Of a stretch of 64,000 bases of DNA, positions 1-64,000 are shown piece by piece; the first letter of the stretch is position 1, and every line of letters starts with the position of its first letter. The stretch covers positions 1 to 64,000 of the forward strand of contig JAHBSJ010000009.1 of NCBI GenBank assembly GCA_019639155.1, given 5' to 3'. The position numbers were made by a program, and so were the translations under genes. This stretch comes from Acidobacteriota bacterium (lineage in GTDB: Bacteria; Acidobacteriota; Blastocatellia; Pyrinomonadales; Pyrinomonadaceae). The notes under the pieces are model-generated. The model had not been told where the DNA came from and ran no database searches. It saw only the letters and a program-made list of their open reading frames with translations.

Positions 1-41
1 TCTGACGCGCGGGCTTGTGCAGCGTCAGAGCCACGTAAGAC

Positions 42-69
42 TTGATTTTTTCGGGCTCAATTCTATAAT
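42..69 (+). promoter_or_regulatory. Probable sigma-70 promoter of the tRNA gene
   Basis: A -35-like TTGATT at 42-47 is followed by a 16-nt spacer and a perfect TATAAT at 64-69. The tRNA starts 11 nt after the -10 box, a normal distance for transcription beginning just upstream of or at the mature end. Confidence 0.6.
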
Positions 70-80
70 CAAAGATTCGT

Positions 81-157
81 GGCTGGGTAGCTCAGCTGGT
101 TAGAGCGCGGGATTCATAACCCCGAGGTCGGGAGTTCAAGTCTCCCCCCCGCCACCA
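81..157 (+). tRNA. tRNA with CAU anticodon, probably elongator tRNA-Met
   Basis: A complete cloverleaf can be drawn by hand: D arm GCTC/GAGC, anticodon loop TTCATAA with CAT at 114-116, T arm GGGAG-TTCAAGT-CTCCC and encoded CCA (155-157). Position 1 pairs with 72 (G-C), which argues against initiator tRNA. Two imperfections are visible: T4 opposite C69 in the acceptor stem and A31 opposite C39 in the anticodon stem. CAU is also the anticodon gene sequence of tRNA-Ile2 (lysidine-modified), which cannot be separated from Met by eye. Confidence 0.9.
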
Positions 158-601
158 CTTTTCTTCTTCGGGTCAATAGTTCAGTACCTTAAACTACCGT
201 TTACATCCTGACCTACAGACCGCTCCGCGGGCGGAACGCGGGCGGTTGCTCACCCGCGCATCTTTGGCGGATCTGTCCCGGGATCGCCTGACGACCCATA
301 TTCGATCAAAACCTGCGTTTTGCGAACAAAACCGTAACGGCTGCGAACAAAGTCCATACGCTGCCGAACAAAATGGTGCGGGCGCCGAACAGCATTTTTG
401 CATGAAAATAAGGCCTCGCGGCGGGCGGCCCGCTTCGTTGTTCCCCGCGGACTTCGTCTATTTCCCGTCCTCATTGTCGCCGTCATTCCGCGGCGTAGGC
501 AAAACCGGCATTTTGAGAAATTTCTGCCGGTCGCGGAATTTTGCGTCAAAGCCGGAATTTTGGTGTGTCATTTTTTAGCGGTCTTCGACAGAATACGGTG
601 T
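158..601. other. 444-nt gap without a convincing gene
   Basis: Short open frames occur on both strands but overlap one another and have no recognisable content. The gap holds the 21-bp phased repeats described separately, a GC-rich stretch around 415-460, and three occurrences of an ATTTTG-containing motif between about 505 and 565 (CGGAATTTTG at 534 and 552). It probably includes the promoter region of the gene pair that follows. Confidence 0.5.
302..391. repeat. 21-bp phased direct repeats (CGAACA core)
   Basis: The hexamer CGAACA occurs at 323, 344, 365 and 386, exactly 21 bp apart, usually extended to TGCGAACAAA or GCCGAACAAA. A weaker CGATCAAAA copy lies at 303. The spacing equals two helical turns, so all copies would face the same side of the DNA, as in arrays of operator sites. 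Read as protein in one frame it would give a heptad C/A-E-Q repeat, but no gene is otherwise supported there. Confidence 0.6.
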
Positions 602-1024
602 ATGGGAACGGTTTGGGAAGAATGTTTGCGGCCGAATCGTTTTTGGGGACGGCAGCAGGAACTCTGCATATCGCTGAACCGACGCGGCGAGATCGCTCTG
701 GGCGGAAAGACGTGGCTCGCTCTTGGCAGGCCGGGATATGCGGTGTTGCGGTTTGACCGCGAGGGACGCAGGATAGGGCTGAGGTTTGTGGCCGGCGGGA
801 CGCCGAACGCCTTTCCCATCAGGCCGCTGGGCGAAGGCGACGCAAAGGTGATCCGTGCCCGACGGCTGCTTAAACAGTTTGGCATCGAGGTTCCGATCAC
901 GCTGCGTTTCGATCCAAAAGAGGAAAAGGACGGCTCATGGATACTCGATCTAACCACGGCGAGTGTGCCGAAAAAGGTGACGCACCATTATAGGAACAGA
1001 CGACGCAGCATACCGCCGGGCTAA
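602..1024 (+). CDS. Small uncharacterised protein, first of a tandem paralogous pair
   Basis: A 140-residue cytosolic-looking protein of unknown function. It has no signal peptide or membrane segment and is rich in basic residues, ending in an Arg-rich tail (HHYRNRRRSIPPG). The ATG at 602 is chosen because homology to the next gene begins after it; there is no clear Shine-Dalgarno, and the frame stays open upstream to 398. It resembles its neighbour in three blocks: ISLNRRGEIALG / VTLSERSVFYLN, YAVLRFDREGRRIGLR / AVELRFDGIRRIIGMK and NAFPIRP / NAFPVKP. Only 2 nt separate the two genes, so they are almost certainly co-transcribed. Function is not recognised. Confidence 0.7.
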   Translation: MGTVWEECLRPNRFWGRQQELCISLNRRGEIALGGKTWLALGRPGYAVLRFDREGRRIGLRFVAGGTPNAFPIRPLGEGDAKVIRARRLLKQFGIEVPITLRFDPKEEKDGSWILDLTTASVPKKVTHHYRNRRRSIPPG

Positions 1025-1026
1025 TT

Positions 1027-1419
1027 ATGATCAACAGAGATTGGACGACATTTGAAGGTCGGGCGTATGGCAGGGCGCGTTCGGAGGATCTGCGAGTAAC
1101 GCTCAGCGAGCGGTCGGTTTTCTATCTGAACAGTGCAGCATTCAAAGCTCTTGGCGAACCGGCCGCCGTCGAACTGAGATTTGACGGCATCAGACGCATC
1201 ATCGGCATGAAACCGACCGACGCGCGTCTGCGGAACGCTTTTCCGGTGAAACCGCACTGCGGCGGAAACTATCGGAAGATAAACGCGAGTGCGTTCTGTC
1301 ATCATTTTCGGCTTCGCGTGGACGGCACCAACCTTTTCGACCGTGCCGACCTGACCTCGGACGGCATTTTGGAACTGCCGATGGATTCGATGATCAACGT
1401 CGGCCGCGGTGCACGCTGA
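1027..1419 (+). CDS. Small uncharacterised protein, second of a tandem paralogous pair
   Basis: A 130-residue soluble protein sharing the core pattern of the preceding gene: a strand ending in LRFDG-RRI-G-K near residues 50-63 and an NAFPVKP block near residues 70-76, followed by a divergent C-terminal half. The two probably arose by tandem duplication and may form a heterodimer or simply be redundant. The ATG at 1027 follows the upstream stop by 2 nt, suggesting translational coupling. No catalytic motif is evident. A nucleic-acid-binding role is possible because both are basic and small, but that is only a guess. Confidence 0.7.
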   Translation: MINRDWTTFEGRAYGRARSEDLRVTLSERSVFYLNSAAFKALGEPAAVELRFDGIRRIIGMKPTDARLRNAFPVKPHCGGNYRKINASAFCHHFRLRVDGTNLFDRADLTSDGILELPMDSMINVGRGAR

Positions 1420-1457
1420 GGCCGTATGTTTGCTTTTGTGCCGCTACGGTTTATGAT

Positions 1458-2186
1458 TTGCTCGTGCACGATCTGGAACACGAACACACTGCGGAGGCGA
1501 TCGCGGAGCGGATCGCGTCGGCGAATCACAACTACATACGCGATTTTATTTACGGCGGTGTGGACGGTGCGGTGACGACGTTCGCGGTGGTGTCGGGCGT
1601 GGCGGGAGCGGAGCTTTCGACGAAGATCGTGCTGATATTGGGCTTTGCAAATCTGGTCGCCGACGGTTTTTCGATGGCGGCGAGCAACTATCTGGGCACG
1701 CGTGCCGAGATCGACGATTATCACCGCATCGAGGCCATCGAATACCGCCACATCGAGCTCGCCCCCGAAGGCGAACGCGAAGAGATACGGCACATTTACG
1801 AGGCGAAAGGTTTTGAGGGCGACGACCTGGAAAAGGCCGTCGAGCTGATCACGTCCGACAAAGAGCGTTGGGTAAAGACGATGCTGGCGGAAGAATACGG
1901 GCTGCCGTCGGAGATACGTTCGCCGTGGCTCGCGGCGGGAAGCACGTTCAGCGCGTTCGCGATCTGCGGGCTCGTGCCGCTGCTGCCCTACCTGTTCGGC
2001 GTAAACTCTTCCTTCCTCGTCGCCTGCATCATGACGGGCATCACGTTCTTTCTGATCGGCTCATTCAAAAGCATCTGGTCAACGCATTCGTGGCTGCGGT
2101 CGGGGCTGGAAACGCTGTTCGTCGGTGCACTCGCCGCCGCATTGGCGTACGGCGTCGGTGTTCTGCTGAAAGGCATCGCGGGATGA
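1458..2186 (+). CDS. VIT1/CCC1-family iron/manganese transporter
   Basis: A 242-residue inner-membrane protein of the VIT1/CCC1 family, which moves Fe2+ or Mn2+ in exchange for protons. Typical features are the N-terminal NYIRDFIYGGVDGAVTTFAVV first helix (residues about 25-45), the FANLVADGFSMAASNYLGTRAE second helix and linker, a cytosolic acidic metal-binding helical region (about 85-145, rich in E/D/H) and three C-terminal hydrophobic helices. Length is normal. The frame opens with TTG at 1458; GTG at 1464 is an alternative start. It stands alone between the small gene pair and the convergent vapBC locus. Metal specificity cannot be read from the sequence. Confidence 0.9.
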   Translation: MLVHDLEHEHTAEAIAERIASANHNYIRDFIYGGVDGAVTTFAVVSGVAGAELSTKIVLILGFANLVADGFSMAASNYLGTRAEIDDYHRIEAIEYRHIELAPEGEREEIRHIYEAKGFEGDDLEKAVELITSDKERWVKTMLAEEYGLPSEIRSPWLAAGSTFSAFAICGLVPLLPYLFGVNSSFLVACIMTGITFFLIGSFKSIWSTHSWLRSGLETLFVGALAAALAYGVGVLLKGIAG

Positions 2187-2195
2187 GTGAGTTGA

Positions 2196-2603
2196 TCACA
2201 ACCAGATGATCCGAACGTCCTTTCTCAATTGTTCGAATTCGCGGTCGCCGGTCAGCAGTGCGGCCTTTTCGCGTTTCGCGAGTGCGGCGGCGTAACAATC
2301 CGCGTACGAAATATTGCCTTTGACCTTGAAACTTGCTGCCAACTTTGTGAGTGGCAGGTCCGCGTCAACGAACGCTATTCCTATCTCCTCGATCAAACGC
2401 AACGCCCTGTCCGCCTCAGCGGGCGATGTTCGGCGGGCGATGATGTACCAGACCTCGCCGGCGTTGACGACCGACATTTTCATCGGCGTGCCGTCATCGT
2501 GAGCGTCGGCAATGAGGTCGGCAATTTTTTCGGCCGAAGGTTCGTCCCCGAGGTAGGCCATTATTGCCCACGAATCGAAAACCAATGCTCTAGGTTTTGG
2601 CAT
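2196..2603 (-). CDS. vapC: VapC-type PIN-domain ribonuclease toxin
   Basis: A 135-residue PIN-domain protein, the toxin of a type II toxin-antitoxin pair that cleaves RNA, often tRNA or rRNA, when free of antitoxin. The acidic metal-binding residues expected of the family are visible: the N-terminal FDSWAIMAYLGDEP block (D near residue 10), NAGEVWYII (E near 50), SYADCYAAALAK (D near 100) and LLTGDREF (D near 119). It overlaps the upstream antitoxin gene by 14 nt, the usual translational coupling of vapBC. It ends 9 nt from the convergent transporter stop. RNA target unknown. Confidence 0.9.
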   Translation of the reverse strand: MPKPRALVFDSWAIMAYLGDEPSAEKIADLIADAHDDGTPMKMSVVNAGEVWYIIARRTSPAEADRALRLIEEIGIAFVDADLPLTKLAASFKVKGNISYADCYAAALAKREKAALLTGDREFEQLRKDVRIIWL

Positions 2604-2835
2604 CGCGTGCCTTCTCCAATTCCTTTTCCGCCATCAGCTCTTTCAGCAGCCCCTTGCCGCGAAAGCTGCCGCGGACGCTGTGAATGAATTCGCGGGTGAC
2701 GGGCGTCAGTATGATCTGCGACCTGTCCTCATCGACCTCGACACGGATGCGTGTGCCCGATCTGATGCCCAGCTTCTTACGCACCGACGAAGGTATGACG
2801 ATCTGGCCTTTGGTTGTTGCGGTTGTTTCCAACAT
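2590..2835 (-). CDS. vapB: VapB-type antitoxin with AbrB/SpoVT DNA-binding fold
   Basis: An 81-residue antitoxin. Residues 1-45 form an AbrB/MazE-type swapped-hairpin domain (ATTKGQIVIPSSVRKKLGI, then GTRIRVEVDED), which binds operator DNA; the C-terminal tail (RGSFRGKGLLKELMAEKE) would wrap the PIN toxin. It lies upstream of and overlaps vapC. A candidate promoter and inverted-repeat operator sit immediately upstream (2851-2898), consistent with autoregulation by the VapBC complex. Confidence 0.88.
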   Translation of the reverse strand: MLETTATTKGQIVIPSSVRKKLGIRSGTRIRVEVDEDRSQIILTPVTREFIHSVRGSFRGKGLLKELMAEKELEKARDAKT

Positions 2836-2850
2836 TGTTTCACCACGGCG

Positions 2851-2898
2851 AGTATATTACTTTTTGAGCAAGTAAGGCAATATAATTTTGTCTTACTT
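2851..2898 (-). promoter_or_regulatory. vapBC promoter and inverted-repeat operator
   Basis: Reading the minus strand, a -35 TTGCCT (2880-2875), an 18-nt spacer and a -10 TATACT (2856-2851) precede vapB. Overlapping the -35 is an inverted repeat at 2870-2898 with perfect outer arms AAGTAAG/CTTACTT, extended inward by CAA/TTG after one mismatch, around a 7-nt centre. This geometry is what an autoregulatory AbrB-fold antitoxin would bind. Confidence 0.6.
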
Positions 2899-2910
2899 TA
2901 TTACACTCGT

Positions 2911-5900
2911 CTAACTCGTCAGCCGGCGATAGATGCTCGGCATGCGTTCGGGCAGCGAGAGGACGTCGTCGATGATGGTGTAGCCGACGTCGCCGTAGAG
3001 GTCGCGGAGCTCGGCCTCGGATTCGCGGTCGATGGTGATGCAGAACGGCGTGATGCCGTTGGTCTTTGCTTCGATCAGAGCTTCGCGGACGTCTTCGCGG
3101 GCGTAGCGTGCGTCGCCGTAATCGTGGTCGTATGGGCGGCCGTCGGTCAGGATGATGAGAAGTTTGGTGCGGTTTTCCTGACGCAGGAGTTTATGTGCGG
3201 CGTGGCGGATCGCGGCACCGAGCCGCGTGTTGTTTTGGAACGTGATGCCGCCGATGCGTTTTTCGGTCTCTTCGGAATATTTCTCGTCGAAATCTTTGAC
3301 GACGTAGAATTTCACGTTCCGGCGGCCTTCGCTGGTAAAGCCGTTTATCGAATACACGTCGCCGACGGCCTCGAGCGCCTCGCTCATCAACACGAGGCCC
3401 TCTTTTTCGATCTCGATGATGCGGCGGCCGGGAAATGTGTACGGCTGCAGCGGATTTCGCGTGATGGTGCGGGCGGTCGATGACGACTGATCGAGCAGCA
3501 GCGACACGGCGACGTCGCGTTGGCGGCGCAGGCGTTTTGTGTAGATATTCTCCGATTGGCGGCCGTCGGCCTTGCGGTCGATGACCAGATCGACGAGGGC
3601 GTTCAGGTCGTAATCCTCACCGTCGATCTCGCGGTTGATCTTTGTCAGGTTCTCGGGCTTCATCAGTTGGAACTGATGCCTGACGGACGAGATGACGCCG
3701 CGGTAACGCGAGCGTGCGAGCTCGACAAAAGTGCGGTCGCCTTCTTTCACGCGTTTTTCGATCACGCGGCTCCAGCCGACGCGGTAATCGTTCAGTTCGC
3801 GGTCCCACTCGTCATAGGCGAAAGCCTCGTCGCCGGGCTCGAGCGGCAGCTCGGGCATCTCGTTGTGCGACCACGCCTCGCTGCCTTGAATTTCGTCGGG
3901 CTCGCCCTCGTCATCGTCACTGTTCCAGGCGTTGAAGAGGTCGCGCAGGTCCTGCATAGTCTGCGGGCGTTCGCGTTTCGACTTGTCCTCGGTCACCGCC
4001 TCGTCGGCGTGGTTGTCGTCATAGGCAAACTCGCTCTTGTCGTCTGGCTCGTCGGATTCGGCCTCCTGCACCTGCTCGGGCGTGATGTTTTGGAAGAGGT
4101 TGTAAACGCGCGACGTGGCGAACAGCGAATCGGCCACTGTCGGCAGCTGAGAGTAAAAGTGCTTTTCGACGACGGTCTCTATCTCAGAGACGATCTGGCC
4201 GTAAAAGCTGCGTGCATCGTCGGTGGCGCCGCCGCAAAGCGTGATCTGGAACAGCAGTTCGAACGGCACCTGATGATACGGCACATCGAAGATATACGGG
4301 CGGCTGCCGCGCAGGAATTCCTGCATCAGGTCTAGGTCCTTGCGAAGCCCGCGATACGTTCGACGCAGCAGTGCGTCGATGCGGGCGTTCTCCATCGTGG
4401 TGAAGATCTTACGTGCGAGTGCGGGTTCGGGAAAGATGCCGAGCACGGCACGATAGTCGGAATCTTTCGGCAGCGACCTGCGGCGGCGGCGAATCTCTTC
4501 ACGAATTTCCTCGTCGGACAAAGCACGTTCGCCCTTTTGCACGTCCTCGATATAACCGGCGAGCGAGAACGCGTCGATCTCTTCTGCGGTCGCGGAATAG
4601 AGATCGGCGAGTTCAGTGAACGCGGCCTTGAGCTCGTCGGTGTCTTTGGCGAACGTACCGAATTCGATCTGGCCGGCGCCGTAGGCGGCGAGAACTTTGT
4701 ACAGACGAAAATCCATTTCGTCCGTGTCGTATTCGGCGATCGCATCGGGCAAATATACCGTTTTGCCGTCGCCGATGCGCGAGCCCTGCGGCATCGCGGT
4801 CAGCGGTGCGATGTCGATCTCGCGGCCGGTGAGAGCCTCGATATAGAGCCGCAGAACGTGCTGCACCGAATCAAGCTGCAGCCCCGAACGCGTCTGCCGC
4901 AGGCTGTCGTTGGACTGGCGCGTTTCGAGGGCGAAATAGCTGCGGCGCGATTTTGCCGAGCCTTCGTTCATCTCTTGAAGGCCGTCCAAAACCCATTTTT
5001 CGTATTGGCTAACGGACACATTTCGCAGCGCCGCCGCGGACGAACGAAATGCGGCGAGGGCACTTTCTGCGTCGGCCTCGGCGATGCGGTCTATTAGCCG
5101 GAAAACGCGTCGAAGCGCGTCGGTCTTGATGCTGCCGGCGGATTCGCCTTCGAGTTTTAGCGGCGCGATCTGTCGGAAAAACGGCGGCGTAGCACGCAGA
5201 AACGCTATCAGGACGGCGTTGCCCTGCGGGGCGATGCTTTCCAGTACCGCGCACCATTCATCAAAAACGCCCGGCTCGCGGCGCATCACTTCGCCGGACG
5301 ACGCGACGAAATTCAACGCCACGCTACCGCCGTGATCGAGCATTTTTTCGGCACGCGACAGCATGACGACGACGTTCTCGCTTGCGACGGCGTCGATGGC
5401 ATCGGGCAGAACTGCCCACAGCTCGGCGGTCATTCCGCCGGTGCGGTGTGAGAAATGGCCGGCGAGCGCCAGGCACGCGTTCGCGGCAATGCCGCCGTCA
5501 TCGAATTTATCGACAGCGTCGGCGAACGCAGGCGTTCGTGCGAGCAGGTCGGCGCTGTGTTTTGCGGAACGCCCTGCGACGTCGAGCGCGAGTTTGATGA
5601 TGCCGGCTAGAAGCTGCTTGTCCTTGACCGCCTTTGCGATCTCGGGCATGCGGTGGAATGTTTCGAGTGCGGTCGAACTGGACAGGATAAGCTGGCGTTT
5701 GCAGATCTCGAGCGCGTCGGTCCGGAGTTCGGCGGGAATTTTCCGCAGCACATCGACGCCGTGTGCAAAGAAGTCGGCTCCGGCGTCGGCGTTGCCCATC
5801 GCAAGTTTGCGGCCGAATTCGCCCCACGCGAGAAGGCCGTCCACGGTAAGCAGACGCGCTGCCTTTGGCACGGTTTCGACGAATTCGCGGCCGGCGCGGA

Positions 5901-6024
5901 AAGACACGCCCGCGACCGCCGTGCCGGCCTCGAGAGCCGCACGCTTTTTGTCCGGCGGCAGCTTGCCCAGACGCACCGCGAGCGTCGCGAAAGTCTGCCG
6001 TTCCTCGCCTTCGGTCGTCGCCAT
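2911..6024 (-). CDS. NorD/CobT-like protein with C-terminal VWA domain
   Basis: A 1037-residue soluble protein. The C-terminal ~200 residues are a von Willebrand A domain with a complete MIDAS: DQSSS near residues 845-849, a Thr in NNTRLG near 934 and ILTDG near 958-962. The middle carries a long acidic linker (about 640-720, rich in D/E). The first ~350 residues are alpha-helical and repeat-like. The VWA region is of the NorD/CobT/CbbO type, proteins that work with a MoxR-type AAA+ ATPase (NorQ/CbbQ) in remodelling or metal insertion. No such ATPase and no nitric oxide reductase genes are in the window, so the NorD name gives the family rather than the role. A small zinc-ribbon gene lies 49 nt upstream and may be co-transcribed. 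Confidence 0.8.
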
Positions 6025-6073
6025 GACTAAATTTTAAGTGATTGGGCTTGCGTGAAGAAAATGCTCGAGCATT

Positions 6074-6289
6074 TTAATGATGATGTCCGCCGGGCGGGTC
6101 GAGTTTTGACAGGTCCATGAGCTTAGAGAATTGGTCGAAATGGAACATCGTATCGTCGTGGCAGTGCTCGCAAAAGAACGTGACGTCCTCGCCGAGGTAC
6201 ATGTCCTTCAGGTGATAGGCGATGAAGCAGCCGTAGCAGCGCTGCACGCGTTTGCCGAAATCTTCGATGGATATTTGATGGTCTTCCAT
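6074..6289 (-). CDS. Small double-CxxC zinc-ribbon-like protein
   Basis: A 71-residue protein with two CxxC pairs (CYGC near residues 18-21 and CEHC near 40-43) likely binding one zinc ion, and a C-terminal GGHHH. It has no signal peptide or membrane segment. It is 49 nt upstream of the VWA gene on the same strand and could be its partner, but this rests on position alone. I do not recognise the family. Confidence 0.65.
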   Translation of the reverse strand: MEDHQISIEDFGKRVQRCYGCFIAYHLKDMYLGEDVTFFCEHCHDDTMFHFDQFSKLMDLSKLDPPGGHHH

Positions 6290-6314
6290 TTTAATATGCA
6301 GGCCGGCGGAATTG

Positions 6315-6436
6315 CCCCGCTCTTTAGAGCGGGGTCGATGCTGCTTTTCAAGTTCTTCGGGCTTTAGCCCGACAATAAATTTGGGCTAAAGCCCGGTTCT
6401 CAATAGTCCATATTAACCGTCGGCTGAAGCCGACGG
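6315..6436. repeat. Cluster of short perfect palindromes
   Basis: Three hairpin-forming units lie in the gap between genes. CCCCGCTCT and AGAGCGGGG pair around TT at 6315-6334. CGGGCTTTAGCCC (6358-6370) pairs with GGGCTAAAGCCCG (6383-6395). CCGTCGGCTGAAGCCGACGG lies at 6417-6436. The last two recur almost exactly at 35236-35274 and 35297-35316, so this is a dispersed repeat family. With the adjacent unit at 6496-6598 it fills the 310-nt gap between 6290 and 6599. Confidence 0.8.
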
Positions 6437-6495
6437 CAATTCTCAAGGCCTTCGAGCAGGTTGGCAACTTGCGGTCCGGCGACATGGCCTGAGCG

Positions 6496-6598
6496 AAACC
6501 ATCCGCTACCGCAGGTGGTTCTGACAAGATGCAGGCCAGCAGCCTGCGGTCCGGCAAATTGCAGGCTGGCAGCCTGCGGTCCGACGGGTGCGGTCCGG
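6496..6598. repeat. CGCAGGTGGTT and CCTGCGGTCCG repeat units
   Basis: An imperfect inverted repeat (AACCATCCGC / GCAGGTGGTT, 6497-6520) is followed by CTGACAAG and tandem variants of CAGCCTGCGGTCCG (about 6539-6596). Related units occur at 29536-29626 and 35362-35385, each with GCAGGTGGTTCT as the right arm. Confidence 0.7.
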
Positions 6599-6599
6599 C

Positions 6600-7379
6600 T
6601 TATTTCACAACGCCGCGTTTTGAGGCTTCGATGAAATCGACCAGCAGATCGACCTCTTTTACGTCGGAGATCTCGGCGCGGATGCGTTCGATGGCCTGCG
6701 TAGTGTTCAGTTTTGACGCAAGCAGCAGATGGAACGCATGGTTCAGCCCCGAAATTGACTCTTTCGAATAGCCGCGGCGTTTCATGCCGAGGCGGTTCAG
6801 GCCGTAGCATTTCGCATGGTTTCCCTGAATGATCGCGAACGGCATCGCGTCTTTCACAACGACGCTGTACCCGCCGATGAACGCCTGAAAACCGACGCGG
6901 CAAAATTGATGCACGCCCGAATACGCACCGACGCTCGCTCCGTCGTCTATTTCGACATGGCCCGCAAGCGTGGCGGCGTTCGCCATGATGATCCCGCTGC
7001 CCAGACGGCAATCGTGTGCGACGTGTGCCTGTGCCATCAGCAGATTGTCGTCGCCGATCAGCGTGATGCCGTTGCCGGCCTCTGTGCCGCGGTGGATCGT
7101 CACGAATTCGCGTATGTGATTGCGTTTGCCGATGACGGTCTTTGTCGGTTCGCCCTTGTATTTCAGATCCTGCGGTGCGAGCCCGACGGAGGCGAACGGG
7201 AAGATATGCGTTTCAGCTCCGATGCTCGTATCGCCGTCAACGACAACGTGCGAATCCAGCCGCACGCCATCGCCCAGAACCACGCTGCCGCCGACAGTGC
7301 AAAAAGGCCCGATGTAACAACCGGTGCCTATCTCAGCTTCGGGGCTGACGATAGATGTTTCGTGAACGAATGTCGTCAT
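6600..7379 (-). CDS. lpxA: Acyl-[ACP]--UDP-N-acetylglucosamine O-acyltransferase
   Basis: LpxA catalyses the first step of lipid A synthesis, moving a 3-hydroxyacyl chain from ACP to UDP-GlcNAc in the cytosol. The 259-residue length matches the family (about 260). Residues 1-180 are left-handed beta-helix hexapeptide repeats (IGTGCYIGPFCTVGG, GHVEIDDGASVGAYSGVHQF), with the catalytic His expected in the NLLMAQAHVAHDC block. A helical C-terminal domain follows (NRLGMKRRGYSKESI). It overlaps the small membrane gene upstream by 4 nt (ATGA), so it is the last gene of the bamA-ompH-fabZ block. Confidence 0.95.
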   Translation of the reverse strand: MTTFVHETSIVSPEAEIGTGCYIGPFCTVGGSVVLGDGVRLDSHVVVDGDTSIGAETHIFPFASVGLAPQDLKYKGEPTKTVIGKRNHIREFVTIHRGTEAGNGITLIGDDNLLMAQAHVAHDCRLGSGIIMANAATLAGHVEIDDGASVGAYSGVHQFCRVGFQAFIGGYSVVVKDAMPFAIIQGNHAKCYGLNRLGMKRRGYSKESISGLNHAFHLLLASKLNTTQAIERIRAEISDVKEVDLLVDFIEASKRGVVK

Positions 7380-7642
7380 TCGGAAATTTCGTCGGACTCT
7401 GCTGCGGTATCAGGGGAACGAAGTATCAGCCAAGTGAACACGGCCATCGCAGGTATCGACAGGAAGATGCCGAGAATGGCTCCGCCGACGGTGGAAGCCA
7501 CGAGGCCGAAAAAGCCGAGCCGTATCTTCTTCTTAATTATGCCCGCGACCAACGGGACCAGCCCGAGCACGAGGCCGACCGCGCCGCCGATCAGCGGCAA
7601 ATAATAAAGTGCGTTGTCGCCCAACAGTTCCGTGGTTTGCAT
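7376..7642 (-). CDS. Small two-helix membrane protein between fabZ and lpxA
   Basis: An 88-residue inner-membrane protein of unknown function. Two hydrophobic stretches (about residues 12-34 and 40-68: YLPLIGGAVGLVLGLVPLVAG and FFGLVASTVGGAILGIFLSIPAMAVFTWLI, listed here in pieces) are separated by a basic KKKIR turn, and an acidic tail follows. The ATG at 7642 comes 1 nt after the fabZ stop, and its end overlaps lpxA by 4 nt. It is tightly embedded in the lipid A operon, and a role in envelope biogenesis is an inference from position. Confidence 0.7.
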   Translation of the reverse strand: MQTTELLGDNALYYLPLIGGAVGLVLGLVPLVAGIIKKKIRLGFFGLVASTVGGAILGIFLSIPAMAVFTWLILRSPDTAAESDEISE

Positions 7643-7643
7643 T

Positions 7644-8099
7644 CTATTTACCCTTTTGCTCGCTGCGGTCCGCGATGATCGAAAGTATCTCGGCTTCGGA
7701 ACAGACGTTCCCATCGACGGTCGCCACGCCCCGCATACGCTGAACACGATTGCCGATCCGAAGTGCCGTTACTTCCAAAATAAGCGTATCGCCGGGGACG
7801 ACAGGCTTGCGAAAACGAGCGTTCTCGATACCGGTAAAGAACGGTATCTTTTCATCGCGGTTCTCAAATTCGCGCAAAGCGAGTATCGCGCCGACCTGTG
7901 CCAGAGCCTCGATCTGAAGCACGCCGGGCATAACGGGCGCGCCCGGAAAGTGGCCCTTGAAGAACTCTTCGTTCACCGTGACCTGCTTTACGCCTACGAT
8001 GCGTTCGCGCGGCACCAGCTCGATGATCTTGTCAACGAGCAGGAAAGGATAACGGTGCGGAAGTATCTCCTGAATAGCGACGGAATCGTAAACCACCAT
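7644..8099 (-). CDS. fabZ: 3-hydroxyacyl-[ACP] dehydratase
   Basis: FabZ dehydrates 3-hydroxyacyl-ACP in fatty acid elongation and competes with LpxA for hydroxyacyl-ACP. This explains their linkage. The 151-residue hot-dog-fold protein has the family signature: ILPHRYPFLLVDKI near residues 11-24, FFKGHFPGAPVMPGVLQIEA with catalytic His near residue 50 and Glu near 64, and a C-terminal GDTLILEV strand. ATG at 8099 was chosen over the upstream start because family proteins begin about 10 residues before LPHRYPFLL. Confidence 0.95.
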   Translation of the reverse strand: MVVYDSVAIQEILPHRYPFLLVDKIIELVPRERIVGVKQVTVNEEFFKGHFPGAPVMPGVLQIEALAQVGAILALREFENRDEKIPFFTGIENARFRKPVVPGDTLILEVTALRIGNRVQRMRGVATVDGNVCSEAEILSIIADRSEQKGK

Positions 8100-8185
8100 A
8101 ACGCGGCAAATATGAAAGATATACGGCAAAAGCCGGCAAAACGCAATTTTGCCGGCTTTGCATCAAAAAATGGCTGTCGCCGAGA

Positions 8186-8785
8186 CTAGCGTGTCGGCGT
8201 CCGCGTGGCGGACCCGCCTGCACGCCCATTGAAATACGCTATGAACGTTTTTGTGATGTCGGCCGCGGGGTCGAACGCGAGTATCGCACCGGTCTGAGCC
8301 AATGCCGCAAGGTCGAGAATTATCGTATAGCCGTTGGCCTTGGCATACTCGCGAATGCTTGCGTTGATCTCGTCCTCGATCGGGCCGAGAACCTCGCCGC
8401 TGCGGCGTTCGAAATCAGCCTGTGCGTTCTTCTGCATGAACTCGAACTCACGCTGGAGTTTTTCGCCTTCAGCCTGTTTGGCGGCAGCGGCCCGCTGGTC
8501 AACGGGAACGGCCGGATTTGAGGACATCTTTCTGAGGTCTTCGGCGATGGCCTTGATCTTTTTGTCGAGGTCTTCCAGGGCGACCTGTTTCGGACGAAAC
8601 TCAGTGTTCAGCGCCTTGGCAGCGTTGATGTATTTCGTTATGCCGCCTTCTTCAGCACCCCAAGCGGCCGAATTGATCCAGCCGATCTTCTGCTGTGCGG
8701 GTGCGGCGGTGCCCTGTCCGAAAACGGGAACTGCGATCACTGCCGCAAAAACAAGGCTAAAAACTAAAAAAGCAAATCTTTTCAT
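8186..8785 (-). CDS. OmpH/Skp-family periplasmic chaperone
   Basis: A 199-residue exported protein with an N-terminal signal peptide (MKRFAFLVFSLVFAAVIAVP, cleavage likely after FGQG or nearby) and a long charged helical hairpin in the centre (about residues 50-130, rich in K/E/Q/A), as in Skp/OmpH trimers that hold unfolded outer-membrane proteins in the periplasm. A C-terminal strand-helix element (NGYTIILDLAALAQTGAILAF, given in part) is typical of the family. It lies directly downstream of bamA, the conserved bamA-skp order. Confidence 0.9.
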   Translation of the reverse strand: MKRFAFLVFSLVFAAVIAVPVFGQGTAAPAQQKIGWINSAAWGAEEGGITKYINAAKALNTEFRPKQVALEDLDKKIKAIAEDLRKMSSNPAVPVDQRAAAAKQAEGEKLQREFEFMQKNAQADFERRSGEVLGPIEDEINASIREYAKANGYTIILDLAALAQTGAILAFDPAADITKTFIAYFNGRAGGSATRTPTR

Positions 8786-8940
8786 TTCTGTTTATGTACT
8801 CCGGTGCCGGTCGATTCTCCACTGCCGGCGATCTTCTTAACACGTCTATTTGAGACCAAAACAACTGAATTTGTTGCTTTGCGTTTCAAATAAAAAACGC
8901 AATCCTATCTAAACGACCATTCGATGTCAATATTCAGACA

Positions 8941-11900
8941 TCAGAAGGTCCTGCCGACGGTGAACCTGAAGCCGTTGCGCTTGCCCGGCAGAAATATGCC
9001 CGGCAAAGATTCCTGAATGCCGAACTTGCCGTTCGGATTGTAGAAATAGATCAGGCGGAACGGGACGTTGACGACGGGAACCTGAACCCTGAGTTCGATA
9101 CCGACGCTTGAACGGTAATCGCTGATCTTTGCAAAGGCGGAATCGTCAATGCGAAGCAGCGAATTCTGCTGTGCCTCGCCGCGCAGATAGAACTGCTGAA
9201 CCTGCGGCGAAAGCGCCGTCGGGCAGCCCGCACGGTTGCCGCGGCAAAACTCATTTACAAAGTCGGTCTTTGTCATCAGGCGGCCGCGATAGTAAAGCAG
9301 GCTGCCGAAACTGCTTTCAAGGACCGGCGTATTTATCAGCCCAAGTGCCGTGACGCGGCCCGCACCGAGGAATTTGTCGTCGTCGAGAAATTCGCTGTTG
9401 ATAGGCTGTGTGCCTGATTTTCTCAGATTAAAGACCGAACCGATGTCGGCGAAAAGCGCCATGGTCGCCGGCCCGAAGAGCGGTATGCGGTATTCGACGT
9501 TTGCCAGCAGCTGCGTGTCGCCGCCGATAAAGCGATAGTTTCGCGAGAACAGGGCCGGATTGTCGCCGCCGACGCCTGTCAGCAGGCCGATCGGCCTTAT
9601 CTCGTCAATGGTGCGCTGATCGAGGCCCGTTTCGGTGTTCGGCGTTCCGAAAGCGTTCGTAGCGACGACCACGTTCCTTGTCGTCACATAGGTGTCGAAC
9701 GGCGTGATCGGGCCGATAGCACGCGAATTGTACCCGCGAATGTCGTTCTCGCTGCCCAGATAAAAACGTTCGTAAACGGGGATGCCGCCGATGAACGAGA
9801 GCGAATTCACCTCACGCACGGCCTTGCTCGTGGACCACGTCCCGATGGTGCCGGCCTGAACGCGGAACGCAAGTACGTCCGGGTTCCTGGACTTCTTGTT
9901 CCGCATCGGTATGAACTGCGAATAAGAGGCCTGCGGAGAATATGTCCGTACGTCGCCGCCGAGCCCCGCGAAGCCTAGCGAAAGAGAGATCTGCTTTCCG
10001 CCGAGCGTGTCGATGCCGTTTGCCGCAGGCTGCCGCGTGTCATAAACGAACGTGCCTGTGACGCGGCTGGTTATGATGTTCGGCTGGCGATAAATGACCG
10101 GGATCCGCGAAGCCGGATCGGCGGATTCATTGACCTCAGGGTCCTGGATGGTCGTCGCGGTGAACTGGTACGAAAGCCCGAGACGCGAGAACTGCGTGAA
10201 TTGGCGCTTCTTAAAGAAAAGCTCGGAAAGCGGTGCCGTGGCGAAAATGTTGGCACCGTAGGTCCGCTGCGTGAACAGATTGCTCTCGTCCGTGCGTATC
10301 TGTGCGAGCGGATCGAAAAGCTGATTCAGAAGGTCCTCGTTCTGCGTCAGGAACGTGCCTTCGCCGAAGAATTTGTACCGCGAGGCGAATACGGAAAATC
10401 CGACCGAGATCGGCCTTTCGCGGAAATACGGCTCCTGGTATGTGAACTGCAGATTCTGCTGGCGGTTTCCCGCACCGAGATTGAACGAGATCACTTCGCC
10501 GCGGCCGGCAAGGTTGTTCGTCGAATATTCGAGGCCGAAGAACGAACCGCCGATGCCCGAAACGCCGCCGTTGAACGATATCTGCTGACGGCCTTTTTCT
10601 TTGACCTTGACGATCAGGTCAACGTCGCCTTTCTCTTCGTCGGTACGGATCTCGATGTCCTGATCCTTATCGATCGGGTCGAAATACTGCGTTTGATTGA
10701 GACGTGCGACAGAGATATCCAAGAACTGCTGATTGTAGATATCGCCTTCGTTCAGCAGGAACTCGCGACGCATCACGCGGTCGCGTGTGAATGTGTTTCC
10801 GGTGAATTCCAAACGGCGGAGCGTGAACTGCTTGCCTTCCTCGATGGTCAGCGTGATGTCAACTATACCTTCGTTCGGATTGTCCGGATTGTCGCGGAAT
10901 TCGGGGTCATATTCGCCGACGTAGTTGACGAAGCCCTGCGAGCCGTAAACCTTCTTGAGGTCCTCGAAAACGGCGTCCTGAAGACGTTTGCCGTCCGCGA
11001 TCTCGCCTTTTTTCAGCCCGATCGCGCTCAGGATCTGCTGTTCGGAAAAGATAGAATTGCCCTCGACCTTGAGTTCTCCGACGCGGAACACTTTGCCCTC
11101 ATTTACGGGCACGACGATGCGAAGCGTATCGTCGACGGACGTAAGCAGCGGTATCGGAAGATTGCCGATGATCGGCGGGCCGGTGCGCTTAAGGCCAAGG
11201 CCCTCGACCTCAGGTTCGCCGATGCGTGCCTGAAAATAGCCTTTCGACCACATGTACGACCGGACGTTGCGCTGCAGGTCGTATTGCAATTTGCGCAGAT
11301 CCAAAATGTCCTGGCCGCGGAAGCGCGCGATCAGTCCCGTCTGCTTTACCAGCGTTAGAGCGTTGCGAAGCTCGCTGTCCTTGAACTTTTCATTGCCCTC
11401 GAAATCGATCCTGATGATGCGCGAACGCGCTCCCTGTTCTATCTCAAAGGTAAGGGCGATCGACGTGGCGGAAACTTCCTCTTCCGTGATCTCGACCTTG
11501 GCGTTCGGATAGCCTTTGGAAGCGAGCAGTTCACGCAAAACACGCGACGCGTTCCGCGCCTTTACGGGGTCGTAGATCGATTCTTTCGAGACGCCGACAC
11601 GGCGTTCGCGAAATTCTTTGAGGATGTCCGACTCTTGAAGAGCCTTTGCACCCTTGAACTGCAGGTCGCGGATGATCGGCAGCTCGCGAACCTCGAAGAT
11701 CACGTTCACGCCGCCCTGTATGCCGTCCTCGGTAAGAACTCGCGTTGCTGTTTTGTCGAAGAAGTTGAGCGAGAGCAGTTCGCGAAGGTCGCGCTCGAGT
11801 GCCGCAGGGCTGAAAACGTCGCCGGGCCGAGTGCGTATGTAATACAAGAGGTCTTCGTCGCGAAGACGGCGATTGCCCTGAATATCGACGCTCTCTACTA

Positions 11901-12036
11901 CCTGCTGAACGGCTGCAGGTTTAGCGGGTTTAGCGGGTTCCTCTTTCGGGATCTCGTCGCCCGCCGAGGCGACAGCGGGAAGCGCAAGGAACGCAACCGC
12001 CAAAATAATGGAACCAAAAACTCTCAGATAAGACAT
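8941..12036 (-). CDS. bamA: Outer-membrane protein assembly factor BamA
   Basis: BamA is the core of the BAM complex that folds beta-barrel proteins into the outer membrane. The 1031-residue protein starts at the ATG at 12036, where a signal peptide begins (MSYLRVFGSIILAVAFLALP), rather than 14 codons upstream. POTRA domains occupy roughly residues 45-450 (openings VVESVDIQGNRRL, IIRDLQFKG, IIRIDFEGN, VGELKVEGN and LRRLEFTGN). A 16-strand barrel of the Omp85 type follows, and the protein ends in FTVGRTF with the terminal Phe expected of BAM substrates. It is longer than E. coli BamA (810) owing to extended barrel loops. It heads the ompH-fabZ-lpxA run. Confidence 0.95.
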   Translation of the reverse strand: MSYLRVFGSIILAVAFLALPAVASAGDEIPKEEPAKPAKPAAVQQVVESVDIQGNRRLRDEDLLYYIRTRPGDVFSPAALERDLRELLSLNFFDKTATRVLTEDGIQGGVNVIFEVRELPIIRDLQFKGAKALQESDILKEFRERRVGVSKESIYDPVKARNASRVLRELLASKGYPNAKVEITEEEVSATSIALTFEIEQGARSRIIRIDFEGNEKFKDSELRNALTLVKQTGLIARFRGQDILDLRKLQYDLQRNVRSYMWSKGYFQARIGEPEVEGLGLKRTGPPIIGNLPIPLLTSVDDTLRIVVPVNEGKVFRVGELKVEGNSIFSEQQILSAIGLKKGEIADGKRLQDAVFEDLKKVYGSQGFVNYVGEYDPEFRDNPDNPNEGIVDITLTIEEGKQFTLRRLEFTGNTFTRDRVMRREFLLNEGDIYNQQFLDISVARLNQTQYFDPIDKDQDIEIRTDEEKGDVDLIVKVKEKGRQQISFNGGVSGIGGSFFGLEYSTNNLAGRGEVISFNLGAGNRQQNLQFTYQEPYFRERPISVGFSVFASRYKFFGEGTFLTQNEDLLNQLFDPLAQIRTDESNLFTQRTYGANIFATAPLSELFFKKRQFTQFSRLGLSYQFTATTIQDPEVNESADPASRIPVIYRQPNIITSRVTGTFVYDTRQPAANGIDTLGGKQISLSLGFAGLGGDVRTYSPQASYSQFIPMRNKKSRNPDVLAFRVQAGTIGTWSTSKAVREVNSLSFIGGIPVYERFYLGSENDIRGYNSRAIGPITPFDTYVTTRNVVVATNAFGTPNTETGLDQRTIDEIRPIGLLTGVGGDNPALFSRNYRFIGGDTQLLANVEYRIPLFGPATMALFADIGSVFNLRKSGTQPINSEFLDDDKFLGAGRVTALGLINTPVLESSFGSLLYYRGRLMTKTDFVNEFCRGNRAGCPTALSPQVQQFYLRGEAQQNSLLRIDDSAFAKISDYRSSVGIELRVQVPVVNVPFRLIYFYNPNGKFGIQESLPGIFLPGKRNGFRFTVGRTF

Positions 12037-12389
12037 AAAAAGGAAAATTCCCCTCTGAGGAGATCGCACGAACCCCATAGCGGCTCGTCTGCACCCCGAC
12101 CTGTTAGCGTCGAATCAAGAATAATTCAACATTTGGGGCTTTTCAACGTCGGACCGAACAAGGCGTTTGATTCTGCCTTAATAGCGCAGGTTGCCTTTTC
12201 GTGCCGTTCCGTCAAACTTTCGGATTATACAGGCTGAGCAGCGGAAAATGAAGCCTGTAAACGGTTTCCTGAAACAGCCGATGCAAACGCTGCCGCGCCC
12301 ACGCCGCCGACGCAGCTTGTCTATTCCTTGCTAAACAGCCGCAGCGGCATTATGATAGTTGATTGGCTCAAGTATTGGAGGCAGTTTTA
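12037..12389. other. Divergent intergenic region between bamA and the zinc-ribbon gene
   Basis: This 353-nt region separates two divergent genes and must hold both promoters. The promoter for the rightward gene can be proposed (12328-12356). No clear bamA promoter, repeat or RNA structure was found in the rest. Confidence 0.6.
12328..12356 (+). promoter_or_regulatory. Probable sigma-70 promoter of the zinc-ribbon gene
   Basis: A -35 TTGCTA (12328-12333), a 17-nt spacer and a -10 TATGAT (12351-12356) predict transcription starting near 12363. That rules out the TTG at 12363 as start and supports the GTG at 12390. Confidence 0.6.
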
Positions 12390-13115
12390 GTGATACACGA
12401 ACTTGATAAATTGATAGAGCTTCAGCGGGCGGATTCAAACCTCCGCCGGCTTAAAGACCTAATAGATACAGCGGACGAAAGGCGTGCAGCGATCGAACAG
12501 AAGTTTGAGGAGCACGCCTTTTCTATACGCGAAGTGCAGAACCGGCATTCGGACCTCAAAGCGACGCGCGCAACTTTGGAGAAGGATATCGCCCAACACA
12601 AAACGATGCTCGAACGCGCCGAACGTAACCTGAAGCACGCACAGAACCAGCGTGAATACGAATCGGCAATGCGCGAAACGGAGATACTGCAAAAGCAGAT
12701 AGGTACATACGAGACCGAGACCGTCGAAGCGATGGACGCCATCGAAACCGTAGAAAAAGAACTCGAAGAGCGCGCCGACGAGATAAACAGCCTTGACGGC
12801 GAGCGTGCCGCCGCGATGGCCGAATTCGACAAGGAACTTGCGGAAGCCAAGGCCGAATTTGCGGCACAGACAGCTGCTCGCAAGACCACTTTCGATCTGC
12901 TGCCGGCGAATCTCGCAGCGGTTTACGACCGGCTGGTCCAACGCAGCCGCGACGGCGTCGCCGTTGCCGAGGTCGTGAACGAGTCGTGCAGTGCCTGTTA
13001 TATGAGGCTGAGGCCGCAGGTTTTCATGAACGTCCGCAAAGGCGCCGAGATCGTGACCTGCGAAAGCTGTTCGCGGATACTTTTTGTCCCGGTCGGCGAA
13101 TCTCAGGCCGCCTGA
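12390..13115 (+). CDS. Coiled-coil protein with C4-type zinc ribbon (DUF164 / zf-RING_7)
   Basis: A 241-residue cytosolic protein. Residues about 5-170 are a long coiled coil (heptads rich in E/K/R/A, such as KTMLERAERNLKHAQNQREY), and the C-terminus carries a zinc ribbon with CSACY and CESCS cysteine pairs. The family is common in bacteria next to Nif3-type proteins or RNase HI genes and has no firmly established role. GTG at 12390 is taken as start because GGAGG lies at 12377-12381, 8 nt upstream. It is followed 4 nt later by msrA. Confidence 0.88.
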   Translation: MIHELDKLIELQRADSNLRRLKDLIDTADERRAAIEQKFEEHAFSIREVQNRHSDLKATRATLEKDIAQHKTMLERAERNLKHAQNQREYESAMRETEILQKQIGTYETETVEAMDAIETVEKELEERADEINSLDGERAAAMAEFDKELAEAKAEFAAQTAARKTTFDLLPANLAAVYDRLVQRSRDGVAVAEVVNESCSACYMRLRPQVFMNVRKGAEIVTCESCSRILFVPVGESQAA

Positions 13116-13119
13116 ACCG

Positions 13120-13659
13120 ATGGCTGAACTGCAGACAGCGACGCTTGCAGCGGGATGTTTTTGGTGCGTCGAGGCCATCTTCGACGCACTCGAAGGCGTA
13201 GAGGACGTCGTTTCAGGCTACACGGGCGGCCACACCGAAAACCCCACTTACAGCCAGGTCTGCTCCGAAACGACCGGCCATGCCGAAGCGATACAGATCC
13301 GTTTCGATCCTGAGATAATTTCCTACGAAGACCTTCTTCGGATCTTTTTCACCACTCACGACCCGACCACGCTGAATCGCCAAGGAAACGACATCGGCAC
13401 GTCATATCGTTCGGGCATCTTTTATCACGACGAAGATCAGCGGGCATCGGCCGAAAAGATCCGCGGCGAGATATCAGCAGAAGGGCTCTACGACGACCCG
13501 ATAGTCACGGAGATAACGGCTTTTGACCGATTTTGGCCCGCCGAGGATTACCATCAGGAATATTTCGACAATAATCCGAACCAACCTTACTGCGCCGCCG
13601 TCGTCGGGCCGAAGGTCGCGAAATTCCGTCAAAGATACGCCTCGCGGCTTAAGAAGTAA
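13120..13659 (+). CDS. msrA: Peptide-methionine (S)-S-oxide reductase
   Basis: MsrA reduces methionine S-sulfoxide in oxidised proteins. The 179-residue cytosolic protein has the signature GCFWCVEAIF (catalytic Cys13), the GYTGGHTENPTY loop, the THDPTTLNRQGNDIGTSYRS block and the EDYHQEYF motif. A resolving Cys may be that near the C-terminal PYCAAVVGPK. No signal peptide is present, since the hydrophobic extension in the longer reading frame lies upstream of the ATG at 13120. It probably shares a transcript with the zinc-ribbon gene. Confidence 0.95.
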   Translation: MAELQTATLAAGCFWCVEAIFDALEGVEDVVSGYTGGHTENPTYSQVCSETTGHAEAIQIRFDPEIISYEDLLRIFFTTHDPTTLNRQGNDIGTSYRSGIFYHDEDQRASAEKIRGEISAEGLYDDPIVTEITAFDRFWPAEDYHQEYFDNNPNQPYCAAVVGPKVAKFRQRYASRLKK

Positions 13660-13699
13660 TTACGTCCTTCATCCATTCATCGCGTTGGTTAAACAATGC

Positions 13700-13727
13700 T
13701 TGACATTGTTGGCCGTTTTCCAATAAA
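13700..13727 (+). promoter_or_regulatory. Candidate promoter of the SdrD-like gene
   Basis: A perfect -35 TTGACA (13700-13705) is followed 16 nt later by a weak -10 AATAAA (13722-13727), about 85 nt before the ATG at 13813. Confidence 0.4.
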
Positions 13728-13812
13728 CTTCTTTTGCCCGCCCTTCCACCGGAGCGAATCCTAGAAACCTGCCTTAAGGCCCGTCGCTCGCACGGCCTTC
13801 AGTTCAACAGCA

Positions 13813-16746
13813 ATGAAAAGCACCCCTTTCGCTCGCCGGAGAGCGTTCTTGTTCACATTTGTCGGATGTGTCGCGATGTTTGCGGCTGTCTTTGTATTTG
13901 ACCTGTCGTCAAACGCTCAGCGAATGACGAAGCAGGACGATGAGATATCGGCTCCCGCACCTGAGGCCGGCACCATAAGCGGCCGCGTTTTTCAGGATTT
14001 TAACGGCAACGGAATTTATAACACTACAACCACGATCACGAACGACGGTTTCGGCAATATTCCCGTCGCCATCGACCGAGGCGTTGCGAATGTTCAGGTG
14101 CGTGCCTACAACGCCGCCGGAGCGAACGTAACCTCAGGCGGTGTGGTGAACACAGACGCAGCGGGCCAGTTCACGCTGACGACGACGGATGCAGGCTCTG
14201 GGCCGTATCGCGTGGAATTCACCAATCTGCCGGCCGGTTTCAGGCCGTCCGCACGCAGCACCGATTCTGTGAACGGCGGAACGGCGACGAACGCAGGCTC
14301 GACCGTTCAGTTCGTATCGACGCCCGCCACGAACGTCAATCTTGCGGTCAATTATCCGACGGAATACTCGCAGAACAATCCGCAGGTCGCGGCTTCGGTC
14401 TATGCCTCAGGCAACAACCTGGCAAGCCCCGGCGGCGATCTCGTCACGCTGTTGAGCTTTCCGTATTCGTCGGGCAGTTCCGATACATCTACTTCAGCTA
14501 ATGTGCCTTCGTTCGACGCTCCGGTTGCCAAGCCGCTCGGCGTTTTGGCCGATCAGATAGGCCCGACCTTCGGCCTTGCATGGTCCCGAAAGGCAAAGCG
14601 GCTCTACGCCGCAGCATTTTTCAAACGTCACGTCGGCTTCGGCCCGCAGGGCCCGAACGCGATCTATATCGTCGATCCGTCGGGCTCGGGTTCGGTCACC
14701 GGACATTTCATCGTTCCCGGCCCGGCAACGAATCTGCACGACACGTCGAACTATCCTCGCGACAACAACAACACAGGCTGGGACGCGGTCGGCAAATCCA
14801 GCCTCGGCGGACTTGCGTTGTCTGAGGACGAATCGACGCTCTACGTCGTAAATCTTGCAAACAGGACGCTTTACGCGCTGAATGCGACGACGGGAGCGAT
14901 GATATCCAGCCAGGCATTCCCGACGAATCCGCCGCTGCCCTCGGGCAATTGTCCCGCGGCGGACGTGCGGCCTTTCGCATTGGCTATGTACCGCGGCCAG
15001 CTTTTCGCCGGTATGGTCTGCTCCGCGGAATCGAGTTCGAATGTGGACAGTTTCACGGATTCCAACAGCAACGGAATTTGGAACAGCGGCGATTACTACA
15101 TCGACACCAATCTGAACAATGTGCGAAATACGGGCGAGCCGTATCAGAACCTGGTCGGCGATTCCAATTACAGTTCCCCGGAAAATTATACGGACGCCGA
15201 CGGTAACGGGATATACAATCTGGGCGATGCACGGAATCTGCGTGCTTATGTCTATACGGTAAATCCGACCACGCTGACTTTTGGTGCAACGCCGTCGTTC
15301 CAGATGCCGCTGAATTACAGACGCGGCCTGACGACGCGCGTTGAAAGCGCACTCGGTGCCTGGAGGCCGTGGTCAACCATCTATCGCAATGCTGTCACCG
15401 GCAACCGCGTCACATATTCTCAGCCGATGCTGACGGACCTTGCTTTCGATAACGGAAACCTGATCCTCGCACTTCGCGACCGCATCGGCGATCAGGTCGG
15501 CAACGGCGCCCTGTCGAATCCGAGCGACCCGAGCATGGTGAACTTTTACCAGCCCCGCACTGCCGGCGACATCATCCGAGCCTGCGGCAGCGTAGGGGCT
15601 TGGACCGTAGAAAGCAACGCCCGATGCGGCGGAAACGGCAACGGCCCGCAGAATGTGATGGAAGGACCGGGCGGCGGCGAATTCTATCACGGCGACGCAT
15701 TTACGACATCAGCCGATTTTGTTTCGCCGACGACAAACATTCCCGGAAAGGGCAGCAACCACGACGACACCGTTTCGGGCGGCGTCGAGATGATGCCCGG
15801 TGCTCCGGACGTGATCGCAACCAATTTCGACGCCATCCCGAACGTAGCCAACCAGATACACGACGGCGGGCTCAGATGGCTGAATAACACGACCGGCGCG
15901 TTTACGAAGGGCCTTCGTCTGTACGACGGAAACGGCAACGACCCTGTAACGATGGGCAAGGCCGGCGGCGTCGGAACCAGCCTTGCATTAATGGCGGACC
16001 CTGCTCCGATCGAGATCGGTAATCGAATTTGGCGCGACCTGAACCCGAACGGCGTTCAGGATCCGGGCGAATTCGGGCTTTCGGGCGTGACCGTGCGTTT
16101 GTATGACGGCGCTTCGGTCGTAGGAACTGCAGTAACTGATACTAACGGCGAATATTATTTCGTTTACAGCGACACGGCGGACGGCGACCTGACGGATCAC
16201 ATCGGCCGGGTGCTCGGCGGCATCAAATACAACCATTCGTATCAGGTACGGCTCGACGATCCGGCGAACTACGCTCCGGCGGCTCCGCTGTTCGGGCTGC
16301 TGCTGACCGCCGTGAACGTGAATACACAGCTCGGCCACACAGATTCGTCAGATTCTGACGCCGTCAGCGTGACCGATCCGGCGGGCTCGCCTTCGGGTGT
16401 GTACCCGGTGATCAGCCTGACGACGGGCGACCTCGGCAGCAACGATCATACGTTCGACATCGGCTTTACAGCCGTGCCGACCTCGGCGAACGTCTCCGTC
16501 GAAGGCCGCGTGATGCTGCAGAGCGGTGCAGGACTTCGCAATGCACAGATCACGCTTGCGGAAGCCAACGGCATTCGCCACAGCGTGATGACAGGCAGCT
16601 TCGGCTACTTCCGTTTCGAGGGCATCGCAGCCGGACAGAACGTGATAGTTACCGTGAATTCGCGGCGGTTCCGTTTCGATCCGAATACGCGGTTGCTTGT
16701 GCTTTCGGACAACCTGTCAGATGTGGACTTTATTGCTCAGGAGTAA
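13813..16746 (+). CDS. Large secreted protein with SdrD B-like domains
   Basis: A 977-residue exported protein. Residues 1-37 form a signal peptide with a basic start and long hydrophobic core. An SdrD B-like/Cna-B domain follows (about 48-175, opening with GTISGRVFQDFNGNGIYN). The middle (about 240-640) reads like a beta-propeller (GLAWSRKAKRLYAAAFFKR, SEDESTLYVVNLANRTLYAL) and contains calcium-loop-like D/N-rich segments (DSNSNGIWNSGDYY, DADGNGIYNLGD). A second SdrD domain (about 735-880, IGNRIWRDLNPNGVQDPGE) and a carboxypeptidase-regulatory-like domain (about 895-977) close it. There is no LPXTG or PEP-CTERM signal. It is probably a surface or matrix protein; ligand unknown. Confidence 0.85.
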   Translation: MKSTPFARRRAFLFTFVGCVAMFAAVFVFDLSSNAQRMTKQDDEISAPAPEAGTISGRVFQDFNGNGIYNTTTTITNDGFGNIPVAIDRGVANVQVRAYNAAGANVTSGGVVNTDAAGQFTLTTTDAGSGPYRVEFTNLPAGFRPSARSTDSVNGGTATNAGSTVQFVSTPATNVNLAVNYPTEYSQNNPQVAASVYASGNNLASPGGDLVTLLSFPYSSGSSDTSTSANVPSFDAPVAKPLGVLADQIGPTFGLAWSRKAKRLYAAAFFKRHVGFGPQGPNAIYIVDPSGSGSVTGHFIVPGPATNLHDTSNYPRDNNNTGWDAVGKSSLGGLALSEDESTLYVVNLANRTLYALNATTGAMISSQAFPTNPPLPSGNCPAADVRPFALAMYRGQLFAGMVCSAESSSNVDSFTDSNSNGIWNSGDYYIDTNLNNVRNTGEPYQNLVGDSNYSSPENYTDADGNGIYNLGDARNLRAYVYTVNPTTLTFGATPSFQMPLNYRRGLTTRVESALGAWRPWSTIYRNAVTGNRVTYSQPMLTDLAFDNGNLILALRDRIGDQVGNGALSNPSDPSMVNFYQPRTAGDIIRACGSVGAWTVESNARCGGNGNGPQNVMEGPGGGEFYHGDAFTTSADFVSPTTNIPGKGSNHDDTVSGGVEMMPGAPDVIATNFDAIPNVANQIHDGGLRWLNNTTGAFTKGLRLYDGNGNDPVTMGKAGGVGTSLALMADPAPIEIGNRIWRDLNPNGVQDPGEFGLSGVTVRLYDGASVVGTAVTDTNGEYYFVYSDTADGDLTDHIGRVLGGIKYNHSYQVRLDDPANYAPAAPLFGLLLTAVNVNTQLGHTDSSDSDAVSVTDPAGSPSGVYPVISLTTGDLGSNDHTFDIGFTAVPTSANVSVEGRVMLQSGAGLRNAQITLAEANGIRHSVMTGSFGYFRFEGIAAGQNVIVTVNSRRFRFDPNTRLLVLSDNLSDVDFIAQE

Positions 16747-16770
16747 GAGCTTTTGAACTGCAATGCTTTA

Positions 16771-16796
16771 GGCCGTCAGAAATGGCGGCCTTTTTT
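16771..16796 (+). terminator. Rho-independent terminator
   Basis: The stem GGCCGTCA / TGGCGGCC (one G-T pair) closes a GAAA loop and is followed by six T residues. It lies 25 nt after the SdrD-like gene stop. Confidence 0.85.
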
Positions 16797-16813
16797 CATT
16801 AATGCTCTGGGAG

Positions 16814-16900
16814 CTCTCTGCGTCTTTCTCGGCGCCCTCTGCGTTGACGTTTTGCAAACGCGGAGAACACGGAGTTTTGCGCAGACACCGCGGAGACGGC
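16814..16900. repeat. Degenerate periodic CTCTGCGT run (locus 1)
   Basis: Alternating CTCTGCGT and CTCGGCGC units at ~9-11-nt spacing are followed by their approximate complements (AACGCGGAGAAC, CACGGAG, GCGCAGACACCGCGGAGAC). The run occupies the whole space between the terminator and the GDT1 gene. It belongs to a family seen at seven or more other intergenic sites in the window. Confidence 0.6.
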
Positions 16901-17173
16901 TCACAATTTACCGAAAAGCATCAGCACGCCGATCGCTATGAACGCAACGGCGACGATGCGCTGCAGCCATTCGGTCGGGACGTATTGCGTCAGAACACCG
17001 CCGACGAGCACGCCGAGGCCCGTTACGACGATCAATGCCAGGCTGGCGCCGATGAATACGGCGATCTTTGATTCCGTGCTTGCGGTCATCGTGATAACGG
17101 CTAGCTGCGTCTTGTCGCCGAGTTCTGCAAGAAAGAGCACCAGGAATGATGTGCCGAATATCTTCCAATCCAT
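16901..17173 (-). CDS. GDT1/TMEM165 (UPF0016) family small cation transporter
   Basis: A 90-residue inner-membrane protein with three hydrophobic helices. The first holds the family signature AELGDKTQLAVIT (residues about 15-27), matching the E-x-G-D-K-S/T motif of GDT1/TMEM165 Ca2+/Mn2+:H+ antiporters. It is half-size, containing one motif where eukaryotic proteins have two, so it should act as a dimer. Such half-size members normally occur as two adjacent genes; only one is seen here, so a homodimer or an unlinked partner is needed. Confidence 0.88.
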   Translation of the reverse strand: MDWKIFGTSFLVLFLAELGDKTQLAVITMTASTESKIAVFIGASLALIVVTGLGVLVGGVLTQYVPTEWLQRIVAVAFIAIGVLMLFGKL

Positions 17174-17289
17174 AAGAATACCTTGCCTGTAAATTTACAA
17201 TTCTTTACACCATTGGGAAAGCCGTTTGGGCTAGAATTGCGTCTTATTGAGCATTGATACGAAATTCACCTTTTTTCGGGAGAAATAAA

Positions 17290-17835
17290 ATGATCAGGAA
17301 AACACTTTTTGCGGCCGCATTTGTGATGACGGCAATGGCAATTTCCGCTTCGGCACAGAAGGCGCCGGACATGTCGGGAACTTGGGTGCTCGACGTTGCG
17401 AGATCGAAAATGGCGATGCCGGTCGAATCGATGACGATGACCGTCGCGCAGACCGAAGCTGACCTTTCGGTCAAAACGGAAACGAAGCGTGCGCCGATGA
17501 CGGGCGTTGAGGCTCCGCGCGGCGGCATGGGACGCGGCGGCGGCGGGAGAGGCGCCGGAGATACGTCATATATTTACAACCTTAACGGCAAGGCTAAGAC
17601 CACTCAGTCCGAAGGCCCGATGGGCTCGATCCCTGTCACATTAAAAGCGAAATTCGAAGGCGCCAAGCTCAAACTCTCGCAGACATCGATCATTACAAGC
17701 CCGATGGGAGCGATCACGATCGAGACAAAAGAAACGTGGGAAATGGGTGCGGACGGCACGCTGACCGTTACCCGCGAATCGCAGACGCCGCGGGGCAACA
17801 ACACCTCGACGCTGGTATTTACCAAGAAGAACTAG
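17290..17835 (+). CDS. Secreted protein of unknown function
   Basis: A 181-residue exported protein with a clear signal peptide (MIRKTLFAAAFVMTAMAISASAQ, cleaved after SAQ or nearby) followed by a DMSGTWVLDVARSKM opening common to small exported lipocalin-like proteins of Acidobacteriota. A Gly/Arg-rich segment (RGGMGRGGGGRGAGD, about residues 78-92) splits two beta-rich halves. The start ATG at 17290 has GGGAGAAA just upstream. It is followed by a strong hairpin terminator. No catalytic residues are recognisable. Confidence 0.75.
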   Translation: MIRKTLFAAAFVMTAMAISASAQKAPDMSGTWVLDVARSKMAMPVESMTMTVAQTEADLSVKTETKRAPMTGVEAPRGGMGRGGGGRGAGDTSYIYNLNGKAKTTQSEGPMGSIPVTLKAKFEGAKLKLSQTSIITSPMGAITIETKETWEMGADGTLTVTRESQTPRGNNTSTLVFTKKN

Positions 17836-17856
17836 GCTCTTTTCAATTCCCCCCTA

Positions 17857-17910
17857 AAAGGCCGCAAAGGATGCATTCATTAATTGATCGCATCCTTCGC
17901 GGTCTTTCTT
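17857..17910. terminator. Probable bidirectional terminator between convergent genes
   Basis: A 15-bp near-perfect stem (GGCCGCAAAGGATGC at 17860-17874, GCATCCTTCGCGGTC at 17890-17904) has TTTCTT on the plus-strand side and a short A-rich side (TAAAAG) on the left. It could terminate the secreted-protein gene and the convergent DHH gene. Confidence 0.75.
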
Positions 17911-17923
17911 ATGCGTGACACTG

Positions 17924-18883
17924 TCAGTCATCGAAACGCAGCGTTTCGATGATCTCCTGCATGTACTGTTTGCCGAGTTCCAGATCTTCGCGTTTCAGCG
18001 AAACGGCACCGACGACGGCGTGCCCGCCTCCGCCGTATCTCTCGCAGATCTCCGCGATATTATGGACACGCGGCCGCGGCGCCCACGGATTGGAACCGAC
18101 CGAGATCTTCGTGCGGAAATCGCTCCGGGTCAGCGAAACGTTATACGTCGTCTGCGGGAAATGATAATACGGGATGAATTTGTTGTAGCCGTCGATGCCC
18201 GTATCCGACAGGTCGAAAACAACGACGCCGCGGTCGTAAACCGAACGCTCCTTTATCAGCTCGACCGCCGCCCAGTGCCGTTCAAGGATCGGTTCGAGCC
18301 GCTGCTGTATCTCGTCCGATGCTACGATGTCATCTAGCGTCCGCTCGGTCAGCATCCTGATTATCTCGGCGACGAATTCCGGATCTTTCTCGCCCTCGAT
18401 CACCTGCATGAGTTTCAACGCGGGATCGCGAAGCTCAACGCACTGCGCGGGCGATTCGTAAAAGGCACCGTCGATGATGTGCGCCCATTCGATAAGCTCG
18501 GCCAGATGCGGATCGTCAAAAGCCCAATTCTCTTTTGCGACGCGGGCGATGAATTCGGCACAGGACGCGCTCTTGGTATCCAGGAATTTTTTGCCCGAAG
18601 TGTCCGCCAGAAAATGCGCCTCGTCCTCTTTTGTCAGGAACGCCGACTGGTGATGATCGAACCACCACGTCAGGCGTTCGTCGGGGCAATATTTGAAATC
18701 GACGATGGCGTTCTCGTCGCCGTCAAACTGCTCGCGGTCGAACGCATTTCCGGCACGGTGCATCGTCGGCGTATAAGCGACCAATGCGTCCGGATGAAAG
18801 ACGCTGCGGTAAAATTTGGTAAAGATGGCGGCCGACGAAACTCCGTCGAAACAATTGCCGTGATAGAGTATTCTTAGCTTCAT
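17924..18883 (-). CDS. DHH-family phosphoesterase
   Basis: A 319-residue cytosolic protein of the DHH superfamily of Mn2+-dependent phosphohydrolases (exopolyphosphatase, RecJ and nano-RNase relatives). Seen are an N-terminal RILYHGNCFDGVSSAAIF motif, FKYCPDERLTWWFDHHQS with the DHH metal-binding triad (about residue 90), and a C-terminal GGGGHAVVGAVSL substrate-binding GGH motif (about 290). The length suits an exopolyphosphatase- or NrnA-like enzyme without RecJ extensions. The ATG at 18883 is preferred over the TTG two codons earlier. The substrate cannot be assigned from sequence. Confidence 0.85.
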   Translation of the reverse strand: MKLRILYHGNCFDGVSSAAIFTKFYRSVFHPDALVAYTPTMHRAGNAFDREQFDGDENAIVDFKYCPDERLTWWFDHHQSAFLTKEDEAHFLADTSGKKFLDTKSASCAEFIARVAKENWAFDDPHLAELIEWAHIIDGAFYESPAQCVELRDPALKLMQVIEGEKDPEFVAEIIRMLTERTLDDIVASDEIQQRLEPILERHWAAVELIKERSVYDRGVVVFDLSDTGIDGYNKFIPYYHFPQTTYNVSLTRSDFRTKISVGSNPWAPRPRVHNIAEICERYGGGGHAVVGAVSLKREDLELGKQYMQEIIETLRFDD

Positions 18884-18936
18884 AGGCAAAACATACTAGG
18901 CTAATAAACGGCATTGGCCGCGTCAAGAAACAGGTT

Positions 18937-19383
18937 ATGAAAGTAAGATTTGCGGAAAAGAGCGATGCGAGGCATTTCGTCGATTTCAACTGCGCGATGG
19001 CGATGGAGACCGAGAATAAACAGCTCGACCGCGACACCGTCACGCGTGCGGTAGAGGACGTTTTCGACGACCCGCAGAAAGGCTTTTACATCGTCGCCGA
19101 AGAGGAAGGCGAAGTGCTCGGCGGCCTGATGATCACGTACGAATGGAGCGACTGGCGCGGCGGCTGGTGGTGGTGGATCCAGAGCGTTTTTATCGTGCCG
19201 GAAGCACGCGGCCGCAAGATCTACAGCCAACTTTACGACTTTGTAAAGACGCGTGCCCGCGAGTCGGGAAATGTTTACGGAATAAGGCTTTACGTCGATC
19301 ACGATAACGAGAACGCACAGCGCGTTTACGAAAGGCTCGGCATGGAGCGGTCGCATTATTACATGTACGAAGAAAGCCTATGA
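18937..19383 (+). CDS. GNAT-family N-acetyltransferase
   Basis: A 148-residue acetyltransferase with the acetyl-CoA-binding motif A (SVFIVPEARGRKIYSQLYDFV, shown in part; Arg/Gly of the pyrophosphate loop near residues 90-95) and motif B (DHDNENAQRVYERLGMERS). The N-terminal half (MKVRFAEKSDARHFVDFN) is the usual GNAT opening. A Trp/Gly-rich strand precedes motif A (WRGGWWWWIQ). It overlaps the next gene by 4 nt (ATGA), so they share a transcript. Substrate unknown. Confidence 0.88.
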   Translation: MKVRFAEKSDARHFVDFNCAMAMETENKQLDRDTVTRAVEDVFDDPQKGFYIVAEEEGEVLGGLMITYEWSDWRGGWWWWIQSVFIVPEARGRKIYSQLYDFVKTRARESGNVYGIRLYVDHDNENAQRVYERLGMERSHYYMYEESL

Positions 19384-19700
19384 AGATCACCGAGGCGCAG
19401 TTCGCACGCATCGTTGACGGCATCATCGAGGACCGGGAAAGCATAATCAAACACAATCCGGTCGGCACCGATGAAGAGATCTTGCTGTGGATGCTGCTCG
19501 CGTGTTTGACCAGCTTCCTGAGCCTCAGCGACAACGAGACGCCGTGCTTCACCGGCAAACCCGACGCGAAAACGTATCGAGATGCGATAGTTTTTGTGTT
19601 GACAGATCGTCGCGATAATGACTTTGACGCAAATTCTCATTTGGATCGTCTGACCCGCGCATCGCAAGTTCCAATGTCGCCAACGGCGACGAACCTATAA
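19380..19700 (+). CDS. Uncharacterised protein whose C-terminus runs into a repeat
   Basis: A 106-residue protein with no recognised domain: an N-terminal helix (ITEAQFARIVDGIIEDRESIIKH), a hydrophobic helix (LLWMLLACLTSFLSL, about residues 38-52) and a region with DAKTYRDAIVFVL. It starts within the GNAT stop. The last ~9 codons and the TAA at 19698-19700 lie inside the multi-hairpin repeat at 19676, so the natural C-terminus may have been replaced. Confidence 0.6.
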   Translation: MKITEAQFARIVDGIIEDRESIIKHNPVGTDEEILLWMLLACLTSFLSLSDNETPCFTGKPDAKTYRDAIVFVLTDRRDNDFDANSHLDRLTRASQVPMSPTATNL

Positions 19701-19895
19701 AGCCTAGGGTGTAGCGGAGCGAAACCCTAGGTGCGGTGTGTGAAAGAGGTTCCGCTCGCTGTAGGCGAGCTACTCGCGACGCTGATGTTCGTCGCCTTCA
19801 GCGACGGACGGCAATTGTTGAACCGATCCCTAGGGTTGCATTCGCTACGCTCATTTAACCCTAGGCTATAAATGTTTGTCGCAGTTGGCGACGGA
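19676..19895. repeat. Multi-hairpin composite repeat, copy 1
   Basis: The ~220-bp element is built from ordered hairpins: GTCGCC-AAC-GGCGAC (19676-19690); CCTAGGGT (19703-19710) with ACCCTAGG (19724-19731); GCTCGC/GCGAGC (19754-19770); GTCGC-CTTCA-GCGAC (19791-19805); CCTAGGGTT (19829-19837) with AACCCTAGG (19857-19865); GTCGC-AGTT-GGCGAC (19878-19892), ending in GGA. Copy 2 at 29284-29498 has the same order. It fills the gap between the short gene and the next start codon. Confidence 0.8.
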
Positions 19896-19899
19896 AGTC

Positions 19900-20592
19900 A
19901 TGTTAATAAGAGAATTCGTACTATCCGCATTTCAACAGAACACACGCGTCGTTGCGTGTGAGAAAACGCGCAGGGCAATATGCATCGATCCGGGCGAGGC
20001 TTCGGATGATGTCGTTAACTATCTGCATGATAACGACTTAGAGCTGCAGGCGATCACGCTGACGCACGGGCATCTGGACCACGTGGGCGGGACGAAGGCT
20101 TTGCACGACGCTTTTCCGGACGCCGAGATCATCATTCACAAAGGTGACGAGCCGCTGTATTTCGGCCTGCCGCAGCAGCCGCTGCTGATGGGAATTCAGC
20201 AAAGCCAGCTTGCGGCGCTCGGGCTCGATTTCGACGCGCCGCCGCCGCTCACGCGAAATTGGGAACACGGCGAAATTTACGAGGTCGGCGAACTGCGATT
20301 TTCCGTTCGTCATTGTCCCGGACACACGCCGGGACACGTCGTTTTCGCTGAGGAATGCGAGAAAAAGGTCTTTGTCGGCGACTGTCTTTTCTACGGTTCG
20401 ATCGGCCGCACCGATCTGCCCGGCGGCAGCTACGAGCAGCTTATCGAATCGATCAACTCCCAAATTCTCACGCTCGACGACGACACGGTCGTATATTCCG
20501 GACACGGCCCCGAAACCACCGTCGGCCGCGAACGCCGTCAAAATCCATTCCTCAACGGCGTTTACGACGCCGGCCGCGGCCGTTTCATTTAG
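19900..20592 (+). CDS. Metallo-beta-lactamase-fold hydrolase (glyoxalase II-like)
   Basis: A 230-residue cytosolic enzyme of the MBL superfamily, of the YcbL/glyoxalase II-like type. The metal ligands are visible: THGHLDHVGG (HxHxDH, about residues 53-62), HCPGHTPGHVVF (His), FVGDCLFYGSIGRTDLPGG (Asp) and VYSGHGPETT (His). The SYEQLIESINSQIL segment is typical of persulfide dioxygenase/glyoxalase II-like proteins. The ATG at 19900 is used; a TTG eight codons earlier lies inside the repeat. The only SD-like sequence (GGAAG) is the last bases of that repeat. Confidence 0.88.
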   Translation: MLIREFVLSAFQQNTRVVACEKTRRAICIDPGEASDDVVNYLHDNDLELQAITLTHGHLDHVGGTKALHDAFPDAEIIIHKGDEPLYFGLPQQPLLMGIQQSQLAALGLDFDAPPPLTRNWEHGEIYEVGELRFSVRHCPGHTPGHVVFAEECEKKVFVGDCLFYGSIGRTDLPGGSYEQLIESINSQILTLDDDTVVYSGHGPETTVGRERRQNPFLNGVYDAGRGRFI

Positions 20593-20659
20593 CGTATGCC
20601 GGCATCTGTTCGGCGGCGGCGGTCGAATGCTAGAATGTAGAAAACCTCGGAGGACAAGA

Positions 20660-21544
20660 ATGAAACGAGCGATAGCATTTTCACTCGCAGCACTGCTGCT
20701 TACGTCAACGGCATTCGGCCACGTGAACCACACGGGCCAGCCGAATTTCCGCACCGAAAAGGTCGCCGGCAGCATTTACGCGCTGTTCGGCAGCGGTGGT
20801 AACATCGGCCTGTCGGTCGGCGAGGACGGCATTTTGATGATCGACACGCAGTTCGCCAACGTCGCCGACCGCGTGAAGGCCGAGATGGCGAAACTCGGCT
20901 CCGACAAGCCGCGGTTCATTTTCAACACTCATTGGCACGGCGATCACACGGGCGGCAACGAGCCTTTCGGCGCGACGTCGCTGATCATCGCACACGAGAA
21001 TGTCCGCAAACGCATGGCCGAGACGACGATGTTCCGCGGCCAGGCACGCACGCCGTCGCCAAAGGTCGCACTGCCGATGATCACATACGCGTCGGGCGTT
21101 TCGGTGTTTTTCAACGGCGAGGAAGTGAAAGCTTTTCACATGCCCCGCGGCCACACGGACGGCGACACGGTGCTGCATTTCACCAGATCGAACGTGTTTC
21201 ACCTCGGCGATAAATTCTTTGTCGCGCGGTTCCCTTTCGTCGATCTGGAAAGCGGCGGCACTGTTCAGGGCCTGATCAGCAACATCGGCGATCTGCTGCA
21301 ATTGATACCGGCTGACGCCAAGATAATTCCCGGCCACGGCCCTGTCGCCACGATAAACGAGCTTCGCGATTATCATCAGATGATCATCGAAACGTCGCTG
21401 ATGATCCGTCAGGAAATGGCGAAAGGTAAGACGCTGGACGAGCTGAAGGCCGCCGGTTTGCCGGAGAAATACAAGGAAGCGGGATCGGGCTTTATCAATA
21501 CCAACGCATGGATCGAGACCGTTTTTCGCAGCTATTCCAAATAA
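20660..21544 (+). CDS. Exported metallo-beta-lactamase-fold hydrolase
   Basis: A 294-residue exported protein: signal peptide MKRAIAFSLAALLLTSTAFG, then an MBL-fold domain with NTHWHGDHTGGN (HxHxDH, about residues 91-102), MPRGHTDGDTVLHF (His), HLGDKFF (Asp) and IIPGHGPVAT (His). It resembles periplasmic class-B-like hydrolases and cyclases, which do not necessarily act on beta-lactams. The ATG at 20660 has GGAGGA 5 nt upstream, and a TAGAAT box lies at 20631-20636. Its 3' end overlaps the convergent gene by 13 nt. Confidence 0.88.
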   Translation: MKRAIAFSLAALLLTSTAFGHVNHTGQPNFRTEKVAGSIYALFGSGGNIGLSVGEDGILMIDTQFANVADRVKAEMAKLGSDKPRFIFNTHWHGDHTGGNEPFGATSLIIAHENVRKRMAETTMFRGQARTPSPKVALPMITYASGVSVFFNGEEVKAFHMPRGHTDGDTVLHFTRSNVFHLGDKFFVARFPFVDLESGGTVQGLISNIGDLLQLIPADAKIIPGHGPVATINELRDYHQMIIETSLMIRQEMAKGKTLDELKAAGLPEKYKEAGSGFINTNAWIETVFRSYSK

Positions 21545-23313
21545 AGCGGCGTCAGTTCATACACCCGAAAGAGCCCGACCAGCGTGCCCGCGTCGCGTGA
21601 ATACCAACGCTCGACGTTGGACCAATCGGGCTCTTCGCCGTCGGGCGTGATGAAGTAATTCAGCAGCGGCTCGTATGCGACGGCAGCCGTAACTGAATCG
21701 ACGAACTCGCCGTATTTTTGCGACTCGGCGACGATCTCGTCGTCATTTATCGGGTCGTTGACGCCGCCGAGTTCGGGCAAGGCACGTCCGCCGCCGAATA
21801 TCGCGGCAACCTTTTCGAACCAGCGTATCTTCAGTACGTGCTCGAGATCTTTCGCATCGAAACCTGAAAAATAGATCGCACGATAGAACTGTTCCTTCGC
21901 CTCTGCCTCGCTGACCGAACCGCCTGCGACCAAATGCGGAGCCCAAACGACGCGTGCAGGGACGACGGTCGGGATGAAACTCGCGATGATCGGATTTGCG
22001 GAATGAACGACCGGCGGTTCTGTGCGGGCTTTGCTGCGCTCGCGGATATTTTCAAGCGCGGGATAGACGGCCTCGCGAACGGCGACCATGCCGAAATTTC
22101 GTTTCGCACCGTGGTCCGCTTCGAAGGAACCCCAAACCGACGCCGCGACGCCCAGCACGGCGAACGCGATCTTCGGCAGCAGCGTTCGCTCTTTCAGCCC
22201 CGAAAACGTGAACCACAGCAAGATACAGATGCCCGCCAGCACGCAGTAATTCGCTATAAAGATCTCGTAATGTATCGGCTGCAGCGAGCGGTTCGTGATG
22301 ACCTGCTGATTCAGTACGACGACCGGCACGGCGAGAAATGCGTAGGCGAACAAAGCCTGCGGCGAACGAGCGTCGATGCGTTTGGCAAAATGCAGAATTG
22401 CCGCGACAGCGAAAGCGATGAACGCCGCGACGACCGTCGGCGCGGCCAGGTCGGGCTCTCGCGTGTGGACGAGGAGCTGCACTTCGTCGGAATTTCGCGA
22501 CCGCTGGTCGAGCAGATAAAAATACGGCAATAGTGCGCTGACAGCGAAGCCCGCGGTGATGGCGGCGTTTCGAAAGATCTCGCGGCGTCGTTCTGAATTT
22601 GCAGAAAACGCGATCGCGAAAGCGGCCGCGAGCCAGACGAGAGCAGCGGTCCACAAATAGAAATACGAAAATACGATCGCGGCGAACGTTACGCCCGTGA
22701 CAACCGCCCACGCAGTTTTTCGCAGGCTGTCGGAATAAAGCGTTTTCCACGCCGCGGCGCACATCACGAAAAACAGCGGAAAGCCGAAGCCCGGCTGATA
22801 GCGCCGCAGGAACGGGAAAAACTCGATGATGTGAAATTCATCGACGATCTGCCGCAGAAATCCTTCGTATGTGATGGCGGTGCCGAAGCACAAAATAACG
22901 AGCGTCCCGCCCGCGGCGGCGATGCCGCTGCGTGTCGTGATCATCAGCAGCCAAAATATCGCCAGCGACGAAAATATTGCGAAAAATATGTGAAGTCCGA
23001 TGAACGCCGTCGATGCCGAAATGCCCAACACACGTGCCGGCAACGCAATGGCATAGGCCGGTATGAACTGTATCGAAAAAATGGATTCTTCTTTCGTCTC
23101 GCGGCCCATATAAGGGTCGTATCGCCGCGGCTCGCCGTTCATCAGGCCGTTGACGTAACCGGAATATGCGGCCTCGTCGTAATTCGACGCGGCGTATGAG
23201 CCCGCCCAATTTTCGCCGGTCGTTTGCCACAGACGCATTTGGGGCACGAGCGCGAGCATCGTCATCACGATGACGGGCACGAGCGCAAGTGTCCATGCGA
23301 AACGCGGCTTCAT
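21532..23313 (-). CDS. Polytopic inner-membrane protein, possible glycosyltransferase-C type
   Basis: A 593-residue protein with about ten hydrophobic segments, beginning with a signal-anchor-like helix (FAWTLALVPVIVMTMLALVP) and a first periplasmic loop with acidic residues (SNYDEAAYSGY, about 45-55). It has a C-terminal soluble portion of about 150 residues. The overall plan (N-terminal acidic loop after helix 1, many helices, soluble tail) resembles GT-C membrane glycosyltransferases, but no diagnostic motif is certain. It overlaps the convergent hydrolase gene at its 3' end. Confidence 0.65.
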   Translation of the reverse strand: MKPRFAWTLALVPVIVMTMLALVPQMRLWQTTGENWAGSYAASNYDEAAYSGYVNGLMNGEPRRYDPYMGRETKEESIFSIQFIPAYAIALPARVLGISASTAFIGLHIFFAIFSSLAIFWLLMITTRSGIAAAGGTLVILCFGTAITYEGFLRQIVDEFHIIEFFPFLRRYQPGFGFPLFFVMCAAAWKTLYSDSLRKTAWAVVTGVTFAAIVFSYFYLWTAALVWLAAAFAIAFSANSERRREIFRNAAITAGFAVSALLPYFYLLDQRSRNSDEVQLLVHTREPDLAAPTVVAAFIAFAVAAILHFAKRIDARSPQALFAYAFLAVPVVVLNQQVITNRSLQPIHYEIFIANYCVLAGICILLWFTFSGLKERTLLPKIAFAVLGVAASVWGSFEADHGAKRNFGMVAVREAVYPALENIRERSKARTEPPVVHSANPIIASFIPTVVPARVVWAPHLVAGGSVSEAEAKEQFYRAIYFSGFDAKDLEHVLKIRWFEKVAAIFGGGRALPELGGVNDPINDDEIVAESQKYGEFVDSVTAAVAYEPLLNYFITPDGEEPDWSNVERWYSRDAGTLVGLFRVYELTPLYLE

Positions 23314-23387
23314 ATTTTGAGCAAAGAAAAGAGAGTGTCTGAAAAGTGATCTGAAATGGTTTCGGCAAAGGTCGGGGCCTACGAACC

Positions 23388-23491
23388 GACACTGTTCGGA
23401 CTCTGCGTTCTCGGCGTAAACCTCTGCCGTCTCTGCGTTTACGATCCGTCAACGCAGAGAACGCCGAAAATTACGCAGAGGGCACTGAGTT
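23388..23491. repeat. Degenerate periodic CTCTGCGT run folding as nested palindrome (locus 2)
   Basis: CTCTGCGTT (23431-23439) pairs with AACGCAGAG (23451-23459), TCGGCGT (23411-23417) with ACGCCGA (23461-23467), and CTCTGCGT (23401-23408) with ACGCAGAG (23473-23480), giving three nested stems. It lies in the gap between the membrane protein and fbaB. Confidence 0.7.
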
Positions 23492-23534
23492 TGCCTTTAT
23501 ACTATTCAGACTCCCTTGTTAGGACAAATGAAAC

Positions 23535-24602
23535 TCACGCAACGGTGATCTCGTTGGTCAGGTAGACGTCCTGAATGGCGTTGAGCAGTTCGACGCCTTC
23601 TGCCATCGGCCGCTGGAACGCCTTGCGGCCCGAGATCAGGCCCGTTCCGCCGCCGCGTTTATTTACGACGGCAGTGCGGACGGCATCGGCAAGGTCGCCT
23701 GCGCCTTTCGATTCGCCGCCCGAGTTGATCAGCCCGCATCGTCCCATGTAGCAGTTCGCCACCTGATAGCGGACGAGGTCAATGGGATTGTCCGAGGTCA
23801 GCTCCTCGTAAACCTTCTTGTGCGTTTTGCCGTAGCCGGAAAATGCGTTGTAGCCGCCGTTGCGTTCGGGCAGCTTCTGCTTGATTATGTCGGCCTGGAT
23901 CGTCACGCCGAGATGGTTTGCCTGACCCGTAAGGTCGGCGGCGGTATGCATATCGCCATCGGGCGTCTTGAACGCCGGATTTCGCAGATAGCACCACAGA
24001 ATGGTCGCCATGCCGAGCTCGTGTGCATACGCGAAAGCCTCAGCGACCTCGGTGATCTGCCGCGTCGCCTCTTCAGAGCCAAAATAGATGGTCGCTCCCA
24101 CGGCGACGGCTCCCATGTCGTGAGCCTGATCGACCGTGCCGAACATCACCTGATCGAATTTGTTCGGCAGCGTCATCAGTTCGTTGTGGTTGATCTTTAC
24201 GACGAACGGTATCTTGTGCGCGTATTTGCGTGCGACCGAGCCGAGCACGCCGTAGGTCGAAGCGACGGCGTTGCAGCCGCCTTCGATGGCGAGCTTGACG
24301 ATGTTTTCGGGGTCGAAATAAGCCGGATTCGGTGCGAAAGAAGCACCGCCCGAGTGCTCGATCCCCTGATCGACGGGCAATATCGAAACGTAGCCCGTGC
24401 CGGCGAGGCGGCCCGTATTGTAAAGCGCCTGCATCGAACGCAGCACGCGCGGATTGCGGTCGCTGCCCGCCCAGATGCGGTCAACGAAATCGCCGCCCGG
24501 CAGGTGAATATTCTCTTTAGGTATGGTCGTGGAAACGTGGTTCAACAGCCGATCAGCCTCATCGCCGAGCAGCTCAGTGATTCTGTTAAGGTCAACGGAC
24601 AT
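23535..24602 (-). CDS. fbaB: Class I fructose-bisphosphate aldolase
   Basis: A 355-residue cytosolic enzyme of the DhnA/FbaB class I type that cleaves fructose-1,6-bisphosphate to triose phosphates, or runs in reverse in gluconeogenesis, through a Schiff-base lysine. Family blocks seen are [17 protein letters not shown] (about residues 73-89), [16 protein letters not shown] (about 132-147), [15 protein letters not shown] and the C-terminal [19 protein letters not shown] phosphate-binding loop. The ATG at 24602 follows an AGGAG. A second, degenerate copy of its first codons and promoter is found at 28918-29009. Confidence 0.93.
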
Positions 24603-24949
24603 CAAATTTCTCCTGATATTTAGATAATGATCACGAAATAAAAAACGGGATTATATCACAAATGACCTTTCGTGCGGACGAGCGCCCGGCCGCCAGTTCC
24701 GATACGAAAATCGTTGACCCGCCACACGGTTTCTGTTATTTTGAAACTGTTTACCCCCGAAACACAGAAAATTAAAGGCATATGTTGGTTCAAAAAGCGT
24801 TCAGGGCTTTTGAAATTGCTGTATTTCCTTATTTCCGTATTCCTGCGGCTTGCTCCGATCTGAGTGCGGGAAATGAGCCTGTCGTAAGTATCGAACGGAC
24901 AAAATGCTTACCTTAAGCGTTTCTTTTACCAAACCGGAGACTTCGAAAT
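24603..24949. other. Divergent intergenic region between fbaB and the DUF3857 pair
   Basis: This 347-nt gap holds the fbaB promoter (24650-24658) near its left edge. The rest is AT-richer than the surroundings and shows no hairpin, repeat or gene; the promoter of the DUF3857 gene is presumably here but no convincing boxes were found. Confidence 0.5.
24650..24658 (-). promoter_or_regulatory. Extended -10 promoter of fbaB
   Basis: On the minus strand the sequence TGATATAAT, an extended -10 (TGnTATAAT), lies about 48 nt upstream of the fbaB ATG. No good -35 is present, as is usual for extended -10 promoters. The same box is preserved in the relic copy at 28992-29009. Confidence 0.6.
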
Positions 24950-26896
24950 ATGAGAATTGACATCGATCCCAAGCTGAGAATACTCACCGTATTTTCGCTG
25001 TTTGCAGTGATATTTTTTGCACAATCCGCGACCGCACAGGACAAGGGATGGCTGCCTGTATCGCCGAGCGACCTGCAGTTGGCAGAACCGCTCGTCGAAA
25101 AAGGCGCCGACGCCGAGGCGATCTTTTGGGAGACGCGTATCGATGACAGCAGTTCGTACGATCTGACGGTCAGACATTATGTACGTGTAAAGATCTTCAC
25201 TGAGAGGGGTCGAGAAAAATACAGCAAGTTCGATATTCCGTTCGTTAAAGGTGAAAGGATCCGCGATCTGGCGGCTCGCGTCATACAGACGGACGGCACT
25301 ATCGTCGAGATCAAGAAAGACGAGATATTTGAGCGCGAGATCATCAGGGCGAGCGGTTTAAAGATGAAGGCGAAATCGTTCGCCATCCCCAATATTGAAC
25401 CCGGCGTGATAATTGAATATCGGTACCGGGAACAAACCAGCGACGCGGGTGCGATAGGGATGAAGCTGCTTCTTCAACGCGATATTCCTGTTCGCAAGCT
25501 GGATTATTACTACAAGCCATATACCGGCGAGCCGGTTTACAAGGCCTACAATATTTCAGATGTCAGATTTATCAAGGACCGCGGCGGCTACTATCTGGCA
25601 TCGCGTACGAACGTTCCGTCGTTCAAAGAAGAACCGTTTATGCCGCCTGACGATATGGTCCGGCCGTGGATCAGGCTCGGGCGAGGTCGCATCTCGATCA
25701 CAAGTCTGCTCGCAAAGACCCAACTTGCCGGATTGCTGAAGAAAGATAGGGGCGACATGAAAAAATTGGCCGCGGAACTGTCGGCAGGTGTGAACAATGA
25801 CGAAGAAAAGCTAAAACGTTTTTACGAATATAGCCAGAGCCAGATAAACAATACGACATTTGACCCGTCGTTGACGGACGAAATGCGCGACAAATTGCCG
25901 GAGAACAAAGGGCCGAAAGATACAGTAAAGCGAAAGTCCGGGTCGGCGATGGAGATCGACATATTGTTCGGCAGCCTGGCGATCAACAGCGGTATGGATG
26001 CACGTATCGCCTATATAGGCGACCGGCGGCGAATGTTTACGAGCTCGCGAAACATTGATCAGGATTTCCTGCGGCCCGCCGCTATCGGCGTCAAGGTGAA
26101 TGGACAATGGCAGTTCTTTAATCCGGGAATGAAGTTTTTGCCTTTTCGAAAGCTGGTTTGGTACGAAGAGGACAGCGCCGCGGAACTGGTATCAGAAACG
26201 CATATCGAATGGACGCAAACACCGATCTCGCCGCCGGAATATTCCGTATCAAAACGGAAGGGCAGATTCACACTTGCAGAAGACGGCACACTAGAGGGCA
26301 CCGTTGTAGTGGAACTTCACGGGCACTCGGCCGTCGATTATCGGAGCGAGAATTTTGATGAAACACCCGCAAAATTGGAAGAGCTCTTGATAGATGACGC
26401 CAAGAGGTTTATGAGCACCGCGGAGGTGTCCGACGTAACTATCGAAAACTTGTCGGATAATGCCCTGCCGGTCGTCCAAAAATATCGTGTAAAGGTGCCG
26501 AACTTTGCTCAGAGAACCGGCAGGCGAATGTTCATTCAGCCGAGTTATTTCCGGCACGGCGTACCGCCGTATTTCTCGAGCTCTACGAGGCTTTACAGTA
26601 TCTCTTTTAGGTTCCCGTGGTCAGAACACGATTCGATCGAGATCAAGATGCCGTCAGGATTTGAGCTGGAAAACGCTGAATCACCGGGCACTATCGTCGA
26701 TTCCGGCAGGATCGGCCAACATGCGACCGAGATCAAGATCGACAACTCCTCGAATACGATGATGTATGATCGGAAATTCTATTTCGGCGCAGGCGGCAAT
26801 TTGGTATTTCCAACAAGCTCATATACGAATCTGAAGAGGATGTTTGACGGTTTTCATGACGCTGATGCTCATGCGATCACACTCAGGCAGCAGTAA
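24950..26896 (+). CDS. Exported DUF3857 protein with degenerate transglutaminase domain
   Basis: A 648-residue exported protein (signal peptide about residues 1-30, ending near ATAQ). Residues about 60-230 match the DUF3857 beta-domain (YVRVKIFTERGREKYS, IRDLAARVIQTDGTIVEI, IEPGVIIEYRY). The following transglutaminase-like region is recognisable by order and by its paralogue next door, but has GSAMEID where the active-site block GDCKDKA should be (about 331-337), and the expected His and Asp positions are also replaced (FFNPG in place of FDATD). It is probably catalytically inactive. It sits 18 nt before the active-looking paralogue. Confidence 0.8.
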   Translation: MRIDIDPKLRILTVFSLFAVIFFAQSATAQDKGWLPVSPSDLQLAEPLVEKGADAEAIFWETRIDDSSSYDLTVRHYVRVKIFTERGREKYSKFDIPFVKGERIRDLAARVIQTDGTIVEIKKDEIFEREIIRASGLKMKAKSFAIPNIEPGVIIEYRYREQTSDAGAIGMKLLLQRDIPVRKLDYYYKPYTGEPVYKAYNISDVRFIKDRGGYYLASRTNVPSFKEEPFMPPDDMVRPWIRLGRGRISITSLLAKTQLAGLLKKDRGDMKKLAAELSAGVNNDEEKLKRFYEYSQSQINNTTFDPSLTDEMRDKLPENKGPKDTVKRKSGSAMEIDILFGSLAINSGMDARIAYIGDRRRMFTSSRNIDQDFLRPAAIGVKVNGQWQFFNPGMKFLPFRKLVWYEEDSAAELVSETHIEWTQTPISPPEYSVSKRKGRFTLAEDGTLEGTVVVELHGHSAVDYRSENFDETPAKLEELLIDDAKRFMSTAEVSDVTIENLSDNALPVVQKYRVKVPNFAQRTGRRMFIQPSYFRHGVPPYFSSSTRLYSISFRFPWSEHDSIEIKMPSGFELENAESPGTIVDSGRIGQHATEIKIDNSSNTMMYDRKFYFGAGGNLVFPTSSYTNLKRMFDGFHDADAHAITLRQQ

Positions 26897-26914
26897 GGCT
26901 GTCGACAGGACATT

Positions 26915-28888
26915 ATGAATAAACGACTTTGTATTCGAACATTTTTTGCGGTCCTGGCCTGCACGATCGCCGTTTCGCCTGCGTTCGCCGATGATGCTCC
27001 GGGCTGGTTGAAACAGGCAGCATCTGTGCGGTTGCCCGGCTATGAAAAGGACACCGCCGCGGCAGCCGTGGTCAATGAGCAGATCGTAAATGTCAGCAGC
27101 GACAGAAAACTGGTGATCACCGATAATTTTGCCGTGCGCATCCTTAACCGCGAAGGGCGTCGATTTGCCCGTGCGCGTGCATTTTACCTGTCCGGCACCG
27201 GCAAGATCCGCGACATAAAAGCGTGGATCATTCGTCCTGACGGGAGCACCAAGTATTACGACAAAAAGCAGATCGTTGACGTGATCGCCGATTCGAACGA
27301 TGTCTATAATGAGGGGCGCGTGCGAATTATCGATGCGACCGGCGACGTAGATGCCGGCTTTATGTTCGGATACACGGTCGTTTCTGAGGAAACGCCGTTA
27401 TTCTATCAGGATAAATGGACGTTTCAGAGCTCGATCCCGACGGTAATGTCGAGATATTCGCTGACTCTGCCAAATGGCTGGTCGGCATCGAGCCATACAT
27501 TCAATGCCAACGAAATAACGCCGCGTGTCAACGGCAACACATACATATGGGAGATGAATGATCTGCCGGCGATACCCGATGAACCAATGAGTCCGTCGGT
27601 GGCAAATCTGGCTGCCCGGATCGCGGTGAACTATTCGCCCAACACACCTGATCGCATCGCCAATAGAGTATTTACAAGCTGGGGCGACGTTTCAGTCTGG
27701 GCTTCGGCCCTGCATGATCCGCAGGTGATCGTGGACGACTCCGTCGCGGCAAAAGCCCGAGACCTAACGGCAAATGCGGCGACCGAATTTGAAAAGATCC
27801 GGGCAATAGGCACTTTTGTTCAAAACCTGCAATATATTTCGATCGATATCGGAGTCGGTTATGGCAATGGTTACGCTCCCCGGTCGTCCACATCGGTTCT
27901 GCGACGCGGATACGGCGACTGCAAGGACAAAGCAAATCTGATGCGTGCATTGCTCAGGTCTATCGGGATAGTGTCATATCCGATAGTCATCTATTCCGGT
28001 GACCCGACCTTCGTTCGAGCTCAATGGCCGTCACCGCGACAATTTAACCATTGTATTATCGCGATCAAGGTAAGTGACGCGACGAGATCCGATGCGATCC
28101 TGGAACACGAGAAACTGGGACGGCTCCTGATCTTTGACGCGACGGATCAGTTCACGCAGGTTGGCGACATCCCCGTGCATGAACAAGGCAGCGAGGCACT
28201 CATAGTAGCGGGCCAGGACGGAGGATTGGTCAGAATGCCGGTTCTGCCGCCTGACAGCAGCCTGCTGGACCGTTCGATCGAGGCAACGATCAGTGCCGAC
28301 GGCGAAATGAAAGGCACGATCCGTGAGCGAGCATTTGGACAGAGCTCCGCCATTTTCCGCAGCGAGATCCGCAGCCTTTCGTCAAATGATTTTCATAAAG
28401 CTATCGAAGGCTGGCTCACCCGCGGTGCCACCGGAGCGAGGCTGCTCCACCTGTCTTCGCAAGACGTTCCTGACGACTCTCGTTTTGATCTCAATGTCGA
28501 ATTTGCGGCACCTCGTTACGGACAAGTGATGCAGGGCCGATTGCTCGTTTTCAAACCCGTTTTCGTCGGCAGGAAAAGGCAGGTGTCACTGACGGATACA
28601 AAACGCTCGACCCCGATCGAGATCGAACCCATTGCGATCTCGGAACGCACGACCTTTAAGCTGCCGCAGGGTTTTACGGTCGATGAATTGCCGGAGGCCG
28701 TTAAACTTGAAACGCAGTTCGGTAAGTACTCGACCAAATATGAGGTCAAAGGCGATTCTCTGGAATTCACACGACATCTCTCTATGCAGAGAACAAGTGT
28801 ACCGGTGGAAAAATATGAGGCTGTCAGGGCATTCTTTGTCGCGATGCGTGACGCCGAACAGGCGCCCGTGGTTCTCATCCGTAAATAG
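26915..28888 (+). CDS. Exported DUF3857/transglutaminase-like protein, intact catalytic triad
   Basis: A 657-residue exported protein: signal peptide residues 1-25, DUF3857 domain (about 45-220, with FAVRILNREGRRFARAR and IRDIKAWIIRPDGSTKYY) and a transglutaminase core with YGDCKDKANLMRAL (Cys near 335), QFNHCIIAIKV (His near 379) and LLIFDATDQF (Asp near 407). The C-terminal third is a beta-rich DUF3858-like region (TTFKLPQGFTVDELPE). Such proteins are thought to act on proteins or peptides in the periplasm; the true reaction is unknown. It is co-directional with, and 18 nt from, its degenerate paralogue. Confidence 0.85.
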   Translation: MNKRLCIRTFFAVLACTIAVSPAFADDAPGWLKQAASVRLPGYEKDTAAAAVVNEQIVNVSSDRKLVITDNFAVRILNREGRRFARARAFYLSGTGKIRDIKAWIIRPDGSTKYYDKKQIVDVIADSNDVYNEGRVRIIDATGDVDAGFMFGYTVVSEETPLFYQDKWTFQSSIPTVMSRYSLTLPNGWSASSHTFNANEITPRVNGNTYIWEMNDLPAIPDEPMSPSVANLAARIAVNYSPNTPDRIANRVFTSWGDVSVWASALHDPQVIVDDSVAAKARDLTANAATEFEKIRAIGTFVQNLQYISIDIGVGYGNGYAPRSSTSVLRRGYGDCKDKANLMRALLRSIGIVSYPIVIYSGDPTFVRAQWPSPRQFNHCIIAIKVSDATRSDAILEHEKLGRLLIFDATDQFTQVGDIPVHEQGSEALIVAGQDGGLVRMPVLPPDSSLLDRSIEATISADGEMKGTIRERAFGQSSAIFRSEIRSLSSNDFHKAIEGWLTRGATGARLLHLSSQDVPDDSRFDLNVEFAAPRYGQVMQGRLLVFKPVFVGRKRQVSLTDTKRSTPIEIEPIAISERTTFKLPQGFTVDELPEAVKLETQFGKYSTKYEVKGDSLEFTRHLSMQRTSVPVEKYEAVRAFFVAMRDAEQAPVVLIRK

Positions 28889-28917
28889 GAACGAGGCCGT
28901 CCGATCGGGCCTGCTCT

Positions 28918-29009
28918 CGCTCAGCGGCCTCACCACCGAGCAGCTCAGTGATCCTGTCAAGGTCAATCGTAGTGATAAATACTAAGTAGAAACGGGAATT
29001 ATATCACAA
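28918..29009 (-). pseudogene. Relic of the fbaB 5' end and promoter
   Basis: Positions 28936-28966 match fbaB 24565-24595 with 2 mismatches in 31 bases, and 28992-29009 match the fbaB promoter segment (ACGGGA-TTATATCACAA, one inserted base). Translated on the minus strand the relic reads DLDRITELLGGEAAE against [15 protein letters not shown] of FbaB. The ATG is lost and about 20 nt between the two matching blocks are missing. The rest of the aldolase gene is absent. Confidence 0.75.
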
Positions 29010-29079
29010 TATCGCGGGTTGAAAGATACACGCTGCCGTATTTGGCATATGCTATAATCCGACTGGTATAAGAGGTTTT

Positions 29080-29349
29080 ATGGAGACCTTACAAATAGAG
29101 ATCATTGAACCGAGAGCAAAGCAACTGATAGACGACCTCGCCAACCTTGACCTGATAAGGGTTACCCCGATGGGAAACAAGGCCGCATTCAAGAAGTTGC
29201 TCGAAAAGATGCGCTCAAGCGGTTCGGAATTGCCGTCTGAGAAAGAGATAGCTGATGACGTCGAAGCAGTGCGATCGCATCGGGTCGCCAACGGCGACGG
29301 ACCATTAAAGCCTAGGGTAAGGCCGGCGTCCGCAACCCTAGGACACTAA
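29080..29349 (+). CDS. Small antitoxin-like protein with repeat-derived C-terminus
   Basis: An 89-residue protein. The N-terminal 65 residues (METLQIEIIEPRAKQLIDDLANLDLIRV, then KKLLEKMRSSGSELPSEKEIADDVEAVR; quoted in parts) look like small antitoxin-type proteins with an N-terminal strand and two helices, though no toxin gene follows. From about residue 68 the frame runs through the multi-hairpin repeat (29284 onward) to a TAA at 29347-29349, so the last ~22 residues are repeat-encoded. A TGCTATAAT extended -10 lies at 29050-29058 and AGAGG precedes the ATG. Confidence 0.55.
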   Translation: METLQIEIIEPRAKQLIDDLANLDLIRVTPMGNKAAFKKLLEKMRSSGSELPSEKEIADDVEAVRSHRVANGDGPLKPRVRPASATLGH

Positions 29350-29498
29350 GAATCAATGATACCGTCCCTGAAGGGGACAGTCATCGGCGGTGATGTTGCT
29401 CGCTTTCAGCGAGCGGTGATCATTGGGGGATGCGACCCGGGGTTGCGGCCTGTCGGCCTGACCCCGGGCTTTATATGTAGGTCGCCGATGGCGACGGA
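29284..29498. repeat. Multi-hairpin composite repeat, copy 2
   Basis: The order of hairpins matches copy 1: GTCGCC-AAC-GGCGAC (29284-29298); AAAGCCTAGGGT then AACCCTAGG (29334-29342); GTCCC-TGAA-GGGGAC (29364-29378); GCTCGC-TTTCA-GCGAGC (29398-29414); CCCGGGGT (29436-29443) with ACCCCGGG (29461-29468); GTCGCC-GAT-GGCGAC (29481-29495), ending in GGA. Several stems differ from copy 1 in both arms, so pairing is kept. With the units at 29536-29626 it fills the 333-nt gap 29350-29682. Confidence 0.8.
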
Positions 29499-29535
29499 GT
29501 AAGACGGGTCGGAATGTGTTGTGGCCGGAACCGGC

Positions 29536-29626
29536 AACCGCCGCAGGTGGTTCTTACAGGATGCAGGCTGGCAGGCGTGCGATCCGACAAGGTTCAGCGT
29601 TCAACCACCCGCTACCGCAGGTGGTT
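29536..29626. repeat. Two GCAGGTGGTT inverted-repeat units
   Basis: AACCGCC / GCAGGTGGTT at 29536-29552 and AACCACCCGC / GCAGGTGGTT with a TACC loop at 29603-29626 flank a CAGGCTGGCAGGCGTGCGAT unit (29564-29583). These are the same units as at 6496 and 35362. Confidence 0.7.
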
Positions 29627-29682
29627 CTGACAAGAAGAAGCGGGCAGGGATGCCCGCGTTCCAATGTTGTTTTTTGTAAAAG

Positions 29683-30540
29683 TTACGCTGCGACCTTTGC
29701 CAGTGCGGCGATCTTTTCGCGTTTTGAGACGACGACGCCGCCGGGCGGTTCGATGGTGATGGCGAAGACCTTCGGCGACTTGGTCAGCAGTTTCGCGTTG
29801 ATCGGGACGATGACCTCGCCGTCGGCGGTCACGTCAAACACGCCGCCGTCCTTCGGATGAGCTTCGAGTTTTGCGTCCTCAAATATCCAGAGCTGATACT
29901 GCTCTTTGTTGGCGTCATTCACAGGCAGGCCGCGAAAACGCATATAGCCGGTCTGTTTGTCGTCGCTCCAGACGACATCGCCTGTGATCTGAGCGATCTC
30001 TTTGACGTTGCCGGCGGACCATTCAGCCTTGACGGCGTTCGGGGCGGTCAAAAGCTGTGCTCGCAGGTCAGCGGGCGTTATGGGCTGCGGCTGTGCGGGA
30101 GGTTCTTGTTTCGCGACCTCAGGCGTTGCCGGGCGATAAACGAAAAGGTTGAGTGCGAGTGCGATAGATGCCGCTGCAGCCGCTGCCCAACCTAACCAAC
30201 CGAACCAGCCTAATGACGGACGTTCGGGCTCTGCATAGGTAATTCCGCGGTCTTCCGCCGGCTGCCATGCGGGTGCGGTTTCTGCTTCTTCGGCTGCCGC
30301 ATTCGGCATCCATTCGGACGCACTTTCGGAAACGCGGGCGAACAGATGATCGGGCATTGGCTCGAAATCGCCGAGCTCCGCCATGTTTATCGCCGCGGTA
30401 GTTATCTCGAGCGAGCGGAACTCAGCCTCGACAACGCTCTGATCGAACTCTGCCAGCTGCTGCTCTTCCGAGGGCTCCAGACCGTACAAAACTTTCTTGG
30501 TCAGGAGGTCGAACAAAAGATCTCTTTGCTCTTCTGTCAT
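29683..30540 (-). CDS. RskA-like anti-sigma factor
   Basis: A 285-residue single-pass membrane protein. Residues 1-90 are cytosolic and sigma-binding (EEQRDLLFDLLTKKVLYGLEP), one helix lies near 118-140 (GWAAAAAASIALALNLFVY), and the periplasmic part from about 150 matches the RskA/anti-sigma-K C-terminal domain (GDVVWSDDKQTGYMRFRGLPVN, YQLWIFEDAKLE). It overlaps the upstream sigma gene by 4 nt, so the two are coupled. No Zn-binding HxxxCxxC is present, so it is not of the classic ZAS type. Confidence 0.9.
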   Translation of the reverse strand: MTEEQRDLLFDLLTKKVLYGLEPSEEQQLAEFDQSVVEAEFRSLEITTAAINMAELGDFEPMPDHLFARVSESASEWMPNAAAEEAETAPAWQPAEDRGITYAEPERPSLGWFGWLGWAAAAAASIALALNLFVYRPATPEVAKQEPPAQPQPITPADLRAQLLTAPNAVKAEWSAGNVKEIAQITGDVVWSDDKQTGYMRFRGLPVNDANKEQYQLWIFEDAKLEAHPKDGGVFDVTADGEVIVPINAKLLTKSPKVFAITIEPPGGVVVSKREKIAALAKVAA

Positions 30541-31091
30541 AGCGCCACCTCCTGTTTACTGCTTCCCAAACCTAAATGCTCCCTAACTTGTAAAATTCCC
30601 CGCCGTGCGTGCGTTTTCACGGTGCCCAGCGGCATTCCCGTCGCGTCCGCGATCTCCTGGTGCGACATTCCCTGAACGATCGACAGCCGCAGGACCTGCT
30701 GCTGTTCGGGCCGCAGATTCCTCATGGCGACGGCCGCCTCGCGAGCCTCGAGCCCGAGCTGCATGTCCTTGTCGGCACGCGTGAAAGGCTCAAGCAATAC
30801 GTCGTCGAGGGAATCGGCGGTGATGCGTCGGTTCGAATGCCGGATCTTATCAATGAGGCGTCGGCGGGCGATCATAGCGATAAATGTCGTTTCGGATGAC
30901 TTTGTCTCGTCAAAACGCTCGGCGTTCTTCCATACATCAACAAAGATCTCCTGAACGGCATCTTCGGCATCATCAGAATTCCGAAGCATTTTTCTCGCCA
31001 AGGACCAGACCAGACCGCCGTATTTCTTTAGGCAATCCTCTACGGCCGTGCTGTCCCCGGCGGCGATGCGTTGTAGGATAGAGTCAGTCAC
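30537..31091 (-). CDS. ECF-type RNA polymerase sigma factor
   Basis: A 184-residue sigma-70 family protein with sigma region 2 (about residues 20-90: LARKMLRNSDDAEDAVQEIFVDVWKN, quoted in part) and region 4 (about 125-180: SIVQGMSHQEIADATGMPLGTVKTHARRG), lacking regions 1 and 3, as for extracytoplasmic-function sigma factors of the SigK type. The anti-sigma gene directly follows and overlaps it, so the pair probably answers an envelope signal. No target promoters can be named. Confidence 0.93.
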   Translation of the reverse strand: MTDSILQRIAAGDSTAVEDCLKKYGGLVWSLARKMLRNSDDAEDAVQEIFVDVWKNAERFDETKSSETTFIAMIARRRLIDKIRHSNRRITADSLDDVLLEPFTRADKDMQLGLEAREAAVAMRNLRPEQQQVLRLSIVQGMSHQEIADATGMPLGTVKTHARRGILQVREHLGLGSSKQEVAL

Positions 31092-31187
31092 AAATAATCG
31101 AACAAAACGGTCTCGATATCTTAAAAATACCGTAAATCAGCGACCTCTGCCAAATCCGTTAACGCCGCACCGCGCCGTTCACGTAAA

Positions 31188-31682
31188 CTAATTCGCGACG
31201 GCAGTTTCATCGGATTCAGCGGATACAGGTTTTTTTCCTCGAGATAAAAAGTATGAAACGGCAAAAAGAACGAACAGAGTGATCGAACTCAACGCTGAGA
31301 TCATGCAGAATTGGCAGATCGCCCCGATCACAAATACCTGAAGATATATGAGCCAAAGGCTCGCCGCCGCCATCGCCGCCGTCAGAAGCCCGAAAAGCTG
31401 CCAGGTTCGCGGATAATGGAACGCCGTCAGCAGTGCGAGCGAGAACGCGGCAAAGTAGGCGAGCGCACCCAAAGCCGCGATGGGAACATCGCCGATGACC
31501 GCAAATTCGCTGTTCAGCACCTTTTCGCAGCCTTCGATCAGGCTGCACGGAACGGGTTCGGCTGTGTAATGGCTCGCCGTCAGATAGACGGAATCCGCCA
31601 AACCGACCAGCGCGACAAGAGATGCCGCGATGGGGATACGCGGCATCTTCACATCGTCGTCAATTTCGACGTCGTCCGTCAC
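31188..31682 (-). CDS. Vitamin K epoxide reductase family (VKOR) membrane protein
   Basis: A 164-residue inner-membrane protein with four helices. It has the loop pair PCSLIEGC (Cys46, Cys52) and the active-site CQFC (Cys123, Cys126), plus the conserved Ser/Asn-bearing segment VLNSEFAVIGDVPIAALG. Bacterial VKOR replaces DsbB, passing electrons from DsbA to quinone. Its start overlaps the end of the DsbA-like gene by 4 nt, which strongly supports that partnership. Confidence 0.92.
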   Translation of the reverse strand: MTDDVEIDDDVKMPRIPIAASLVALVGLADSVYLTASHYTAEPVPCSLIEGCEKVLNSEFAVIGDVPIAALGALAYFAAFSLALLTAFHYPRTWQLFGLLTAAMAAASLWLIYLQVFVIGAICQFCMISALSSITLFVLFAVSYFLSRGKKPVSAESDETAVAN

Positions 31683-32422
31683 TGCTGCGGCTCTGCCGGC
31701 TGGCTGGCTTTGGCAAGCTCGGCGTCGATCATCGCACGCATCGATTGGATGTTGCGCATCTCGTTGAACGGCACCAGATTGCCGTTGATATAAAGCGAAG
31801 GCGTCGAATCGACACCGATCGCACGCCCGCGTTTCAGGTCCTCGTCAACACGCGATTTCGCCGCGATGCCGAGAGTGTCGTTCTCCCATCTTGCGATGTC
31901 GAGCCCGATCTTCTGTGCATATTCCTTGAATGCCTGCTTGTGCGTGTCGCTGCGCGTCCACACCGCCTGATTGGTAAAGATCAGGTTCTGCATATCCCAG
32001 AATTTTCCCTGCATACCGGCCGCTTCGGCGGCGACGGCGGCGTCATACGCCTTGTCGTGCATGCTGAGCGGATAGTTGCGGAAGATGAAGTTGATCTTCG
32101 ATCCGTAAATGGACTTAATCTCGTTCATGGTCGGATTGACCGCGGCACATGAACCGCACTGAAAATCGGCGAACTCCTCAAGCACGACCGCCGCCGTAGG
32201 CGAACCGGCCTGTGTCGGCGGCTGAGCGCCTTTTGGCGCGTTCGGCGGAATTGTCGCATTCTTTTTTGCCGCGGGTGCGGAATTTGCCTTATTCGCATTG
32301 GACGCTGTAGGCGACGCGGGTCTCGTCAGCAAATACCAGCCGCCGATCATTGCGACCAGCAGCACACCCGCGATGATCAACATAGGAAGATTGCTTTTGG
32401 GTTTTTCTTTTTTCTTACTCAT
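31679..32422 (-). CDS. Membrane-anchored DsbA-like thiol oxidoreductase
   Basis: A 247-residue protein with an N-terminal membrane anchor (about residues 11-33), an Ala/Pro-rich linker (35-75) and a DsbA/thioredoxin-type domain with the CGSC active site (Cys89, Cys92) and a cis-Pro block (VDSTPSLYINGN). It should introduce disulfide bonds in exported proteins and be re-oxidised by the VKOR encoded next. It lies 11 nt after the dxs stop, so it is likely part of a dxs-dsbA-vkor transcript. Confidence 0.9.
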   Translation of the reverse strand: MSKKKEKPKSNLPMLIIAGVLLVAMIGGWYLLTRPASPTASNANKANSAPAAKKNATIPPNAPKGAQPPTQAGSPTAAVVLEEFADFQCGSCAAVNPTMNEIKSIYGSKINFIFRNYPLSMHDKAYDAAVAAEAAGMQGKFWDMQNLIFTNQAVWTRSDTHKQAFKEYAQKIGLDIARWENDTLGIAAKSRVDEDLKRGRAIGVDSTPSLYINGNLVPFNEMRNIQSMRAMIDAELAKASQPAEPQQ

Positions 32423-32433
32423 TTATCTAAAAA

Positions 32434-34359
32434 TTAACCGACTGACTGTAAAATTCTCTGCGGGCGATCATTCGATGCCGCCAATTCGGCCGATACTCGA
32501 TCCGCGATGCCTTGCGCGTTAAGGCCGTATGCGGCGAGCAGGCGTTTCGGGTCGCCATGCGTGACGATCTCGTCCGGCACGCCCATTCTTACTATTTTAA
32601 CATCGCCGATAGAGCCGTTCGATTCGAAGAATTCGAGAACCGCCGAACCGAAACCGCCCGCCAGATACGCCTCTTCGACGGTAACGAACGTGTGATGGTC
32701 TTTGAGAAGCGAGGCGAAAAGCTCTTCATCGAGCGGTTTTACGAAACGCGCGTTTATCACGGTCGGCGAAATGCCGTTCTTTTCAAGTATCGCAGCCGCT
32801 TCGAGCGACGGATAGACCATCGAGCCGTAGCCGACAATGGCGACGCCGCTTCCCTCTCGCAGAACCTCGGCCTTTCCGACCTCGATCAGTTTCGGCTCGG
32901 CCGAGATATCGACGCCGACGCCATTGCCGCGAGGATAGCGAAGTGCCGCGGCACCGGGATGCTCGATCGCCGTCAGCATCATGTCGCGCATCTCGGCTTC
33001 ATCTTTCGGCGCCATCAGAATGATATTCGGATAGCCGCGCAAGTAAGCGATATCGAGCAAGCCGTGATGCGTGGGCCCGTCGGCACCGACGATGCCGGCA
33101 CGGTCCATCGCAAGCGTGACGTTCAGGTCCTGCAGGCAGACGTCGTGAATGACCTGATCGAAAGCACGCTGCAAAAATGTCGAGTAGATGGCCGCGACGG
33201 GCTTTACGCCCTCGCACGCCATTCCGGCGCAGAACGTGATCGCATGCTGTTCGGCGATGCCGACGTCGTAAGCGCGATCGGGGAACTTTTCCAGCACCTT
33301 ATCGACGCCCGTTCCGTCGGGCATCGCGGCGGTGAGTGCGACGATCTTTTCGTCACGCGACATCAGTTCGCACATCGTCTCGCCAAAGACCTGAGTGTAG
33401 GTCGGTGCCGAAACGCCGCCGCCTGATTTGTACGGCAGACCGGTTTTCGGATCGAAAGGCCCGGTCGCGTGATATGCGTAATAGTTCTTTTCGGGGTTCG
33501 GAAAGCCTTTGCCTTTCGTCGTCAGAGCGTGAACGATCACCGGGCCGTCGTCAACTTTTTTCGCCTCTTCGAGAGCGCGGACGAGAGCGGGAACGTTGTG
33601 ACCGTCAACGTAGCCGATGTATTTGAAGCCGAGCTCGTTCACCAACGCTCCGGGCAGCACCGCAGCAGCGATGGCGTCCTTGAAAGATTTCGCCGCACGA
33701 CGCAGCGAACCGCCGATGCCGGGAACGCTCTCGAGCGCGTCGCCGATCTCTTCTTTCAGATGCTGATAGCTCTGTGCCTCTTTGATGCGGTTCAAATAGC
33801 CGCTCAAGCTGCCGACGGCCGGCGCGATCGACATGCCGTTGTCGTTCAAGATCACGACAAGCCGCGATTTCAGATGGCCTGCCTGATTGATGGCCTCCAT
33901 CGCCATGCCGCCGGCGAGCGACGAATCGCCGATCAGCGCGCAGACGTGAAAATCGTCATTATTATGGTCGCGTGCGACGGCCATTCCGAGCGCCGCCGAA
34001 AGCGATGTCGAAGCGTGGCCCGCACCGAACGTGTCGTATTCGGATTCGTCGCGGCGGAGAAAGCCGCTCAATCCGCCGTCCTGTTTTATGGTATGAAGTT
34101 CGTCGCGGCGGCCCGTCAATATCTTGTGTGCGTACGCCTGATGGCCGACGTCCCAGACCAGCTTGTCGTTCGGCGTATCGAACACATAGTGCATCGCGAC
34201 GGCGAGTTCGACCGCACCGAGGCTGGCGCCCGTGTGGCCGCCGATACGCGAACAAGTGTCGATGATGAACTGCCGAACTTCGTCGGCAACTTCCTGCAGG
34301 TCATCGACCTTTAGCTGTCGCAGGTCGGCCGGTGAATTGATCTCAGACAAAAATCTCAT
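32434..34359 (-). CDS. dxs: 1-deoxy-D-xylulose-5-phosphate synthase
   Basis: Dxs condenses pyruvate with glyceraldehyde 3-phosphate using thiamine diphosphate, the first step of the MEP isoprenoid pathway. The 641-residue length is normal. Landmarks are VWDVGHQAYAHKILTGRRD (about 70-88), the ThDP-binding GDSSLAGGMAMEAINQAG with NDNGMSI (about 143-180), YDVGIAEQHAITFCAGMA with the catalytic Glu (about 365-382), and the C-terminal transketolase domain. The ThDP motif has GDS in place of the more usual GDG. Isoprenoids feed quinone synthesis, which may explain coupling to VKOR, though this is an inference. Confidence 0.95.
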   Translation of the reverse strand: MRFLSEINSPADLRQLKVDDLQEVADEVRQFIIDTCSRIGGHTGASLGAVELAVAMHYVFDTPNDKLVWDVGHQAYAHKILTGRRDELHTIKQDGGLSGFLRRDESEYDTFGAGHASTSLSAALGMAVARDHNNDDFHVCALIGDSSLAGGMAMEAINQAGHLKSRLVVILNDNGMSIAPAVGSLSGYLNRIKEAQSYQHLKEEIGDALESVPGIGGSLRRAAKSFKDAIAAAVLPGALVNELGFKYIGYVDGHNVPALVRALEEAKKVDDGPVIVHALTTKGKGFPNPEKNYYAYHATGPFDPKTGLPYKSGGGVSAPTYTQVFGETMCELMSRDEKIVALTAAMPDGTGVDKVLEKFPDRAYDVGIAEQHAITFCAGMACEGVKPVAAIYSTFLQRAFDQVIHDVCLQDLNVTLAMDRAGIVGADGPTHHGLLDIAYLRGYPNIILMAPKDEAEMRDMMLTAIEHPGAAALRYPRGNGVGVDISAEPKLIEVGKAEVLREGSGVAIVGYGSMVYPSLEAAAILEKNGISPTVINARFVKPLDEELFASLLKDHHTFVTVEEAYLAGGFGSAVLEFFESNGSIGDVKIVRMGVPDEIVTHGDPKRLLAAYGLNAQGIADRVSAELAASNDRPQRILQSVG

Positions 34360-34534
34360 TAGCTGAAGTCCAAATGACGCATTTTAGCTTTTATTAGCCG
34401 GAATGTTCAATGTCTTAGTGTATCGATTCGCCTGAGTGTTAAAAGCGGATTTACATTTCTTTACGCAACTTGGCGCTAAATGCTTAGACCAAAGGGGTAA
34501 AAGGCGCGTCTTAAATAGCGAACGGCGAAAGCTG

Positions 34535-34552
34535 TATAATTTCCAAAAGGAG
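34535..34552 (+). promoter_or_regulatory. -10 box and ribosome-binding site of the Spy-like gene
   Basis: TATAAT at 34535-34540 is 20 nt before the ATG at 34560, and AAAAGGAG at 34545-34552 is the SD. The transcript would be nearly leaderless upstream of the SD. No clear -35 was found (TTAAAT at 34511 is 18 nt upstream). Confidence 0.5.
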
Positions 34553-34559
34553 TGAAATC

Positions 34560-35111
34560 ATGACTATCAAAAATAAAATTCTCTCGGTGTTCACGCTCGT
34601 CCTCGGTGTCGCGATCTTCTCGACGGCCGTGGTCGCTCAGGACGGTTCCACCGACAAAGGCGACAAGAACAAGGCGGAAAAGACCTATAAACGCGAAGGC
34701 GGCTGGGGTAGGCACGGCATGGGACGCGGCGGTTTCAAAGGCCGTGGAATGATGAAGGCCCGAATGGCAGGCATGTTCATGCGCGGACTTGACCTGACCG
34801 ATGCACAGAAGATCCAGATCAAAGCCATCCGTGAAGCAAACCGTCCGGATCCCGCAGTGATGATGGAAATGCGTGAGCTTCGCAAGGCGAAGTTCGAAGG
34901 CACCATCACCGCCGCCCAGGAGACCCGCATGAACGCTCTTCGCGATCAGCAGATCGCCAAACAGCGTTCGGTCCGCGATCAGATCCACGCAGTACTGACC
35001 GCAGAACAGAAGGCGAAAATGGAAGAGCACAAGCAGAAGATGGATCAGCGGTTCAAAGAACGCATGGAAAAGCGCAAGGCTGAAAAGGCCGCTAAGCCGA
35101 AAGTCAGCTAA
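34560..35111 (+). CDS. Spy/CpxP-like periplasmic protein
   Basis: A 183-residue exported protein. The signal peptide (about residues 1-28, ending STAVVAQ) is followed by a charged Gly/Arg/Met-rich segment and two LTxxQ-type motifs, LTDAQ (about 80) and LTAEQ (about 148), inside long helices, as in Spy/CpxP periplasmic chaperones and sensors. It ends in a Lys/Glu-rich helix. It is transcribed alone, with a strong terminator immediately after it. Its high Lys/Met content and TATAAT promoter suggest high expression. Confidence 0.8.
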   Translation: MTIKNKILSVFTLVLGVAIFSTAVVAQDGSTDKGDKNKAEKTYKREGGWGRHGMGRGGFKGRGMMKARMAGMFMRGLDLTDAQKIQIKAIREANRPDPAVMMEMRELRKAKFEGTITAAQETRMNALRDQQIAKQRSVRDQIHAVLTAEQKAKMEEHKQKMDQRFKERMEKRKAEKAAKPKVS

Positions 35112-35137
35112 ACGCCCTGCTAGGCTAAAACACAATG

Positions 35138-35168
35138 AGGCCGTCCGAAAGGATGGCCTCTTTTTTTC
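35138..35168 (+). terminator. Strong Rho-independent terminator
   Basis: The stem GAGGCCGTCC / GGATGGCCTC with one G-T pair closes a GAAA loop and is followed by seven T residues, 27 nt after the Spy-like stop. The same GGCCGTC-GAAA design is seen at 16771. Confidence 0.95.
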
Positions 35169-35194
35169 GTCTTTCTTTGGCTTTATCTAATTGC

Positions 35195-35385
35195 CGTTGC
35201 CTTTAGGCAACGGAAGTTGGTCGGCATCGTTGATCCGGGCTTTAGCCCCAAACGAAATATTGGGCTAAAGCCCGAGAGTTGTTTGTTAGACGATGACCGT
35301 CGGCTGAAGCCGACGGCAATTTCCGGGAAAGAAACGAGAGCAAGATCGAAAACTTACCTTCAACTACCCGCTGCCGCAGGTGGTT
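35195..35385. repeat. Cluster of palindromic repeat units (second site)
   Basis: In order: CCGTTGCCTTTAGGCAACGG (35195-35214); CGGGCTTTAGCCC (35236-35248) with GGGCTAAAGCCCG (35262-35274); CCGTCGGCTGAAGCCGACGG (35297-35316); AACTACCCGC / GCAGGTGGTT (35362-35385). The order of units matches the cluster at 6315-6520, so the whole array, not only single units, is repeated. Confidence 0.85.
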
Positions 35386-35397
35386 CTGACCCATCAG

Positions 35398-36102
35398 CTA
35401 TCGATAGATCGTCAATTCGCTCTTCTCTTTTGCTAGTACTTTAACGAGTTGGTGGCGATAGACGCAGAGTTCATTTCCTTCGGGAGCGGGCGTGCGGCGG
35501 ACCTTCAGCTTGTAGAATTGGCCGGGCTTGTATTCGAAACCGATGATCGAATCGTAGTAGTTCTCCCACTTTGCATTGCGGTTTCGCTTGACGAGCATGC
35601 AGCGGAGCGGTTCGATGCCGCGGCAGCGGACGGTGCGGTTCGCGACGTAGAGCGTTTCCGTATCGTTGTCATTCTCCGCGTCGGAAACAGTTTCGGGCTT
35701 GTCCTTTACAAACCGCAGAAAATATCCTGTCCGCGTGTCGGTCAGGGTAAGAGCATTTCCTTTGACCTCGAGCTTGTTGACCTTGCCGAGCAGATCGAGA
35801 AATTCAACCTCGAATTCGCCCTTCTCGCCCGGGCACATCATATCGGTCGAGATGATGTCACCCGCGGAGACGACGCCGTCCTTTTGCACGAATTGCCCGC
35901 GATACGAGTTACAGCCCGTGCTGCCTGCGAAACGCATCTCCGCGGAAAACTCGATATATGTGCCGAACTCGCTGACGTTGTATTCCTTTTTAGATGCCAG
36001 GCTGTACGAGCCGAGCTTCCATTTGCCGATCATGTCCTGCTGCGAAAATACGCTCATAGGAAGAAGTATAAATGCTGCGAGTAAAAAAATTGCGGATCTC
36101 AT
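35398..36102 (-). CDS. Exported META-domain and DUF4377 protein
   Basis: A 234-residue exported protein: signal peptide (about residues 1-20), a META/HslJ-type beta-domain (about 25-130, with MIGKWKLGSY, GSTGCNSYRGQF and the DMMCPG segment) and a C-terminal DUF4377 domain (about 150-234, TLYVANRTVRCRGIEPLRCMLV, shown in part, with GFEYKPGQFYKLKVRR). Cysteines occur in pairs and may form disulfides. META proteins are envelope or secreted proteins of unclear function; DUF4377 is similarly uncharacterised. It ends in the palindromic repeat cluster. Confidence 0.85.
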   Translation of the reverse strand: MRSAIFLLAAFILLPMSVFSQQDMIGKWKLGSYSLASKKEYNVSEFGTYIEFSAEMRFAGSTGCNSYRGQFVQKDGVVSAGDIISTDMMCPGEKGEFEVEFLDLLGKVNKLEVKGNALTLTDTRTGYFLRFVKDKPETVSDAENDNDTETLYVANRTVRCRGIEPLRCMLVKRNRNAKWENYYDSIIGFEYKPGQFYKLKVRRTPAPEGNELCVYRHQLVKVLAKEKSELTIYR

Positions 36103-36149
36103 GGTAATAACACCTTCCCGATATTAGAACGCAAAACGGTGCATAAATT

Positions 36150-36288
36150 TGCACGCCGTCTTCCTTTGCAGGCCTTTTTGCTTTCCTTTGCGTTTCTTCG
36201 CGGCTTTGCGGCTTGGCGGGAGATACGGAAACCGTTTCCCGCAAAGACGCCAAGTTTTTCCGCAAAGGGCCGCAAAGTGTAATTTCGC
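36150..36288. repeat. Degenerate periodic run with nested palindrome (locus 3)
   Basis: TTTGCG and TTCGCGG units recur every 9-11 nt. CTTTGCGGC (36204-36212) pairs with GCCGCAAAG (36269-36277), and CTTGGCG (36212-36218) with CGCCAAG (36248-36254). It fills the gap upstream of the META gene and ends at the murI stop. Confidence 0.7.
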
Positions 36289-36289
36289 A

Positions 36290-37033
36290 TCAGAGCGTTA
36301 CCTTTTTCGCGCGTCCGATATCGACGCCGAAAGCCAAACGTGCCGAACGCCGCATTGCCGCCGCGTCGCCTGTCGTCAGAAAAACGTCGCTGCCGTCGCC
36401 TTTCAAATATTTTGCGGGTATTGCCCGTGCCAATGCCGCCGCCGGATCAATGAACTTCGTCGTGGGCGATACGAATTCCGCCAGCACGCTCTCAGCCGCA
36501 GGATAATGCGTGCAGGCGTGCAGAATGTGCGTGCAGTTTTTCAGCGGCCGCATGATGCGTGCGGCCTCGGCACGCAGTTCCGGCGAGTCTATTTTTCCCG
36601 CCTCGATCAACGCCGACAGCGGCTGTGCGACACGCTGTTTGACCGCAATTCCATTTTCCGCAAAACGCCGCGTGTGCACGCCCGACATCACGGTCCGTCG
36701 CCCGCCGATCATGCCGAGCTTTTCGGGACGCAGTTTCGACACCATCTCGACTGCGGGTTCGATGACGCCGAAAACGGGAACGTTCGTTCTCAGATCGCCG
36801 ATCGCCGTGCTCGCCGCATTGCAGCCGATCGCGACGGCACCGCAGCCGCTGTCGCGAAGATATCCGATGACCGTTTCGAGCCTCGCGGCAAGCTGTCGCC
36901 GCGACAAACGGCCGTAGGGCGTGACGCCCGTATCGGAAAAATACACGATCGAAGCCTGCGGTGAGCGTTTCTTTATTTCGCGGTAAACGCCCACGCCGCC
37001 AATGCCCCAATCAATGATGCCTAATTTGCTCAT
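36290..37033 (-). CDS. murI: Glutamate racemase
   Basis: A 247-residue cytosolic enzyme making D-glutamate for peptidoglycan. The family layout is visible: LGIIDWGIGGVGVYREI with the catalytic-site Asp (about residue 8), YFSDTGVTPYG, the first active-site Cys in AIGCNAAST (about 70) and the second in HACTHYPAAES (about 175). The start ATG at 37033 is preferred to the in-frame one seven codons upstream because the first strand follows directly. The usual FDSG is replaced by IDWG and LGCTHYP by HACTHYP, mild departures that leave an Asp/Glu racemase of another specificity possible. Confidence 0.85.
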   Translation of the reverse strand: MSKLGIIDWGIGGVGVYREIKKRSPQASIVYFSDTGVTPYGRLSRRQLAARLETVIGYLRDSGCGAVAIGCNAASTAIGDLRTNVPVFGVIEPAVEMVSKLRPEKLGMIGGRRTVMSGVHTRRFAENGIAVKQRVAQPLSALIEAGKIDSPELRAEAARIMRPLKNCTHILHACTHYPAAESVLAEFVSPTTKFIDPAAALARAIPAKYLKGDGSDVFLTTGDAAAMRRSARLAFGVDIGRAKKVTL

Positions 37034-37042
37034 TTGATCATT

Positions 37043-37110
37043 CCCGCGAAACACGCGAAAGACACGAAAAGAGATCGTCTTTTTTTCGCATGTTTCGCAT
37101 GTTTCGCGGG
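37043..37110. repeat. Periodic CGAAACAC run forming a 17-bp inverted repeat (locus 4)
   Basis: Arms of 17 bp beginning CCCGCGAAACA and ending TGTTTCGCGGG match with one mismatch around a centre containing TTTTTTT. It sits between the methyltransferase stop and the murI start on the minus strand and could end transcription of the former. Confidence 0.7.
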
Positions 37111-37117
37111 TTAATTC

Positions 37118-38422
37118 CTACGGATACGTCAATTTCGCCTCGATGCCGCGTTCGACCGGGCCGCTGTCGAATGCCACGATCCGCGAATGCCACGCCATGT
37201 TGAGTATCTCCATTTTCTGCCCCGGAAATCGGCTTTCAAGATACCATTTCATCTCGTGTTCGGAGCGTATCGGATTGTATTCGAGCATCTTTTGCCAGTC
37301 GGGGTGCGCGACCAGCTCTTTCAAGGCAGCGTCGAAACGTGCGTTGGCTTTTTGATTGCGCATCGTGCGGAGCTTGTCGCCGATCAGCCGCGGATATTCG
37401 GCGGTCTTAACGGGAACCGTGACCATATCGACGATCAGCAGCTTGCCGCCGGGCCGCGTCACGCGTTTGATCTCAGCCAACAGCGGGTCCCAATCCAAAT
37501 AGCGGAACGACATCAGCGACGTAACGACGTCGAAAGAATTATCAGGGAACGGCAAGATCGGACCCGTTATAGTTTCGAATCTCAAATTCGAGACCTCGGC
37601 ATTTTTCTTCTTTGCACGCTCGACCATCGCTGCGGATTCATCAACGCCCGTTCCGGTCGCGATGCGTTCGCTCAGAGCGTTGAGCAAAGCGCCGTTTCCG
37701 CAGCCGATGTCCAGCAGGTCGATCTTGCCCGCGGGCAGGTGCTCATTCAGCCATTTCCATTCATCTTTTCTAACGCGAATGTCCTGAAACGCCGCGTCGT
37801 AAAGCTCCGCGACCCGATCATACGACGCCGCACCGTTTGCCGGCCGCGGCTCGAAACGTTTCATTTTCTCGGCCGGCATCATTCCCAGACGCTTTTGAAA
37901 TGTCGCCTTGATGCCGTGCGATTTTCGTCCCTTGCAGCCGATGGTGTAGAGCGGCGGCCGCGTGCTGTCGCCGGCGGCGGCGTAGCGTTCTCTGTCGCGG
38001 GAAAACGTCGTGTACCAGAAAAATCCGTACGCCGGCACGCCGAATGTGCGTGCAAAGAACGGCGCGAACCAGCGTGCCGAACGGCAGCAATAGAACGACG
38101 CCGACGCACCTTCAGCGAACGGTATCGACATCTGCTCCCATTCGTACGGCGAGAACTGCTCGGGAAAAGCTACCGTACCGAACATCGGCCCGTACATCCC
38201 CGAATGCCCGACAAAGATGAACTCTGCGATCTGCTTTCCGGCATCGGCAACCTCGGCGATCGCGGCGAGGACGTCGCGTTTGCTCTCGACCGCGCGGACA
38301 ACGGCCTCGCGGCCTGCTTCGCGTTTTTCGGCAGCCAAAGTTTCGGCGACCACCGGAAACTGATGGCCGCCGAGCCTGTATTTTGTTGTGTAGATGATCA
38401 GGACGACGCCGGTTTCGCTCAT
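37118..38422 (-). CDS. Two-domain protein: caspase-like N-terminal region fused to a SAM methyltransferase
   Basis: A 434-residue soluble protein. Residues about 225-345 are a class I SAM-dependent methyltransferase (motif I LLDIGCGNGALL, 236-247; motif near SFDVVTSLMSFRYLDWD; PGGKLLIVDMV). The first ~190 residues are not a known methyltransferase extension. They show a strand-His-Gly-like element (FIFVGHSGMYGPMFG, His73) then a strand ending in Cys (SASFYCCRSARWF, Cys112/113), in the order of a caspase-type His/Cys dyad. This is an inference from pattern; the region could be another alpha/beta hydrolase-like fold. The ATG at 38422 is used; an in-frame extension to 38695 runs antisense into addB. 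It is divergent from addB (120 bp apart). Confidence 0.65.
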   Translation of the reverse strand: MSETGVVLIIYTTKYRLGGHQFPVVAETLAAEKREAGREAVVRAVESKRDVLAAIAEVADAGKQIAEFIFVGHSGMYGPMFGTVAFPEQFSPYEWEQMSIPFAEGASASFYCCRSARWFAPFFARTFGVPAYGFFWYTTFSRDRERYAAAGDSTRPPLYTIGCKGRKSHGIKATFQKRLGMMPAEKMKRFEPRPANGAASYDRVAELYDAAFQDIRVRKDEWKWLNEHLPAGKIDLLDIGCGNGALLNALSERIATGTGVDESAAMVERAKKKNAEVSNLRFETITGPILPFPDNSFDVVTSLMSFRYLDWDPLLAEIKRVTRPGGKLLIVDMVTVPVKTAEYPRLIGDKLRTMRNQKANARFDAALKELVAHPDWQKMLEYNPIRSEHEMKWYLESRFPGQKMEILNMAWHSRIVAFDSGPVERGIEAKLTYP

Positions 38423-38542
38423 CGTTGTATCAGAAAAATGCCCGGCGCCGCAGGGCCTGAGATCTCGGGAAATGTGACGGGAAAGACCCGCCTTTCTTGC
38501 GAAAAATCTTACTTGAACCGATACTCTATTGACAACCATCTG

Positions 38543-41179
38543 ATGCGAATCGTCATTACAGATCCTTTCCCAAAGGCTCCCGCCGAAATTCCCGCGGGGC
38601 TGACGGTCATCACGCCAAATCGCAACGCCGCGAGTGAATTGAATGTCGCCTGCGAAACGCTGGAAAAGCTGGCCCGCGAAACTCTCCATCGTCACGAGCT
38701 GAATGTGCTGCCAAAACTGCGGTCACGCTATTTTCTCAAACAAGTAATAAATAGAACGATTTCGAACACTGATCCGGCTCCCTATGCCGCGCGCATCAAT
38801 GAGACGCTGACGACCATCTTGCGTACCGGCATTGATACCGATGACCTGATGCGGTTCGGTTCGCCGCGTGTGGCGGACCTGGCAAGCATTGTCGTCGGCT
38901 ATCGTGCCGAGCTTGCGAACATCTCCGCAGTGGACGATGAAGAGATATTGATCCGTGCGGCTCGGCTCGGCCCCGACCGACGGCCGCTGCTCATTTGGGG
39001 GCATTTCAGGGCGCGTCATGAAGAGATCGAGTTCATCGACGCAGCGGCCGGCGACGGCAGCATCTTGTATTTGCCCTGCGGCGACGATGCCGTCTTTCAG
39101 ACGAACCGCCGTTGGGCCGATTGGCTGGAAATTCGCGGCTGGACCACGCAGAACTCCGGACAAAGCGAAGATGACCGTTCAGGTGCTGCTTTGGCAAGGA
39201 AATTTTTTGGGATCCCGGAAATAGTTTCCGCTCCGGCGCTGAAATTCGAGAACATCGACGCCGAGGTCCGCGGGGTTTTGTCACGCTGCAAGCGTCTTAT
39301 AGCCGCAGGCACGCCCGCTCACCGCATCGCGATAGTCAGCCGTAAACCTGAAAACTTTGCTCCCGCGTTCGCCTCAGTAGCGGCTGAATACGGCATGCCT
39401 ATCCAGATCCATAGCCGCGTTCCGGCGCTTCATACGTCATTCGGCGAATTCGTGCGGCTGCTCCTCGAGACCATCGAGAACAGCATGCCGTTCGAAGAGA
39501 CCGTACGGCTGCTGAAGCATCGTTTCGGGCCGGGCATCAGCAGCGAAACGCTCGAAAAAGCGAGGCAGGAGCATTTTTCGGGCCTGGAAAAATGGGCAGA
39601 AGCGGGCATCGACACCACGCTTTTCACTCCGCCCGAACAGCAGAACCTGAAAGGCTGGCTCGGCTACGTCGACCGCGTTTTTGAGAGTTTTCAAGTCGAA
39701 GCACGCACCGCCGCCGACAGCGCCGAAATGAACGCCCGTGAGGCGTTTTTCAGCGAGATGCGGACGCTTTCGCAGCTCGAGGCGGAACGGCGTTTCAGTT
39801 TTTCGCAGTTTCGTGCGATCTGTCTTGAAGCGTTGTGGGAAACGGCCGTTCCTTTTTCGACATCGCGTGCCGGTGTCGAACTGCTCGGGCCGGAATCGAT
39901 ATTCGGTTCGTCATTCGACCATCTTTTCGTGATCGGGCTTGCGGAAGGGCGTTTCCCCGCACACGCGGTCGATAATCCGGCGGTCGATTTTTACGAACGG
40001 AAACAGCTCGCTCAACACGGCATCGAATTCGAAGAGGCGGCTGAGGTCGGGCGTTGGGAATCGCTCGCATTTTGCCTGTCGCTGCTTGCGGCAAAGCGGG
40101 GCGTGACGCTCTCATTCGCGGAAATGGGCACCGGCGGCGAACTGCTCAAAAGCCCTTTCTTTGACCGGCTGGGACTTGAGCCGCAGTTCAAATATGAAAG
40201 GCCGTCGGCGGCAAGCATCGAGGAACGCCGGGCGTTGCTGGTGACAGCCGGCGGCGACGCAGACAGCGTGCTGGAAGACGCCTGCCGCAAATTCGCCATC
40301 GAAAAGAACCGCGAGGTCGGCATCGATTACGACGAATATGACGGCATTGCGGGCATCGCTATCGACGCGGCGAAACGCAATTGGAGCGTGTCGCAATTTA
40401 CGCAGTTCGGGCAATGCAGTTTTCGGTGGTTCGCACAGCGGCTGCTGAATCTGGCCGAACCCGACGAACTGGAACCCGCACTTGATTTCGCACACCGCGG
40501 CTCTTTCTATCACAAAGTGATCGAATTGGCGACGCTGAACGCACTTGACGCGGCCGATCAGAGAGCCGCGATACTCGACGCTCTGGAGGCCGCTTTTCGC
40601 GCCGCGGAGGAAGACCCCGAGGTCGAGCTCCCGGCATATACGAACTGGGAACTGCAGGCGGACGAGCACCTGAGAACGCTGGAAAGGGCGGTCAAGGCCG
40701 TCGATTTTCTCCCGAATGGCAGCAAGATCGAGGCTGCTGAACAGGAATTTAAGGCCGAATGGCTCGGGCTCCGACTGACCGGCTGGATCGACCGCATTGA
40801 CACGCTTGACGGCAAACTGATCGCCATCGATTACAAGACAAGCTCCGTAAAACCGAACGGAGCAAAGGACGAAACAGGAAAACTGAAGCTGGACGTACAA
40901 ATTCCCGTCTATGCGGAGGTCGCCCTCAAAGCTCTTTTCCCCAAGGGAAACGTCGGCGACAGTAACTACTATTCGCTGACCAAAGCAAAGAAATTATCTG
41001 CCGGACGCGACAACAGCATAGAACGCGTTGCTGAGTTGGTCGAAAAAATAAAAGGACGCCTTGCGGCGGGTGCTTTCCCGGTAGATCCCGACAGCAGGAA
41101 CGAGGCCTGCAAATATTGCGATCTTGCGTCTGTCTGCAGAAAAGGCCATAGGCTGGAGAGAAAAACGTGGAACGGGTAA
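38543..41179 (+). CDS. addB: AddB-like helicase-nuclease subunit
   Basis: An 878-residue protein matching AddB/RexB: an N-terminal degenerate UvrD-like region, and a C-terminal RecB-type PD-(D/E)XK nuclease (LTGWIDRIDTLDGKLIAIDYKTSS, quoted in parts; about residues 745-775). Cys residues at FGQCSFRW (about 640) and CKYCDLASVC (about 855-865) form the [4Fe-4S] ligands of the AddB nuclease. It resects double-strand breaks together with AddA. The ATG at 38543 is chosen since the preceding part of the open frame is antisense to the methyltransferase. It overlaps addA by 13 nt. Confidence 0.88.
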   Translation: MRIVITDPFPKAPAEIPAGLTVITPNRNAASELNVACETLEKLARETLHRHELNVLPKLRSRYFLKQVINRTISNTDPAPYAARINETLTTILRTGIDTDDLMRFGSPRVADLASIVVGYRAELANISAVDDEEILIRAARLGPDRRPLLIWGHFRARHEEIEFIDAAAGDGSILYLPCGDDAVFQTNRRWADWLEIRGWTTQNSGQSEDDRSGAALARKFFGIPEIVSAPALKFENIDAEVRGVLSRCKRLIAAGTPAHRIAIVSRKPENFAPAFASVAAEYGMPIQIHSRVPALHTSFGEFVRLLLETIENSMPFEETVRLLKHRFGPGISSETLEKARQEHFSGLEKWAEAGIDTTLFTPPEQQNLKGWLGYVDRVFESFQVEARTAADSAEMNAREAFFSEMRTLSQLEAERRFSFSQFRAICLEALWETAVPFSTSRAGVELLGPESIFGSSFDHLFVIGLAEGRFPAHAVDNPAVDFYERKQLAQHGIEFEEAAEVGRWESLAFCLSLLAAKRGVTLSFAEMGTGGELLKSPFFDRLGLEPQFKYERPSAASIEERRALLVTAGGDADSVLEDACRKFAIEKNREVGIDYDEYDGIAGIAIDAAKRNWSVSQFTQFGQCSFRWFAQRLLNLAEPDELEPALDFAHRGSFYHKVIELATLNALDAADQRAAILDALEAAFRAAEEDPEVELPAYTNWELQADEHLRTLERAVKAVDFLPNGSKIEAAEQEFKAEWLGLRLTGWIDRIDTLDGKLIAIDYKTSSVKPNGAKDETGKLKLDVQIPVYAEVALKALFPKGNVGDSNYYSLTKAKKLSAGRDNSIERVAELVEKIKGRLAAGAFPVDPDSRNEACKYCDLASVCRKGHRLERKTWNG

Positions 41180-44100
41180 ACCTAAATCCGGATCAGCAGC
41201 GGGCGGCGACGGCGAAAACGAGCGTAGCCGTGACCGCCGGCGCCGGAACGGGCAAAACGGCCATGCTCTCGCACCGATATCTGCACCACGTCAGCGTGGA
41301 CGGCCTCTCGCCGCTAGCGATAGTTGCTGTTACCTTTACCGACAAGGCGGCAGCCGAGCTTCGCTCCCGTATCCGCAGGGTTTTGATCGAGGAAGGCGCG
41401 AACGAAGAGACCATCTCGGAACTCGAGGCAGCACAGATCAGCACTATCCACTCGCTGTCGGCTCGCATATGCCGCGACCATTACGACATCGTCGGCCTGC
41501 CTCCGGATTTCGAGATAATGGACGACGTCACGTCAATACTTTGGGAGCAGGAAAAATTTGACGAGGCTATCGCGCTCATTCCGCCGGAAACGGTCAGGCT
41601 GCTGGGCTTTTCGTTCATCAACGAGGCCGTTGCCGAGCTGCTGAAGGATCCTTTCCGGTCGGATGCCGCTCTTGGACAAGGCACGGATCACTGGGCCGCC
41701 AAGTTCGACGAACTGCGGCGGAAAGAGGCTCTGGAGCTGATGGCGTCGGACTTTTGGCGGCTGACGGAAGAGAATTTGAAACGCATCCAGGGCCCCGAAG
41801 GCGACAAGCTGGAAACCGCCCGCGCCGACGCTGTCAATGCGATGAGCGAAGCCCGCCGTACTGTTTCGCTCAAGCCAATACTCGATGTTTTCAATGTCCA
41901 TAAGCCCGGTACGGTCGGGTCGAAAGCGAACTGGGGCGAGGAACCTCTCGCAGAGGCCAGAGGGCTCCTCGTAACCCTGCGTGATCATACGCGCTCTCAT
42001 GCCGAGCTTGCCGTTGTCGATTTCGGTCCGGCGGACGAAGCTGTCGCAAAAATGATCGACGCTCTGGCCGACGCATATCGGCTGGTACGACAATTCTTGC
42101 GTAAAGAAAAGCTCAGGAACAAGCTGGTCGATTTCAATGACCTCGAACTCAACGCCTACGAGATACTCAAGAACAAAGCCGCTGTCAGACATTACGCTGA
42201 GCGTTGGAAGGCCATTTTGGTTGACGAATTTCAGGACACGAATCCGATACAAGCGGCTATCATCGAGAGCCTGGCCGAAGGCACGCGGCTGACCATCGTC
42301 GGCGATGAAAAGCAGTCGATCTACGGTTTTCGCGGTGCGGATGTTGACGTTTTCGCAAGGTTTCGCGGGCGCATCGTCAGTGAGCTTGGCGGCGAACAGG
42401 TCGAGCTCGGCCTTTCATATCGTTCGCACTCGGCACTTGTCGAAAGCACAAATTCCGTATTCCGTACGGTGCTCGGTACCATTCATCAGGATCTGACGGC
42501 GTTCAACGGGGAAACCGCCCATAGGCCGCCTTTCGTCTCGCTTCACGTGACCGAGGGCGAAGGCATCGGCAAGCATCTGCTGCAGCGGATCGAGGCTGAT
42601 TTTATCGCGGAAAAGATCGCCTGGCTGCACGCTGAAAACAACGTCGCATACAAGGACATCGCTATACTCGCACGCGTATGGCAGCCGCTCGATATCTATT
42701 TGGACGCACTGCTGGCACGCGGAATCCCGGCGGTGCATTTCGGCGGCGGAAGCCTCTTGGAAACGCGCGAGGCGACAGATATTTATTCGCTGCTGCAGTT
42801 TCTCGCACGGCCTGAAGACAACCTGCCGCTCGTCGCGCTGCTGCGTAGTCCTTTCTTTGCCGTCAGCGACACGAAATTGCTCGCCGCCGCACTGGCCGAG
42901 GGCCGCAAGATCGTCTGGTGGGACGCGGTCCGCCGACGGCCCGAGTTTGAAAAAGAGGCGGCGATATTGACGGAGCTTTTGGACCAGAGCCGCAGGCTGA
43001 CCGCCGATGCGGTCATTGCTCTCGCGGACCGTATGACCGGATATTCGGCGATCATAGCAAATCTTCCGCAGTCGAACCGCCGCTCCGCGGACCTTCGCGG
43101 GATGCGTGAATTCATACGCGGTCTCGGCTCCGAAGGCCGCTCGGACGTCTTCGGTGTGGTGCGGTCGATACGCGAATTGCTGCGTGCCGAGGCCGAGGTG
43201 CCGCGGCCGCAGATACAGGCCGGCGACGCGGTGTCGCTGATGACAATTCACAAGGCAAAAGGCCTGGAATGGGACGTCGTTTTCGTGCCGGATCTGGCAC
43301 GAATGCCAAAATCGGACAGCTCTAAACTATTGATAGACACAGAGATAGGCGTTACTTTCTCTGTCGATGGCGAGGAGGCCGAACGCGAAAAAGGAGCGAT
43401 ATTCAAGCTGATCAGTGCCCGCAAAAAACGCCGCGAAGAGGCGGAGCTGCGTCGTCTGCTTTATGTCGCGATCACGCGTGCCAAGCAGCAGGTGTTACTG
43501 TCGGCGACGGAGCACGACAAACATGCTCTGAAAATATTGAACGAAGGGTTGGCAAACGCCGGCATCGAACCGCAGTTCATACCTTTTGATGAGCAGAAGG
43601 CAAAGCCGCCGACGCCGCTTGATATCCACGCGCCGGTCATTCAGATCGACGAACTGCTCGAGACGATACCCGCCGTTCCCGCGTCGGTCACGGCGACGGG
43701 GCTTTCGATGTTCGCAAAATGCCCGAAGCGTTTCCGCTACGAGTTCATCGACGGCCATCCCGGCATCGCGGGCGAAACCGGATCGAACGCCGCAAAGATC
43801 GGATCGCTGACGCATCAGGCTCTGGAGATGGAATTCTATTCGGTCGATGAGCTGCGTGATTTTACCGTTGATGCGACAGATGAGGAACTGTTAGAGGCAT
43901 TGCGGCTGGCAAACGTATTCCGCGAGTCGCCGCAATTTGACGCTGTGCGGTCGGGCCTCGCTCGTTACGAAGTGCCTTTCAAAACCGCGGCCGGCGGGCT
44001 GAATATCCACGGCAACGCAGATTATGTGACCGATGACGTTGTGCTCGATTTTAAGACCGACGCCGAAATGCACCCCGACGAACATCAGTTCCAGCTATGG

Positions 44101-44319
44101 GCATACGCGAAGGCATTCGACAGACAGCGCGCCGTGATCGCTTATCTCCGCCACGACAAGCTGCACGAATGGAGCGGCGAATCATTCGCAGCTCTCGACG
44201 CCGCCGCTCAAGCACTCGCCGCACGCATCCTCGCGGGCGACCACACCGCAAACCCTTCCGAAACCAACTGCACCTACTGCCCGTTCAAGACCATCTGCCC
44301 TGAAAGTTTGGTCAGATAG
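41167..44319 (+). CDS. addA: AddA-like UvrD/RecB helicase-nuclease
   Basis: A 1050-residue superfamily 1A helicase with C-terminal RecB nuclease. Motif I (Walker A) is GAGTGKT (residues 25-31), followed by VTFTDKAAAELRSRI; motif II is ILVDEFQDTN (about 355), motif III GDEKQSIYGFRG, motif V/VI include LMTIHKAKGLEW and LLYVAITRAK. The nuclease block is VVLDFKTDAEMHPDEHQFQLW near residue 960 (quoted in full), with a C-terminal CTYCPFKTICP cluster. The GTG at 41167 overlaps addB, so they are translationally coupled. Confidence 0.92.
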   Translation: MERVNLNPDQQRAATAKTSVAVTAGAGTGKTAMLSHRYLHHVSVDGLSPLAIVAVTFTDKAAAELRSRIRRVLIEEGANEETISELEAAQISTIHSLSARICRDHYDIVGLPPDFEIMDDVTSILWEQEKFDEAIALIPPETVRLLGFSFINEAVAELLKDPFRSDAALGQGTDHWAAKFDELRRKEALELMASDFWRLTEENLKRIQGPEGDKLETARADAVNAMSEARRTVSLKPILDVFNVHKPGTVGSKANWGEEPLAEARGLLVTLRDHTRSHAELAVVDFGPADEAVAKMIDALADAYRLVRQFLRKEKLRNKLVDFNDLELNAYEILKNKAAVRHYAERWKAILVDEFQDTNPIQAAIIESLAEGTRLTIVGDEKQSIYGFRGADVDVFARFRGRIVSELGGEQVELGLSYRSHSALVESTNSVFRTVLGTIHQDLTAFNGETAHRPPFVSLHVTEGEGIGKHLLQRIEADFIAEKIAWLHAENNVAYKDIAILARVWQPLDIYLDALLARGIPAVHFGGGSLLETREATDIYSLLQFLARPEDNLPLVALLRSPFFAVSDTKLLAAALAEGRKIVWWDAVRRRPEFEKEAAILTELLDQSRRLTADAVIALADRMTGYSAIIANLPQSNRRSADLRGMREFIRGLGSEGRSDVFGVVRSIRELLRAEAEVPRPQIQAGDAVSLMTIHKAKGLEWDVVFVPDLARMPKSDSSKLLIDTEIGVTFSVDGEEAEREKGAIFKLISARKKRREEAELRRLLYVAITRAKQQVLLSATEHDKHALKILNEGLANAGIEPQFIPFDEQKAKPPTPLDIHAPVIQIDELLETIPAVPASVTATGLSMFAKCPKRFRYEFIDGHPGIAGETGSNAAKIGSLTHQALEMEFYSVDELRDFTVDATDEELLEALRLANVFRESPQFDAVRSGLARYEVPFKTAAGGLNIHGNADYVTDDVVLDFKTDAEMHPDEHQFQLWAYAKAFDRQRAVIAYLRHDKLHEWSGESFAALDAAAQALAARILAGDHTANPSETNCTYCPFKTICPESLVR

Positions 44320-44342
44320 CAAGGATCAAATTCCGCACGGCC

Positions 44343-45032
44343 TCATCTTTGCCGCTTGATCTCGTCGCTTTCAGGCGAAACGTCAAAGACGGGATGCTTT
44401 GCACCGACGCGTTTGACGTAGACCTTGTAGTCCTCAACGCTCATTATCCAGATGTCGCGGGCATCATATGCGATCGGGTTGTTCTCGGCCTTCAGGTCGG
44501 CTATCGGTGCCTGCCAGGTTGACCAGCCTTCTTTCCAGATCGAATTGACCGGAGCGAAGAGCCTCTGCAATGCGGGCGTGCCGCAAGCCTTCAGGTCTTT
44601 TTTCAAAAGCGTTTCGGCCGAAGCGAATTTCCTATTCGCGACGCCGACGTATTTCACGTCAACGGGGTAATGGTACAGTTCCAGGTTGTCGCCGCTGATC
44701 TTAAAGATCGCGTAACCGGGATAATCCTGCGGCAGCGCCTTGTCTTGCTCGGGCAGCAGATTCAGTATCAACGCCACGTCGCACATCTTTCGATACAGCA
44801 ATCCGGGCTGTCTCGACACGCCGCCGTCCACGACACGCTTGAATTTGTCCCGAATGTTCCGCGGGGAATCCTCGCCCAGCAAGCACGCCGACAGTTCGGA
44901 CATCGGGATCACCTTGCGTTCCGCCAATGCCTTGGAACCAAAGAACCACCAGCTCTTATACTGCTGCCCATTGACAGCGGCGCCGCTAAACAGAAGAACC
45001 AAAAGCACTATTATCAATGACCTGTATCTCAT
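44343..45032 (-). CDS. Exported protein of unknown function
   Basis: A 229-residue exported protein with a signal peptide (MRYRSLIIVLLVLLFSGAAV, cleaved near NGQ). The mature part is Lys- and Trp-containing with no recognisable domain; notable segments are SWWFFGSKALAERKV and YKVYVKRVGAKHPVFDV near the end. Its 3' end lies close to the convergent addA stop (23 nt). No function can be proposed. Confidence 0.7.
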   Translation of the reverse strand: MRYRSLIIVLLVLLFSGAAVNGQQYKSWWFFGSKALAERKVIPMSELSACLLGEDSPRNIRDKFKRVVDGGVSRQPGLLYRKMCDVALILNLLPEQDKALPQDYPGYAIFKISGDNLELYHYPVDVKYVGVANRKFASAETLLKKDLKACGTPALQRLFAPVNSIWKEGWSTWQAPIADLKAENNPIAYDARDIWIMSVEDYKVYVKRVGAKHPVFDVSPESDEIKRQR

Positions 45033-45184
45033 CGTCGTTCTCCAAAAACTTTGCGTCTTTCAACTCAAATCTGCTGCTATTGGCGGCTTCAAACGCTGTA
45101 TCAGGCGGCTTTGCCGGGCGTCTTGAACCGAACCCGCCGGTTATGCAATTTCGTGTGGCAAACCAGGTCTTCGCACCCAAAGTA

Positions 45185-45212
45185 CATTGGGCACGGTGTC
45201 CCGTGCCCAATG
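45185..45212. repeat. Perfect 12-bp hairpin
   Basis: CATTGGGCACGG and CCGTGCCCAATG pair perfectly around a TGTC loop. No run of T follows on either strand, so it is not an ordinary terminator. It lies in the 222-nt gap between two minus-strand exported-protein genes. Confidence 0.75.
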
Positions 45213-45254
45213 ATCCTAATTGGCAACCCTGTGCCAGGCCGAGAATAAGAAACC

Positions 45255-47006
45255 TTACTTTCTCTTATCTCTCATTTCCCGCATTACCGGTGAACGCGGA
45301 GCAGTAACGTTTGCCATATAGATGCCGCCCCAACTTTCTTCCGCATTTGCCATGGTCACGGTTATCGCCAAGTAAGAGCCTCGCAGTCCTTCGCGTTCAA
45401 TGCCGAGTCCTGTAATGGTCATTTCGCCCGGATTTAGCGTCGGATCGATCAGCGATGCGTCCAATCCCAGTTCCATGACGGTTTCGATCGGGGAACCGGC
45501 CGGTACGCCCTTGATGTAAATGCCGTCAACGATGTCCGTGTAGCTGCCGCTTGGATCGAGCGTTGCGGTTCGAGCTTTGAAGGCTACTAAGCCGTCGTAT
45601 ATGGCCACGAAAGCAGATCCGCGCCAACGCGGAGGTTCTGCCTCCTCTTCATCGCTGCCGGTGCCGGGAGCCTTGCCGGAATAGACCCAGAAAACAAAGT
45701 CGTTAAAATCGGTAACGGAACCCGCGATGCGTGCCGTTCTTTCGGTAAACCTGTCATAAACATAAATGCCCTGATCGACCGGGACCTGCTTCAACTGGTA
45801 CCACCCGCCCGTATCGGGGTCGAAAATGCTGTTCGGATCGACACCGTTGCAATATGCGATGATGTCGGGATTTCCGTCCGTGGGGCAATTCAGGCGGATG
45901 GTCTTCATATCGGCCCCTTTTCCGGCCCAATACGCAGCGAATCTTCCGTCGAACGAAATACCTTCGCCGATCCTCGAGAATGATGTCGCCCTCTGAGCGT
46001 TGCTGCCGACATGTGCGATCGCTCTCAGTTGACGGCCCGTTTCAGGCCGCATAGGATCGATCGTCGAAAGATAGATGCCGCCCCATCTGGGATTCTCTTC
46101 ATTGTCCAGGCCGACAAAGACTATGTCGTTTCCCATGACCGACGGCGGAGCCGTCGAGCCGAATCGGATCCTGTCTGAGATGTAAGGCAGATTTGGAATT
46201 GTCATCTCCGTGTTCGCGACCATCTGTACCTCACCGTTGCCGCCGCCCGGAGTATTCAAAACATCACGATAGAAGATTCCCGTTCTTTCGACGTCGCCGA
46301 TCGAGTAGTTTGCCTTGAAAGCGATGGTTCCGGCGTCGTTGATGGCGGGTGATCCCGGGAAAACGCTGAATGGCATTGCCGGTTCTACGCCAGGAACGCG
46401 GAAATGTTCAAAACCGGGAACAGCGCCGAGTTTCGAGGCACCTGTGATCAACAGGTCACTCTCCAACTGCATATAAATGCCGGTCGTGCCGACCCGTGTT
46501 TCTTCGCCGGTCGGTAGCACGTATCGGTAAACCGGCCTGTGGTTGCCGATCGTGGCTATGTTGGCCGCGTTCGGAGAAATTCGCGGGATCGAGGGAAATT
46601 CGGTGAAGTCTGCCTCAAGATTGTTAGGAAATGGAACGAGGAAATCGATAGTGGCTACCGCCTCGATAGGAGAGCCTAAGCTCATCCTCCGATAGATGCC
46701 GGACTGCCTGTCGCTGCTTCCCGTGCTTCTGGCACGAAATGCGACAACGCCGTTCGTATTGACCGACGGCTGGCCGTAACTTGAAAATTTCAGGGTCGAA
46801 CCGGGAATGTCAAACCCATTATTGACGACCGTCAGCCATTGCACGGGTAAGAGCGGAAACTTCAGCGTTGGCGCAGTTGATGCGGAAAGCTGCGAACCCG
46901 CTATGACGGCTTTGCTGCCGCCGGCGGAGGTCGGATCTGTGTATTGTGACAACAGTGCGATGGATAACATCGCAACTGAGAGTATTGCTAAAATTTTGTA
47001 CCTCAT
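45255..47006 (-). CDS. Large exported protein with beta-propeller-like repeats
   Basis: A 583-residue exported protein. Signal peptide residues 1-26 (MRYKILAILSVAMLSIALLS). The rest is beta-rich with repeated 'no fault or unbroken-phrase' segments of the kind (V)(A)FRA/K-x-(S), for example GVVAFRARSTG, GTIAFKANYSIG and GLVAFKARTATL, each preceded by GQPSVNTN- or PAINDAG-like turns, and recurring GIYxxxxG strands (SGIYRRM, GIYMQLE, GIYLSTI, GIYVYDR, GIYIKGV). It probably forms a propeller or beta-helix at the cell surface. I do not recognise the exact family. Confidence 0.75.
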   Translation of the reverse strand: MRYKILAILSVAMLSIALLSQYTDPTSAGGSKAVIAGSQLSASTAPTLKFPLLPVQWLTVVNNGFDIPGSTLKFSSYGQPSVNTNGVVAFRARSTGSSDRQSGIYRRMSLGSPIEAVATIDFLVPFPNNLEADFTEFPSIPRISPNAANIATIGNHRPVYRYVLPTGEETRVGTTGIYMQLESDLLITGASKLGAVPGFEHFRVPGVEPAMPFSVFPGSPAINDAGTIAFKANYSIGDVERTGIFYRDVLNTPGGGNGEVQMVANTEMTIPNLPYISDRIRFGSTAPPSVMGNDIVFVGLDNEENPRWGGIYLSTIDPMRPETGRQLRAIAHVGSNAQRATSFSRIGEGISFDGRFAAYWAGKGADMKTIRLNCPTDGNPDIIAYCNGVDPNSIFDPDTGGWYQLKQVPVDQGIYVYDRFTERTARIAGSVTDFNDFVFWVYSGKAPGTGSDEEEAEPPRWRGSAFVAIYDGLVAFKARTATLDPSGSYTDIVDGIYIKGVPAGSPIETVMELGLDASLIDPTLNPGEMTITGLGIEREGLRGSYLAITVTMANAEESWGGIYMANVTAPRSPVMREMRDKRK

Positions 47007-47368
47007 GGCTTATATCCTCACTTTGCGGTTTACAATAAGCCGCCAAATTATTCCGCTACTGCATAGCGCAAAGCGTATGCCAGAGAGATATCTCAGGAAG
47101 CTCAGCATTTGAGATGGTTTCCTGTCTCAAGCCGCCGGCATGTGCGAGAATCCCCACAAAGTCGTGGATATTTCCACATACGCGGGCCGGGAACAAATTG
47201 CGTCATTGTAGAGCGGTCTTCGCCTTTTGCGGCCGTGTCTCCAAAGCAATTTGCCGGGAAGTGCCTCGTTCTCGCCGGAGCAGGATCGCAGCGAAACGCG
47301 GAGATGTGGTCAAAAATGAAAAAGGCCGATGCACGATCGGCCTTGTGTCTGTAAGTTATTGATTTTAA
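47007..47368. other. 362-nt gap between an exported-protein gene and tRNA-Thr
   Basis: Apart from the tRNA terminator (47312-47346), nothing is recognisable. Short open frames exist on both strands but mirror each other and lack support. The promoter of the exported-protein gene should lie within the left part. Confidence 0.5.
47312..47346 (-). terminator. Terminator of tRNA-Thr
   Basis: On the minus strand AAGGCCGAT / ATCGGCCTT forms a stem with a CGTGC loop, followed by TTTCATTTTTG. It lies 22 nt past the mature tRNA end. Confidence 0.85.
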
Positions 47369-47444
47369 TGGAGCCACCCGTCGGATTTGAACCGACGACC
47401 TTTCGATTACGAATCGAATGCTCTACCAACTGAGCTAGGGTGGC
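47369..47444 (-). tRNA. tRNA-Thr (CGT)
   Basis: A perfect cloverleaf on the minus strand: acceptor GCCACCC / GGGTGGC, anticodon loop TTCGTAA (anticodon CGT), T loop TTCAAAT, discriminator T and encoded CCA (47371-47369). Length is 76 nt. Confidence 0.97.
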
Positions 47445-47636
47445 TTGTCAAAGCGGCGGCCGCGGGCGTTGGAAAGTGCGGCGAACGGCAGGAAAAGCCG
47501 AACAGGCAACGCACTCAAATACCGTAAACGCGTACCGGGCGAACGGGATTCGGCGTTCGAGGCCGAACTGAAAATATACGTTTCGCGCGTCGCCTGTGTC
47601 AAGCAATCGATGCCGCGCACTATCAAGATAACTTTC

Positions 47637-47671
47637 AACGCAGAGACGCTGAGCCGCAGAGAGGAGAAAGG
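47637..47671. repeat. Degenerate periodic AACGCAGAGACGC run (locus 5)
   Basis: AACGCAGAGACGCTGAGCC then GCAGAGAGGAG, the same units as those at 16814 and 23388 in the opposite orientation, here without a clear pairing partner. Confidence 0.6.
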
Positions 47672-47718
47672 AAAGTGCGGCAGACGGACCGATCGTTCTC
47701 ATAATTCGTGCGGTCGTA

Positions 47719-47747
47719 TTGAATCAGTGCCGTAATTGGGTTAACAT
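47719..47747 (+). promoter_or_regulatory. Candidate promoter of the CI-like repressor gene
   Basis: -35 TTGAAT (47719-47724), 17-nt spacer and -10 TAACAT (47742-47747) lie 30 nt before the start codon at 47777. Confidence 0.4.
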
Positions 47748-47776
47748 TCGCAGTATAGAAATAAACGGACGTTACA

Positions 47777-48310
47777 GTGAATATGAACAGGGAATTTATC
47801 GAGCGTTTGAAGCGAACATTTGAAGGCGAAACGATGGCCGATGTGGCAAGGCGGCTCGATCTGCCGCATGCGACGGTCAGGAACTATTTCAACGGCCGGC
47901 TGCCGGCCCCGGAAGTGCTGGTCAAGATCGCCGCCGAGACCGGCGTTTCGCTGAATTGGCTACTTTCGGGCAACGGCGAGATGTACGCCGGCGACACGGC
48001 TCCGATGAGCCTCGGGCGATTCATCGAAGAGAAGATATCGCAGATGATCGACGCCAAGCTCGACGAAAGGCTGGGAACGGTTAAGACGAGATCGGACGCG
48101 GCGGCCGTTTTCAGCGTCCGCGAGGCGATAGCTCGTCTTAATGACCCGCAAGCCATTATGCAGGAATGGTTTACGGTCGAAGGCCGTGAATATCCGAGCG
48201 ATTTCGGCGTCGTGTTTTTCCGCGGATGGGCAGGTTTTTCCGACGAACAAAAATACGCGGCGATCATGGATGCAAAACGCGCAATTGACCGCTCGCTTTC
48301 CGCCGAATAG
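47777..48310 (+). CDS. CI-like helix-turn-helix repressor
   Basis: A 177-residue DNA-binding protein. Residues about 5-65 form a lambda-repressor-type HTH (MADVARRLDLPHATVRNYFNGRLP, quoted in part) followed by VLVKIAAETGVSLNWLLSGNGEMY, the signature of phage CI/Bro-type repressors. The C-terminal ~100 residues have no peptidase motif like LexA/CI, and the start may be GTG 47777 or ATG 47783. The downstream ImmA-like metallopeptidase gene suggests regulation by proteolysis, as in ImmR/ImmA systems. It is probably an autorepressor. Confidence 0.85.
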   Translation: MNMNREFIERLKRTFEGETMADVARRLDLPHATVRNYFNGRLPAPEVLVKIAAETGVSLNWLLSGNGEMYAGDTAPMSLGRFIEEKISQMIDAKLDERLGTVKTRSDAAAVFSVREAIARLNDPQAIMQEWFTVEGREYPSDFGVVFFRGWAGFSDEQKYAAIMDAKRAIDRSLSAE

Positions 48311-48339
48311 TAACCTCTTGCGCTATTTTCGTTGTTCGG

Positions 48340-48353
48340 TTATCATCTGATAA
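48340..48353. promoter_or_regulatory. Possible repressor operator
   Basis: TTATCA-TC-TGATAA is a perfect 6-bp palindrome with a 2-nt centre in the 70-nt gap between the repressor and ImmA genes. It is a candidate site for the HTH protein; binding is an inference. Confidence 0.35.
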
Positions 48354-48380
48354 TTGCATCTATGATACGTACTCCCATCT

Positions 48381-48830
48381 ATGCAGTTTCTCGCAGATAA
48401 GATTAGGCAGCTCAAAATAGGCTGGAATGAACGAGTTCTGACCGAGGCCGACGCGTTCAGACTGTGCCGGCGGTTCAAGGTAACTTATCAGGAAATGCCG
48501 CTCGCGACCGGCGGATTCTATTTTCGGCTGAAGGGAAAGGACTATATCGCGGTCGACAGCCGTCTGCCGCACGCACAACGAATGTTCGTTATGTTCCATG
48601 AGCTCGGGCATTTTCTGCTGCACGTGCCGGAGACCGGAGCGACGGCGAATTTCCACCGCGTCGGCGAACGGACACGAAAAGAAAAGGAAGCCGACCTTTT
48701 TGCATTGTGCGCGTTGATACCGAAATTGAAGATCGAGACAATGACGGCAGACGAGCTTGTTGATGAGACGCATTTATCGCCCGAGCTGATCGCCGAGCGG
48801 TTCGAGGTTTATGAGAAGTATGGGATCTGA
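48381..48830 (+). CDS. ImmA/IrrE-family metallopeptidase
   Basis: A 149-residue zinc peptidase with HELGH at residues 73-77 within FVMFHELGHFLLHVPE, the ImmA/IrrE signature, plus an E-rich helix ERTRKEKEADLFALCAL supplying the third zinc ligand and a C-terminal recognition region. Such enzymes cut phage-type repressors in response to DNA damage or contact. Its pairing with the CI-like gene just upstream fits that role. Standard ImmA length is slightly greater; the N-terminus is short. Confidence 0.9.
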   Translation: MQFLADKIRQLKIGWNERVLTEADAFRLCRRFKVTYQEMPLATGGFYFRLKGKDYIAVDSRLPHAQRMFVMFHELGHFLLHVPETGATANFHRVGERTRKEKEADLFALCALIPKLKIETMTADELVDETHLSPELIAERFEVYEKYGI

Positions 48831-48888
48831 TGGCCAGCCGGGTTCAGCATTTCATGCGTTGAGATCTTGGTAGAGTTCGTAATCTCCC

Positions 48889-48958
48889 GGAAAGCCGCAA
48901 AGACGCAAAGTTCCTCCAAGTTTCAAAAAGCCGCCAATACGCGAAGTTTCACAAAGGA
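48889..48958. repeat. Degenerate periodic GCAAAGACGC run (locus 6)
   Basis: GCCGCAAAGACGCAAAG, then GCCGCCAATACGCGAAG, with ~10-nt recurrence, in the gap downstream of the ImmA-like gene. Confidence 0.6.
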
Positions 48959-48978
48959 AGATCCGGAAGGAGCGAGAA

Positions 48979-49500
48979 TCAGGCGTCGTCGGTGAGCAGG
49001 CCGATGTGTTCGGCGAGGCGAACGGTCGTGAATTCCGCGGGGTCTTCGTCCTCACGGACGATGTGCCATTTCGGAAGTTCGCCGCGATAGAGCAGATGCA
49101 GCGTGTCGCCGCTTTTGGGAAAACCGAAATGACGGATGCGTGCGGCTGCGAAAGCCTTACCGAACATGATGCCGTCCGACGGTGTTCGCACCCAACCTGC
49201 CTCGACCGACAAACATCTCACTCCAAGCCGTATCTGCAGCAACGCGCCCGACATCGACGAATTGCCGAGTGCGAAACGGTGCGGGTCCTCGCGTTCGATG
49301 GTGATGGCGGAGAACCGGCGCTGTGCCTCGGCGGCGGCCTCGATGAACGACGCAAAAAGCCAAGATGCCGCCTCGCCGCGGATGGCGTCGTTGCGGGCTT
49401 TCAGCCGGAGATATTCGGCGACGTTGTGGCGGTCGGTATCGGCGGCACGTTGTTCTGCCTCGGCGATCATCGCTGCCCATTTCGCGTCGAGTTCGAGCAT
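48979..49500 (-). CDS. Soluble protein of unknown function
   Basis: A 173-residue protein with no signal peptide or membrane helix. The N-terminal half is helical (EAEQRAADTDRHNVAEYLRLK), the C-terminal half is beta-rich with HLLYRGELPKWHIVREDED. It is divergent from the TPR gene, and its start is 76 nt from that gene's ATG. I do not recognise the family. Confidence 0.65.
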   Translation of the reverse strand: MLELDAKWAAMIAEAEQRAADTDRHNVAEYLRLKARNDAIRGEAASWLFASFIEAAAEAQRRFSAITIEREDPHRFALGNSSMSGALLQIRLGVRCLSVEAGWVRTPSDGIMFGKAFAAARIRHFGFPKSGDTLHLLYRGELPKWHIVREDEDPAEFTTVRLAEHIGLLTDDA

Positions 49501-49576
49501 ATGGCGAGAATATGTAACGGCGGGCCAAAAGGCAATTTCGCAATATTATTTTCAAACGATAGAATCAACAACAGTA

Positions 49577-52108
49577 ATGAAAGCCCTCATTCCCGTCATA
49601 ATACTGATCACGGCGGCCGCCGGTCTCGCGCAGCGGCCCACACCGAGGCCGACCCCAAAGCCAACGCCGAAAGCGGCAGCCAAGGCGGCAACGAAGCCCA
49701 CGCCCAAGCCCACGCCCAAACCAACAACGAGGCCGACGCCGCGTGTTGACGAGAACGCCGAGTGGGAAAAGACGCTTGAGATCGAGGACACTTTCGAGCG
49801 GATCGACGCGGTCGAGAAGTTCGTCGCAAAGTTCCCGAGAACCGAGAAGCTGACGGAAGCGCAGAAGACGCTTGCCGAACTGTATATAGGTGCGGGAAAT
49901 CTGCGGCTTTCGGAACGCAGCAATGCGGCGGCGCTCGAACTGTACAAGAAAGCGGCGGCGGCCGCTCCGGAACCCATTCCCGACAACCTGTTCAACGAAG
50001 GTTTTGCACCGCTGCCGCAGGAGCTGTTCTTTCGCGGCGAACAAAAAGCCGCGTTGGAACTGGCGTCGGTGATCGAGGCACGCGTAAAGAACGATCCGCA
50101 GCGGCTGCTGCGTTTAGCTGAATTTTATTTGACCATCGAGAACGGCGGAGAATCGAAACGCGTCGCGCTCGAGGTCATCGCACGCGACGGCGCGTCGGCC
50201 GCGGGTTATCAGCTTTTGGGCCTGGCAAACCGGATGGATTTTCTGCTGGAAGAATCGGCTGCGGCATTTGAAATGGCGGCCGAGCGAGACCCGCGTTCAA
50301 CGGCGGCTCGGCGAGGGCTTGCCGAAGCAAAACGCTCGCTCGGCAAGGCGGACGAGGCAGCCGAGATATATCGTTCGATACTGAAGGACGAACCCGAGAA
50401 TATCGGTGCCGAAACCGGGCTGGTGCTGGCGATGATGGAAGCAGGAAAGGCCGCCGAAGCTGAGACGGCACTCAATGACCTGCTGGCTAAGACACCCGGG
50501 AACGTCATTCTGATGGGCAACGCGGCTTATATTTATGCCGCCCGCGGCGATGCGGAAAAGGCAGAGCAAATGGCCCGCCGTGCTATTGCGGCAGAACCGC
50601 GTTTCATCTGGTCGCACATCGCATTGGGACGCGCGTTGATGCTGCAGGGACGGCCGGTCGAGGCCGAACGGACGCTGCTTGCAGCACGCCGATACGGCAA
50701 TTTCCCGACGCTTGTTTACGAGATCGCGTCGGCTCGTGCCGCTGCGGGTTTTTATCGCGAGGCTGCCGAAGAGCTCGCCACCGCATTCACCATCGAAGAC
50801 GGGCTGCTGAGGACACGGCTGGGCGGACGCATATCGCAGACCGACCGCAGCTTTACCGAGCTTGTCGGGCCGGAACGCCGTGCAAGCATCTTTACGCCGT
50901 CACCTGCGGATTCGAAAGAGAACGCTGCGCTGCTGGCTGCATTGCTGAAATTCAACAACAGCCTGAACGATGAAGCTGTGTCCGACGACTCGCTAGCCGA
51001 CGCCGCCGCCGTTTTCACCGCCGGCTCGGATGCGATGCGCTCGCACCGCAAGATATTTGCCGCGTCGCAAATGCTGGAGCGCCGACGGGCCGCGGCAAAG
51101 GCGACCGAATTCGCCCGCGACGCCGTTTCGTCGCTGGACGCCGCTCTTAATGTTCCGGACGCCTGGGCAGCCATATTGGCAAGCGAGCTTTACGAACCGC
51201 GGCGGGCAGTTCTGCAGCGGGGCGAATTCCTGAATACGCCGGACGTGCCTCGTTCGACGCTGTCGGCCATACTCCGCGGCCGCGTCGAGGACCTGATCGG
51301 CTGGGGAAATCTGGAGCTTGAGAATAAGGACGAGGCAGTGCTGCGGCTCCGCCGTGCGGTCGGCGTGCTGCCGGCGGACAGCGCCTGGTGGCGGCAGAGC
51401 ATGTGGCGGCTGGGCACGGCTTTAGCCGTCGCCGGCAAGGACGACGAGGCTCTCGACACGTATGTGAAAAGCTACAGGAGCGCGGGTACAAATGCGTTCC
51501 GCTACAAGACCATCGCCGCTCTGTACTCACGCATCAAAGGCAGCCTTGAAGGGCTCGACGAACTGATCGGGCCGGACCCGTCGCCGCAAGTTGCGGCCGC
51601 TGAGCCGACTGCGACACCGACGCCCGCAGAAACGCCCACAGAGACGCCGACGGAAGAACCCGAACCGAACGCATCTCCTGAACCGGAAAAGAGTCCGGAA
51701 AAGGATGAAGAAAAGCTGCCGGAGCCCGAGTCCAAAGCGACGCCAACACCTGAGCCGTCGCCAACGGCTGAGCCTACGCCCACGCCTGAAGCCAAGGCTC
51801 CCGAACCGAAGGCGCCCGAAAACGTCGAGCCGTGCAAGGTGATGTTGGACGAGGAAGATATCGTGCTGAAACGCGGACGCCGATCCGCGATGATCACACT
51901 GCGAACCGAGGATCACCGCGACGTCTCTGACGCGGACGCCGTTTCGCAGGCACCGGAAGATCTGGCAGTGTCGCGTTGGATGACGCCGTCAACGCTGAAA
52001 GACAAAGCGGCATTCGTCATCTCGACCTCGGGCATCAGGACCGGTGATTTTGAGATAGAATTTCGGCTGCCCTGCGGCCGCAAAAAGCTGAAGGTTACGA
52101 TCGAGTAG
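49577..52108 (+). CDS. Exported TPR protein with Pro/Thr-rich linkers and C-terminal beta-domain
   Basis: An 843-residue exported protein. A short signal peptide (MKALIPVIILITAAAGLAQ) is followed by a P-T-P-K-rich segment (about residues 20-58). Helical TPR-like repeats occupy about 60-690 (AEKAEQMARRAIAAEPRFIW, quoted in part). A second long Pro/Thr/Glu linker (about 690-755, TPTPAETPTETPTEEPEP) leads to a ~90-residue beta-rich domain (CKVMLDEEDIVLKRGRRSAM) ending at the stop. ATG at 49577 follows an AACAGTA. Its 3' end overlaps the O-antigen ligase gene by 14 nt. It may scaffold envelope complexes; no partner is established. Confidence 0.8.
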   Translation: MKALIPVIILITAAAGLAQRPTPRPTPKPTPKAAAKAATKPTPKPTPKPTTRPTPRVDENAEWEKTLEIEDTFERIDAVEKFVAKFPRTEKLTEAQKTLAELYIGAGNLRLSERSNAAALELYKKAAAAAPEPIPDNLFNEGFAPLPQELFFRGEQKAALELASVIEARVKNDPQRLLRLAEFYLTIENGGESKRVALEVIARDGASAAGYQLLGLANRMDFLLEESAAAFEMAAERDPRSTAARRGLAEAKRSLGKADEAAEIYRSILKDEPENIGAETGLVLAMMEAGKAAEAETALNDLLAKTPGNVILMGNAAYIYAARGDAEKAEQMARRAIAAEPRFIWSHIALGRALMLQGRPVEAERTLLAARRYGNFPTLVYEIASARAAAGFYREAAEELATAFTIEDGLLRTRLGGRISQTDRSFTELVGPERRASIFTPSPADSKENAALLAALLKFNNSLNDEAVSDDSLADAAAVFTAGSDAMRSHRKIFAASQMLERRRAAAKATEFARDAVSSLDAALNVPDAWAAILASELYEPRRAVLQRGEFLNTPDVPRSTLSAILRGRVEDLIGWGNLELENKDEAVLRLRRAVGVLPADSAWWRQSMWRLGTALAVAGKDDEALDTYVKSYRSAGTNAFRYKTIAALYSRIKGSLEGLDELIGPDPSPQVAAAEPTATPTPAETPTETPTEEPEPNASPEPEKSPEKDEEKLPEPESKATPTPEPSPTAEPTPTPEAKAPEPKAPENVEPCKVMLDEEDIVLKRGRRSAMITLRTEDHRDVSDADAVSQAPEDLAVSRWMTPSTLKDKAAFVISTSGIRTGDFEIEFRLPCGRKKLKVTIE

Positions 52109-53447
52109 CTTCCTTCTCGTCGGTCATTTGCGTGGCGAGAACGACCAGCAGCAGAAAGAAGAAACCGTTTGAAAAAGTGCGCAGCGGAAAATCAAAGAAG
52201 CTGTGTATCAATATCCCGAAACACCCCGCGAATGCCCCCGCTGCTATCGCACGCCGCGAGCCGTGCGCCGACGCGATCCCTGCCGAAGCTTTTCTGAAGA
52301 AGATCAAAATGAACGCCGCAAGCAGCAGAAAGCCGACAATGCCGGCATCCGCAAGCATCTGCAGGTATTCGTTATGTGCCTGCTCGACGCGAAGCACGCC
52401 GTTCCACGTGTCGTATCGCGTAAAGGCAACGCCGAAAGCGTCCAGGCCCGCACCCAGGATCGGATTTGCCAGGAAGATCTTTATCGCGATCGGCCAAAAG
52501 TGAAAACGGCCCGTCGAGATGTCCATGCCGGGCCGGGCCGCGCCGACGCCGCGGAGGAGCGATTCGTCGCCGCCGACGAAAAGAACAGTACCGAGTGTAA
52601 GCAGAATTATCGCCGCCACGCCGACCACAATGCCCGCGTTCATTCGCAGCTTGGTAAAAATGCCCGTGTCTTCCGATCTTCGCCTTTGCCGGCCCAGACT
52701 CAGGAACGCCACTACGAGCAGCATGGCGGCAAAGCCCAGCATGCCGCCGCGTGAACTGGTCATGGCGACCGATGTGCCCATCAGCACGGCGCCGGTCGCG
52801 ATGAGGAGTTTGGTGTTTCGCGACAGCGTCCTGCCGAAAACGAGCCCGAGCGCGACGCCGCCCGTCATCTGCATGAACGACGCGAAATGGTGCTGATTGA
52901 CGAACGGGCCGAAAGGTATGGCCTGCGGAGTTTCTCGGAGGCCGTAAATGCCGTCCGGATTGGCGAGCCGCTGCAGAATACCGAAAAAGGCCAACAGCGA
53001 GCCGAAAATGACCACGAACATCGCGGTGCGTTTTATGCGTTTGTCCGTGTCTATGAACGAGAAACACGCTGCCAGGAACGTTGCGAATATCAGCAGTTTG
53101 AGAGCGAACAGTCGAGTATTTATCGGCTCTTGCGAAGCGATCCCGGCGATCGGCAAAAGCTGAACGAAGCCGACCGCCGCCAGGCCCAGGACCGGCAAAA
53201 CGAGCGGCAGATTCGGCAGCGCAAGCCGGCCTGTTTTCCACGCCTCAGCCGCCCAAAGCGCAATTATGACAACCCAAAGGATGTGGATCAGCGCCCATGT
53301 GTTGTTGTCCACGCCGCCGAAAAGGATCGTCGCCGCCGCCGGGATGAACAGCAGCAGCAAAAACACCGCCGTATTCATGCGCGAGTATTCGCCGTCATAG
53401 ATCGGGCGGCTTTCGCGTCGGCGTGTCTTTGCTGTATTTTCTGCCAT
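52095..53447 (-). CDS. O-antigen ligase/polymerase (Wzy_C family)
   Basis: A 450-residue polytopic inner-membrane protein of the O-antigen ligase/polymerase family with about ten helices. The diagnostic periplasmic block is RVEQAHNEYLQMLADAGIVG (about residues 350-370), where the invariant His/Asn/Tyr of the family lie, preceded by the PILGAGLDAFG segment. It would join or extend lipid-linked polysaccharide. The stop follows the convergent TPR gene by overlap, and its start lies 1 nt after the stop of the next gene upstream. Confidence 0.88.
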   Translation of the reverse strand: MAENTAKTRRRESRPIYDGEYSRMNTAVFLLLLFIPAAATILFGGVDNNTWALIHILWVVIIALWAAEAWKTGRLALPNLPLVLPVLGLAAVGFVQLLPIAGIASQEPINTRLFALKLLIFATFLAACFSFIDTDKRIKRTAMFVVIFGSLLAFFGILQRLANPDGIYGLRETPQAIPFGPFVNQHHFASFMQMTGGVALGLVFGRTLSRNTKLLIATGAVLMGTSVAMTSSRGGMLGFAAMLLVVAFLSLGRQRRRSEDTGIFTKLRMNAGIVVGVAAIILLTLGTVLFVGGDESLLRGVGAARPGMDISTGRFHFWPIAIKIFLANPILGAGLDAFGVAFTRYDTWNGVLRVEQAHNEYLQMLADAGIVGFLLLAAFILIFFRKASAGIASAHGSRRAIAAGAFAGCFGILIHSFFDFPLRTFSNGFFFLLLVVLATQMTDEKEATRS

Positions 53448-53448
53448 T

Positions 53449-54732
53449 TCAGAGCTTCCTCAAGGTAATGTCGTCAAAAGCGATCCTGCCTGCGGTCGGG
53501 CACGTCGGGCCGACGCAGCCTTCGCGCATGAAACGGATCATTACGGCATCGCTGCCTTGCGGCACGCGGAACGTCGCTTTTGCCGCCGTCCACTCGGATG
53601 TTGGTTTTAATTCCGGCGTCTTTGCCAGAGTGACGTTCGTCGCTCCGTCGAGGACGTCCCAGTGATATCGGGCGTCGGTCTTCAGGTCTGATCGATACCA
53701 GACCTCGAGTTCGTATTCGGTGTTCGGTTCGGCGAGAACGATCTGCGAAACCTCGCGAAAATCGGCGGTCGCGAACGAATTAAAGATGATCAGCAAACTG
53801 TAACGCCCGCCGCGGACGCCGCTTTCGGTCAGCGTTATCTGCGGGTCCGTGCCTTTTCCGATCTGCCAATCGAACGTGCCCGCGTCACGCATTTTGATGC
53901 CCGCTTCAAAGCCCGGATCGTTGACCGATCCCGTTTCAGCGACGGATCTGCTGATGAGTTCTTTGCGGATCGTGGCCGCCAGAGAATAGCGTTTCATTCC
54001 GATCATTCTGTCGGCAAGAGCGTCGCTGAATGCTCCTGTCTTCTCGTTCATTGCGCGATCAAAGACCTTTCGCCACGCCGCCATCGCTTCGTCAAAACGC
54101 TTCTCAGGCACGAGATGAAATGCGAGTGCCATCTCAAGATTCGTTTCATCGCCGAGCGCGGCACGCAATCTTCCCAGATCGCCCTCGAACACCTGAAGAG
54201 CGATTGTGGCAGCGGGCATCGAATAACGCTCATCGCTCTCGACCGCCGCCGAGATCATACGAAACCCCTCGTCGGCACGTCCCTGCCTGATGAGGAAGTT
54301 GCCGTAGACCCACTGAACATTGGAGTTGTGAGGGGCGAGTTCGGCCGTGCGTTCAAATTCTGCGGCCGCCGCATCGGCCTCGCCCGCAGAACTCAAGGCC
54401 TTTGCCAGTGCGAGCCTGTAAACGTAATTTTGCGGCGAGAGTTCGACGGCACGTCGATACGACGCAATGGCAAGCTCCTCGCTGCCGGGTTCAAAGCTCT
54501 TTTCGTGAAACTGAGCCAAAAAGAAATGCGCGGTCGGGTCGTTCGGCGAGATCTCGACCAAATAAGGTGCCAGCAATGCCGCCTCGGGCGCCGCCGGGTC
54601 GAGACGCCATGCGATGGCGCTGGCGAAATTCCATTGAACCGCAAAATATGCGGTCACACACGCGCCGATAACTGCCGCGGCGAGAAGTATGCGGCCAGAT
54701 GCGTTATGGGTTTTTAGCGTGAGGTCTTTCAA
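53449..54732 (-). CDS. Membrane-anchored TPR protein with C-terminal carbohydrate-binding-like domain
   Basis: A 427-residue protein: an N-terminal membrane helix (about residues 14-32), TPR-like helical repeats (about 40-250, ELAIASYRRAVELSPQNYVY) and a C-terminal beta-sandwich resembling CBM4/9-type domains (about 275-427, ending with IAFDDITLRKL). The start is TTG at 54732, with no obvious SD, so the N-terminus is less certain. It sits between the O-antigen ligase and the WecA-like gene; such TPR/CBM proteins accompany polysaccharide export or polymerisation. Confidence 0.75.
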   Translation of the reverse strand: MKDLTLKTHNASGRILLAAAVIGACVTAYFAVQWNFASAIAWRLDPAAPEAALLAPYLVEISPNDPTAHFFLAQFHEKSFEPGSEELAIASYRRAVELSPQNYVYRLALAKALSSAGEADAAAAEFERTAELAPHNSNVQWVYGNFLIRQGRADEGFRMISAAVESDERYSMPAATIALQVFEGDLGRLRAALGDETNLEMALAFHLVPEKRFDEAMAAWRKVFDRAMNEKTGAFSDALADRMIGMKRYSLAATIRKELISRSVAETGSVNDPGFEAGIKMRDAGTFDWQIGKGTDPQITLTESGVRGGRYSLLIIFNSFATADFREVSQIVLAEPNTEYELEVWYRSDLKTDARYHWDVLDGATNVTLAKTPELKPTSEWTAAKATFRVPQGSDAVMIRFMREGCVGPTCPTAGRIAFDDITLRKL

Positions 54733-54752
54733 TAGAAATCACAGATGCTCGG

Positions 54753-56558
54753 TCAGATCTTTTCGAGCGGCTCGATGCGTATCTCGGCCTTTTTCACGGC
54801 GACCTCGGCAAGGTCGCAGGCGTCGCGGATCTCGCGAAGCCTTTCCGGCGGTACGTTGCGAGCCGAGATCAGCAGTTGGGACACCTTCTCCCGGCGGCAG
54901 AGATCTGTCAGTGAGCCCGCTCCGTCAAACACCGTCAGGCCGTGGATCTTCTTATTCGCCATTCGCGGATCGTCATCGACGAAGCCGACCGCCGCCATTT
55001 TCCACTGGGGATTATTGTTCAGTTCGCGCAGGACCATCTCGCCGCCGTCGCCCGCGCCGAATATAAGCACACGGTTGCTGTCTTCGGATACGGGCAGCGG
55101 CAGAACCTGCCGTATCAGGCGAAAGCCGATGCGGCTGCCGGCGACGGCGATGAAAAGCAGTATCGCGTCTAGCAAGAACACCGTGCGTGAGAAGCCGAAA
55201 AATCGATACAGCAAGAGAATGGCAAGCACGCTGATGACCGAGCCGAGAACAACGCCTTTGCCGATGGTCACCAGATCACTCAAACCTGTGTACCGCCAGA
55301 CACCGCGGTAAACGCCCATGACCAGGAACGCCCCCAGCTTGAGCAGGATCACGAGCGGAAGCGTCGTCAAAAAAAGGGGCCACGCCGTCGAACTTTCCAA
55401 ATTGCGGACGACCAGTGCATACGCCGAGTAGTACGCAAGCATGATCAGGAACGCGTCGAGGAAGACCTCGAATATACGTCGTTTGTAGGTCAGATCGAGC
55501 AGGAACGCGAAAACCGCTTTGTCCTTTACGGCGCTCTCTTCGTCCTCGCCTTCGTAAACCTTCACACGCGACAAATAGACGCCGATGATCACGAGAACGA
55601 CGCTGAACGCACCGATCATCGCCAGGCCCCGGAGCCGGCCGATCTGGCCGACGAAAAGCGCCAGTGCACCGGCGATGACAGCGAACGCATAAAGCATAAG
55701 CACGGCGTTTCGCTCGGTCAGCCCGAGAGCGACGAGACGGTGCGAAGTGTGATCGCGTCCGCCCTGCGACGCCTTTCTGCCCCACAATTTACGTATTACC
55801 GTTACGAATGTCGTATCAAAGATCGGCACCAGCAGGATCAGGACCGGAACCGCCAAAATAGGCACGATGCCGCGTGAACGCCCGCCGACCTGATTGAGCA
55901 GTACGGCACCGGAAAGCAGAAAACCGATGAACATCGAACCGCAGTCGCCCATGAAAATGGTCGCGGGATTGAAATTATAAACGAGGAAACCGACCAATGC
56001 TCCGATGAGCGCAGCCGTCAACAACAGTTCGTTCGTAAGGCTGTTGGACGCAAAATTGAGCGAAAGCGAGAACGCCGCGATCGCCGCGATGCCGGCGGCG
56101 AGGCCGTCCATATTGTCGAGCAGATTGATGGCGTTGGTGATGCCGATGACCCAAAAAACAGTGATCCAGATGTCGATCAGAGCGTTGCCCGTAAGCGGCA
56201 GCGTCAGGCCGAAAAGAACAAGTATGCCCGCACCGGCAAGCTGGCCGATCAGCTTCTGATACGGGCGTATGTTTATAAGGTCATCGATAAGCCCGACGAA
56301 AAAGAGTAAAACCGCTCCGCCCATGACGACGAGGGATTCCTGCGTGGTCGGCACAAAGGCGAAATATGCCGTTACGGTCGCAAGCATGATCCCGACGCCG
56401 CCGAGCATCGCCGTCGGCCGTTTGTGCCAGCGGTCTGTTTTCGGTTTTGCAACGATGCCGCGTTTTATTGCGACCTCGCGGACGGCGTAGGTGAACAATA
56501 ACGACAACGCGGCCGCGGCCGCACCGACGAAGATCGGATTTGTCGTTATGCCATCCAT
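54753..56558 (-). CDS. WecA/MraY-family phosphosugar transferase fused to FlaA1-N type domain
   Basis: A 601-residue protein in two parts. Residues about 1-330 are a GlcNAc-1-P/undecaprenyl-phosphate transferase (motifs LIDDLINIRP, NLLDNMDGLAAG, MGDCGSMFIGF and DHTSHRLVALGL) with about ten helices. Residues about 350-601 comprise four more helices then a nucleotide-binding Rossmann-like domain (VLIFGAGDGGEMVLREL, VGFVDDDP, VSQLLISA), matching the N-terminal half of FlaA1/CapD sugar epimerase-dehydratases without the catalytic domain. The fused form starts the lipid-linked repeat unit. Confidence 0.87.
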   Translation of the reverse strand: MDGITTNPIFVGAAAAALSLLFTYAVREVAIKRGIVAKPKTDRWHKRPTAMLGGVGIMLATVTAYFAFVPTTQESLVVMGGAVLLFFVGLIDDLINIRPYQKLIGQLAGAGILVLFGLTLPLTGNALIDIWITVFWVIGITNAINLLDNMDGLAAGIAAIAAFSLSLNFASNSLTNELLLTAALIGALVGFLVYNFNPATIFMGDCGSMFIGFLLSGAVLLNQVGGRSRGIVPILAVPVLILLVPIFDTTFVTVIRKLWGRKASQGGRDHTSHRLVALGLTERNAVLMLYAFAVIAGALALFVGQIGRLRGLAMIGAFSVVLVIIGVYLSRVKVYEGEDEESAVKDKAVFAFLLDLTYKRRIFEVFLDAFLIMLAYYSAYALVVRNLESSTAWPLFLTTLPLVILLKLGAFLVMGVYRGVWRYTGLSDLVTIGKGVVLGSVISVLAILLLYRFFGFSRTVFLLDAILLFIAVAGSRIGFRLIRQVLPLPVSEDSNRVLIFGAGDGGEMVLRELNNNPQWKMAAVGFVDDDPRMANKKIHGLTVFDGAGSLTDLCRREKVSQLLISARNVPPERLREIRDACDLAEVAVKKAEIRIEPLEKI

Positions 56559-56617
56559 TTGTACTGACCGAAGTTTACTTGGCTATTACAGAGCAGACGC
56601 CGCCGAAAATCAAACGG

Positions 56618-57844
56618 TTACGCTGCCGGATTTTTCGCGTCAAATCTTTTGATCCGGTCCGCGTGCCGCTCCAAGAGCATCTGATAGACCTCTGAGATAT
56701 CGGCGACCATCTTTTCAGCACGAAAATCGGGATCGACGCGTTTGCGGCCGTTGTCGCCAAATTCTTTCCGCAGCGCGTCGTTTTCCAGCAGTTTTGCGAT
56801 GCGGTCGGCCAGCGTGGCGTTATCAAAAGGCTCAACGAGATAGCCTGTAACATCATCGATGACGACCTCAGGCGCACCGTCGATATTGAACGAAACGCAC
56901 GGTTTGCCCATCGCGAGAGCCTGCGGCAGAACGCGTGCGAGGCCTTCGCGCAGCGACGTGTGCACGACGACGTCCATCGCAGAGATCATTTCCGGTATCC
57001 GCGTTCGGTCGATGAGGCCCGCAAAAACGAAATTCTCGAGTATGCCGTACCCGCGCGCACGTTCCTGCAGATGTTCGAGCAGGATGCCGTCGCCGATCAG
57101 AAAGAACCGAACGTTCGGAACGCGCCTCACAATTTCAGGTGCGGCATCCATCAATTGGTCGTGGCCTTTCAAAGGGAAAAGACGAGCGATCTTTCCGACA
57201 ACCGGCGCGTCTTCCGGTATGCCGAATTCGCGTCGCACGGCAGCCGCATCGAATTCGGCGTTAAGAAACCAATCGAGCTCCATGCCGCTGTAAATTGTGC
57301 GGAAGCGTTCGGGTTCGGCGATGCCCGCGGCGATTGCCTTTTGCGAGATGATATCGGACACGCTGATATAGAAATCGGTGATCGGGGCACAGAGCTTTTT
57401 CGCCAGCCACCACGCACGATTTATCAGCCACGGTTGGTAATCGTGAAAAACGAGGCTGTGCAGCGTGTGGACGATCAGCGGCGTCCCCGCGAGCTTTGCC
57501 GCCCAGCGGCCGAGCACACCCGCCTTAGAAGAGTGTGTGTGGACGATGTGATAACGGCCTTTCTTGATAAGCCGATAAAGCTTCCAAAAAGCGACTAGAT
57601 CGGAGAATGGATTGATGCTGCGGCCCATCTCGGGCACGATGATCAGGTTGGTCGTCTCGCGAGCCTGAGAGAGCAGCTCGCCCTCTTTTCCCCGGTCGAT
57701 TCCGCTGATGAAATCGACGTCGTACTCCGGCATCGCATCGAGCCCGACCACAGAAAGCAGCGTGTTCTCCTGAGCCCCGCCGACGATCATCCGCGTGATG
57801 ATGTGGAGGACACGGATTTTTCTTTCTTCGGGAATGTCAGCCAT
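56618..57844 (-). CDS. Glycosyltransferase family 4
   Basis: A 408-residue GT-B fold glycosyltransferase (GT4-like). It begins with a Rossmann domain (VLHIITRMIVGGAQENTLLS), has a nucleotide-sugar binding C-terminal domain with VGKIARLFPLKGHDQLM and SLREGLARVLPQALAMGKPCV, the E-x7-E type block, around residues 300-320. ATG at 57844 is preferred over an upstream in-frame one. It lies 59 nt upstream of the WecA-like gene. Sugar donor and acceptor unknown. Confidence 0.9.
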   Translation of the reverse strand: MADIPEERKIRVLHIITRMIVGGAQENTLLSVVGLDAMPEYDVDFISGIDRGKEGELLSQARETTNLIIVPEMGRSINPFSDLVAFWKLYRLIKKGRYHIVHTHSSKAGVLGRWAAKLAGTPLIVHTLHSLVFHDYQPWLINRAWWLAKKLCAPITDFYISVSDIISQKAIAAGIAEPERFRTIYSGMELDWFLNAEFDAAAVRREFGIPEDAPVVGKIARLFPLKGHDQLMDAAPEIVRRVPNVRFFLIGDGILLEHLQERARGYGILENFVFAGLIDRTRIPEMISAMDVVVHTSLREGLARVLPQALAMGKPCVSFNIDGAPEVVIDDVTGYLVEPFDNATLADRIAKLLENDALRKEFGDNGRKRVDPDFRAEKMVADISEVYQMLLERHADRIKRFDAKNPAA

Positions 57845-57863
57845 TTTGGATAAAGCCTTTTTC

Positions 57864-57901
57864 AACGCAGAGGTCGCGGAGCGTTTCGCAGAGTTTGCAA
57901 G
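57864..57901. repeat. Degenerate periodic AACGCAGAGGTCGCGGAG run (locus 7)
   Basis: AACGCAGAGGTCGCGGAGCG followed by TTTCGCAGAG. It lies between the GT4 start and the broken GxxExxY gene. Confidence 0.55.
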
Positions 57902-57904
57902 AGA

Positions 57905-58294
57905 TCATTCATCAAATTTGTGAACACGGCGGCGAATCCCGTCTTTGAGAAGCATTACGTTGAAATTTATCAGCAGGCCGAGCTTCCATCCGCCCAGCTT
58001 CAATTAAGTCACAAGCTGAGCTTCGTGGATCGGTGCGAGAGCCTCGACCGCTTTTGCCTCGATCACGATCGAATCCTCGACAAGGAAATCCAGTCGATAT
58101 CCGTATTCAAGTTCGATCGATTTGTATTCGAGCGGTACACCGACCTCGCGTTTGAACCTGATGCCGCGGAGAAACAGTTCGCGTGCCAAGCATTCGCGAT
58201 ACGCACTTTCCAAAAGCCCCGGCCCCAGACTGCGATGCACCTCGATCGCTGCCCCGATGATCGTCTCTGTTAGCTGGTTATAGTTAACCGACAC
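57905..58294 (-). pseudogene. GxxExxY protein gene interrupted by a stop codon
   Basis: The frame from ATG 58294 encodes a GxxExxY-family protein (motif GLLESAY, Gly26-Glu29-Tyr32; [20 protein letters not shown]). At codon 97 (58004-58006) a TAA replaces an expected Tyr codon (LVT-stop-LKLGGWKLGLL). The same frame then continues for 32 more codons of family-like sequence (LLINFNVMLLKDGIRRRVHKF) to TGA at 57905-57907, giving the usual ~129-residue length if repaired. A one-base substitution (TAT to TAA) explains it. Members are of unknown function and are often linked to polysaccharide loci. Confidence 0.8.
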
Positions 58295-58310
58295 GCATTC
58301 TCGATGTTAG

Positions 58311-58350
58311 CTCTGCTTCCTCGGCGTCACCTCAGCGTCCTCCGCGTTGA
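58311..58350. repeat. Degenerate periodic CCTCGGCGTCACCTCAGCG run (locus 8)
   Basis: CTCTGCTTCCTCGGCGTCAC then CTCAGCGTCCTCCGCGTTGA, again with ~9-11-nt recurrence, between the broken gene and a methyltransferase. Confidence 0.6.
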
Positions 58351-58389
58351 TAGAACACCCGTCCACCAAGGGCCGAATGTATCCAGCCA

Positions 58390-59061
58390 TCAAACATTCG
58401 CAACGACCAGATAATCGCGGTCGAGGTGGATGACCTCATAATCCGTGACGCCGGCCTTTGCCATGATGTCGCGGACCTGCGGCTCTGTGTAAAGGAAAAG
58501 CGGAGTTCCCTTCAGCCAAAAGCGCACCTTCCGCAGCGGAATGCGAAATTCGTACTTTTTCGGAAAGCTCATGACCATCTTGCCTTTTGTGAGCCGCCGC
58601 ATGTCCGAAATGATCGATACGGGATCCTCGATATAGTCGAAAAATCCGTTGCCGGTGCAGGCATCGAAAGGCCCATCGTCGTCTGAAACAATGGCAGGAA
58701 AAGTGCCGACCCGAAATTCGCATCTATCCGCCACACCTTTCTCAACGGCGAGCTTATTCGCAATGTCGATCATCGCCGGAGCGAAATCAACGCCGAGCAC
58801 CTTTGCGGCACCGCGCTGTGCGAACGCAAAGCAGAACCTGCCCGAACCGCAGCCGACGTCGAGTATCTTCTTGCCTTCGAGCGGCTCGAGTTTCTCAACG
58901 TTCAGCTCCAGCCGCTTCTGCACCACACCGCGCCAAACGTTATCGACAAAGCTGGCGAACGGGCCTTTTTTTGTCTCATATATCGCGTCAAAACGATAAG
59001 CATCGTCATGAAAATGATCGCGAACCTTTTCTTCTACAACTGTCTTAGCTTCTGCTGTCAT
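58390..59061 (-). CDS. Class I SAM-dependent methyltransferase
   Basis: A 223-residue soluble methyltransferase with motif I ILDVGCGSGRFCFAFA (about residues 65-80), a following acidic strand end (VLGVDFAPAMIDIA) and the GNGFFDYIEDP loop. The long basic N-terminal helix and the PKKYEFRIPLRKVRFWLKG region resemble ChlM/BchM-like enzymes only weakly. In this locus it probably methylates a sugar or lipid precursor; that is from context. Confidence 0.82.
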   Translation of the reverse strand: MTAEAKTVVEEKVRDHFHDDAYRFDAIYETKKGPFASFVDNVWRGVVQKRLELNVEKLEPLEGKKILDVGCGSGRFCFAFAQRGAAKVLGVDFAPAMIDIANKLAVEKGVADRCEFRVGTFPAIVSDDDGPFDACTGNGFFDYIEDPVSIISDMRRLTKGKMVMSFPKKYEFRIPLRKVRFWLKGTPLFLYTEPQVRDIMAKAGVTDYEVIHLDRDYLVVANV

Positions 59062-59088
59062 TGCACTTATATCTAAATTTCCCTCTTG

Positions 59089-59919
59089 TTAATTTATCGA
59101 CAATACGTCTTTCATCGGAGCCAACTTGAAATCACGCAGCAGTTTTTTCAGCCTCCGCTCGGTCGCGCCGAGGTTGAAATAATGCGTCAGAGCGATCCGC
59201 CGCGGCAGATCGATGCGCGGATGATCGGGGTCGAGTTCCCACGGATGCAGATAGAACGTGACCGGCTGGCCCTGACGGTTGACGGCCTTGATGGCCTGTT
59301 TTGTTAATTGATACGGATAGATACGAAAATAGGCGCCGCCTGAAATAGGCATCGTAAAGCCCGGCAGCTTTAGCGTTGATATCGGAAATTCGACGAACTC
59401 GTATTTCTCGCGTTTTATCGTGTACGGAAAACGCGGCGCATCTGCGATGCCGTAACGGTAATTGAGCACCGGAAAAATGCTGGAATCGTATTTCACGCCC
59501 AGCTCACCTAAGATATCGAGAGCCCACAGCGAGTCTTTCGTTATCGAAAAGAAAGGCGCTCGGTGCCCAAGCACTTTCTCGCCGGTCGTATCCTCCAGGA
59601 ACGAGATCGCCCGCGTCAATTCTTCGCGAAAAACCTCGGGTTCCTGCGTGTAAATAAGCGTATGCGAAAAACCGTGCGTGCCAATTTCGTGGCCTTCGTC
59701 CCTGATGCGTCGGATGATATCGGGATGGCGTTCGGCGACGTAGCCGAGAATGAAGAACGTGGCTTTCACGCCGGCGTCGTCAAAGATACGCAGAAGTTTA
59801 TCGCCGACCGCTTCGATGCGGCTCTCATATCCGTCCCATTTCGAATACGGGATCTCAAGGCCTTGATACCAGTCCTCGAAATCGATGGTCATTGCATTCG
59901 TAACAGCGTTCTCTGCCAT
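59089..59919 (-). CDS. Polysaccharide deacetylase, XrtA/exosortase-locus type
   Basis: A 276-residue NodB-fold deacetylase. The DFEDWYQG opening (about residues 13-20), TFFILGYVAERHPDI, GHEIGTHGFSHT (zinc His pair, about 88-99), RAPFFSITKD and the C-terminal FYLHPWELDPDHPRI agree with the deacetylases found in exosortase (XrtA)/EPS loci, including the SGGAYFRIYPY block. It is probably cytosolic or periplasmic, deacetylating a nascent exopolysaccharide. No exosortase gene is in the window, and no PEP-CTERM was seen. Confidence 0.88.
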   Translation of the reverse strand: MAENAVTNAMTIDFEDWYQGLEIPYSKWDGYESRIEAVGDKLLRIFDDAGVKATFFILGYVAERHPDIIRRIRDEGHEIGTHGFSHTLIYTQEPEVFREELTRAISFLEDTTGEKVLGHRAPFFSITKDSLWALDILGELGVKYDSSIFPVLNYRYGIADAPRFPYTIKREKYEFVEFPISTLKLPGFTMPISGGAYFRIYPYQLTKQAIKAVNRQGQPVTFYLHPWELDPDHPRIDLPRRIALTHYFNLGATERRLKKLLRDFKLAPMKDVLSIN

Positions 59920-60072
59920 AAAAAGCGTCGACAGCGGGCGGTGCGGCCGCGGCCAAAAGACGAGATTCCTTCGGCGGCAGCGGCACGTACGAACGTGCGG
60001 GAAGTTCGCCGTCCGCTGTCGATCTGAACCTTTATTTTAGCATTTTAGAAGGCGAAATGAAGGAGCGGCCCG

Positions 60073-60900
60073 TCAATTCTTGAACCCGACAGCGGTCCAA
60101 AATGACGTCTCGCTGAACGTGATGTCGCCGAGCCCGCAGCGGCGCATCATCGCTTCGATCTCGGCCTTTGAGAAGCGTTGTTCGAGGCTCGTCCCGAAAC
60201 GGTCGAGTGCGTCGTTGCGCATCACGTAAAAACTGTTATTGCGGTATTGCGAAAGCGGAAAATTCGCAACGTTCATTCCCATCTTTTCAGTCAGCCACGC
60301 AAATCTCGCGAGCGGCCAATAGAGAACCGCCGCAAAAATCTGACTGAAAACGTATCGCAGCCCGTTCGGCATCTTGCTCACAAAACCGCGAATAAGCTCG
60401 CTTGTTCGCCAGATCAGCCGAAACCATGCAGGCCGGTTATCAAAATTGTAATAAAGATACACGAGGAACGGAGCACCGCTTTTCAGCTTTCTGACGCAGT
60501 TTTCCAAACCCGACTCAGTATCGGGAATATGATGCAGCACTCCCAAGCTGTATCCGAAATCGAAACTCTCGTCGCGAAGCGGCATATCGTCAACGCCGGC
60601 TTTGTGAAATTCAACATTGTCCGCATCCGCGAGGTTTCGTCGGGCGACGGCGAGAGCGTCCGCACTCGGGTCCATCACAACTAGGCGTCCGACGCGCGGT
60701 GCTACAAGTTTTGCCCAGCGGCCGCTGCCGCAGCCGAGGTCGAAACCGACGGCGTTTTCGGGCAAACGCTCCCACGGAAAGATGTTGAAATAATTGTCGA
60801 ACATCCTGCCGAGCTCTTCGTCGGTCAGCTCTGTTTGGTCAAAACGCGACCATTCGTCGCCGAAACCTTCGACGACCTTTTTGTCGATGTTCGCCGTCAT
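60073..60900 (-). CDS. SAM-dependent methyltransferase
   Basis: A 275-residue class I methyltransferase: motif I AVGFDLGCGSGRWAKL (about residues 47-62), GRLVVMDPSADALAVA, and FDFGYSLGVLHHIPD (about 112-126). A C-terminal extension with FYVMRNDALDRFG follows. The ATG at 60900 overlaps the asnB stop by 4 nt (ATGA), so the two are coupled. Likely modifies a polysaccharide or glycolipid intermediate; substrate unknown. Confidence 0.85.
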   Translation of the reverse strand: MTANIDKKVVEGFGDEWSRFDQTELTDEELGRMFDNYFNIFPWERLPENAVGFDLGCGSGRWAKLVAPRVGRLVVMDPSADALAVARRNLADADNVEFHKAGVDDMPLRDESFDFGYSLGVLHHIPDTESGLENCVRKLKSGAPFLVYLYYNFDNRPAWFRLIWRTSELIRGFVSKMPNGLRYVFSQIFAAVLYWPLARFAWLTEKMGMNVANFPLSQYRNNSFYVMRNDALDRFGTSLEQRFSKAEIEAMMRRCGLGDITFSETSFWTAVGFKN

Positions 60901-62786
60901 TTTTGGTCGATAAATCGCTGAAACCAAAGCTCCATCATCAGCAGCGTCCAGACCTGGAACGAATGATCGAACTTGCCTTCGATGTGTTCGTCAACGTATC
61001 GCCGCATCGCTTCGGGCCTTATAATTCCGCGGTTCAGTGACTTGTCCGACAGCAGGACGTCACGCAAAAAGCCGCTCATTTCGCCCCGAAGCCAGCGGCC
61101 TACGGGGACGCCGAAGCCCATCTTTCGCCGATAGATCACCTCACGTGGAACGAGCCGTGCGGCGACCTTTTTCAGCAGATATTTCGGCCGCATCATGTTC
61201 ATCTTGATGTTCTCGGGCAGGCTTGCGGCAAATTCGATGACGTTGTGATCGAGGAATGGCGAACGTGCCTCCAGTGAACAGGCCATCGACGCGATATCGA
61301 CCTTTACCAGCAGGTCGTTCGGCAGATAGGTCATTTGATCGGTCAGCAGCGTCGAATCGAGAATGCCGAGGCCGTTCGCCTCGTAGAACCACTTTCCGAG
61401 GACGTCAACAGAACGGCTGTTCGCCACAGAGGCGGCGAACTCCATTGTGTAAAGATCGGGCTTTACGGCAGGCTTGAACGTGGACATCCAGCGGAAATAG
61501 CGTTCGACGACGGGTTCATTTGCCGAGATGAGGAACCGCTGAACGTCGCGGATCCGCGTTTTTTTCAGCTCGGACGAAGGCAGCGAATTTATTGGAAGCT
61601 CGATCAGATATTTGCGAAGCGGCCGCGGAATGCGGTGATACAGCTCCGCCAGCTCCATCGCCATATAGCGTTCGTAGCCCGCGAAACTTTCGTCGCCGCC
61701 GTCGCCGTTCAGCGCGACCGTTACGTGCTGCCGCGTTTCTTTCGAGACGTAATAGGTCGGAATGGCGCTCGAATCCGCGTACGGTTCGCCGTAGTGTTCG
61801 ACGAGCGTCGGCAGTATCTCAAGAGCGTTCGGGCGGACGATGAATTCGTTGTATTCCGCACCGACGTGCTCGGCGACGCGTTTGGCGTATTTCAGCTCGG
61901 AAAAATCCTGCTCTTCAAAGCCGATCGAGAAGGTTTTTACGGGCCGGTCGCTGAGTTCAGCCATCAGAGCGACGACCGTCGAAGAATCGACGCCGCCCGA
62001 AAGGAACGCTCCCAATGGCACCTCAGAGATCATACGCAACTTCGTCGATTCGCGAAGAAGACGCGTGGTCTCTTCTATGGCCTCGGCTTCGCTGATCTTG
62101 ATCTTCTTGGAGAAATCGGGCAGCCAATAACGCTGCATCGTGATCTTGCCGTCCTTCCAAAGCAGCCAGTGGCCGGGCTCGAGCTTGCGGATCTCTTTGA
62201 ACGCGGTCATCGGCGCCGGCACGCAGAGGAACGACATATACGCGTCGAGCGCCGCGTGATCGACCTCGCGTGAAACGGCCGGGTGCTCGAGCATCGCGAG
62301 AAATTCGGAACCGAAAACAAGACTGCCGTCGGGACGATGAGAATAAAGAAGCGGCTTTTTGCCGACGCGGTCGCGGGCGAGGAAGAGCGTCTTTTCACGC
62401 TCGTCCCAGATCGCGATGGCGAACATACCGCGTAGATGCTGAACGCAATCGACGCCATGCTCGTCGTAAAGGTGAATTATGGCTTCCGTGTCAGAACGCG
62501 TGTAGAAAGTGTGCCCGCGTTGTTCCAGATCGGCGCGGAGTTGCTGATAGTTGTAGATCTCGCCGTTAAAGACTATCGCCTTCGTTCGGTCGGCGTTGAA
62601 AATAGGCTGTTTGCCGCTGGCAAGGTCGATGATCGACAGCCGACGCATCGCCATCGCCGCGTTCTCGTTAACGTAAAAACCGTCCTCGTCCGGCCCGCGG
62701 TGAGTGATCGCGCGGTTCATCCGCTCCAGGATCGCCCGATCCGCAGAGCCGCCATCAGCATTTATGAATCCGGTAATGCCGCACAT
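60897..62786 (-). CDS. asnB: Asparagine synthetase (glutamine-hydrolysing) family
   Basis: A 629-residue amidotransferase: an N-terminal Ntn glutaminase domain with the catalytic Cys2 (MCGITGF), GRxxNxxR-type residues (VFNGEIYNYQQL, about 72-83), and a C-terminal ATP-pyrophosphatase domain with the P-loop SGGVDSS (263-269). In polysaccharide loci AsnB-like proteins amidate sugars or peptides as well as making asparagine, so the name gives the family. It abuts the membrane gene upstream by 1 nt. Confidence 0.9.
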   Translation of the reverse strand: MCGITGFINADGGSADRAILERMNRAITHRGPDEDGFYVNENAAMAMRRLSIIDLASGKQPIFNADRTKAIVFNGEIYNYQQLRADLEQRGHTFYTRSDTEAIIHLYDEHGVDCVQHLRGMFAIAIWDEREKTLFLARDRVGKKPLLYSHRPDGSLVFGSEFLAMLEHPAVSREVDHAALDAYMSFLCVPAPMTAFKEIRKLEPGHWLLWKDGKITMQRYWLPDFSKKIKISEAEAIEETTRLLRESTKLRMISEVPLGAFLSGGVDSSTVVALMAELSDRPVKTFSIGFEEQDFSELKYAKRVAEHVGAEYNEFIVRPNALEILPTLVEHYGEPYADSSAIPTYYVSKETRQHVTVALNGDGGDESFAGYERYMAMELAELYHRIPRPLRKYLIELPINSLPSSELKKTRIRDVQRFLISANEPVVERYFRWMSTFKPAVKPDLYTMEFAASVANSRSVDVLGKWFYEANGLGILDSTLLTDQMTYLPNDLLVKVDIASMACSLEARSPFLDHNVIEFAASLPENIKMNMMRPKYLLKKVAARLVPREVIYRRKMGFGVPVGRWLRGEMSGFLRDVLLSDKSLNRGIIRPEAMRRYVDEHIEGKFDHSFQVWTLLMMELWFQRFIDQK

Positions 62787-64000
62787 CAGTTTTGCTGTTG
62801 GACGGCCCTCCGTTCGAAATGCTGCCTCAAACGTGCCCGTTCGGCGGCCTTTATCATACGTTTATTTTCTTTGTTCTCTTTATAAACCTGCCAGCCGGCG
62901 GCGATCAAAATGAATAAGAAAACCTGGATCTGCGTGCGCTGTCGGTACGCCGTACCGACATTCCCCTGAAAGATCGTGTATGCGATGGTAAGAACAAGGC
63001 TGAAAAGCAAGATCGGGAATGCGGGCCGGAGGCGGTTCCTTATAGTGTAGATCAATCCTATCCATAGGAACGGAAGCATGGCCCACCAAACGAGCACGTC
63101 AGGTATCGTGATCGCCTGCCTTAAATTTGTCGCATGCCATGGATACGGGGCCAGCATGAGGTACATGAATCCTCGCGGCACAGTTAAAAGAGCTCCGGTC
63201 GTGGTCGAAACGTCCCAATCCTCACCAAATCCCGAATCAGCACTTCTGGCCAGGTCGAACCGGCTTTGGTTGATGCGATCAAGGTTCGCAAACGTGGTCA
63301 GATCATATTCCGCCTGTTCACCGACGCCGAAGTACGATAGGATCACCGTGATCAATGCGAGTGCGACCGTGTTTCGCAGAATGGCTTTGGTGCTGTTGCT
63401 GTAGGCGATGATAAAACTGCCAACCACAGCAACCAGCGTAATGTAGAAGATATAGAACCGCATTGACAGCAAACCGAATAGGGCAAGCCCCATCAGTACA
63501 AGCCCGATCCAATCGATCCTTTCCCGAAGCCTGAAAACCAGCGTCATTACGGCAACGATCAGAAAGATGATCACGCCGTCCTTTAGCAGCTGACCCGACC
63601 AAATCACGAATGGAGGAAAAACCGCAATTCCGACGGAAGCGAACTTCGCGACGTTTGAATTATTGAAAACTCGGAGCGAACAAAAATAAACCAGCGGTGC
63701 GATCAACGCACCGATGTACCCAAAGATCGACTGGGAAGCGAAAATATTTACGCCTAGGACAAGGTAGATCGAACCAAGAATGTAGTTCATACCCCAGCCG
63801 ACGCCGCGGAAAGCGTCAGAATAGTAAAGCAACCTTTCCGTCGGCGACGAAATGCCCATCAAGACGTTGTACATCGCTACCCCATTATCATGGTAGACGA
63901 GCGAATCTTCGCCAAAAAACAGCCTCAGGTCGTAGTAATGAACGACCAGGCCGAAAGCGATCCTGGCAACGAGCCCTATCAGGAAAACAGATGTAATGAA
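62786..64000 (-). CDS. Polytopic membrane protein of the polysaccharide locus (5' end outside window)
   Basis: The frame stays open to the window edge, so the start is missing. The visible ~405 residues have about nine hydrophobic segments (a short loop with FGEDSLVYHDNG near the visible N-terminus, then SIYLVLGVNIF, VYFCSLRVF, VIFLIVAVMTLVF, LLSMRFYIFYITLV and others) and a positively charged C-terminal tail. The FGEDSLVYHDNG loop and the many helices suggest a GT-C-type glycosyltransferase or a polysaccharide polymerase. Family not certain. It overlaps asnB by 1 nt. Confidence 0.75.
   Translation of the reverse strand, partial: FITSVFLIGLVARIAFGLVVHYYDLRLFFGEDSLVYHDNGVAMYNVLMGISSPTERLLYYSDAFRGVGWGMNYILGSIYLVLGVNIFASQSIFGYIGALIAPLVYFCSLRVFNNSNVAKFASVGIAVFPPFVIWSGQLLKDGVIIFLIVAVMTLVFRLRERIDWIGLVLMGLALFGLLSMRFYIFYITLVAVVGSFIIAYSNSTKAILRNTVALALITVILSYFGVGEQAEYDLTTFANLDRINQSRFDLARSADSGFGEDWDVSTTTGALLTVPRGFMYLMLAPYPWHATNLRQAITIPDVLVWWAMLPFLWIGLIYTIRNRLRPAFPILLFSLVLTIAYTIFQGNVGTAYRQRTQIQVFLFILIAAGWQVYKENKENKRMIKAAERARLRQHFERRAVQQQN

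Follow-up and report, generated by a model that had tools for sequence, protein, structure and literature searches.

We identified a two-gene unit in which a fusion protein, joining a probably caspase-like N-terminal domain to a class I SAM methyltransferase, is accompanied by a MurI-like Asp/Glu racemase paralogue. The unit was found in an Acidobacteriota genome (family Pyrinomonadaceae), in a stretch of 64,000 nucleotides that is referred to as the window. The reading that we favor, to which we give a probability of roughly 0.5, is that the two genes specify an enzyme module for a peptide or amino-acid substrate, built from a fusion with a diverged clan CD p20-like domain and from the racemase paralogue.

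Results

The fusion gene (37118-38422, minus strand) consists of 434 codons, from an ATG at 38422 to a stop at 37118, and encodes a 434-residue protein whose relatives are 68-82% identical to it. A first-pass annotation of the same DNA had placed it at 37118-38542, of which the gene accounts for all but 38423-38542; the remainder is the unstranded 120-bp gap to the divergent addB, an adjacency seen in the window's genome only, and 38542 is the last base ahead of the addB ATG (38543). The 120 bp given there agree with the start positions, and the motifs it named, H73 in VGHSG, C112/C113 in SFYCCRSA, and DIGCGNG, are all present in the translation. It had also held that the N-terminal ~190 residues lie outside the methyltransferase, and indeed Pfam methyltransferase models match the C-terminal half only. 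This half (residues 190-434; 37121-37855, minus strand) contains a SAM-binding domain above the curated threshold (PF08241, 80 bits versus a cut-off of 21.2), sharing with class I SAM methyltransferases (Methyltransf_11/25) the full domain and an invariant DIGCGNG, while differing from them in a conserved C-terminal extension and in reaching no equivalog cut-off in NCBIfam. Its solved structural relatives are generic and point to no substrate. For residues 1-192, no match above noise was obtained in Pfam, NCBIfam, PHROGs or PDB sequences, and none of 25 fusion proteins was recognized by PF00656 (Peptidase_C14) at E<=10.

Relatives of the fusion with 68-82% identity occur in 31 of the 119 genomes of the window's family, the Pyrinomonadaceae, and outside it in G049 and G505, which belong to a second family of the same class. 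Fourteen of 396 sampled Acidobacteriota genomes carry the fusion; no distant relatives were detected in the remaining genomes of this sample or in viral contigs, plasmids or phages, and the weak matches within the class, up to E 10, look like noise, bar one on a C14 domain. Beyond this phylum, the search consisted of a single peptide-pattern scan of genome contigs, which detects close relatives only; of the two close relatives that are named, one is a Pyrinomonadaceae bacterium (Acidobacteriota). In the genomes so searched, the N-terminal domain was never seen without the methyltransferase. Eight residues of the domain are invariant in 25 aligned fusion sequences (H73, C112, C113, R114, S115, A116, C163 and H169), so the check proposed in the first-pass annotation, whether His73 and Cys112 are constant among homologues, comes out positive for H73, C112 and C113. 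In residues 1-180, as in the methyltransferase, the dN/dS ratio is ~0.1, an approximate value from simple pairwise counting with synonymous sites near saturation; selection acts on the N-terminal domain no less strongly than on the methyltransferase. The spread over 31 of 119 family genomes, the invariance of H73, C112 and C113 and this low ratio together indicate that the gene is real and its features are beyond chance. Our literature search found no paper on a caspase-like/methyltransferase fusion, and the word 'methyltransferase' is absent from the main text of a survey of prokaryotic caspase homologues (PMC3501461).

The predicted fold of residues 1-180 (37883-38422, minus strand) is of the caspase type in its order of elements. 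An AF2 model from a three-sequence alignment (mean pLDDT 67.6, pTM 0.73) runs b1-a-b2-a-b3-His73...b4-Cys112/Cys113-a-b5, with block pLDDT of 74-91 in most core strands, and thus shows the alternating strands and helices of a caspase-like p20 unit, in which strand 3 leads to the His and strand 4 to the Cys; a full-length model from three sequences had a mean pLDDT of 43 and served for strand order only. The comparison with caspase-like folds that the first-pass annotation had proposed is therefore favorable as to strand and helix order, but it does not separate caspases from flavodoxin-like folds: the top Foldseek matches are dehydroquinase II/flavodoxin-like chains (E about 5e-4, TM 0.35-0.43), caspase-11, caspase-4, CED-3, caspase-1 and MALT1 follow at ranks 29-48 in the PDB (TM about 0.4), and viral caspases or metacaspases make up about 8 of the top 50 in BFVD.

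Profile comparison did separate the two, with a signal for Peptidase_C14. Aligned by hhalign with 27 C14 regions of the same class, the domain profile scored 34.3 over 114 columns (2-117; P 1.2e-4, probability 55%), against 20.7 for the best of 20 unrelated families and 11-12 for reversed alignments. VGHSG falls on AGHG and FYCCRSA on LDACRDN, which puts His73 on the catalytic His and Cys113, rather than C112, on the catalytic Cys. The score remained at 31.3 when the two nearest C14 members were left out. The probability of 55% is low, however, as is the diversity of the query profile (Neff 1.7). Twelve random halves of the C14 set scored 23.8-34.4; because all of them exceeded the null, nine alignments ending after the His and three reaching the Cys, we regard the His register as solid and the Cys113 register as probable. 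When the domain profile was compared with 2,402 open frames, Peptidase_C14 domains took the first two places, each in an alignment that starts at strand 1 and ends at the catalytic GHG; of the two, the second alone is independent, L224 having already been noticed in a prior weak-match search. L224 (652-1653, minus strand) is the caspase homologue that scores best against the N-terminal domain; this Peptidase_C14 gene of G493 was matched in two frames and is possibly frameshifted.

The domain thus has in common with Peptidase_C14, orthocaspases and metacaspases (PF00656) the strand order up to the catalytic His and the register of the His-Cys dyad, and its Cys-Cys-x-Ser resembles the metacaspase motif DCCHSG. 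It differs from them in lying below Pfam detection, in having GHSG where C14 usually has GHG, and in its fusion to a methyltransferase. The predicted dyad would be His73-Cys113, with Cys112 not the partner. The caspase-like reading is supported, not proven, and we consider it probable that residues 1-180 form a strongly diverged caspase fold with such a dyad. Of the caspase/CHAT-type dyad originally suggested, the caspase part has gained from the invariance, the order of elements and the C14 match on His73/Cys113, whereas CHAT (PF12770) shares with the domain only the general clan and His-Cys logic: there is neither profile similarity (score 17.7, probability 0.6%, 5 columns) nor a SACxT motif, and membership was rejected. 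As a separate observation on CHAT proteins, two class relatives (G038 and G042) encode at least 55 of them per genome, which amounts to a very large expansion within a single family of this class.

It could be argued that the domain has a different three-layer alpha/beta fold, flavodoxin-like or hydrolase, in which the His/Cys cluster (H73, C112, C113, C163 and H169) serves the methyltransferase by binding a cofactor, metal or substrate, and the caspase likeness is convergent. In flavodoxin-like proteins, too, it is strands 1, 3 and 4 whose ends carry the site, and this explanation would fit the top Foldseek matches, a weak Pfam match to Abhydrolase_6 (E 0.06) and the fact that C163 and H169 are invariant as well. 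However, the FMN_red profile is silent on the domain (hhalign score 13.6), which led us to reject an FMN reductase/flavodoxin identity, whereas C14 reaches 34.3 in the expected register, and C14 is also the better fit for the CCRSA motif and for the long helix that joins strands 2 and 3. We therefore think a non-caspase fold unlikely.

Cleavage by metacaspases and orthocaspases follows Arg/Lys, and these enzymes retain two aspartates in the pocket (Asp95 and Asp211 in TbMC2; PMC6426788), the second of which sits within DxC (PMC5756287). In the 25 aligned fusion sequences, position -2 of Cys113 is Tyr, Phe or His in place of Asp, and the first pocket Asp, after strand 1, falls in an insertion relative to the fusion family, so that the two S1-pocket aspartates that mark metacaspases and orthocaspases (C14B) and serve a basic P1 are both missing; on these residues, basic P1 (Arg/Lys) specificity appears unlikely. 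After strand 1, Arg16 is invariant, at the position where caspases keep their S1 arginine; an acidic preference of the caspase-like site would be a guess.

The missing S1 aspartates are also what one might expect if the caspase fold were retained without proteolysis, to regulate the methyltransferase or to bind its substrate, for which the existence of pseudo-orthocaspases offers a precedent (PMC6426788). This seems quite improbable given that all 25 sequences retain the His and the Cys, and that the known pseudo-enzymes lost the dyad and kept the pocket aspartates, the opposite of what is found in the fusion domain.

The sole constant neighbor of the fusion, absent from the first-pass annotation, is the racemase paralogue (36290-37033, minus strand; 247 aa from an ATG at 37033), which lies directly downstream on the same strand, mostly with a gap of 0-25 bp (84 bp in the window). 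It shares with the glutamate racemase MurI the PF01177 domain and the catalytic residues, namely both Cys (in GCNAAST and ACTHYP), the Asp and the Glu, but has throughout an invariant DWG and NAA where MurI has DSG and NTA, and stays below the cut-off of the MurI equivalog TIGR00067 (105 bits versus 146.65); the substrate pocket has probably changed, judging from these motifs. A canonical MurI is additionally present in nearly all genomes with the paralogue, in the window's genome at G000:C1:192971-193609.

Fusion and racemase paralogue occupy identical sets of 14 genomes among the 396 Acidobacteriota. Within the family, 30 of 119 genomes have both, one the fusion only, one the racemase only and 87 neither (Fisher p 7e-26, uncorrected for kinship). 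Both exceptions are drafts: in G023 (L081 4635-4973) the fusion is broken after about residue 113 and has no racemase, and in G460 (L080 4273-5094) the racemase stands alone, at a site from which the fusion gene is absent. Distances between fusions correlate with those between racemases of the same loci (r 0.54, 0 of 2000 permutations), and six genomes without the pair (G009, G011, G012, G014, G020 and G031) share an empty site, at which DUF58 and SpoIIM are present without it. The racemase paralogue is a near-obligate partner of the fusion, and the two form a co-inherited two-gene unit.

In most relatives within the genus the fusion is flanked on one side by DUF58, in some cases accompanied by radical SAM and OMP genes, and on the other by META/SpoIIM; in other genera its surroundings are entirely different. 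Searches of the window's genome detected neither DUF58 nor SpoIIM (7 of 8 relatives were recovered with the SpoIIM query), and there the pair adjoins addB. The first-pass annotation had linked the fusion to addBA as a possible stress or defense module, an idea to which the 120-bp divergent spacing and the frequent action of bacterial caspase homologues in cell death or defense lend some appeal. We consider it very improbable and rejected it, since among the loci compared addBA adjoins the fusion in the window only, the usual flanks DUF58 and SpoIIM are not found in this genome, the locus lies among ordinary genes, and PADLOC returned a generic methyltransferase match only, with no defense context.

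The addBA-like pair itself (38543-44319, plus strand) carries PDDEXK_1 in both subunits; AddB falls closest to TIGR03623, a subfamily named 'probable DNA repair protein', and its matches to the AddB equivalogs are weak. Upstream of its ATG, addB (frame 37187-41179, plus strand) has ~450 further open codons, which run antisense to the fusion gene; automatic gene calling could include them and report a spurious AddB of 1330 aa.

Discussion

The fused arrangement and the strict pairing hint that three chemistries, namely Cys/His amide chemistry, SAM-dependent methylation and inversion of an amino-acid carbon, might serve one pathway, for which a peptide or amino-acid derivative would be the natural common substrate. 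The caspase-like site would cleave an amide, or transfer it, via a thioester on Cys113, the methyltransferase would methylate the substrate or product, and the racemase would invert an amino-acid center. The amide chemistry, the order of steps and the substrate are speculative, and we would give this scheme somewhat less than an even chance. That fusion and racemase co-occur is no proof that they share a pathway, and in G460 the racemase is retained by itself.

Bacterial caspase homologues have been studied mostly for their part in cell death and defense. Our results suggest that here a caspase-type active site works in a pathway of peptides or amino acids, and not in DNA repair or defense. 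It is tempting to go further and propose that a Cys/His enzyme of caspase fold and non-basic specificity was recruited, with its fused methyltransferase and the racemase, into a new metabolic pathway for the biosynthesis or catabolism of a peptide or acidic amino-acid derivative; we hold this to be a tentative idea, and one that is less likely than not.

The N-terminal domain may represent a caspase-like family that lies under the detection limit of current libraries. The clean presence or absence of the two-gene unit between close relatives makes a metabolic role directly testable and, if the reading is true, so highly conserved a caspase-like domain, tied to a methyltransferase and a racemase, would indicate that the caspase active site has been put to metabolic use.
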